Shown piece after piece: positions 1 through 32,627 of a stretch of 32,627 nt of DNA. The DNA comes from Deltaproteobacteria bacterium (GTDB lineage Bacteria > Desulfobacterota > Binatia > Binatales > Binataceae), in contig JAJZAI010000040.1 of assembly GCA_021799495.1 (NCBI GenBank), positions 1 through 32,627 on the forward strand, written 5' to 3'. The position numbers and the translations under genes were made by a program. A model generated the notes under the pieces. It ran no database searches, was not told where the DNA came from, and saw only the letters and a program-made list of their open reading frames with translations. Position 1 is the first letter of the stretch. Each line of letters begins with the position of its first letter.

Positions 1-298
1 AATCCGCGAATAAGAGTCTGATCAACCGTCGCGACTCTCCGGTGCTCCGACCTACGAACTGAAAATCGCGCCCGCCAGAATGGTGAAGGTATCTGTGCGT
101 CCAGATCGTTGACTCCGGTCATAAGAGGCATCGGCAAATATGCTGCTGAAATCGCGCACGGCTCGCCAGTGTGCCATCGGGCGCATTCGCGCGCGGCGCG
201 AATGCAGTGGATCCGCAAGGATGAAATTTTTGCCCGTAGCGCGTTGAGCGAACGCGCATAGTAAAATTGTTTCGGATGCGAACGACGGAAAATTGACG
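1..298. other. Gene-poor left edge
   Basis: No intact gene is supported here. On the minus strand a short reading frame ending at position 52 has a C-terminus that looks like a beta-barrel strand (listed separately). The segment just before the HAD gene is AT-richer than the rest and may hold its promoter: a TAAAAT hexamer occurs at about 251-256. No clear -35 box could be assigned. Confidence 0.4.
52..177 (-). pseudogene. Possible remnant of an outer-membrane beta-barrel protein (C-terminal piece)
   Basis: The minus-strand frame from the Met at 177 to the stop at 52 gives about 41 residues. It ends in an alternating polar/hydrophobic pattern (SYDRSQRSGRTDTFTILAG) like the closing strands of outer-membrane beta-barrels. 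Codons upstream in the same frame do not look like protein, and there is no convincing ribosome site. I read it as a decayed fragment. It could equally be chance coding in a GC-rich intergenic stretch. Confidence 0.2.
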
Positions 299-946
299 AT
301 GGCGAAGTTCAAGGACATCCTGTTCGATCTTGACGGCACCCTGACCGATCCGGGCGCCGGAATCGTCAAGACGATACGGTATGCGCTGGGTGAACTGGGC
401 GTCGAACCGCCGGCCGGCGACGATCTGCGATGGGCGGTTGGGCCGCCGTTGCGAGAGATTTTCGTGCGGCTGCTCGAACCGTATGGCCGGGCCGATCACG
501 CCGAGCGCGCGGCGGCGATCTATCTGGCGGCATACGCGGCGCATGGCGCGGGCGAGAGCGCGACCTATCGCGGCGTCGAGCGGATGCTCAAAGAGCTGCG
601 CGAGAGCGCGCGGCTCTACGTCGTCACCTTCAAGAACACCGCGATCGCCGAGCGGATTCTCGGGATGTGTGGGATCGGGCGCTACTTCTCGGCCGTGGCC
701 GGGAATGCGCGGCTGGCAGACAAGCGCGGTATGGTGCGAGAGCTAATCGAGCGCGAGCGGATTGAGCCGGGCGCGGCGGCGATCGTCGGCGATCGCGAGC
801 ACGATATCGCCGCGGGGCGGGGCAACGACCTGTTCACGATCGGCGTGGCGTGGGGTTACGGATCGCTTGCCGAGCTGGAAGCGGCCGGTGCGGAACGCAT
901 CTGCTCCACGCCGGCCGAACTTGCCGATTTTCTGCTGGAGAGATGA
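299..946 (+). CDS. HAD-superfamily hydrolase, phosphoglycolate phosphatase-like
   Basis: This is a cytosolic haloacid-dehalogenase-fold phosphatase of about 215 residues, the usual size for the Gph/PGP group. Motif I is FDLDGTLTD near residues 9-17, with the nucleophile and acid/base Asp pair. Motif II is the Thr in VVTFKN near 109. A Lys near 142 (motif III) and GDREHD near 164-169 (motif IV, magnesium Asp) complete the site. The segment between motifs I and II is the helical cap of subfamily IA. ATG at 299 is preferred over an in-frame TTG at 293 because the GGA-like site lies about 9 bases upstream. The next gene is convergent and ends at 951, leaving only 4 bases between them. The substrate is not defined by sequence; phosphoglycolate or another small phosphate ester is a family inference. 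Confidence 0.88.
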   Translation: MAKFKDILFDLDGTLTDPGAGIVKTIRYALGELGVEPPAGDDLRWAVGPPLREIFVRLLEPYGRADHAERAAAIYLAAYAAHGAGESATYRGVERMLKELRESARLYVVTFKNTAIAERILGMCGIGRYFSAVAGNARLADKRGMVRELIERERIEPGAAAIVGDREHDIAAGRGNDLFTIGVAWGYGSLAELEAAGAERICSTPAELADFLLER

Positions 947-950
947 ATCG

Positions 951-2120
951 TCAGCCGCGCAAGGGGCGGAAGAAGGCGCGGATATCGTCGATCAGCGCCT
1001 GCGGTTCCTCCATCGGCGCGAAATGCCCGCCGCTCGGCATCACCGTCCAGCGTTGCAGGTTGTAGTAACGCTCGGCCCATCGCCGCGGCATCAGCATCAC
1101 TTCCTTCAGAAAAACGGCGGCGCCGGTCGGCGCTTCGACCACCGGCATGCGGTCGTGCGACGGTTGCCACGGATTATGCGCGGCTTCGTAATAGTAACGC
1201 GCGGAGGTGTTGAAACTCTGCGTCGCCCAGTAGAGCGTCATCGTGGTGCAGAGATCGTCTTTCGTAAAGCGCCGCTCGACGTCGCCGCCGCAATCGCTCC
1301 AGGCGCGGCGTTTTTCGAGAATCCATGAGCAGAGTCCGGCGGGCGAATCGTTGAGCGCCTGCGCGAGGGTTTGCGGGCGCGTGGACTGGATCGCCATGTA
1401 ACCGCTGCCCTGCGTGATGAAGCGGCGGTTGTGCTCCAGCCAGCCTTTTTCTTCCGGGCCGAAATCCTCCGGCTTCGGACCGCCCTGGCCGCCGAAGAAA
1501 CCGAGCGAGGCGAGCAGATGAACATGCACGCCGATCAGATGCTGGGCGTATTTATGGCCGAGTTGCGCGGTGATGAGCGCGCCCCAATCTCCTCCCTGCG
1601 CGGCGAATTTGTCGTAGCCGAGCACGTCGCGCATCAACTTGACCCACAGGTCCGCGGTGTTCCAGTAGTTGATTCCCGTGGTTGTGAGCGGAGTCGAAAA
1701 GCCATAGCCGGGCAGGGAGGGAACGATTACGTCGAAGGCGTCGCGCGCGCCGCCGCCATGCGCGGCCGGATCGGCGAGCGGACGGATAACTTTGTGCAAA
1801 TCCCAGAACGTCCACGGCCATCCATGGCTCATAATGATCGGAATCGGCCTGGGGCCTTTGCCCGGCTCGTGGATGAAGTGAATCGGCATCCCGTCGATGG
1901 CCGTTCGGTAATGGGCGTAGCCGTTGATTTCGCGCTCGACGGCGCACCAATCGAAACGGTCGCGCCAGTAGGCGATCAGCTCCTTCAGGTAGTTGGCTTC
2001 CGTGCCGAAGGTCCAGTCGGCGTTGACGAAATCGGGCGCGAACCGAGTGCGGGCCAGCCGCTCGCGCAAATCGTTGAGCACGTGGTCGGGAATTGCGACG
2101 GTGAATTTTTCCTTGGTCAT
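951..2120 (-). CDS. Epoxide hydrolase, microsomal (EHN-domain) type
   Basis: This alpha/beta-hydrolase of 389 residues opens with an epoxide-hydrolase N-terminal domain (about 1-110, starting FTVAIPDHVLNDLRERL). The oxyanion motif HGWP is at 99-102. The nucleophile is Asp178 in QGGDWG, the elbow typical of epoxide hydrolases rather than Ser esterases. The catalytic His is His366 in PSGGHFAPMEEP, and Tyr residues near 309-311 could activate the epoxide ring. Length and order match soluble bacterial relatives of microsomal epoxide hydrolase, which convert epoxides to vicinal diols through a covalent ester. It is followed on the same strand after a gap by a VOC protein and an LLM monooxygenase, so it may act on epoxides formed during oxidation of xenobiotics or lipids. 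The true substrate is unknown. Confidence 0.9.
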   Translation of the reverse strand: MTKEKFTVAIPDHVLNDLRERLARTRFAPDFVNADWTFGTEANYLKELIAYWRDRFDWCAVEREINGYAHYRTAIDGMPIHFIHEPGKGPRPIPIIMSHGWPWTFWDLHKVIRPLADPAAHGGGARDAFDVIVPSLPGYGFSTPLTTTGINYWNTADLWVKLMRDVLGYDKFAAQGGDWGALITAQLGHKYAQHLIGVHVHLLASLGFFGGQGGPKPEDFGPEEKGWLEHNRRFITQGSGYMAIQSTRPQTLAQALNDSPAGLCSWILEKRRAWSDCGGDVERRFTKDDLCTTMTLYWATQSFNTSARYYYEAAHNPWQPSHDRMPVVEAPTGAAVFLKEVMLMPRRWAERYYNLQRWTVMPSGGHFAPMEEPQALIDDIRAFFRPLRG

Positions 2121-2195
2121 CGTGATTGCCGTATTGCCGAACGATTGTGGCGTGATTCAAGAGTTCGGGAGGATGAAGCGCATGAACGTCGCGGC

Positions 2196-2564
2196 TCACA
2201 ATCCTCCGTCGAGAGGCGCCAATCGAAAAACTTGCCCGCCGGGCGCGGCGAAAAAGAAGCGCGTCGGGTCCGGATAGGCTATTTCACGCACGCCGAACGC
2301 CTGAAGCCGCATTTTCCATGCCGCCGGATCGTCAACCTTTAGCTCCATCCAGGTTGCGCGTTCGTAATCCGCATCGGGCAGGATTTCATCGGCGGGGACA
2401 AAAAAGAGGCCGAGCACGAAGCCGCCGCTGAACTCGTAAAGATCGAGATCGTCGCGGCCGCTGTCGATCCGCCGGCATCCGAGGAGATCGCCATAGAAGG
2501 CTCGCGCACGTTCGCGCACTTCGGGCGCCACGTTCATCTTCAGATGATTTCCAATGCGGACCAT
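2196..2564 (-). CDS. VOC (glyoxalase/dioxygenase-fold) family protein
   Basis: This small protein of 122 residues has the beta-alpha-beta-beta-beta paired layout of the vicinal-oxygen-chelate fold. The N-terminal half (FYGDLLGCRRIDSG) is the standard helix and turn, and the C-terminal half ends with the familiar DP...FFFAAPGGQVFRL strand. Few of the usual metal ligands are evident: the first His-containing strand reads NHLKMNV and the last ligand position is not an obvious Glu. It could therefore be a glyoxalase-like enzyme, a resistance-type binder or a non-catalytic member. A GGGAG ribosome site lies about 9 bases before the ATG at 2564. It lies between the epoxide hydrolase and LLM oxidoreductase genes on the same strand and may be co-transcribed with either. 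Confidence 0.72.
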   Translation of the reverse strand: MVRIGNHLKMNVAPEVRERARAFYGDLLGCRRIDSGRDDLDLYEFSGGFVLGLFFVPADEILPDADYERATWMELKVDDPAAWKMRLQAFGVREIAYPDPTRFFFAAPGGQVFRLAPLDGGL

Positions 2565-2677
2565 CGACCCGTGCTCCCGGCCGGGCGCGGCGGAAAGATC
2601 GCCCGTGAGGCGCCGTTGCGTGGCGGAAAATCACGCATGGCGCGGCGGCGAATCGCCACGCCATGCGCGCGTGAATT

Positions 2678-3805
2678 TTATCGGCCGCCGGCGGCGGCCA
2701 GCGCCATTTCCTCGGTCGCGATCGTGCGATGTGGGTTGAAGTGCGGCAGCACATGTTTCGCCATCAGGCGGAGCGACTTCATGATGTTCTGATGCGGGAT
2801 GCGGCCGGCCTGCTTGAAGCAGATAACCTGGTCAAGGCCGTTGCGCTGGAACTCCTCGAGCTTGCGATTGACCTCGTCGGGATTGCCGACGACGACCATC
2901 TGATGCTGCTTCAGCTGCGAGTCGGGAGTGTCCTTCGGATCGAGATCCATCGCCATCAGATTGCGCAGATATTCGTAGGAATAAAGCTTGTTTTTGGCCA
3001 TCAGCGGCTCGAACAGCTTGGCGACGTTGTGCATGAACCAGCGCGCGCCCTCAAGGCCGATCGCTTCGTCTTCCTTGTTCTCGGCGACGTGGCAGATGAC
3101 CAGTCCGGCGAACTGCTGGTTGGGGACCTTGCCGACCTGATCGGTGCGTTTGGCGAAGGACGCTTTGTAGGCGTCCATCGACTTTTGCACCTGCTCCCAG
3201 TTGAGGCTGAAGCTCAGCACGCCCATCCCGCGATCGCCCGCCATCTGATAGCTGTCCGGCGCCACGCACGCCATCCACATCGGCGGATGTGGTTTCTGGA
3301 TCGGTTTAGGCACGACGCGCCGGGGCGGAACCTTGATCAGCTTGCCGTTGTATTCGAGAACTTCGTCGGTCCACGCCTTGACGATGATATCGAGGGCCTC
3401 GCGGACCTCCTGGCGGGTGCGGTCGTAATCGACGCTGAAGCCATCGAGTTCCTGCGAAGTGGTCGAGCGCCCAGTGCCCAGTTCCATCCGGCCGTTGCTG
3501 AGGATATCGAGGACGGCGGCCTGCTCGGCGACTTTGATCGGATTGTTGAAATTGAAGGGCAGCAGGCGGACGCCGTGGGCGATGCGGATATTCTTGGTGC
3601 GCTGGCTGACCGCGCCGTAAAAGACCTCAGGCGCCGAGCTGTGCGAATATTCTTCAAGAAAATGATGCTCGACTTCCCAGACGTAATCCATGCCGATGCG
3701 GTCGGCGAGTTCAATTTGAGCGAGCGCTTCCCAATAGACGTTATACTCGCTCAGGGCGTTCCATGGCCGCGGCGTTTCCATTTCATAAAGCAGGCCAAAC
3801 TTCAT
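2678..3805 (-). CDS. LLM-class (luciferase-like) flavin-dependent monooxygenase
   Basis: This is a bacterial luciferase-like TIM-barrel oxidoreductase of 375 residues. It starts MKFGLLYEMETP and carries the family landmarks: the VEHHFLEEYSHSSAPEVF segment, the RIAHGVRLLPFNFNNPIKVAEQ strand-helix, and GRMELGTGRSTT, where the flavin phosphate is normally held. It should use reduced FMN or F420 to oxidise an organic substrate, and no sequence signal fixes which. The start at 3805 is chosen because GGAGGG lies about 11 bases upstream. A longer frame back to 3865 lacks support. It is transcribed away from aroQ, so 3806-4055 is a divergent control region. The cofactor reductase partner is not in the window. 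Confidence 0.88.
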   Translation of the reverse strand: MKFGLLYEMETPRPWNALSEYNVYWEALAQIELADRIGMDYVWEVEHHFLEEYSHSSAPEVFYGAVSQRTKNIRIAHGVRLLPFNFNNPIKVAEQAAVLDILSNGRMELGTGRSTTSQELDGFSVDYDRTRQEVREALDIIVKAWTDEVLEYNGKLIKVPPRRVVPKPIQKPHPPMWMACVAPDSYQMAGDRGMGVLSFSLNWEQVQKSMDAYKASFAKRTDQVGKVPNQQFAGLVICHVAENKEDEAIGLEGARWFMHNVAKLFEPLMAKNKLYSYEYLRNLMAMDLDPKDTPDSQLKQHQMVVVGNPDEVNRKLEEFQRNGLDQVICFKQAGRIPHQNIMKSLRLMAKHVLPHFNPHRTIATEEMALAAAGGR

Positions 3806-4055
3806 ATGCTTGCGTCCCTCCATCAAGCGTTTGTTTGCTCGAACCGATCCGCTCCGATTCTGCAACTATTTCAGGTAAATTGCCAACGAAAAGAAAAGCG
3901 CGCGACCATTGTGGTATTAAGCGCGACTAATGAATCCAGCGAGGGCTGGCGAGCGGCGAGGTTGTGGATGAACGCCGAAACGGCCGCGGTGGGCCGGGCC
4001 GGTCGGCTTGAAACGGCCGGACCGGTAGGATTCAATTCGCTAATGAGCAGGTTTG
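3806..4055. promoter_or_regulatory. Divergent intergenic region between the LLM monooxygenase and aroQ
   Basis: About 250 bases separate two divergent starts, so both promoters must lie here. The left part is AT-richer. The right part (about 3977-4030) repeats GAAACGGCCG twice and contains a CCGGTC ... GACCGG inverted pair (about 4003-4025). I could not assign -35/-10 boxes with confidence. Confidence 0.35.
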
Positions 4056-4544
4056 ATGGCGAGGGAAGGTAGGCGCGGCGATCCGGGCGCAAATTTACCA
4101 TCGGTGCTGGTGGTTCACGGTCCGAACCTGAACCTGTTGGGCGAACGCGAGCCGGAGGTGTATGGGCGAAGCACGCTGAAAGACATCGACGAGCATCTGA
4201 TCGCGCTTGGCCGCGAACTCGGGATGGTCGTGGAGACGTTCCAATCGAACAGCGAAGGCGCAATCGTCGATCGGATTCAGGCGGCGCGCGGCAAGATTCA
4301 GGCGCTGATTATCAATCCCGCCGCTTATACTCATACGAGCGTCGCCATCCGCGACGTGATTCTCGCGATTGGCGCGCCCTGTATAGAAGTGCATCTGTCA
4401 AACGTCTATAAACGCGAGCCGATGCGGCATCACTCGACGATCGCCGACATAGTCGTGGGCAGAATCATGGGATTTGGCGCCGAGAGTTATACGCTGGCTT
4501 TGCGCGCGGCGGCGCGAATCGCAGGCGGCGCAAGCCGGTCGTAG
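4056..4544 (+). CDS. aroQ: Type II 3-dehydroquinate dehydratase
   Basis: This enzyme removes water from 3-dehydroquinate to give 3-dehydroshikimate, step three of the shikimate pathway to aromatic amino acids. The type II (dodecameric, AroQ) signature is complete: [12 protein letters not shown] (residues 21-32) with the catalytic Arg, Tyr36 in VYGRST, substrate-binding NPAAYTHTS (88-96), and EVHLSN (111-116) with the catalytic His113. Length (162 residues) is slightly above the usual 145-150 because of a short, disordered-looking N-terminus ([15 protein letters not shown]). ATG 4056 and an in-frame TTG at 4053 are both possible starts, and a later start would remove the extension. It heads the cluster with accB and accC, a gene order seen in other bacteria. 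Confidence 0.95.
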
Positions 4545-4676
4545 GCGAAATATCCGAAGCGCGGGCGGACGGAAACCAATATGGGATCGGGCAACGATCG
4601 CGGTGGGACAATTCGGGCATTGAGGTCGGCTGGAACAGCGCGCGCGGCGCGCGCGGCCGGCGACTCACGGAAAGCG

Positions 4677-5180
4677 ATGGAAGTAAGAGAACTTAAGGCG
4701 CTGCTGACCCTGATGCGCGATTACGGGTTGGTGGAACTGGAGATCGAAGACAAAAAGGGCAAGGTGCGGCTGGTGCGCGGCGGCGCGCCTGCCGCGTCCG
4801 GCGCCGCCGAAGTGCAGTTGGCGCCGGCGGTGCGGGCCGAGGCGTCGGGCGCGGCGCCAGCGCCGGCGAAAATCGCGATCAAGCGCGCCGCTGAAAACGG
4901 CGCAGGCGCCGCGCGGACGCCGCCGGCCCTGGCTGACAATCAACGTCTCGTGGCGAGTCCGATGGTGGGGACGTTCTATCGTGCGGCGTCGCCTGACGCG
5001 ACCCCCTTCGTCGAGGAAAACGACTCGGTGCGCAAAGGCCAGACCCTTTGCATCATCGAGGCGATGAAGATGATGAACGAGATCGAAGCCGAAGCCGGCG
5101 GCCGAATCGTGCGAGTATTGTGCGAGAACGGCCAGCCGGTGGAGTACGGCCAACCGCTGATGGTGCTCGAAGTCGGATAA
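4677..5180 (+). CDS. accB: Biotin carboxyl carrier protein of acetyl-CoA carboxylase
   Basis: BCCP carries the biotin that shuttles carboxyl groups between biotin carboxylase and carboxyltransferase in malonyl-CoA synthesis. The 167-residue product has the usual three parts: an N-terminal helical region ([17 protein letters not shown]) that contacts AccC, an Ala/Pro-rich linker (about 38-85), and a C-terminal biotinyl domain (about 90-167) with the EAMKM motif. Lys131 is the biotinylation site. The domain begins [15 protein letters not shown], which includes the protruding-thumb region of AccB. ATG 4677 is preferred over an upstream in-frame ATG at 4581, because the longer N-terminus is low-complexity Arg/Ala and the family starts at this helix. 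accC follows 37 bases downstream. Confidence 0.95.
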
Positions 5181-5217
5181 CCGGGCGGCGTATCGGCGCG
5201 GCCGGGAGACTCAGGCG

Positions 5218-6603
5218 ATGTTCAAAAAGCTATTGGTGGCGAACCGCGGCACGATCGCAATCCGGATTATTCGGGCGTGCCGCGAGCTGGGAATCCGCAC
5301 GATCGCGATATATTCCACCGCGGACAAAGACGCGCTGCACGTGCGGATGGCCGACGAGGCGGTATGTATTGGTCCGCCTGCGGCGGAAGACAGCTACCTC
5401 AACATTCCCGCGATCGTCAGCACGGTGTTGACCTACGGCGCCGACGCGGTGCATCCGGGCTACGGCTTTCTTTCCGAGAACGGAGATTTCGCGGAGGCTT
5501 GCAAGCGCTCGGGCGTGACTTTCGTCGGACCGCGCGCGCGACATATCCGGTTGATGGGCGACAAGCCGCGGGCGCGCCGGATCATGAAACGGGCGGGCGT
5601 GCCGGTTCTGCCCGGCAGCGAAGGCACCGGCGTGACCGAGCTGAAGAACGCCCAGGAGGACGCCAAACGTCTCGGATTTCCGGTGCTGATCAAGGCAGCG
5701 GCGGGCGGCGGCGGCAAGGGCATGCGGGTGGTGCGCGACGATCAGGAGTTGGCGCGGCTGTTTCCGCTCGCTCAGGCGGAAAGCGACGCGGCGTTCGGAT
5801 CGCGCACGATGTATCTGGAGAAATATCTGGAGCGGGCGCGCCACGTCGAATTCCAGATTCTGGCGGACAATAACCGCAACGCGATTCATCTGGGCGAGCG
5901 CGACTGTTCGATCCAGCGGCGCCATCAGAAAGTGCTCGAAGAGGCGCCGTGCCCGGTGATGACCAAGCGGTTGCGCGAGCGGATGGGCAAGGCGGCGGTG
6001 CGGGCGGCGCAGGTGGTTGGTTACTCGAATGTTGGCACGGTCGAATTTCTGCTCGCGCCTGACGGGCAGTTCTATTTCATCGAGATGAATACGCGGATAC
6101 AGGTCGAGCATGGCGTGACCGAGATGGTTACGGCGACCGATCTGGTGCGCGAAAGCATCCGGATTGCGGCGGGCGAGCCGCTCGGACTCAAGCAGAAGCA
6201 GGTCGAAATCGCCGGTGCCGCGATCGAGATGCGCGTTTACGCGGAAGACCCGGACACGCATCTGCCGTCGCCCGGCGTCGTGACCAACCATCATTCGCCC
6301 GGCGGACTCGGGGTGCGGGTCGAAACCGCATTGTACGACGGCTACCGCGTGCCGGTGCACTACGATCCGCTGATCGCGAAGCTGATCGTTCACGCCGACG
6401 ACCGCGGGCTGGCGATTGCGCGAGCGAAAGCGGCGCTGCGCGAATACCTGATCGATGGGATCAAAACCAACATCCCGCTGCATCTGCGAATTCTCGACGA
6501 AGCGGATTTTGTGCGCGGCGAGTTCGCGACCGATTTTCTGAAGCGTTATGAAGGCGCGCCGGCTGCAGCAGCGGCGCCGATGCGCGGCGTCGCCAACGGC
6601 TAA
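5218..6603 (+). CDS. accC: Biotin carboxylase subunit of acetyl-CoA carboxylase
   Basis: This ATP-grasp enzyme carboxylates the biotin of BCCP using bicarbonate and ATP. At 461 residues it has full family length (about 450) and typical order. The N-terminal domain starts FKKLLVANRGTIAIRIIRA. The central ATP-grasp has the glycine-rich KAAAGGGGKGMR loop (near 159-170), ERDCSIQRRHQKVLEEAPCP, and FIEMNTRIQVEHGVTE, where the metal-binding Glu and the Arg that positions bicarbonate lie. The C-terminal domain contains EMRVYAEDP. It follows accB directly; the carboxyltransferase subunits accA/accD are not in the window, as is common. The last about 12 residues are an Ala/Pro tail. A stand-alone acyl-CoA carboxylase role is possible, but the accB partner favours acetyl-CoA carboxylase. 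Confidence 0.96.
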   Translation: MFKKLLVANRGTIAIRIIRACRELGIRTIAIYSTADKDALHVRMADEAVCIGPPAAEDSYLNIPAIVSTVLTYGADAVHPGYGFLSENGDFAEACKRSGVTFVGPRARHIRLMGDKPRARRIMKRAGVPVLPGSEGTGVTELKNAQEDAKRLGFPVLIKAAAGGGGKGMRVVRDDQELARLFPLAQAESDAAFGSRTMYLEKYLERARHVEFQILADNNRNAIHLGERDCSIQRRHQKVLEEAPCPVMTKRLRERMGKAAVRAAQVVGYSNVGTVEFLLAPDGQFYFIEMNTRIQVEHGVTEMVTATDLVRESIRIAAGEPLGLKQKQVEIAGAAIEMRVYAEDPDTHLPSPGVVTNHHSPGGLGVRVETALYDGYRVPVHYDPLIAKLIVHADDRGLAIARAKAALREYLIDGIKTNIPLHLRILDEADFVRGEFATDFLKRYEGAPAAAAAPMRGVANG

Positions 6604-6630
6604 TCGATCAGCAGGTTATCTCGGCATTCC

Positions 6631-7740
6631 ATGATACGGTTTCGTTTATTCGCAGCGCGCGCGGCGCTAGTCGCGGCGATCGCCGCCGGTATCGCGGGCG
6701 CCGCGGCGGCGCAATCGGGAGCTTTGCAGAGCGGCGGCCTTACGCAGGGCGGAGCTTCGTCAGGCTCGGGACCCGCGACGATCGATCTCGGAATGCCGGG
6801 CGGATCGTCGAGCATGGGGGCGCCGCGTGCGATCACGGGCGGGCGCGTCTTCGATTTCGGGACGGTGATCGGCGGCAAACCGGTCACGCACGTATTCAAA
6901 ATCCGCAACGACGGAAGCGCGCCGCTGGTGATCGGCGCGGTGATTACGTCGTGCGGATGCACGGCGGCGAAACCGACCAAATCGACCATCGGGCCGGGCG
7001 AAGCTTCGGAAATCGCGGCCAGCCTCGATACGACTTCGGAACACGGGCCGACCACGCGCACGATCACAGTCGCGACCAACGATCCGAAGGCGCAGTCGAT
7101 CGTGCTGACACTGAAGGGCGATATCCGGCAGCCGGTCGACGCCGAACCCGCCGAAGTGGCGTTCGGCGTGGTCAAGCATGGAACGGAAGCCACGCGCCAA
7201 GTGGCGATTATTCCGCTCGTTCAGGATCCGAATTTCAAGGTCGAGTCGGCGAGCAACGAGAATCGCGACATCAAAGTGGCGCTCGCTCCCCGTCCGCAGG
7301 GCGAACAAGGCGCTATTCTCACGGTCACGTTGCTTAAAACGATGCCGGCGGGCGGCTTTGCCGACATGGTCAAGGTGACGACCAGCCGGGAGCCGGTCAA
7401 TGTATCGGTTTTCGGCGAGGTGCAGGGCGATTTGGCGCTGAAGCCGGTGCAGGTGTCGTTTGGAGTGGTGGAGCATCGCCAGCCCGCCCAGCAATACGCG
7501 CGTCTGGTGAACACTGGGCCGCGGCCGGTCAGGGTGGTCGCGATAGCCAGCACGAATCGGAACGTCGCGGCGACGGTTCAGCCGATTACGCCCGGCAAGG
7601 AATACAAAATCACGCTTCAGCTTCAGCCAAACAGTCCGGACGGCGCGCTGCGCGGGATGCTCGCGATCAAGACCGACGATCCGAATCAGCCGACTATCAA
7701 TTTGCCGTTCTACGGAATCATCGGCTCGTTCAAAGGCTGA
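6631..7740 (+). CDS. Secreted DUF1573 protein with three Ig-like (ASH-type) repeats
   Basis: The 369-residue product begins with a clear signal peptide (residues 1-28: basic start MIRFR, Ala-rich core, cleavage after AAA-AQ). A low-complexity Gly/Ser segment (30-65) follows. The first repeat (about 72-165) is a canonical DUF1573 domain: FDFGTVIGGKPVTHVFKIRN and the diagnostic SCGCTAAKP, where the paired Cys are invariant. Two further beta-sandwich repeats begin at VAFGVVKHG (near 176) and VSFGVVEHR (near 273); both keep the FGVV start but have lost the Cys motif. DUF1573 proteins are extracytoplasmic with no assigned reaction; the fold suggests binding. It lies 27 bases after accC but is unrelated to fatty-acid synthesis, and no ligand can be named. 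Confidence 0.85.
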   Translation: MIRFRLFAARAALVAAIAAGIAGAAAAQSGALQSGGLTQGGASSGSGPATIDLGMPGGSSSMGAPRAITGGRVFDFGTVIGGKPVTHVFKIRNDGSAPLVIGAVITSCGCTAAKPTKSTIGPGEASEIAASLDTTSEHGPTTRTITVATNDPKAQSIVLTLKGDIRQPVDAEPAEVAFGVVKHGTEATRQVAIIPLVQDPNFKVESASNENRDIKVALAPRPQGEQGAILTVTLLKTMPAGGFADMVKVTTSREPVNVSVFGEVQGDLALKPVQVSFGVVEHRQPAQQYARLVNTGPRPVRVVAIASTNRNVAATVQPITPGKEYKITLQLQPNSPDGALRGMLAIKTDDPNQPTINLPFYGIIGSFKG

Positions 7741-7865
7741 GTCCGCGAATCTTTGGAGGGCGGCGGCCCGCATTTTCGTTCAGGCGCGCGCTTGATATCT
7801 TTTTGAGCGAGGAGGGTCGCACCGCTTCGGCGCAAGCGGCGCCCGCGGGCGATTCCTGAGGATCA

Positions 7866-8765
7866 GTGCCGGAAAGCGCATGGCGTCATCCGATCGCTTA
7901 CGTTCTCAACCGGATGGTGAGGTTCGCCGCGAACCTGTTGTCCAAGCCGGTGGCGAGCTACACGCTTTCCATTCCCAACGATCTCGCGCAGCTCGTTCGG
8001 ATCATACGCAAGGGCGACGTGCTACTGGTCGAGGGCAACGAACGGATCAGCGAAGTAATCAAGTTTCTCACGCAGAGCTCGTGGTCGCATTCGGCGCTGT
8101 ATGTCGGCGACGAAGCGGTCAGGCGCGATCCGTCGTTGCGCGGGAAATTCGGCGATGACGCCGACCATCTGGTGGTCGAAGCGCTGGTGAAAGACGGGGT
8201 CGTGCTGACGCCACTGGCGAGTTACCGGGAATTCAATATTCGCCTGTGCCGTCCGTGGGGCTTGACGCCTGCCGATCAGCAAGAGGTCGTGAACTACGCC
8301 CTTGAGAATGTCGGCAAGCAATACGATCTGCGCAACCTGTTCGACCTCGCGCGTTATTTTTTGCCGGTGAGTATCGTGCCGGCGCGACTGCGGCGCCAAG
8401 CGCTCGAGTTCGGCAGCACGAACCCGACCCGGCTGATCTGTTCGAGCCTGATCGCCGAGTGTTTCGCGCGGGTGCGCTTTCCGATCGTGCCGCGTTTCGA
8501 GCCGCTGCCGCCGGAATTCACGCCGCCGCGCCCACGCCGGGCGCTGGGGCTAGTATGGCGAAGAGGAGCGGAAAAAGCGCCGCGCGACGCGATGCGGCGA
8601 GTGGCCTCGACGCTGATCACGCCGCGCGATTTCGACTTGTCTCCATATTTTGCGATCGTGAAATTCAACGTTATCGAAGGTTCGCGATTTGACTATCACA
8701 AGCTGCTCTGGATCGAGGAGCCGGCGGCGGGCGCGGATTCCGAACCGCGGGAAAAGAGCGCTTGA
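7866..8765 (+). CDS. YiiX-like permuted papain-fold amidohydrolase/acyltransferase
   Basis: This 299-residue protein belongs to the circularly permuted NlpC/P60 group (YiiX/YaeF, LRAT-like), in which the catalytic His precedes the Cys. The central domain (about 40-215) shows KGDVLLVEGNERISEVIKFL, then SSWSHSALYVGD with His75, a conserved acidic VVEAL near 103-107, GKQYD, and the nucleophile region LICSSLIAECF with Cys192. This spacing matches YiiX relatives, which are thought to hydrolyse or transfer acyl or peptide bonds. The N-terminus has no classical signal, though residues 10-35 are moderately hydrophobic. The C-terminal about 80 residues are unassigned. GTG 7866 follows a TGAGGA site very closely, and an ATG at 7914 is the alternative. 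Its partner could be the small gene just downstream. Confidence 0.75.
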   Translation: MPESAWRHPIAYVLNRMVRFAANLLSKPVASYTLSIPNDLAQLVRIIRKGDVLLVEGNERISEVIKFLTQSSWSHSALYVGDEAVRRDPSLRGKFGDDADHLVVEALVKDGVVLTPLASYREFNIRLCRPWGLTPADQQEVVNYALENVGKQYDLRNLFDLARYFLPVSIVPARLRRQALEFGSTNPTRLICSSLIAECFARVRFPIVPRFEPLPPEFTPPRPRRALGLVWRRGAEKAPRDAMRRVASTLITPRDFDLSPYFAIVKFNVIEGSRFDYHKLLWIEEPAAGADSEPREKSA

Positions 8766-8844
8766 TGAATGGTTTGGAGCGGTGTGCGGTTTGAGCTAAC
8801 GTCAAGCCGATACGGCCAGAGCGGCGCGAACCAAGGAGCGGAAG

Positions 8845-9126
8845 TTGGCACAGCAAGAGGAACGGAGCGAAACCCGGCGCGAATCGCTGGAAAAAACGAT
8901 CGCCAAAATCCTTCACCGTTACTGCAATTTCGGCTGGGCCAATTACTATATTCCGGGCGAAAAATTTCCGAGCCTGATCGAAGAATTGGTCGAGGTCGCA
9001 AGTCCGGCGGGCGAGGCCGGCCACGAGGAATTGGTGCGGTTTTTCCTGCGCACGCAGCGCATCGCTTCGGCGCAGGACCGCGCGGCCCGGCTGGAAGCGG
9101 AATTCTCCGTTTACCGTAAAAGTTGA
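8845..9126 (+). CDS. Small hypothetical protein, 93 residues, TTG start
   Basis: I do not recognise a family. The start is set by an ideal ribosome site, AAGGAG at 8833-8838, 6 bases before TTG 8845. The product is soluble, charged and mostly helical: a Glu/Arg-rich start (AQQEERSETRRESLEKTIAKIL), an aromatic segment (CNFGWANYYIPGEKFPSLIEEL near 27-48) and a second amphipathic helix to the end. The aromatic patch looks conserved-protein-like rather than random. It follows the YiiX-like gene by 79 bases on the same strand and precedes a separate promoter for the rhodanese operon, so it most likely belongs with the upstream gene. Confidence 0.6.
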   Translation: MAQQEERSETRRESLEKTIAKILHRYCNFGWANYYIPGEKFPSLIEELVEVASPAGEAGHEELVRFFLRTQRIASAQDRAARLEAEFSVYRKS

Positions 9127-9182
9127 ACCGCCGCCGGGCGGAAATCGCCCGCTTGCGCGGCGCGCGCTGAATCTTGCGCGCG

Positions 9183-9191
9183 TGCTAAAAT
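9183..9191 (+). promoter_or_regulatory. Putative extended -10 promoter of the rhodanese-ligA run
   Basis: The bases TGCTAAAAT form an extended -10 (TGn plus TAAAAT, five of six to consensus) 22 bases before the rhodanese ATG. No good -35 is seen at 17 bp, which is acceptable for an extended -10 element. The assignment is by pattern only. Confidence 0.35.
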
Positions 9192-9212
9192 CCAACAGCG
9201 AGGGAATCGAAA

Positions 9213-9653
9213 ATGCCGATCAAGCAGGCCGAGCCCGCTCAGGCTCATGGGATTTTGCGCGCGAATCCGGACGCGATCTATCTGGACGTCCGGACGGAGG
9301 GCGAATTCGCCGCGGGCCATCCGGAGGGCGCGCTCAACGTGCCCGTCGTATTTATCAAGGGGCCGGGGCAAATGGAGCCGAATCCCGATTTCGCCGCGGT
9401 GGTCGAGAAAGTTTTGCCGAAAGCGGCGCAACTGGTCGTCGGATGCATGGCGGGCGGACGCTCCCAGCGCGCCTGCGAGATACTGGAAGAATGCGGCTAT
9501 GCCGACCTGACCAACGTGCGCGGCGGCTATGGCGGCGCCCGGGACGCGAGCGGCGCGGTCGTGGTGGTCGGATGGCGCGATGCCGGGTTGCCGGTGAGTC
9601 AGGAGACGGGCGATAAGAGTTACGCGGCGTTGCGGAGCAAGGCGGGCCGCTGA
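9213..9653 (+). CDS. Rhodanese-like sulfurtransferase domain protein
   Basis: This single-domain rhodanese of 146 residues should carry a persulfide on Cys78. The domain runs from DAIYLDVRTEGEFAAGHPEGA (20-40) to the active-site loop CMAGGRS (78-84), a six-residue loop after the Cys as in thiosulfate:cyanide or polysulfide sulfurtransferases. VRGGYGGAR follows, and then a longer C-terminal tail (112-146). No signal peptide is present, so it acts in the cytoplasm. Its TGA shares a base with the ATG of the next gene (TGATG), which indicates translational coupling. An MBL-fold hydrolase lies two genes downstream, and rhodanese/MBL partners often work in persulfide or sulfide oxidation. That link is inference here. 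Confidence 0.87.
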   Translation: MPIKQAEPAQAHGILRANPDAIYLDVRTEGEFAAGHPEGALNVPVVFIKGPGQMEPNPDFAAVVEKVLPKAAQLVVGCMAGGRSQRACEILEECGYADLTNVRGGYGGARDASGAVVVVGWRDAGLPVSQETGDKSYAALRSKAGR

Positions 9654-10300
9654 TGCCGATCCGGCTGACGAGGATTTATACGCGCTCGGGCGACAAGGGG
9701 CTGACCGGCCTGGTCGGCGGGGAGCGCGTGCCGAAAGAGAGCGATCGGCTCGAAGCGTACGGCACAATCGATGAGCTGAACTCGATCGTCGGCATCGTGC
9801 GGACTTATCTTCCCGGATATCGCGAACGGCTGGGCGGCGATTTCGACTGGTATGCCGAGATGTTGCGGCGGATCCAGAACGAATTGTTCGATGTCGGCAG
9901 CGAGCTGGCGACGCCGGTTGGCGCTGAATATCCGGGGATGCATCGGATGGGCGAGGGCGAGGTCGAAGCGCTCGAACACGAAATGGATCGGATGCAGGAA
10001 GCGCTCGAGCCGCTGAAATCCTTCACGCTGCCGGGCGGCGGCGTGTTGAACGCGTTTTTGCACCAGGCGCGAACGGTCTGTCGGCGGGCGGAACGGGTCG
10101 GATGGCGGCTTAATCGCGAAACGCCGATCAACGAAAATCTGCTGAAGTATATCAACCGGCTGAGCGACCATCTGTTCGTGCAATCGCGATGGGTCGCGAA
10201 GCGGCTCGGCGAACCGGAATTTCTTTGGGATCGCGGGTTGCGGCTGGATCCGCGGGAACCGCGCGCGGCGCGGCGCAAAAACGCCGAACGCGGCGATTAG
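9653..10300 (+). CDS. ATP:cob(I)alamin adenosyltransferase, PduO type
   Basis: This enzyme moves the adenosyl group of ATP onto cob(I)alamin to make adenosylcobalamin. The PduO/MMAB signature is clear. The N-terminal ATP loop TRIYTRSGDKGLTGLVGGERV (5-25) is followed by KESDRLEAYGTIDELNS (28-44), and the C-terminal helix contains the Arg-rich ARTVCRRAERVGW with NRLSDHLFVQSRW. Length (215) is slightly above the usual 185-195 owing to a basic tail (PRAARRKNAERGD). It overlaps the rhodanese stop by one base. No cobalamin riboswitch was seen upstream, and no B12-dependent mutase is in the window, so the consumer enzyme (for example methylmalonyl-CoA mutase) must be elsewhere. Confidence 0.93.
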   Translation: MPIRLTRIYTRSGDKGLTGLVGGERVPKESDRLEAYGTIDELNSIVGIVRTYLPGYRERLGGDFDWYAEMLRRIQNELFDVGSELATPVGAEYPGMHRMGEGEVEALEHEMDRMQEALEPLKSFTLPGGGVLNAFLHQARTVCRRAERVGWRLNRETPINENLLKYINRLSDHLFVQSRWVAKRLGEPEFLWDRGLRLDPREPRAARRKNAERGD

Positions 10301-10344
10301 GTCGCGGGCGGAGAGTCCGGGGAAGATCAGGAGCGTTTCAGTCG

Positions 10345-13362
<3,018 letters not shown>

Positions 13363-13390
13363 CGGTTTGCCGGGCGCTGGCGTTATCCCT

Positions 13391-13418
13391 TTAACTTACG
13401 TGCGTCATTAGCTATAGT
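13391..13418 (+). promoter_or_regulatory. Putative sigma-70-type promoter of korAB
   Basis: TTAACT (13391-13396, four of six to the -35 consensus) and TATAGT (13413-13418, five of six to the -10 consensus) are separated by 16 bp. It sits in the only AT-rich part of the 147-base gap between acyP and korA and overlaps the palindrome described next. Confidence 0.4.
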
Positions 13419-13440
13419 TTTAGATCGACATCTAAACTAT
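13414..13440. promoter_or_regulatory. Palindromic operator candidate upstream of korA
   Basis: Arms ATAGTTTTAGAT (13414-13425) and ATCTAAACTAT (13430-13440) are reverse complements apart from one extra T in the left arm, with spacer CGAC. The core TAGAT-N4-ATCTA is perfect. It overlaps the putative -10 box, where a repressor would act. As RNA it would be a weak AT-rich hairpin without a U tract, so a DNA operator is more likely than a terminator for acyP. Confidence 0.45.
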
Positions 13441-13452
13441 CGGTCCAGCTAA

Positions 13453-13474
13453 CGCATCGCGATTCCGCGATGCG
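13453..13474 (+). promoter_or_regulatory. Perfect 9-bp hairpin in the korA leader
   Basis: CGCATCGCG, loop ATTC, CGCGATGCG lies between the palindrome and the ribosome site (AGAGGAG at 13492-13498). It is GC-rich and very stable, and would form in the korA mRNA leader about 35 bases before the ATG. It could protect the 5' end, act as a second operator, or attenuate transcription; there is no U tract after it. Confidence 0.4.
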
Positions 13475-13509
13475 CGCGGGCTGTCAGCCAAAGAGGAGTA
13501 TCGAGGGAA

Positions 13510-15408
13510 ATGGCTCTACCACCTGAGGCGGCTGGACACGCCGCCGAGTCCTCAGGTCTCGGAGGCGGCGCCGCCGCGAAGCCGCATGCGCGGCGCGACA
13601 GCGTCGTAATCCGTTTTGCGGGCGACTCGGGTGACGGGATGCAGTTGGCGGGGATGCAGTTCACCGCCGAATCCGCGCTGGCGGGTAATGATATCGCCAC
13701 GCTGCCCGACTTTCCGGCGGAAATCCGCGCTCCCGCGGGCACGATCGCCGGCGTAAGCGGCTTTCAGCTCAATTTTTCGAGCCGCGAGGTCTTTACCGCC
13801 GGCGACGAGCCGAATGTGCTGGTCGCGATGAATCCGGCGGCGCTCAAGGCGAATCTGGATGATCTGCCTCCGAACGGCGTCATCATCGTCGATCGCGAAG
13901 CGTTCAGCGAGGCGAACGTCAAGCGGGCGGGGTATGCCTCAAACCCTCTGACCGACCATTCGCTGGACAAATTCCAGGTATTTCAGGTCGACGTTACGAA
14001 ACTGACGACGGCGGCCTTGCACAGCACAGGGCTGAACAATCGCGCGGTCTTCCGCTGCCGAAATATGTTCGTGCTCGGGATGCTGTCGTGGCTGTTCCAG
14101 CGCCCGATCGAGAGCACCGAGCGCTGGCTCGAGGGACGCTTCAAGAAGACGCCGGAATTGCTGAACGCCAATCTGATGGCGTTGAAAGCCGGATTCAATT
14201 ACGGCGACACGACCGAGATGTTCGCGAGTTCGTACGAGGTGCAACCGGCGAAGATCGTTCCGGGCCTCTATCGCAACATCACCGGCAACGCAGCGACCGC
14301 GCTCGGCTTCGTCGCGGCCTCCGTGAAATGCGGTCTTCCGCTGTTCCTTGGCTCATACCCGATCACGCCGGCGAGCGACGTGTTGCACGAACTCGCGGCG
14401 TTCAAGAACTTCGGCGTTTATACGTTCCAGGCCGAAGACGAAATCGCCGGGGTGAGTTCGGCGATCGGCGCGGCGTTCGGCGGCGCGATCGCGCTCACCA
14501 CCACGTCGGGGCCCGGGATGAACCTCAAGGCCGAAGCGATCGGTCTTGCGGTGAAAACCGAATTGCCGATGGTGATCACGGACATTCAACGCGCGGGTCC
14601 GTCCACGGGGATGCCAACCAAGCCGGAACAGGCGGACCTGCTGATGGCGATGTACGGCCGGCATGGCGAATCGCCGATTCCGATTATCGCGGCGTCAACG
14701 CCGGCCGATTGCTTCGAGTGCGCGTATGAAGCGGTCCGGCTCGCGGTCAAATACATGACGCCGGTGATTCTGCTTACGGATGGACAACTGGCCAACGGCG
14801 CGGAGCCGTGGTTGCTGCCGGACGTAAGCAAGCTGGCGCCGATTAAAGTCGAATTCGCGTCGAATCCGGACGGATTCCTTCCATATAAGCGCGATCCCGA
14901 AACGCTCTCGCGTCCATGGGCGGTGCCTGGCACGCCCGGCCTGGAGCATCGGATCGGCGGACTTTCGAGCGAGGATCAGACCGGCAACGTCAGTTATTCT
15001 CCCGCCAATAACGAACTGATGGTGCGGACGCGGGCGCGCAAGATTACGGGAATCGTTCGTGAAATTCCGCCTACGTCAATCTTTGGCGACGTCAACGGCG
15101 GCGAGTTGGTTGTGCTCGGATGGGGATCGACCTACGGCTCCGTGCGCGAGGCGGTCAAGCAGTTGCGGGACAAGGGCAAGAGCGTTTCGCATATTCATCT
15201 GCGCTACCTCAATCCGCTGCCCGCGGACCTCGGCGGCCAATTGCGCAAATTCAAGAAAGTCATGGTCGCCGAGATGAACATGGGACAACTGCTCAAGCTG
15301 GTGCGCGCCGATTATCTGATTGACGCGATTGGCTGCAACAAGATCCAGGGACGCCCGTTCAAGGTCAACGAGCTGATCAACCGGATCTCGCGATCGTTGG
15401 AGGGCTGA
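13510..15408 (+). CDS. korA: 2-oxoacid:ferredoxin oxidoreductase, fused gamma-alpha subunit
   Basis: This is the large subunit of a two-gene 2-oxoglutarate (or related 2-oxoacid) ferredoxin oxidoreductase, which oxidatively decarboxylates the acid to acyl-CoA and reduces ferredoxin. The 632 residues start with the gamma domain (VIRFAGDSGDGMQLAGMQF near 35-53, through about 220). The alpha domain follows with GSYPITPASDVLHELA (near 281-296) and SGPGMNLKAEAIGLAVKTELP, as in KorA of actinobacteria and Aquificales. No ferredoxin-like delta domain is present. The first 30 residues are an Ala/Gly-rich extension. korB begins immediately after the stop. The enzyme probably replaces or supplements the 2-oxoglutarate dehydrogenase complex in the TCA cycle; pyruvate cannot be excluded as substrate. 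Confidence 0.93.
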   Translation: MALPPEAAGHAAESSGLGGGAAAKPHARRDSVVIRFAGDSGDGMQLAGMQFTAESALAGNDIATLPDFPAEIRAPAGTIAGVSGFQLNFSSREVFTAGDEPNVLVAMNPAALKANLDDLPPNGVIIVDREAFSEANVKRAGYASNPLTDHSLDKFQVFQVDVTKLTTAALHSTGLNNRAVFRCRNMFVLGMLSWLFQRPIESTERWLEGRFKKTPELLNANLMALKAGFNYGDTTEMFASSYEVQPAKIVPGLYRNITGNAATALGFVAASVKCGLPLFLGSYPITPASDVLHELAAFKNFGVYTFQAEDEIAGVSSAIGAAFGGAIALTTTSGPGMNLKAEAIGLAVKTELPMVITDIQRAGPSTGMPTKPEQADLLMAMYGRHGESPIPIIAASTPADCFECAYEAVRLAVKYMTPVILLTDGQLANGAEPWLLPDVSKLAPIKVEFASNPDGFLPYKRDPETLSRPWAVPGTPGLEHRIGGLSSEDQTGNVSYSPANNELMVRTRARKITGIVREIPPTSIFGDVNGGELVVLGWGSTYGSVREAVKQLRDKGKSVSHIHLRYLNPLPADLGGQLRKFKKVMVAEMNMGQLLKLVRADYLIDAIGCNKIQGRPFKVNELINRISRSLEG

Positions 15409-15414
15409 TTGGCG

Positions 15415-16413
15415 ATGGCTACGGCGCTTACGCGAAAAGATTTCGTTTCCGATCAGGAAGTGCGCTGGTGTCCGGGATGCGGCGACTACGCGATTCTGGC
15501 GCAGGTGCAGAAGATCATGCCGGAGTTTGGAATTCCGCGCGAAAACGTGGTGTTTATCTCCGGCATTGGATGCTCGAGCCGGTTTCCGTATTACATGAAC
15601 ACGTACGGATTCCATACCATCCATGGCCGCGCTCCGGCGATCGCGACCGGGCTCAAGGTTACGCGCCCCGACCTTGACGTGTGGGTGGTGACCGGCGACG
15701 GCGACGGCCTGTCGATCGGCGGCAATCATCTGATTCACGCCCTCAGGCGCAATATCGACCTCAACATCCTGCTCTTCAACAATCAAATTTACGGCTTGAC
15801 CAAGGGGCAGTATTCGCCGACTTCCGAGGTCGGCAAGGTGACGAAATCGTCCCCGATGGGTTCGGTCGATTTTCCGTTCAACCCGATTACGATCGCGTTG
15901 GGAGCGAATGCGACCTTCGTCGCCCGTTCCGTCGATGTCGAACAGAAACATCTGGGCGATACGCTTAAGCGCGCGCACAGCCATCGCGGCGCATCGTTCG
16001 TCGAGATATTGCAGAACTGCAACATCTTCAACGACGGCGCGTTCAACGACGTTACGGACAAGGCGATCAAAGCCGACCATCAGTTGGTGCTTGAGCATGG
16101 CAAGCCGCTGATTTTCGGCAAGAATCGCGACAAGGGCGTCAGGATGAGCGGCAACCGGCCCGAGGTCGTGACGCTGGGCAACGGCGTGACCGAGGCCGAT
16201 TTGATCGTTCATGACGAGACAAATCTCGCGCTGGCGTTCATGCTCGGAAACTTACAGGCGCCGCTGCCGACGCCAATCGGCGTTTTCTACGCGACCAGCA
16301 GGCCGACCTACGACGCCGCGATGAATGCGCAGATGGCCGAAGCGCGCGCGAAGCAGGGCGAGGGCAATCTCGCGGATCTGCTGAAACGCGGCGATACCTG
16401 GACCGTCAACTGA
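15415..16413 (+). CDS. korB: 2-oxoacid:ferredoxin oxidoreductase, beta subunit
   Basis: KorB holds thiamine diphosphate and a [4Fe-4S] cluster and works with KorA. The TPP motif runs from GDGDGLSIGGNHLIHALRRN to the paired Asn in LLFNNQIYGLTKGQ. Likely cluster ligands are the two Cys of WCPGCGDY near the N-terminus, the Cys of GIGCSSRFPYY and the Cys of ILQNCNIFND. Length is about 332 residues, normal for the two-subunit enzymes. ATG 15415 is chosen over an in-frame TTG at 15409 because GGAGGG (15399-15404), inside the korA end, is better spaced for it. The gene ends 27 bases before a strong terminator, which closes the operon. Confidence 0.93.
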   Translation: MATALTRKDFVSDQEVRWCPGCGDYAILAQVQKIMPEFGIPRENVVFISGIGCSSRFPYYMNTYGFHTIHGRAPAIATGLKVTRPDLDVWVVTGDGDGLSIGGNHLIHALRRNIDLNILLFNNQIYGLTKGQYSPTSEVGKVTKSSPMGSVDFPFNPITIALGANATFVARSVDVEQKHLGDTLKRAHSHRGASFVEILQNCNIFNDGAFNDVTDKAIKADHQLVLEHGKPLIFGKNRDKGVRMSGNRPEVVTLGNGVTEADLIVHDETNLALAFMLGNLQAPLPTPIGVFYATSRPTYDAAMNAQMAEARAKQGEGNLADLLKRGDTWTVN

Positions 16414-16440
16414 TCGCTGTTTAGCGCGCTGCGAACATAA

Positions 16441-16476
16441 AAATCCCACGGCCAAAACGGCCGTGGGATTTTTTTT
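16441..16476. terminator. Strong bidirectional intrinsic terminator after korB
   Basis: A perfect 13-bp stem (AAATCCCACGGCC, 16441-16453, pairing with 16459-16471) has loop AAAAC and runs into eight T in all. A run of A precedes the left arm, so it also reads as a terminator for the minus strand. It lies between korB and the convergent amidohydrolase gene and can serve both. Confidence 0.93.
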
Positions 16477-16512
16477 CAGTCCGAACGGAAGCCGCGTGGG
16501 AGGAATCAAGAA

Positions 16513-17685
16513 TCAGAATTTCAAATTGTACGCGCGGATCACATTCTCGCCGAGCAATTTAGCGCGCGGCGCCGGCGGAAGTTTTTCGGCGGCTTCTTCG
16601 AGTTCTTCTAGGTAATTGCCGGTATGGTCGGGATGCGGGAAATCGGAAGCCCAGAAAAAACGGTCTTCGCCGCACAGTTCCATCATCGAAGGCAGCGCAT
16701 GTTCATCGGGATCGGCCGAAACCCAGATGTTTTTTCTGAAGTAGGCGCTCGGGCGTTCCTTTAGCGGCAGGCTGCGGCCGATGACGCTGTCGTAAACCGC
16801 GTCCATGCGATCGAACCAATAGCTGGTCCAGCCGGCGCCGACCTCGAGAATTATGATCTTGAGCTTCGGGAAGCGATCGAACGTTCCGTACTGAAAGAAG
16901 CTTGCGAGCGCATGCCGGCTCGCGTCCGACGCGGTCACATTGAGGAAAAAATGCTGCTTGCGCACATGGTCGAGCGCGTAGCGACCGGGCAGCGCCCATT
17001 GCGGTTCCAGCGATACGTGAATGCCGATCGGCACGTCGAGTTCCTGCGCCTTGGCGAACAGCACGTCGTGATCCGGATGAGCGTGCGGCTTGCGAGTCAT
17101 TGTGAATTGCACCACCCATCCGCCCTTGCATCCCGCTTTGACGGCGCGCTCCAGCTCCGCCGCCGCGGCGGCGGGATCGCCCAGCGAGAGGTGGGCGACG
17201 GGAATCAGCCGCGACGGATTCTCGCCGCACCAGTCGACGATCCAGCGATTGTACGCGCGCGTCATCGCCTGCGCGTAATCGGCGTTTTCGCACTCCGTCT
17301 CCCAGGTCAGCGCGAGGCTTGGGTAAATGATGGCGGCGCGCAGGTTTTCGCGATCGAGCCGCGCGACGCGCTCCTTCGCGTCAACCGCGCCGAGCGGCAC
17401 GTTTTCGCCGTACTTGCGGCGCGGATCGAATGAACCTTTTTCGCGAGTCACCTCGCCCATCGCCGCGATATTGCTGAACGTGCCCTTGCGCGAGACTCGC
17501 GACGGACGGCCTTCGATTTCAAGGTATTCGAGGCCTTCATCGTCCTCCTTGATGCGTAGCGCGGCCGCTTTGTAACGAGCTTCGCAATACCGCTCCCACA
17601 GCCGTTTGTCCTCAAGGATGTGCCCGTCGGCGTCAACCGCGTCGGCGTATTTGAGTTTGTGGATGTGTTCGTTGGTTTCGCGCAT
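16513..17685 (-). CDS. Amidohydrolase-2 family (ACMSD-like) metal-dependent hydrolase
   Basis: The 390-residue protein belongs to the TIM-barrel amidohydrolase group related to 2-amino-3-carboxymuconate semialdehyde decarboxylase and 6-methylsalicylate/gamma-resorcylate decarboxylases. The N-terminal metal motif is DADGHILED (18-26), a D-x-D-x-H variant of the usual HxH. Later landmarks are GIHVSLEPQWALPG with a metal His, LEVGAGWTSYWFDRMDAVY, and WASDFPHPD with the catalytic Asp. Proteins of this type in soil bacteria act on cyclic or aromatic carboxylates by decarboxylation or C-C/C-N hydrolysis; the substrate here is not defined. It lies downstream of an acyl-CoA dehydrogenase on the same strand, with a 167-base gap, and may share its pathway. 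Confidence 0.88.
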   Translation of the reverse strand: MRETNEHIHKLKYADAVDADGHILEDKRLWERYCEARYKAAALRIKEDDEGLEYLEIEGRPSRVSRKGTFSNIAAMGEVTREKGSFDPRRKYGENVPLGAVDAKERVARLDRENLRAAIIYPSLALTWETECENADYAQAMTRAYNRWIVDWCGENPSRLIPVAHLSLGDPAAAAAELERAVKAGCKGGWVVQFTMTRKPHAHPDHDVLFAKAQELDVPIGIHVSLEPQWALPGRYALDHVRKQHFFLNVTASDASRHALASFFQYGTFDRFPKLKIIILEVGAGWTSYWFDRMDAVYDSVIGRSLPLKERPSAYFRKNIWVSADPDEHALPSMMELCGEDRFFWASDFPHPDHTGNYLEELEEAAEKLPPAPRAKLLGENVIRAYNLKF

Positions 17686-17852
17686 GGCTTAGCCTCGATT
17701 CGACTTTGGATTTCGTAACCCGGCTGAATCTGAAGTAGTTCGACAGTGAATTGTTCGTCAAGCGCGCGGAGCGTGTAATCGGAGATTCTCCAAGCGCCGT
17801 CGCGCATCGGCGCGGACTGGCGCGAGGCGCGGCGGAAACGGAATCCGGCCAA

Positions 17853-19037
17853 CTATCCTTTTGGTAGTCCGAGCATCCGTTCGCCGATGATATTCTTCTG
17901 GATTTCGCTGGTTCCGGCGGCGATCGTCAGTCCGCGCGCGGCGAGCATCCGGTACAGCCATCGGCCGCCGTCAAGAGCATGGTCCGCTCGATATTCGATT
18001 TGCGCGTACGGACCCAGCAATTCCATCGCGAACTTGTTGAGCCGCACGTTCAGCTCGCTGTACGTGAGCTTCGGTATCGAGCTTTCAGGGCCCGGCGGAC
18101 GTCCTTTCAAACGCGCGGTCAACTGGCGCAATTCCATCAGGCGCACGGCTTCGGCCTCGGCGCGAAACTCGGCCAGCCGCTGCCGGACGCGCGCGTCGTC
18201 CCACGCCGATTTGCCGTTGCGTGTCAGTGATTTTGCGACGCGGGCGAGATCCTCGACCAGCGGTTTCATGTCGCGCGCCCGCCGTTCATACATCAGCGAG
18301 GTTAGCGCCACCAGCCAGCCGTTGTTCTTGCCGCCGACGATATTCGCCTTCGGCACGCGCACGTCCTCGAAAAATACTTCGTTGAAGCCGCGATCGCCGG
18401 TCAGTTGCACCAGCGGCCGCACCGATATTCCGGGACTGTGCATATCGACGAGCAGGTAAGTGATGCCTTTGTGTTTGGGCGCGTCGGGATCGCTGCGCAC
18501 CAGCAGGAAGCACATGTCAGCGTGATGCGCGTCCGAGGTCCATACCTTCTGCCCGTTGACGATAAAGTCGTCGCCGTCCTCGACCGCGGTGGTCTTGAGC
18601 GACGCGAGGTCGGAGCCCGAGCCGGGTTCGGAATATCCCTGGCACCAAATTTCCCCCGCCGCGAGCATCTTCGGCAGATAGCGCCGGCGTTGTTCCTCGG
18701 TTCCCCAGTGCATCAGGGTGGGACCGACCAGCGCGATGCCCTGCGCGTTCACCATCTGCGGCGCGCCGGCCCGCGCCAGTTCCTCATGGTAAATCACCTG
18801 CTGCGTCAGGCTCGCGGCGCGGCCGCCATGTTCTTTCGGCCAATGAATGGCGACCCATCCGCCGGAATGCATCCGCCGATGCCAGGCGACGCGGCGTTCC
18901 CATTCTTCGCCTTCTTCATCGGCGAAAAACTCGACCGTGAAGTCGGGCTTGCGATGGTCCGGCGGCAGATTTTTCGCGAGCCATCCGCGCAACTCATGGC
19001 GAAAAGCCTCGTCTTCGGCGCTGAATCGGAAGTCCAT
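17853..19037 (-). CDS. Acyl-CoA dehydrogenase (first of two paralogues)
   Basis: This FAD-dependent dehydrogenase introduces the alpha-beta double bond in an acyl-CoA and passes electrons to ETF. The 394-residue protein shows family order: helical N-domain (MDFRFSAEDEAFRHELRGWL), the middle beta-domain with CQGYSEPGSGSDLASLKT and QKVWTSDAHHADMCFLLVRSD, and the C-terminal helical domain ending in GTSEIQKNIIGERMLGLPKG, which binds FAD. ATG 19037 is chosen because AAAGGA lies 7 bases upstream; a longer frame to 19160 has no support. The catalytic Glu cannot be placed by eye. It is strikingly similar to the dehydrogenase at 20696-21895, and the two flank the cytochrome b/molybdoenzyme pair. The chain length or branched substrate is unknown. 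Confidence 0.93.
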   Translation of the reverse strand: MDFRFSAEDEAFRHELRGWLAKNLPPDHRKPDFTVEFFADEEGEEWERRVAWHRRMHSGGWVAIHWPKEHGGRAASLTQQVIYHEELARAGAPQMVNAQGIALVGPTLMHWGTEEQRRRYLPKMLAAGEIWCQGYSEPGSGSDLASLKTTAVEDGDDFIVNGQKVWTSDAHHADMCFLLVRSDPDAPKHKGITYLLVDMHSPGISVRPLVQLTGDRGFNEVFFEDVRVPKANIVGGKNNGWLVALTSLMYERRARDMKPLVEDLARVAKSLTRNGKSAWDDARVRQRLAEFRAEAEAVRLMELRQLTARLKGRPPGPESSIPKLTYSELNVRLNKFAMELLGPYAQIEYRADHALDGGRWLYRMLAARGLTIAAGTSEIQKNIIGERMLGLPKG

Positions 19038-19216
19038 GCGCATATCCTTTCCGCCTGAAAGCGGCCGCTGCGATGCGGCGTTCGGGCGTGGAAGATCGGC
19101 GAAAGTTCGTCTTTGCGGATACTCGCACACGCCGTCGCAAAATCGCAAAGCGCCGCGCAAGCCCGCCGCACGCGCAAAATCGCGCTGGCGAGGTTGGTTC
19201 GTTTGCGCTTGGATAA

Positions 19217-19226
19217 AGATTAATCT
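19217..19226. promoter_or_regulatory. Perfect palindrome AGATTAATCT in the divergent control region
   Basis: The ten bases are fully self-complementary and lie 21 bases before the cytochrome b start, in a region (19038-19247) that must also drive the divergent acyl-CoA dehydrogenase. It stands out as AT-rich in a GC-rich setting. It may be an operator or part of a -10 region; no regulator is known. Confidence 0.25.
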
Positions 19227-19247
19227 CGCGACGGGGGATATTTAGCG

Positions 19248-19916
19248 ATGGCCGCGTCCGCAGAAAGCTTGCCGCATCCCAGACGCCAACAGCCGCTTCC
19301 GATCCGGATCGTCCATTGGTGCAACGCCCTGTTCATCGTGCTGATGGCCGGCAGCGGCCTGCAGATTCTCATCGCCTATCCATATCTCGGCCCGCGCGGC
19401 GCGCTCTACGGATGGTATCCGTTGCAGGGGGTCGCGCCGCCGCAATGGCTGACGGTCGGCGGATGGCTCGCGGGCGGACGCCACTGGCATTTTGCGATCG
19501 CATGGTTTTTCGTGATCAACGGCCTGATCTATCTCGCCTATCTTGCGGGAAGCGGCGAATGGCGCCGGCGCATTTTCAATCCGGGGCGCGACGCGCGCGC
19601 CGCCGCCGCGCAGTTTCTCTATTACGCGAGGATTCGCAGGCGGCCGCCGCCGCATGATTTTTACAATGGCCTGCAGCGGCTGGCGTACACGTCGATCGTC
19701 GTCATCGGCGCCGCGATGGTTCTTTCCGGCCTTGCGATTTACAAGCCGGTGCAGTTTCACGTTCTCACGCGATTGTTTGGCGGATATGACGGCGCGCGCG
19801 TGGTCCATCTCGCCGGTCTTGCGATGATTGCGCTTTTCGTCGCCACGCATCTCGTTCTCGTCGCGCTCCATCCGAAGGAAATCGTCGCGATGGTGACCGG
19901 AGGAAAACGTGAATAG
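19248..19916 (+). CDS. Four-helix membrane cytochrome b (b561/thiosulfate-reductase type)
   Basis: The 222-residue protein has four predicted membrane helices (about 22-45, 80-102, 144-166, 186-208). His residues suit two b hemes: His23 in RIVHWCN, His79/His81 in GGRHWHFAI, His187 in ARVVHLAG and His201 in ATHLVLV. The fold is that of the di-heme cytochrome b subunits of formate dehydrogenase and thiosulfate reductase, and of cytochrome b561. Such subunits link a periplasmic oxidoreductase to the quinone pool. The periplasmic partner is evidently the next gene, whose GTG start lies within the last codons of this one. It is not a clear MsrQ (YedZ), which has six helices. Confidence 0.87.
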   Translation: MAASAESLPHPRRQQPLPIRIVHWCNALFIVLMAGSGLQILIAYPYLGPRGALYGWYPLQGVAPPQWLTVGGWLAGGRHWHFAIAWFFVINGLIYLAYLAGSGEWRRRIFNPGRDARAAAAQFLYYARIRRRPPPHDFYNGLQRLAYTSIVVIGAAMVLSGLAIYKPVQFHVLTRLFGGYDGARVVHLAGLAMIALFVATHLVLVALHPKEIVAMVTGGKRE

Positions 19917-20601
19917 CCGGATTTCACGCCGCCGATTCGTAACCGGCGCCGCCGCGGCATCGCTCCTTGCCGGATGCGACAGCCGGCCGATAACTTCGTT
20001 TCTGCGCGCGATGAAGGACTGGAACGCCGGCTTCGAGGCGGCGCTGTTCTCGCCATCCCGGCTCGCGCCGGAGCTGCCTGAATCCGCGACGACGCCTGAA
20101 GACGATTTTCCCGAATATTATATTTCGGACGAAGCGCCCGACGTGCCGCCGAACTGGTTTCTGACGGTTGGCGGCCTCGTTGAACGGCCCCGGCGGTTCA
20201 TGCTCGCAGAGCTTCAGGCGATGACGCAAACCTCGATGCGCGTGCGGCATCATTGCGTCGAAGGATGGTCCGCGGTCGCGTCATGGCAAGGGCTGCGCGT
20301 CAGCGATCTCGCGCGGGCGGCGGGACTCAAGCAGGACGTGCGCTACGTCGAGTTTCGTTCCTTCGATTCCGGCTACTGGTCGTGTTGGGACCTTGCCAGC
20401 GCGATGCATCCGCAGACGTTGCTCGCCTGGGGCATGAACGGCCATCCGCTGACCTCCGGCCACGGCGCGCCGCTCCGCGTCTATTCCGCCGTCAAGCTGG
20501 GCTACAAGATGTGCAAGTATCTCGCCGAAGTGAACTTTCTGGCGCTGGATAGCGGGGGCTATTGGGAAAATCAGGGCTACGACTGGTTCGCCGGCGTATG
20601 A
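19909..20601 (+). CDS. Tat-exported molybdopterin-dependent oxidoreductase (sulfite oxidase fold), probable lipoprotein
   Basis: The 230-residue protein carries a twin-arginine signal (NSRISRRRFVTGAAAASLL) that runs into a lipobox, LLAGC with Cys23. It should therefore cross by Tat already folded with its cofactor and be lipid-anchored. The mature part has the sulfite-oxidase-type molybdopterin domain: NWFLTVGGLVERP, the Mo-ligand region RVRHHCVEGWSAVASWQG with Cys116, and the conserved GHGAPLRVYSAVKLGYK (184-200). It is compact and lacks the C-terminal dimerisation domain of sulfite oxidases, so it is closer to the YedY/MsrP side. GTG 19909 follows GGAGG inside the cytochrome gene and overlaps it by eight bases. 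The substrate is unknown; sulfoxide or protein methionine-sulfoxide reduction, or sulfite oxidation, are family possibilities. Confidence 0.88.
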   Translation: MNSRISRRRFVTGAAAASLLAGCDSRPITSFLRAMKDWNAGFEAALFSPSRLAPELPESATTPEDDFPEYYISDEAPDVPPNWFLTVGGLVERPRRFMLAELQAMTQTSMRVRHHCVEGWSAVASWQGLRVSDLARAAGLKQDVRYVEFRSFDSGYWSCWDLASAMHPQTLLAWGMNGHPLTSGHGAPLRVYSAVKLGYKMCKYLAEVNFLALDSGGYWENQGYDWFAGV

Positions 20602-20695
20602 CGCGGCGGATCGATCCACCGCGCCGCAACCGGCCAAAAGAACCGGGCGGCCAGATTGACCGCCCTGCGCATCTTCGCGACCGACCGCCGTCCGC

Positions 20696-21895
20696 TCATC
20701 CCTTGGGCAGGCCGAGCACGCGCTCGCCGATGATGTTGTGCTGGATTTCGCTGGTCCCGCCGGCGATCGTGAGCGCGCGCGCCGAGAGCATCCGGTACGA
20801 CCAGCGCCCGCTGTCCATCGCCATCGCCGCGCCGTGCTCGAACTGGCTGTATGGCCCGAGCAGCTCCATCGCGAATTTCGACATGCGCAGATTCAAATCG
20901 CTAACGGCCAGTTTGCCGGCCGATCCCTCCGGACCCGGCGGCAAGCCTTTGAGCCGGCGCGTCAACTGGCGCAGATTGCTGTAGCGGAGCGCCTGCGCCT
21001 CGCAGGCGAATCCCGCGATACGCTGGCGCACGCCGCTGTCATCCCACGCGGACCCGCCGTTGCGGGGAAGCAACTGGGCTAGGCGCGTCAATTGCCGCAC
21101 CGGACTCATCATGTCGCGCATCGCCGCGATCGACGTCCGCTCGAACATCAGGGTGGTCACGGCCACCTGCCATCCCTGATTTTTTTCGCCGACGAGGTTT
21201 TTCTTCGGCACGCGTACGTCCTCGAAGAAAACCTCGTTGAAGCCCTTTTCGCCCGTCATCTGGACCAGCGGACGCACCGTCACGCCCGGACTGTGCATAT
21301 CGACGAGCAGATAGCTGATGCCTTTATGTTTGGGCGCTTCCGGATCGGTGCGAACCAGCAGGATGCACCAGTCGGCGCGGTCGGCGCCAGACGTCCAGAC
21401 CTTCTGCCCGTTGACGATAAAGTAATCGCCATCTTCGATTGCGCGGGTCTTTAGCGAAGCCACGTCCGATCCGGCGCCGGGTTCGGAATAGCCTTGGCAC
21501 CAGATTTCGTCCGCCGACAGAATCTTCGGCACGTAGCGTTTCTTCTGCTCCTCGGTGCCCCAATGAATCAACGTCGGGCCGACCAGCATGATGCCGAGGC
21601 CGTTGACAATCCCCGGCGCGTGCGCGCGCACCATCTCCTCGTTGTAAACGACCATCTGCTCCAGCGTCGCGCCGCGTCCGCCGTATTCTTTCGGCCAGTT
21701 GACGCCGACCCATCCGCCGGAGTTCATCTTGCGATGCCAGGCGAGGCTGAGCCGCCAGTCGTCTTCGTTGGTGCGGACGAAGTCGCTGCCCGCTTCGTCG
21801 TCGCTCTCGGGACGGCGCCTGGGCATGTTCGCTTCGAGCCACGTGCGGAATTCCTGACGGAAAGCCTCGGCCTCCGCGCTGTATTTGAAATCCAT
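20696..21895 (-). CDS. Acyl-CoA dehydrogenase (second paralogue)
   Basis: This flavoprotein dehydrogenase of 399 residues has the same architecture as the one at 17853-19037: N-terminal MDFKYSAEAEAFRQEFRTWL, middle-domain CQGYSEPGAGSDVASLKT and QKVWTSGADRADWCILLVRTD, and C-terminal GTSEIQHNIIGERVLGLPKG. The last block is nearly identical between the two. The start at 21895 is set by a GGGAG site about 8 bases upstream; the frame upstream is Arg-rich and unsupported. The convergent molybdoenzyme ends 94 bases away. The pair may form a heteromeric enzyme, as in sterol side-chain acyl-CoA dehydrogenases of actinobacteria, or may simply have different chain-length preference. Both ideas are inference. 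Confidence 0.93.
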   Translation of the reverse strand: MDFKYSAEAEAFRQEFRTWLEANMPRRRPESDDEAGSDFVRTNEDDWRLSLAWHRKMNSGGWVGVNWPKEYGGRGATLEQMVVYNEEMVRAHAPGIVNGLGIMLVGPTLIHWGTEEQKKRYVPKILSADEIWCQGYSEPGAGSDVASLKTRAIEDGDYFIVNGQKVWTSGADRADWCILLVRTDPEAPKHKGISYLLVDMHSPGVTVRPLVQMTGEKGFNEVFFEDVRVPKKNLVGEKNQGWQVAVTTLMFERTSIAAMRDMMSPVRQLTRLAQLLPRNGGSAWDDSGVRQRIAGFACEAQALRYSNLRQLTRRLKGLPPGPEGSAGKLAVSDLNLRMSKFAMELLGPYSQFEHGAAMAMDSGRWSYRMLSARALTIAGGTSEIQHNIIGERVLGLPKG

Positions 21896-22098
21896 CGATG
21901 ACTCCCGATTTCCGGCTGCCGGCCTGCGCCGCGCATCGCTACGCCCGATCGCTCCAATCCGGCGCCGCCTGTTTGCGCGGATTGTAGCATGCCGAAAGCG
22001 TCGCGCCATGAAAAAACGCTGCGCCGCTTTCGTCTTTGCGCTTGCGCGAGAATTCGATCGCGTGGCGTCGGACGGCGGCGTCTCAACGCATGTTGTAC

Positions 22099-22487
22099 TT
22101 ATGGATATCCGCCGAGTTCATGCGGCCTGCTGTTGTCCAGAGCATGGTCGATCTCGCGCTGCGAGACCGTCTCGCCGCGCTTGATACGCTCGATGACGTG
22201 ACGAACTTCCCGCGCCTTGATGGCATACGCGTGTCCAGGGTGGAGTTGGTGTCGCTCCAGCTCGTGGAGTTCATCTTGTCGGCGTGTTCCGCTTCTTGCA
22301 GCCGCTGCAGCAGTTTTTGCTTGTCGGCCGGCGCGGCTTGCGATTGTGAAACGGGCGGCGTGACTTGTCTGGATTCCTGTGCGCCATAAGCGGCGCAACC
22401 GCCGGATGACACGAGCGCCGTAAATATCGAAATCAGTGACGGGACGGTCCACCGCGCTACCTTCGACCAAAGGCTCACGGGTTTCAT
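22099..22487 (-). pseudogene. Small lipoprotein gene split by a one-base frameshift
   Basis: From ATG 22487 the frame encodes a convincing lipoprotein start: MKPVSLWSKVARW, a hydrophobic core, and lipobox SSGGC near residue 29. A Gln/Pro linker and a short helix (KLLQRLQEAEHADK) follow. After about 22280 the same frame becomes Ser/Arg-rich nonsense, while the neighbouring frame reads well (DELHELERHQLHPGHAYAIK, then a charged helix) to a stop at 22099. Start to stop is 389 bases, one short of a whole number of codons. One lost base near 22275-22285 would therefore restore a protein of about 129 residues. It may be a real mutation, a sequencing or assembly error, or less likely programmed frameshifting; no slippery heptamer is in the right frame. 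Function is unknown. Confidence 0.5.
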
Positions 22488-22589
22488 TCCACGCATTCTA
22501 ACAAGACGGCGGTCCGCCTGAAAAATAGGAATCCAGGTCAATTCAGGCTTGACCGCACGCCAAGGTGTGCGAAAATCGGCGCATTCCTG

Positions 22590-22874
22590 ATGCGACTCGA
22601 CCTCGACATACCGCCCGGCGTCTTCGACGACGAGTTCCGCGCCGAAGATTTCGCGGCGCGCGTGCGCGAGTTCGCGGCGCTCGAATTGTTGCGCGCGCGC
22701 CGCCTGCACGAGCACGAAGCCGCCCGGATGCTCGGCGTCGAGCGCTGGGAACTGGTCGCGATGATGGAGCGGGCGGGAATCGTTCCGACCGAAAAACAAT
22801 TCGACCAAATCAAGGGCGAGCTTGGCCGGCTGGTCGCCGCGCGCGGCGCGCGGACCAACCGCCGGGAGAACTGA
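22590..22874 (+). CDS. UPF0175-family small protein (antitoxin-like)
   Basis: This 94-residue protein fits the UPF0175 pattern: an acidic start with DLDIPPGVFD, then REFAALELLRARRLHEHEAARMLGVERWELVAMMERAGIVP. That segment is a helix followed by a helix-turn-helix-like unit. UPF0175 members are often annotated as putative antitoxins or small DNA-binding proteins, but no toxin gene (PIN domain or RelE) lies next to it. The gene ends three bases before the glyoxalase gene, so the two are probably co-transcribed. No ribosome site is obvious before ATG 22590. Confidence 0.72.
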   Translation: MRLDLDIPPGVFDDEFRAEDFAARVREFAALELLRARRLHEHEAARMLGVERWELVAMMERAGIVPTEKQFDQIKGELGRLVAARGARTNRREN

Positions 22875-22877
22875 ACC

Positions 22878-23279
22878 ATGATGCGCCTGTTGCATACGAT
22901 GATCCGCGTCAACAACCTCGACGAATCGCTGAAATTCTATTGCGACGCGATGGGCATGAAATTGCTGCGCAAGCACGATTATCCCAACGGCCGCTTCACG
23001 CTGGCGTTTGTCGGATACGGTGACGAACGCAATCAGACAGTCGTCGAATTGACGCACAACTGGGACACCTCCAGTTACGATGTCGGCACGGCGTTCGGGC
23101 ATCTCGCGGTCGGCGTCGATGATATTTACGGAACCTGCGACTTGCTGAAACAGCGCGGCGTCAAGGTTGTGCGCGAGCCGGGTCCGATGAAGTTCGGCGG
23201 TCCGGAAATAGCGTTCATCGAAGATCCGAACGGCTACAAAATCGAACTGATCCAACAGGGCAAATCCGCCGCGGCGTAG
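22878..23279 (+). CDS. gloA: Lactoylglutathione lyase (glyoxalase I)
   Basis: Glyoxalase I isomerises the hemithioacetal of methylglyoxal and glutathione to S-lactoylglutathione. The 133-residue protein matches the short bacterial GloA with both VOC modules: RLLHTMIRVNNLDESLKFYCDAMGMKLLR, then a second module beginning GHLAVGVDDIY. The four metal ligands are visible: His in LLHTM, Glu in VVELTHNWD, His in FGHLAV and Glu in YKIELIQ. Two ATG codons open the frame (22878 and 22881), and GGGAGA lies about 10 bases before. It is preceded by the UPF0175 gene and followed 28 bases later by an alcohol dehydrogenase, which might share an aldehyde-detoxification role. Other thiols could replace glutathione in this organism. 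Confidence 0.92.
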   Translation: MMRLLHTMIRVNNLDESLKFYCDAMGMKLLRKHDYPNGRFTLAFVGYGDERNQTVVELTHNWDTSSYDVGTAFGHLAVGVDDIYGTCDLLKQRGVKVVREPGPMKFGGPEIAFIEDPNGYKIELIQQGKSAAA

Positions 23280-23307
23280 GACCGCGGCCGGCGGGAAGGA
23301 ATTCACG

Positions 23308-24324
23308 ATGAAAGTCGCGGTTTACAAGCGGCCCAACGAGATGGCCGTGATCGACGCGCCCAAGCCTCAGGCGAAGGCTGGCGAGGTCGTGCTGAAAGTC
23401 CACGCCTGCGGCATCTGCGGCTCCGATCTCCACGCCGTGCAGTACGGCTTCGGGATGCCGCCCGACACGATCATGGGCCACGAATTCTGCGGCGAGGTGC
23501 ACGAGATCGGCGCGGGCGTGAGCGGATTCAAATTGGGCGATCGCGTCTCGGCGCTGCCCTTCAACTCCTGCGGCGAGTGCGATCGTTGCAAGCGCGGGAT
23601 GGAGATTCACTGTCACAAGCTGCAGGGACTCGGCCTTGGCCAGTTGCCGGGCGCGTATGCCGAATTCGTCGCGTGCGGCGCGCAGAGCCTGTTCAAGCTG
23701 CCCGACAACGTATCGTCGCGCGACGGCGCGATGGTCGAGCCGCTGTCGGTCGGATTGCATGCGGTCAAACGATCCGGAATCCGTGCGGGCGACGTCGCAA
23801 TCGTGATGGGCGCCGGCCCGATCGGCCTGGCCACGCTGACGTGGGCGAAAGGCAAAGGCGCGACCGTCGTGGTTTCGGAACTCGCCGAAGGCCGCGCGGA
23901 ACTGGCGCGGAAACTTGGCGCCGACGTGGTGGTGAATCCGAAAGAAAAAGACCCCGCCGTTCAGGTGCGCGAGATGACCGGCGAAAGCCCGGCGACGATC
24001 TTCGAGTGCATCGGCGTCAAAGGCACGCTGGACAATGCGATCGAGATGGTGCGTCCGCGCGGGCAGGTGGTCGTGGTCGGAGTGTGCATGGAGCCGGATC
24101 AGATCACGCCGCTCAAATGCATCTTCAAGGAAGTCAGCGTCAATTTCGTGCTGGGCTACGATCCGCCGGATTTCGACGAGACGATCGCGGCGCTTTCAAG
24201 CGGCCGCATCAAGCCGCAACCGATGGTCACCGACGTCATCAGCGTCGATCAGGTGCCCGATATGTTCGAGGCGCTGCGCAAGCCGGGCGGCCGCGCCAAA
24301 GTGATCGTCGAATTCCCGCACTGA
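23308..24324 (+). CDS. Zinc-dependent medium-chain alcohol/polyol dehydrogenase
   Basis: This MDR-family NAD(P)-dependent dehydrogenase has 338 residues. The catalytic zinc site is CGICGSDLHAVQ (Cys near 37) with GHEFCGEVHEIG. The structural zinc lobe has four Cys in CGECDRCKRGMEIHC (about 88-102). The nucleotide fold starts at VMGAGPIGLATLTWAKGKGA. The layout resembles sorbitol, threonine and 2,3-butanediol dehydrogenases rather than ethanol dehydrogenase. A GGAAGGA ribosome site precedes ATG 23308. It follows gloA closely. The substrate cannot be fixed from sequence. Confidence 0.9.
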   Translation: MKVAVYKRPNEMAVIDAPKPQAKAGEVVLKVHACGICGSDLHAVQYGFGMPPDTIMGHEFCGEVHEIGAGVSGFKLGDRVSALPFNSCGECDRCKRGMEIHCHKLQGLGLGQLPGAYAEFVACGAQSLFKLPDNVSSRDGAMVEPLSVGLHAVKRSGIRAGDVAIVMGAGPIGLATLTWAKGKGATVVVSELAEGRAELARKLGADVVVNPKEKDPAVQVREMTGESPATIFECIGVKGTLDNAIEMVRPRGQVVVVGVCMEPDQITPLKCIFKEVSVNFVLGYDPPDFDETIAALSSGRIKPQPMVTDVISVDQVPDMFEALRKPGGRAKVIVEFPH

Positions 24325-24344
24325 TCGAAGTTTGGACACAGCCG

Positions 24345-24391
24345 GCGCGGCGCGATAGTTGCGACAAGTGATTGCAACCATCGCGCCGCGC
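24345..24391. terminator. Long stem-loop between convergent genes (possible terminator or mRNA end)
   Basis: Outer arms GCGCGGCGCGAT (24345-24356) and 24380-24391 pair perfectly. Inner arms GTTGC (24358-24362) and GCAAC (24374-24378) extend the stem past one A/C mismatch, leaving an 11-base loop. That makes about 18 bp, mostly GC. No T run follows on either strand, so intrinsic termination is not certain. It sits exactly between the ends of the alcohol dehydrogenase and the convergent hydrolase, which favours a 3'-end stabiliser or factor-assisted terminator for both. Confidence 0.55.
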
Positions 24392-24409
24392 GCGTATCGG
24401 ATCGGCTAC

Positions 24410-25246
24410 TCAATTCAGCAGGAAAGCGCGGAGTGCGGCGAGCGATTCCGGCTCGGTCAGGGTCGGCGCGTGTCCCACGCCCGGAATCTCCGCGATCCGC
24501 GTGCCGCGCAGCACACGGCCCATCCGCGCCGCGGTCTCGGCGGACAGGATGTCGCTTTCCGCGCCGCGCACAACCAGCACCGGCGCCGCTATTCGCGCGA
24601 ACGGCATCCACAGGTCCATCGAACGCGCTTCGCTGCCGGAGCGCGGAATATTGCGGACCGCGGGATCGATCTTCCAGACCAGCTTGCCCTGTCCGTTCGG
24701 CTTGACCGCCCATCGCACGAACTCGATCAATTCAGGCTGGGGCGTTTTGGCGAGAAACGGATAGTTCTTGCGATAATAAGCGGCGACCTCGTCGAGGTTG
24801 TCGAATTCATTTTGCGCCGCCGTGAAATAGTCAGTGATGCGTCTCAGTCCGGCCGGATCGATCTCCGGACCGATATCATTCAATACCAGTTTCTCGACCC
24901 GCTCCGGATAGCCGCCCGCGAAGATCATCGAGATGATACCGCCCATCGAGGTCCCTACCAGCGTCGCTCGCGGCACGCCGAGCGTGTTCAGCAGCACGTC
25001 CAGATCCTTGACGTAAAACGGCGGCGCATACTCGCTCGGCGGTCCCCACGCGCTGTCGCCGCGTCCGCGCACGTCCACGGAAATCACGTGGAAACGGCCC
25101 GCCAGATGCGGCGCGAGCGCGTCAAAATTGTGCGCGTTGCCGCTCAAGCCGTGGATGCACACCAGCGTTGGCGCGCCGGCGTTGCCGAAATCGAGATAAT
25201 GCAGCCTAAGGCCGTTGGCTTCGTAAAAAACGCTTCGTCCTGACAA
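24410..25246 (-). CDS. Alpha/beta-fold hydrolase (Ser nucleophile)
   Basis: This 278-residue hydrolase has the oxyanion motif CIHGLSGN (30-37), the elbow LVGTSMGG with Ser100, and a C-terminal EIPGVGHAPTLTEP with His near 259. A likely acid is the Asp in RGAESDIL near 230. This is the pattern of esterases, lactonases and C-C bond hydrolases; no lid motif points to a substrate. It begins 30 bases after the end of the Crp/Fnr-type regulator gene on the same strand, so the two are probably one transcript. Given the PHA genes on the other side of the regulator, a role in hydroxyalkanoate oligomer hydrolysis is possible, but that is inference from position only. Confidence 0.87.
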   Translation of the reverse strand: MSGRSVFYEANGLRLHYLDFGNAGAPTLVCIHGLSGNAHNFDALAPHLAGRFHVISVDVRGRGDSAWGPPSEYAPPFYVKDLDVLLNTLGVPRATLVGTSMGGIISMIFAGGYPERVEKLVLNDIGPEIDPAGLRRITDYFTAAQNEFDNLDEVAAYYRKNYPFLAKTPQPELIEFVRWAVKPNGQGKLVWKIDPAVRNIPRSGSEARSMDLWMPFARIAAPVLVVRGAESDILSAETAARMGRVLRGTRIAEIPGVGHAPTLTEPESLAALRAFLLN

Positions 25247-25276
25247 CGTTCGATCGCTCCGATTGGTTCTTTCCGT

Positions 25277-26029
25277 TCAGGTCCGGCGGTTCTGGCCGGA
25301 GCCGTTGTGCGCGGGCCGCGCCGCTTCGTTCGCGGGCGTTTCGATCAACGCGCGCAATTGTTGCGGTACGATGATCAGGCGCCGCCCGTCGCGGATGATA
25401 ATTCCTTCGTCCTCGAATTCATTGAGCTGTTCGGTGGTGCGCTGACGCGATGCGCCGACCAGTTCGGCCAGGTCCGCGTGCGTCAATTTAAGCGTGAGCA
25501 AGGTTCCGCGCGCGTCTTCGACGCCGAATTTCGCGGTTAATTCCAGCAGCGCTCCCGCCAGGCGCTCGCGCACGCTGAGCCCGACGAAATTGGTGTAGCG
25601 CTGAAGCATCATCCACCATCGACCGACCGTGATTTCGAGCGTGCGGCTGAAACGCTCGAGCGGCACGCCCAGCACCAGACCGACGAAAGTCTCGGGCCGC
25701 ACCACGCCGATCGTGCAGTCGCTGAACGCGTCGCATCGAAAAGGCCGCGTCACGTGCGGCAACAGCGAGGATACGCCGAACACTTCGCCCGGACCGACCA
25801 GCCCCACCAGCACGCGTTCGTCGCGATGGAGAAACGAAAGTTTCGCCACGCCCGAGAGCAGCACGAAGACGCGATTGGCGCTTTCGCCTTCAAAAAATAT
25901 CGTATCATGGCGTTTGATTTTTTGCGGAACAAGGCTTTGCGCAAGCCCTTGCAACTGATCCGGGCTTAACCAGGCCAAATTGCGCAGCCGGCCCAATGTC
26001 TTCCCGTCGATTCCTGGTTTTGGCGACAC
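25277..26029 (-). CDS. Crp/Fnr-family transcriptional regulator
   Basis: The 250-residue protein has an N-terminal cyclic-nucleotide-binding-type beta-roll (about 35-140, with FFEGESANRVFVLLSGVAKL and GLVGPGEVFGVSSLLP). A long dimer helix and a C-terminal winged helix-turn-helix follow (LTHADLAELVGASRQRTTEQ near 195-214). The phosphate-binding Arg-Ser pair of true cAMP receptors is absent and there are no FNR-type N-terminal Cys, so the effector is unknown. In the recognition helix the residues matching the Crp Arg-Glu...Arg contacts read Arg-Gln...Glu, which fits a different operator. GTG 26029 is supported by AGGAAG five bases upstream. Its promoter region contains two copies of a TTGTCGC-type dyad, suggesting autoregulation and control of the divergent PHA genes. 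Confidence 0.9.
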   Translation of the reverse strand: MSPKPGIDGKTLGRLRNLAWLSPDQLQGLAQSLVPQKIKRHDTIFFEGESANRVFVLLSGVAKLSFLHRDERVLVGLVGPGEVFGVSSLLPHVTRPFRCDAFSDCTIGVVRPETFVGLVLGVPLERFSRTLEITVGRWWMMLQRYTNFVGLSVRERLAGALLELTAKFGVEDARGTLLTLKLTHADLAELVGASRQRTTEQLNEFEDEGIIIRDGRRLIIVPQQLRALIETPANEAARPAHNGSGQNRRT

Positions 26030-26056
26030 AGATGCTTCCTAGCACAGCCGCACGGT

Positions 26057-26074
26057 TTGTCGCCAAGGCGACAA
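26057..26074. promoter_or_regulatory. Operator candidate O1 (Crp/Fnr-type dyad)
   Basis: TTGTCGCC-AA-GGCGACAA is a perfect 8-bp inverted repeat centred 36 bases upstream of the regulator's GTG. Read as TGTCGC-N4-GCGACA it matches O2 and O3. The half-site and spacing have the geometry of Crp/Fnr operators (Fnr: TTGAT-N4-ATCAA) but with TTGTCGC half-sites. Confidence 0.65.
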
Positions 26075-26108
26075 TTCCGCTGGTCTCGCCCCGACGATCG
26101 GCGGATTT

Positions 26109-26124
26109 GGTCGCCCCCGCGACA
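26109..26124. promoter_or_regulatory. Operator candidate O2 (Crp/Fnr-type dyad)
   Basis: GGTCGC-CCCC-GCGACA has the same half-site and N4 spacer as O1, with one changed base in the left arm. Its centre is 51 bp from that of O1, close to five helical turns, so two dimers would lie on the same DNA face. It is 62 bases upstream of the PhaE/PhaR-like start. Confidence 0.55.
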
Positions 26125-26185
26125 GAGTTAAGGTTAACTAATCGTTGATACAGCCGAGACATCAATTAAACTTGCCGTCAGTAAG

Positions 26186-26794
26186 ATGAACGAGAAAGCT
26201 GCGAATAAGTCCTCCGTCAGCGGCGAGGTCAAGGCGATGGGCGCGAAGAACAATCCAATGCTCGACGAAATGGCAAAACTGTTTGGGGTTCTCTCGGTCG
26301 AATTGCCGACCGCCGCGGCGAAGAGCCTGCTCGGCAACGGCGACCGCGAGGCGCTGCGTCAAACCGGATGGAAAGCCTACGACGCATGGATAAGCCTGGC
26401 TAACGAAACCGCGAACGGCCTGTACGGCAACCGCGCCTTCGGCGAAGCGGTTGGCCGGGGTATCGGCGCGGCGCTGCGCGTGCAGCGGGTGGTCGATGCG
26501 GCCGCCTCGGCGGTTTTCGGCAACCTCTGGCCCGCGCTCGGCCTGCCGACCGAGAGCGCGGTCACGGCGCTTCGCGATGAAGTGAAAGCGCTGCGCAGCG
26601 AAGTCCGCGCGCTAGGCGAAGAACTCCAGAGCGGTACGGCGGAAGACGAACTGGACGCCGGCGACGACTATGCCGCGTCGCGCAGCGCGGAGGCCCAGAA
26701 CGCCGCCGCCGCGATGATCTGGAACGGATATCGTCCGGAACAGCCGCGCGTCCGCGGCGGCCGCAAGGAGGGCAAGAAGAGTGTCGCTCTTTAA
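26186..26794 (+). CDS. PhaE/PhaR-like accessory subunit of PHA synthase
   Basis: The 202-residue protein precedes phaC and overlaps it by 14 bases, the position of the second subunit in class III (PhaE) and class IV (PhaR) synthases. Residues 25-115 are helical and Ala-rich. GLPTESAVTALRDEVKALRS (119-138) starts a coiled coil to about 148 and resembles the PT-start, Leu-heptad box near the C-terminus of PhaE/PhaR. A disordered tail ends in basic residues (RVRGGRKEGKKSVAL). At 202 residues it is much shorter than PhaE (about 350) and near PhaR (about 200). A phasin-like granule protein is the alternative. The subunit is expected to activate PhaC at the granule surface. Confidence 0.65.
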   Translation: MNEKAANKSSVSGEVKAMGAKNNPMLDEMAKLFGVLSVELPTAAAKSLLGNGDREALRQTGWKAYDAWISLANETANGLYGNRAFGEAVGRGIGAALRVQRVVDAAASAVFGNLWPALGLPTESAVTALRDEVKALRSEVRALGEELQSGTAEDELDAGDDYAASRSAEAQNAAAAMIWNGYRPEQPRVRGGRKEGKKSVAL

Positions 26795-27857
26795 CGATAT
26801 CGCCGGTTATTGGCTCGACGGCGCGGTCCGTACGCTGGATTCGATCGGCCGGGGCTTCGGCTCGCAGGTGTCGGCCGATCCGCCGCCGGTCACGCCCTAC
26901 AAGGTCATCTACGAAGGCGGCAAGGTCAGCCTGCGGCATTACCGTGCGCCCAACCGCATTCACGCGACGCCGATCGTGCTGGTCTATGCGCTGATCAAGC
27001 GTCCGTTCGTGCTCGATTTGCAGCCCGGCAAGAGCGTGGTCGAACTTCTGCTCAAGCGCGGCTTCGACGTCTACCTGATCGACTGGCAGCCGCCGACTCG
27101 CGCCGACGCGTGGCGCGGTTTCGACGCCTACGTCAATCAGGATTTGGACAACGCCGTCCGCGCCGTGCAGATCGCCGAAGATATCGATCAGGTCAACGTC
27201 ATTGGCTACTGCTTCGGCGCGCTGCTGAGCCTGCTCTACACGGCGCTCCATCCGGAGAAAGTCAAAAATCTGGTCACCTTGACCACTCCGTACGACATGG
27301 GTTCGCGCGATTTGGCGATCTACAATTTGATGGATCGGATCGACGATCGCGGCTTCGAGTTGATTGTCAAAATCTACGGGAACTGTCCGGCGTGGATGGT
27401 GAATTCGATGTTCACCGCGATGGCTCCGATGCATCACGCGCTCGACAAGTACGTCGGATTGTATCGCAACGCCGAGCGCGACGGTTACGCGGAGATGTTC
27501 GAGCTGTTCGAGCGCTGGATGCAAAGCGACGTGCCGCTGGCGGGCCGGATTTTTTGCGAATTGACATCGGAAATCTTCAAGGCGAACAAGCTCGCGAAAG
27601 GCGAGTTTGAAGTTGGCGGCCGGCGCGTCGATTTGAGCCAAATCACCATGCCGGTGCTGAACGTGGTGGCCGAGCATGACGATGTCGTGCATCCGAACTC
27701 CAGCCTCTCGCTGATCGACAAAATTGGCGGCACGGACAAGCGGAACCTCACTTTTCCGACCGGCCATATTGGCGCGGTGGTCAGCAACGGCGCGCTGAAG
27801 AAAATGTGGCCGGAAATCGCGGGATGGCTCGCCGACCGCGATAATCCGCTGATGTGA
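26781..27857 (+). CDS. phaC: Poly(3-hydroxyalkanoate) synthase, class III/IV PhaC
   Basis: PhaC polymerises (R)-3-hydroxyacyl-CoA into storage polyester granules. At 358 residues it has the length of class III/IV PhaC (about 355), not class I/II (about 560-590). The catalytic triad is visible: Cys144 in the lipase-like box GYCFGA, Asp300/301 in AEHDDVV, and His329 in TGHIGAV. Spacing matches the class III prototype. DWQPPTRADAWRGFDAYVNQ (101-120) is the family's conserved core, and HYRAPNRIHATPIVLVYALI precedes it. GTG 26781 follows AAGGAGG by nine bases. The overlap with the upstream gene implies coupled, near-equal synthesis of the two subunits. No phaA (thiolase) or phaB (reductase) gene is in the window. 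Confidence 0.95.
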   Translation: MSLFNDIAGYWLDGAVRTLDSIGRGFGSQVSADPPPVTPYKVIYEGGKVSLRHYRAPNRIHATPIVLVYALIKRPFVLDLQPGKSVVELLLKRGFDVYLIDWQPPTRADAWRGFDAYVNQDLDNAVRAVQIAEDIDQVNVIGYCFGALLSLLYTALHPEKVKNLVTLTTPYDMGSRDLAIYNLMDRIDDRGFELIVKIYGNCPAWMVNSMFTAMAPMHHALDKYVGLYRNAERDGYAEMFELFERWMQSDVPLAGRIFCELTSEIFKANKLAKGEFEVGGRRVDLSQITMPVLNVVAEHDDVVHPNSSLSLIDKIGGTDKRNLTFPTGHIGAVVSNGALKKMWPEIAGWLADRDNPLM

Positions 27858-27885
27858 GGCGAATTCGCGCGAAATTCGACCCGCT

Positions 27886-27903
27886 TTGTCGCACAAGTGA
27901 CAA
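27886..27903. promoter_or_regulatory. Operator candidate O3 upstream of the phasin-like gene
   Basis: TTGTCGC-ACAA-GTGACAA differs from the ideal dyad at one base. Its flanks also match O1: both read TTTGTCGC ... GACAATTC. It starts 28 bases after the phaC stop, so the phasin-like gene probably has its own regulated promoter. Confidence 0.6.
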
Positions 27904-28012
27904 TTCGGCAGAAGCTGCCGGTGGTTGAGTGGTTAATTTGAAGAAATCCGCAAAAAGCGTCAAAGACGCGCAAAAAAAGACTTCCCACAAAGGGACTGGA
28001 GGATTGGACGCA

Positions 28013-28291
28013 GTGGAAAAGGAAAATCGCGAAGGCATGTTTGAAGCGTTCGGCAAGCTCGGTGAATCGTTCTTATCGCTCGATGGCGCCAAGAAAGCGG
28101 CCGCATGGTACATCGAGACCAGCGAGCGGTTCGCAACCCAGGCGCTCGAGTTGCAGGAGAAGGCGACCGGATGGGCCAAGGAAACCCCGCTCGCTCCGCT
28201 GTTCGAGGCGCAGCACAATTTCGCCCGCAAGCTGATCGAACGCTCGGCCACCGCCGCCCGCAATCTCTGGCAGGTTCCGGCGAACAACTAA
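28013..28291 (+). CDS. Phasin-like small granule-associated protein
   Basis: The product is 92 residues from GTG 28013, which is favoured by GGAGGA (27998-28003) nine bases upstream. The frame is open back to a GTG at 27929, which would add a Lys-rich leader of 28 residues but has no ribosome site. The protein is amphipathic helix throughout: MFEAFGKLGESFLSLDGAKK, then WYIETSERFATQALELQEKA and a third helix, FEAQHNFARKLIERSATAAR. Size, Ala content and position after phaC fit a phasin, which coats PHA granules. There is no firm motif, so the call rests on context and helix pattern. A putative operator (27886-27903) lies upstream and a terminator follows at 28319. Confidence 0.65.
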   Translation: MEKENREGMFEAFGKLGESFLSLDGAKKAAAWYIETSERFATQALELQEKATGWAKETPLAPLFEAQHNFARKLIERSATAARNLWQVPANN

Positions 28292-28318
28292 ATCCCTCCG
28301 CTTCCGGTTGTGACGATT

Positions 28319-28351
28319 GGCGCGGGCCGGTTTTTCGGCTCGCGCCTTTTT
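28319..28351 (+). terminator. Intrinsic terminator after the phasin-like gene
   Basis: Arm GGCGCGGGCCG (28319-28329), loop GTTTTT and arm CGGCTCGCGCC (28336-28346) form an 11-bp stem with one G-T pair, followed by TTTTT. It lies 28 bases after the stop and closes the PHA gene group. Confidence 0.9.
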
Positions 28352-28453
28352 GTTGTCGATAACGACCAGCGCCTGCGTCGCGCCGCGCGCCGATAGCCGG
28401 CGGCCATCGGTCGCTTATCGCGCTTGCCGTCTGACGGCCGAAGGCGCCATTTC

Positions 28454-28482
28454 TTGACCTGTCCGAAACCGGGCAATGTTCT
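28454..28482 (+). promoter_or_regulatory. Possible promoter of the alpha/beta hydrolase at 28502
   Basis: TTGACC (28454-28459, five of six to -35) and TGTTCT (28477-28482, a weak -10) are 17 bp apart. A small dyad GCCGTC-T-GACGGC (28426-28438) lies just upstream. The -10 is poor, so an activator might be needed. Confidence 0.3.
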
Positions 28483-28501
28483 TTCGGCGCGAGGTGAAAA
28501 A

Positions 28502-29323
28502 ATGGCGAATGCTCGATTTTGCAACGGCCGCGACGGCACGAAAATCCGCTACGAGGTTCGCGGCAAGGGCGATCCTCTGGCTCTGATAATGGGCTATAGC
28601 GGCTCGTCGCGGACGTGGGGCGAGCCGTTCATCTCCGCTATTTCCAAGCGTTTCCGCACCATCCTGATTGACAATCGGGGTACCGGCGAAAGCGACCATC
28701 CCGACGGTCCGTGGACGCTGCCGGACATGGCCGGCGATGTCGCCGCGGTGCTCGATGACGCTGGAGTCGCTCGGGCGCATGTCTATGGAATTTCGATGGG
28801 CGGAATGATCGCGCAGGAATTCGCGCTCCACCATCCGGAGCGCCTGCGCGGGTTAATCCTCGGATGCACCAACTGCGGCTTCGCCAACTCCGTGCTCGCG
28901 CCGCCTGAAGCGACAGCCGCGCTCGCGCCGAATCCGAACGAGCCGCTTGCCCAGCAGGCGCGGCGGATGCTCGAAGCGTGTTGCAGTCCGGCTTTCGTCG
29001 CGTCGCCGATCGGACAAAAGATTATCGACGAGCGGATCAAAGAGATGTCGGCGTATCCGGCGACGCCGCTTCATTCCTATCGCCGCCAATGGGAAGCGAT
29101 CGCGGCGTTCGACAGCTTTGCCCGTCTGGGACGGATTAAAGCGCCTGCGATGATAATCACGGGCAGCGCCGATCCGATCGTGCCGGCCGCAAACTCGGAT
29201 CTGCTCCAGCGCGGAATCCCCGGCTCGAAAATGCACTCTATTGAAGGCGCGGGCCACCTGTTTTTCTGGGAAGCGCCGGAGGAAAGCGCAGAGGCTCCGG
29301 GCGATTTTCTCGTTCGGCATTGA
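28502..29323 (+). CDS. Alpha/beta-fold hydrolase, PcaD (enol-lactonase)-like
   Basis: The 273-residue hydrolase carries IDNRGTGESDHPDG (57-70), the elbow VYGISMGGMIAQ with Ser98, an Asp in GSADPIVPAANS and the His in EGAGHLFFWEAPEE. The oxyanion strand reads LIMGYSGSSRTWG in place of the usual HG pair, a variant seen in 3-oxoadipate enol-lactonase-like and related hydrolases. ATG 28502 is chosen because GAGGTG lies just upstream; an earlier in-frame start at 28424 would add an unsupported basic leader. It follows a terminator, so it begins a new unit, and the crotonase gene starts 59 bases after it on the same strand. Substrate: a small ester or lactone, not further defined. Confidence 0.87.
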   Translation: MANARFCNGRDGTKIRYEVRGKGDPLALIMGYSGSSRTWGEPFISAISKRFRTILIDNRGTGESDHPDGPWTLPDMAGDVAAVLDDAGVARAHVYGISMGGMIAQEFALHHPERLRGLILGCTNCGFANSVLAPPEATAALAPNPNEPLAQQARRMLEACCSPAFVASPIGQKIIDERIKEMSAYPATPLHSYRRQWEAIAAFDSFARLGRIKAPAMIITGSADPIVPAANSDLLQRGIPGSKMHSIEGAGHLFFWEAPEESAEAPGDFLVRH

Positions 29324-29382
29324 GGCGGCTAAAGACGAAGTCGCACAGCAACCGTTTTGAGATTGGGTGAGGAGAGACTGCG

Positions 29383-30204
29383 ATGGCTGAATTTGAAACG
29401 ATACTGGTCGAAAAAGTTGAAGATAAGATTTGCCGGCTTACGCTGAACCGGCCCGAGAAGTTGAACGCGCTCTCGCCGAAACTGCTGAGCGAGTTCGATC
29501 GGGCGCTCGACGAATTCGAGGCGGCGCGCGACCTCAGCGTGCTCATCATCTGCGGCGCCGGCCGGGCGTTCTGCGCCGGCTACGACTTGCAAGGCACGCA
29601 GCAACCCGGCTCGGGGTTCACGGTCAGCAGCGACCGGATCAATCTGCACAAATTGGTCGAGCGATGGCAGCGGCTGTGGTCGCTGGGCAAGCCGACGATC
29701 GCGCAAGTGCATGGCTATTGCCTTGCCGGAGCGACTGAGCTGGCTGGCCATTGCGATATCGTTTTCGCCAGCGAAGACGCCCAGTTCGGCCATCCGGCGG
29801 GCCGCGCACTCGGCATTTTGCCGACGCTTTCGATGTGGCCTGTGTTGATCGGGCCGCGCAAGACCAAAGAATATTTTTTCACCGGCGACCTGATGAGCGC
29901 GCAAGAGGCGCTCGAATGCCATCTAGTGAATCGCGTGGTTCCGAAAGATCGGCTCGACGACGCGACTCTCGCCTATGCGCGCCGGGTCGCGATGGTGCCG
30001 GTGGAGCTGCTCGCGCTGCATAAGGCGGCCGTGAATCGATGGCTCGACGTGCAGGGAATTCGCGCGCTCGAACAATCGGCGGCCGACCTCGACTGCCTCG
30101 CCCATCAGACCGACACCGTTAAGCAATGGATGAAAGCGAGCCGGGAGCGCGGGCTTAAGGAAGCGCTCAGCGAGCGCGATCGCCCCTTTGCCGCGCGCAA
30201 GTAA
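29383..30204 (+). CDS. Enoyl-CoA hydratase/isomerase (crotonase) family protein
   Basis: The 273-residue protein has the crotonase fold: LTLNRPEKLNALSP near 19-32, the oxyanion-hole strand ICGAGRAFCAGYDLQG, and HGYCLAGATELAGHCDIVFA with a Glu where the first catalytic Glu (Glu144 of rat hydratase) is expected. The second position (Glu164) falls in AQFGHPAGRALGILP, where Ala replaces the usual PE motif. A normal syn-hydration mechanism is therefore doubtful, and isomerase, hydrolase or other crotonase chemistry is possible. GAGGAG lies eight bases before ATG 29383. It is on the same strand as the upstream hydrolase; the two may act in sequence on a CoA thioester or ring-cleavage product. Confidence 0.9.
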   Translation: MAEFETILVEKVEDKICRLTLNRPEKLNALSPKLLSEFDRALDEFEAARDLSVLIICGAGRAFCAGYDLQGTQQPGSGFTVSSDRINLHKLVERWQRLWSLGKPTIAQVHGYCLAGATELAGHCDIVFASEDAQFGHPAGRALGILPTLSMWPVLIGPRKTKEYFFTGDLMSAQEALECHLVNRVVPKDRLDDATLAYARRVAMVPVELLALHKAAVNRWLDVQGIRALEQSAADLDCLAHQTDTVKQWMKASRERGLKEALSERDRPFAARK

Positions 30205-31056
30205 TCATCGGCGCCGAAATGACCCGGGATTTGCGCGAATCCATGCTCTAATCATCTGGCGCGCGCCAATCCGTCAATTTGTAGCATTCTGAAATATCAT
30301 GAAGGTGCGCGGCCTGTTCCACCGCTGCAACATCAGTTGGATGAGCTGAATAGAGTAATCGAAAAAGGACGGTATGTGGATGCGATAGCTGGGCAAAGCT
30401 GTCTGGCACGGCCGATGCTTGTTTCCCCTTCGCGCTGCCGTCGCCAAACGTACGACGGTGCAAGGGGAGGGCGAACCGATGGAAATATCCAAAGGTTCGA
30501 GCATCAACGAACATGAGTTGTCGATTGTGCGCGAGGGCTCAGGCGTCGCATCCGGCTTGATTCGCCGGGTATTCGCTTCGTGGCGGCGAACGCCCGCTGC
30601 GATTGCTTATCGGCGAATTGACCGGCCGCGAAGATCAGTCGATCGCAGCTTCCAGGAAAATAGCCCAACTTACGAGTAGGCGCCGGCTGATTCTTTGTTA
30701 TGAATGGCGCCCGGGTGGCGGCTTCCAAAGCATTGAGTCGTGCGCGCATGGCGCGCGCTTCTTTCGTTATTAGCTGAACGGAATTTTGCTCGATTCCGCG
30801 CAATTTTCGCGGCGGCGCGATGCCGCCGACAAATTTGCGGCGGCCATAATTTGCCATTTAATTTAATTTTTCGGCGCGCCGTGTGAATCGAACGCCAACT
30901 TCCGATGGCCGGCCTTCATCTTCTTGCCGGCTATTGCGTGAAAATTCCTGCCGGATACGGTCGGCGAGCCATGCGTTAGCCCGATGGCATCGGTCTTGAA
31001 AACGTTTCTTGTCCGTGCGCTTGCGACCGAGTCGCTGGAACGATGCGAAGCGAAGC
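30205..31056. other. Gene-poor stretch with short, weak reading frames
   Basis: No recognisable protein is encoded in these about 850 bases. A ribosome-site-led small frame (30479-30679) is listed separately. A minus-strand frame at 30504-30857 (117 codons, starting MANYGRRKFVGGIAPPRKLR) overlaps it and lacks a ribosome site. The plus-strand stretch near 30320-30420 contains a protein-like run (HQLDELNRVIEKGRYVDAIA) without a start codon, perhaps a gene remnant. Base composition is less GC-rich than in flanking genes, with an AT-rich patch at 30850-30870. Confidence 0.4.
30479..30679 (+). CDS. Possible small protein of 66 residues
   Basis: The only support is a near-perfect ribosome site, AAGGGGAGG (30462-30470), eight bases before ATG 30479, and an open frame to the TAG ending at 30679. 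The product starts MEISKGSSINEHELSIV and turns strongly basic (RRVFASWRRTPAAIAYRRID). No family is recognised and codon use is less GC-biased at third positions than in neighbours. It may be a real small gene or a chance frame in a decayed region. Confidence 0.3.
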   Translation: MEISKGSSINEHELSIVREGSGVASGLIRRVFASWRRTPAAIAYRRIDRPRRSVDRSFQENSPTYE

Positions 31057-32553
31057 GTGAAACCGCGCGGCGGCGCGGTCGCGTCGCTGATCGCGATTGC
31101 ATGTTTCGCTTTGAGCGGCATCGCCGGCGCGCAAGGCGCGAAAACGCCGCGGCTGGGGGTTTTCGATTCGATCGCGTCCAATCTTCACGCCTTTGCCGCG
31201 AATCCCGATTCCAAAAATCGCGGTTTGGATGGCGCGGTCGGCAATCTGCTCGCGCTGTCGCGCCAATGGAGCACAATCCGGCCGCTCCTGGAAAATCTTG
31301 AGGCGGCGCGAAGCCGCGGCGCAAGCGCCTCGATTCTTTCATTCAACGATCTGTTTACGGGCGCCTTCGGCCCGCTGATATTTGGCCCGCGGCAGATCTC
31401 CGGCATCACGCTCGCGGCAACCCGCTTCACCGGCTTTACTCAAAACGAAACGGCGAACGCGTGGTGCGGCGCGAACGCGGTGGTGGCGTTCAACGACACT
31501 GGCAGCGAGATTCGCACGATGCTCGGCGGTTCAGGCACGAGCGCTATCGGCTATTCACGATCGTCGAATCACGGAATCGCGTTCAGCTACCAGCAGGCTC
31601 CCACGCCGCCGTCGAATTCATGGCAGGCGGTGATGGGCGATCCGTCGATCGTTTGCGCCAATTTGAATGACTTTTATTATTCGGCGATCTGGTACGACAG
31701 CCTGAATAACCAGATTGGCGTGAGCGTCGCGCAATCGAGCGACGGCGGCGGTTCATTCACGGCGCCGGCGCCAGCGATCCTCAAGAGTTCGCTGACCGAT
31801 ATCGTTGGCCAGGACAAACTCGCCGTCGATCGCGGCAATTCGGAAAATCTGTATCTGGTTTTCTCTGATATCGATTATTCCGGTTCGGTGTGCGGCACGG
31901 ATCAGTACGGACAACCGATTCCTCGTTATGCGATCGAATTGGTTGCATCCAACGACGGCGGCGGCGCCTGGAGCAGTCAGCCGGTGGTCGTCGATCAGGT
32001 TTGCGCGGATCAAAACAATCCCTATGCGTCCGATGTTTGGCCGCAGGTGGCCGTGGGTCCGGGCGGCGTGGTTTATGTGGCGTGGGAGGCGATGGGCGTC
32101 AATGGATCGGATCCGACCGCGCGCGCGATCAAAATCGCCCGTTCGACCGATTCGGGCGCCACTTTTGGCCAGCCTGTCACGGTCGCGAGCGTGGTGGCGA
32201 TCGGCGATGGCGCTGAAATCCAAGGCTTCATCGCATCCAATGAGGCGCCCTCGCTGGCGATTGGACAAGGCCAGAAGAACAACGGCGTCGTTTATCTGGC
32301 GTGGGCGAACGCGGCTTACAGCGCCAAGGATGCGCTCACGACAACCGGGCTTTACGGGATGGCGGACGTGATGTTCGCGCAGTCGTCGAATGGCGGCGCT
32401 GATTGGTCGTCGCCGATGCGCGTCAACAACAATCCGGAGGGCGGCCGGTTTCCGTATACCGATCATTTCGAGCCGGCGATAAACACCGACAAAACCGGGA
32501 AAATCGGAATCTGTTTTTACGATCGCCGCCGGGTGGTGTCTGTCAATTGGTAG
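31057..32553 (+). CDS. Secreted Asp-box (BNR/sialidase-like) beta-propeller protein, probably truncated at the C-terminus
   Basis: From GTG 31057 the product is 498 residues and starts with a good signal peptide (MKPRGG, then AVASLIAIACFALSGIAGAQG). A TTG at 31009 is the longer alternative. Four Asp-box motifs (S-x-D-x-G-x-x-F/W) mark propeller blades: SSDGGGSF near 228, SNDGGGAW near 298, STDSGATF near 364 and SSNGGADW near 443. Such repeats occur in sialidases and in many exported non-enzymatic propellers. The catalytic Arg triad and Tyr of sialidases are not evident, so an enzyme function is not claimed. The frame stops soon after KIGICFYDRRR, where relatives would normally continue, and composition changes there. 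It likely lost its 3' end. Confidence 0.75.
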   Translation: MKPRGGAVASLIAIACFALSGIAGAQGAKTPRLGVFDSIASNLHAFAANPDSKNRGLDGAVGNLLALSRQWSTIRPLLENLEAARSRGASASILSFNDLFTGAFGPLIFGPRQISGITLAATRFTGFTQNETANAWCGANAVVAFNDTGSEIRTMLGGSGTSAIGYSRSSNHGIAFSYQQAPTPPSNSWQAVMGDPSIVCANLNDFYYSAIWYDSLNNQIGVSVAQSSDGGGSFTAPAPAILKSSLTDIVGQDKLAVDRGNSENLYLVFSDIDYSGSVCGTDQYGQPIPRYAIELVASNDGGGAWSSQPVVVDQVCADQNNPYASDVWPQVAVGPGGVVYVAWEAMGVNGSDPTARAIKIARSTDSGATFGQPVTVASVVAIGDGAEIQGFIASNEAPSLAIGQGQKNNGVVYLAWANAAYSAKDALTTTGLYGMADVMFAQSSNGGADWSSPMRVNNNPEGGRFPYTDHFEPAINTDKTGKIGICFYDRRRVVSVNW

Positions 32554-32627
32554 AAAAGCAGTGGCATCCGAGATCCGCGAGAGTTGCGCAGTTGAATTAT
32601 CAAGTTGCTACTAGGCAGCCTCCGGAT
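32534..32627. other. Possible edge of an inserted element
   Basis: After the CFYDRRR codons the sequence becomes markedly less GC-rich and reads TGGTGTCTGTCAATTGGTAG, which has the look of an insertion-sequence end and brings the stop codon of the upstream gene. No terminal repeat partner or transposase can be seen because the window ends here. Confidence 0.25.

Follow-up and report, generated by a model that had tools for sequence, protein, structure and literature searches.

A Crp/Fnr-type protein predicted to control the PHA genes beside it in Binatia through a short conserved dyad

What governs carbon storage in the uncultured Binatia? PHA synthesis is tied to proteins of the PhaR, PhaQ and PhaD types, or to oxygen and nitrogen regulators of global reach. 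The stretch of DNA analysed here (the window; 32,627 nucleotides from a member of this class) suggests another arrangement: a Crp/Fnr regulator that very probably governs just the PHA genes beside it, through a short dyad conserved in related families. All Binatia records found here are metagenome-assembled.

The regulator gene is divergent to a phaE-phaC operon and a phasin-like gene (Table 1). A class III PHA synthase is recognized by a PhaC of ~355 aa next to a PhaE subunit, and here both curated scores are sub-threshold. Two gene starts may need revision. The annotated phaE start is only ~7 nt away from where transcription is inferred to begin, and the actual one may therefore lie further in; the true start of the phasin-like gene is likely the GTG at 28013, which is preceded by GGAGG.

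Table 1. Genes and predicted control elements of the PHA locus (positions in the window)
Feature	Position	Strand	Remarks
Crp/Fnr regulator gene, 250 aa, GTG start	25277..26029	-	PF00027 and PF13545; recognition helix GASRQRTTE
Operator O1 (predicted), perfect 18-bp dyad	26057..26074		TTGTCGCCAAGGCGACAA; upstream member of the pair 5' of phaE; 27 bp from regulator start
Operator O2 (predicted)	26108..26125 (core 26109-26124)		core GGTCGCCCCCGCGACA; 51 bp from O1; ~-62 of phaE promoter
-35-like TTGATA, phaE promoter	26145..26150	+	conserved among relatives
-10-like TAAACT, phaE promoter	26167..26172	+	conserved among relatives; transcription start inferred near 26179
PhaE-like subunit	26186..26794	+	TIGR01834 match at 20.5 bits, far under the 154.95 cut-off
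PhaC, putative class III PHA synthase subunit	26781..27857	+	TIGR01836 best match (313.5 bits vs curated cut-off 365.3); GYCFG box present
Operator O3 (predicted)	27886..27903		TTGTCGCACAAGTGACAA; precedes phasin-like gene, ~-51
Extended -10-like element, TGGTTAATTT	27930..27939	+	TGRTTA in 10/10 aligned loci, read by eye; transcription start predicted near 27946
Phasin-like gene	27929..28291	+	PF09361 match at 21.4 bits, under the 24.9 cut-off

An earlier note on this DNA had described three copies of a dyad, TGTCGC-N4-GCGACA, two between the regulator and the PHA synthase genes and one ahead of the phasin-like gene. All three are where it placed them: O1 is perfect, O2 has a single change in the left arm and O3 a single change in the right arm. 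Its further remark, that O1 and O3 share flanks, is correct for the window (TTTGTCGC and GACAATTC), but the outer ATTC is absent from the sister genomes G003 and G006; the likeness therefore carries little weight and is dropped as evidence.

By count, the dyad shows no genome-wide enrichment. At up to 2 mismatches the window holds 3 dyads vs 3.84 expected from shuffles; in the whole genome the 16-mer at up to 1 mismatch occurs 17 times vs 11 for the reversed pattern, and the 18-mer at 3 mismatches 278 times vs 283. Loose copies are equally common elsewhere. Good copies are not: O1 is the sole perfect 18-mer in the genome, and 3 of the 17 genomic one-mismatch sites cluster inside 1.85 kb. As the count alone is unremarkable, conservation in relatives has to decide.

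The dyad is kept 5' of orthologous loci, in upstream regions, rearranged loci and further phaC regions alike. Of the three outcomes that the earlier note named as refuting its interpretation, two, loss of the dyad at such loci and equal abundance elsewhere, are thus contradicted, and the interpretation is largely supported. Scanned at up to 2 mismatches in 56 upstream regions from genomes that carry the regulator (among them the loci from which it was derived; only the rearranged loci and the 15 further phaC regions, below, include fresh ones), the consensus TTGTCRC-N4-GYGACAA gives 65 sites, its reversal 0 and its shuffles a mean of 0.23 (maximum 1 in 60 shuffles). At up to 3 mismatches 52 of the 56 regions have a site; the four without one are the phasin regions of G024, G010, G012 and G025. 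The count omits G001 (regulator truncated at a contig end) and G033 (paralogue only), and the loci L103, L104, L107, L113 and those of G062-G075 were read separately from it. Spacing is kept as well: of 16 regulator-phaE gaps, 13 have an O1-O2-type pair 51 bp apart and the other 3 one at 50 bp, and a 51-bp pair recurs in 10 of the 15 further phaC regions. In a second family the genes are scattered; the sites are still found 5' of them, with a pair 51 bp apart ahead of the polymerase genes. In G012 and G026 the pair is distant from the regulator, and an additional dyad adjoins the regulator itself. Some member sites of the pairs in family f5 are weak (3-4 mismatches). On our reading O1 and O2 would act jointly on phaE-phaC, rather than one site serving the regulator and the other phaC.

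The dyad also travels with the regulator. Across 148 genomes of the class there are 25 exact sites vs 2 for the reversed pattern, and 21 of the 25 lie within ~2.1 kb of a regulator orthologue. Regulator and phaC occur together in 31 of these genomes, the regulator only in 2 (at a contig end in both), phaC only in 5 and neither in 110 (Fisher p 2e-24, kinship among genomes ignored).

The protein is of the Crp/Fnr superfamily, with PF00027 (53.6 bits) and PF13545 (53.9 bits) both over cut-off; its structure model has a pLDDT of 81 and fold matches of Z up to 18.8. It is the sole protein over the PF13545 cut-off in the window's genome (by the PF13545 model only). The helix motif GASRQ[RK]xTE is present in 34/34 regulator loci, which represent 32 of the 33 genomes with an orthologue (the 33rd, G028, is covered separately), as judged from a whole-length profile scan; loci from a peptide-pattern scan, whose pattern contained GASRQ, do not count. 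Nine further Crp-type helices were caught, eight with Pro and one with Ala at the position of the orthologues' Gln, and several paralogues escaped. The Gln also occurs in distant relatives from family f2 (GASRQQVT), which lack this phaC.

Both helix and operator recall CooA, the CO-sensing Crp/Fnr activator of Rhodospirillum rubrum. The SRQxT recognition helix is common to the two proteins (GSSRQTTSTALN in CooA, GASRQRTTEQLN in the regulator), and the outer half-site of the Binatia dyads is that of the CooA operator TGTC-N8-GACA (TGTCGGCNNGCCGACA, PMC545781; PMC7306483). The sites differ after TGTCR, where the Binatia dyads have C and the CooA site G. The genes differ too: CooA is tied to CO dehydrogenase, the regulator to PHA genes. 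A search of the literature on CooA helix residues found nothing usable. The earlier note knew of no Crp/Fnr operator with this half-site tied to PHA genes; since CooA reads TGTC-N8-GACA and the regulator shares its helix, such a half-site has a precedent among Crp/Fnr proteins, and the tie to PHA genes is the part that stands.

Three other accounts of the dyads and their reader have to be weighed against this. If the dyads were chance palindromes of G+C-rich DNA, the chance-level counts of window and genome at 2-3 mismatches would be just what is expected; the exact-site count in 148 genomes, together with the conservation and the reversed and shuffled controls, contradicts this and leaves it a negligible probability. 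Another DNA-binding protein might read the dyads, the regulator being a bystander. That would accommodate G020, which has a 1-mismatch site 5' of phaE yet lacks a regulator orthologue, and the exact sites in three orthologue-less genomes, G040, G045 and G106 (those of G040 and G045 overlap open frames). It fits poorly with the site-regulator link across the 148 genomes, with the regulator's standing as its genome's sole PF13545 protein, and with a CRP-type architecture and CooA-like helix that suit the half-site; we regard it as improbable. The shared outer half-site and helix could, finally, mean that the regulator is a CooA-type carbon monoxide sensor, since recruited to PHA genes. Here the sensor domain speaks to the contrary. 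Haem binding of the CooA kind needs the equivalent of CRP 72-82 to be absent (PMC12937710), whereas this region is present in the regulator, in ungapped alignment to cAMP receptors; and the best match of the domain is NtcA, not CooA. This origin is very improbable. O1-O3 are very probably operators of this Crp/Fnr protein, and the locus is very likely a small dedicated regulon, in which the protein would govern phaE-phaC and the phasin through conserved dyads.

What the regulator senses is less easily read. Its sensor domain is not of the CooA, FNR or cAMP type, but keeps the arginines that hold acidic ligands in CRP and NtcA. FNR uses four cysteines for its Fe-S cluster; the window protein has only two, Cys99 and Cys105. 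In CRP and GlxR the cassette Glu and the Arg-Ser contact cAMP, and their half-site differs from the Binatia half-site. These cAMP receptors, GlxR and mycobacterial CRP, are the regulator's best overall sequence match (4.2e-16) and, for the modelled structure, its best fold match (Z 18.8, rmsd 4.0, 215 aligned); yet of the cassette only Gly and Arg are kept: Val, Ile, Leu or Ala takes the place of the Glu that follows the Gly, and the Ser that comes behind the Arg is replaced. NtcA, the cyanobacterial 2-oxoglutarate sensor, is the best NCBIfam family (47.7 bits, far below the 244.95 cut-off; a search of the window's genome with this family finds the regulator only, also below cut-off) and, for residues 34-91 of the sensor domain, the top match in the PDB, with an FGV.SL motif in common; its fold match to the model, Z 17.9, is tied with the best. 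Of NtcA's 2-oxoglutarate residues, R88-G76 and R129 would have counterparts in the regulator's G85, R95 and R137, and the position of Glu134, contributed in trans, is Leu, in a register partly inferred past the FGV motif. Among orthologues G85 is found in 18/18, R95 in 17/18 and R137 in 18/18. The NtcA operator, GTA-N8-TAC (PMC3898017), is unlike the Binatia dyads. Because both arginines, that of the phosphate cassette and that of the C-helix, are kept together with the cassette Gly, while CRP's glutamate is missing, an acidic metabolite would be a better candidate than a cyclic nucleotide; that the ligand is a small acidic compound is put forward tentatively. A bolder proposal, which we hold with much doubt, is a metabolic switch made of a single protein: with an acid pocket resembling that of NtcA and a DNA reader of the CooA kind, the Crp/Fnr regulator of Binatia would respond to 2-oxoglutarate or a similar organic acid and, needing no nitrogen-control cascade, would couple carbon/nitrogen imbalance directly to the formation of PHA granules.

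How would binding act on the genes? Promoters here are consensus matches only. TTGATA and TAAACT of the phaE promoter are conserved and put O2 near -62; a pair layout of -41.5/-92.5 was rejected on that account. For the phasin there is no clear -35, and the best promoter by script scatters from -42 to -80, differing from the conserved TGRTTA read by eye. At about -51 to -63, O2 and O3 stand 5' of the core promoter without overlapping it. The phasin and the phaC/phaE promoters of family f5 keep to this layout, and in f5 the single regulator-side site sits between -35- and -10-like elements. Such positions suggest activation of the PHA genes, which we consider probable, and repression by the regulator of its own gene, for which the case is evenly balanced. 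From dyads, gene families, conservation, co-occurrence and helix we infer binding, activation, autorepression and ligand class as follows: a dimer would bind TTGTCRC-N4-GYGACAA; at O2 it would recruit RNA polymerase to the promoter of phaE-phaC, O1 being 51 bp upstream on the same helix face; the phasin promoter would be activated from O3; and at O1 it would cover the stretch directly ahead of the regulator gene, and so may limit its own synthesis.

The same operators and protein could instead hold the PHA genes repressed, for example by an O1-O2 bridge over the 51 bp, and release them as ligand rises. A fixed 50-51 bp pair would suit a bridge as well as activation, and the f5 regulator-side site makes it plausible that the protein can repress; the placing of O2 and O3 upstream of the core promoter, and the same layout at the f5 PHA promoters, argue the other way and make repression somewhat unlikely.

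Activation by a local Crp/Fnr protein, if this is what occurs, would set the locus apart from known PHA control. The earlier note had PHA genes usually under PhaR, PhaQ or PhaD types. These likewise act locally on the genes for synthase and phasin, but are of other protein families, none of which is among the regulator's matches at E 0.001 or better. The generalization needs widening, as Crp/Fnr effects are known: Anr, Fnr, CydR and FixK2 alter PHA gene expression as global oxygen/redox regulators (PMC9049629), in contrast to the local regulon predicted here. A dedicated, locus-bound Crp/Fnr regulator of PHA genes was not found in the titles and abstract openings of open-licence literature on Crp/Fnr with PHA or on Binatia regulation. 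The apparent novelty thus lies in the PHA-gene tie of the operator and in dedicated rather than global control. If true, this would be a compact control unit over polymerase, partner subunit and granule protein, and a first regulatory handle on Binatia carbon storage; testable predictions follow from the constant 51-bp spacing of the operator pair and from the match of helix to operator.

A wider regulon was considered and rejected. In seven genomes, at up to 1 mismatch, there are 28 sites vs 11 for the reversed pattern. Four of the six sites of the window's genome in that scan lie outside the PHA locus (C40, C15, C30 and C46). The C40 site, identical in G003, is within a frame that resembles, by eye, a branched-chain aminotransferase; long open frames run across those of C15 and C30. 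The C46 site seems intergenic, has a counterpart in G006, and is possibly a fourth target of the regulon.

Cross-genome comparison points to a genuine PHA regulon of very small size in two families of Binatia, the Binataceae and a second family, f5, with a dedicated Crp/Fnr regulator as its predicted controller. The three TGTCGC-N4-GCGACA-type dyads noticed earlier upstream of the regulator and PHA genes are all present at the positions given, and O1 is the sole perfect TTGTCGC-N4-GCGACAA in a pattern scan of the 3.43-Mb genome. Dyad counts alone are unimpressive: with up to two mismatches the window holds 3 sites versus 3.84 in shuffles; genome-wide, the 16-mer with one mismatch gives 17 sites and its reversed pattern 11, and the 18-mer with three gives 278 versus 283. 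Conservation is the deciding evidence.

Features of the PHA locus and its surroundings
Feature	Positions	Strand	Basis or remark
alpha/beta hydrolase	24410-25246	-	weak match to intracellular PHA depolymerase model, 71 bits (cut-off 300)
Crp/Fnr regulator	25277-26029	-	PF00027, PF13545 (the one protein in this genome above the PF13545 cut-off)
O1	26057-26074		27 bp from regulator start
O2	26108-26125		before phaE
phaE promoter, -35-like TTGATA	26145	+	kept in relatives
phaE promoter, -10-like TAAACT	26167	+	kept in relatives
PhaE-like subunit, class III PHA synthase	26186-26794	+	family match below curated cut-off
PhaC subunit, class III PHA synthase	26781-27857	+	family match below curated cut-off
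O3	27886-27903		before phasin-like gene
phasin-like gene	after phaC		family match below cut-off
long frame	31009-32553	+	sub-threshold BNR repeat-like domain match, 19.7 bits (cut-off 31.4)

That the dyad might be equally common across the genome, an objection the earlier note had raised against itself, holds for loose copies, which are as numerous as chance predicts, but not for exact ones. Among 148 genomes of the class, TTGTCRC-N4-GYGACAA occurs 25 times and its reverse twice; 21 of the 25 lie within ~2.1 kb of a regulator orthologue (286 bits or more; the next match scores 233). The orthologue is found in 33 genomes and PhaC in 36: both occur in 31, the regulator alone in 2 (G001 and G005, in each case at a contig end), PhaC alone in 5 (G009, G020, G023, G033 and G066) and neither in 110.

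The dyads are likewise conserved upstream of orthologous loci in both families, as the earlier note had proposed to check. Within Binataceae the divergent order, regulator then phaE-phaC-phasin, is widely kept, and 16 of 16 regulator-phaE gaps carry a pair of dyads with a spacing of 51 bp (13 gaps) or 50 bp (3 gaps), scored against a stricter consensus with up to four mismatches (G004). G012 and G026, in which the pair is remote from the regulator, have an additional dyad next to the regulator. The f5 regulators (45-50% identical) adjoin the phasin gene, with phaE and phaC kilobases off or on other contigs; despite this scattering, single dyads precede regulator and phasin, and a 51-bp pair precedes phaE or phaC. 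The 56 upstream regions contain 65 sites with up to two mismatches, against none for the reversed pattern and 0.23 on average in shuffles, the consensus having been drawn from some of the same loci; 52 regions have at least one site at up to three mismatches. Ten regions taken from second phaC copies, or from loci that have phaC but no orthologue, yield one site. Further loci are a fresher test: G063, G069 and G072 have the predicted sites, and 10 of 15 phaC regions have the 51-bp pair, while of the other five, three are second copies, one is from G066, which has no regulator, and one is truncated at its contig end. The site found in the ten regions, a one-mismatch dyad before phaE in G020 (L071:6358-6375), has no partner 50-52 bp away; that genome has regulator paralogues only, and the dyad may reflect loss or takeover.

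Around the regulator, the hydrolase lies 30 bp behind it on the same strand, and such a gene is close by in 16/17 Binataceae loci. One locus, L104 (CAMBFS010000026.1), is titled a Klebsiella pneumoniae MAG, probably wrongly (compare the Binatia genome G065, which has the locus).

In all 16 Binataceae gaps a TTG lies at constant distance downstream of O2, with a -10-like element 16-17 bp further; these kept elements place O2 at -61.5 to -63.5 and O1 51 bp upstream of it. The phasin promoter has TGRTTA in 10/10 loci without a clear -35, which by eye places O3 at about -51; the promoters ranked best by the script scatter. Before phaE the nearer f5 dyad is at ~-52 in 7/8 loci, G038 having it at -63.5; before phaC it is at ~-52 in 2/2, and the phasin dyad is at -61.5 or -48.5, according to the -35 chosen. 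Such sites, which precede the core promoter at positions differing by roughly a turn of the helix, would suit class I-type activation of the PHA genes, as known for CRP. At the regulator, O1 is 27 bp from the start in the window, and the single f5 dyad comes directly after a -35-like element of TTGC[TA] type and extends into A-rich sequence; both placements would suit autorepression. Both modes are inferred from site position.

The recognition helix GASRQ[RK]xTE is present in all 34 loci read, which cover 32 of 33 orthologue genomes, and also in G028, the 33rd; in nine other Crp-type helices caught in relatives the Gln position is Pro (8) or Ala (1). Three relatives in another family, f2, whose genomes lack this phaC, have GASRQQVT. 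R180 (CRP numbering) is kept, and Gln replaces E181; PMC1274295 links these two positions to half-site choice across the superfamily. CooA of R. rubrum shares the SRQxT helix and, according to PMC545781 and PMC7306483, the outer half-site TGTC-N8-GACA. The earlier note knew of no Crp/Fnr operator that joins this half-site to PHA genes. The half-site itself is thus already described; its tie to PHA genes appears new as far as searched open-licence titles and abstract beginnings show. Neighbouring related Crp/Fnr genes occur in pairs in four Binataceae loci (L082, L083, L084 and L086), those caught having GASRP helices.

In sequence and in fold the sensor domain is similar to NtcA and to cAMP receptors, with tied fold scores. 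It keeps cassette Gly85 (18/18), Arg95 (17/18) and C-helix Arg137 (18/18); under a partly inferred register, the matching NtcA residues bind the acid group of 2-oxoglutarate, and two have CRP counterparts that bind the cAMP phosphate, according to PMC12937710. Neither CRP's glutamate and serine nor NtcA's Glu134 is kept, and the regulator lacks the deletion of haem-type sensors and the cysteines of FNR. The best guess for the signal is a small acidic metabolite, possibly 2-oxoglutarate.

Elsewhere, in G030, a genome with the regulator, an exact operator (C49, L077:794-811) precedes by ~105 bp the E1 gene of a thiamine-dependent dehydrogenase (PF00676); the gene is a possible extra target, and would feed acetyl-CoA. 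A one-mismatch dyad common to the window's genome (C46, L176:1305-1322) and its sister G006 (C72, L177:1311-1328), apparently intergenic with the same small gene adjoining, is a possible fourth site; in the former it precedes, by eye, a helix-turn-helix gene. In the f5 locus L106 an XRE-type helix-turn-helix-like frame (9254-9763, minus strand, by eye) adjoins the phasin gene and is possibly a second PHA regulator.
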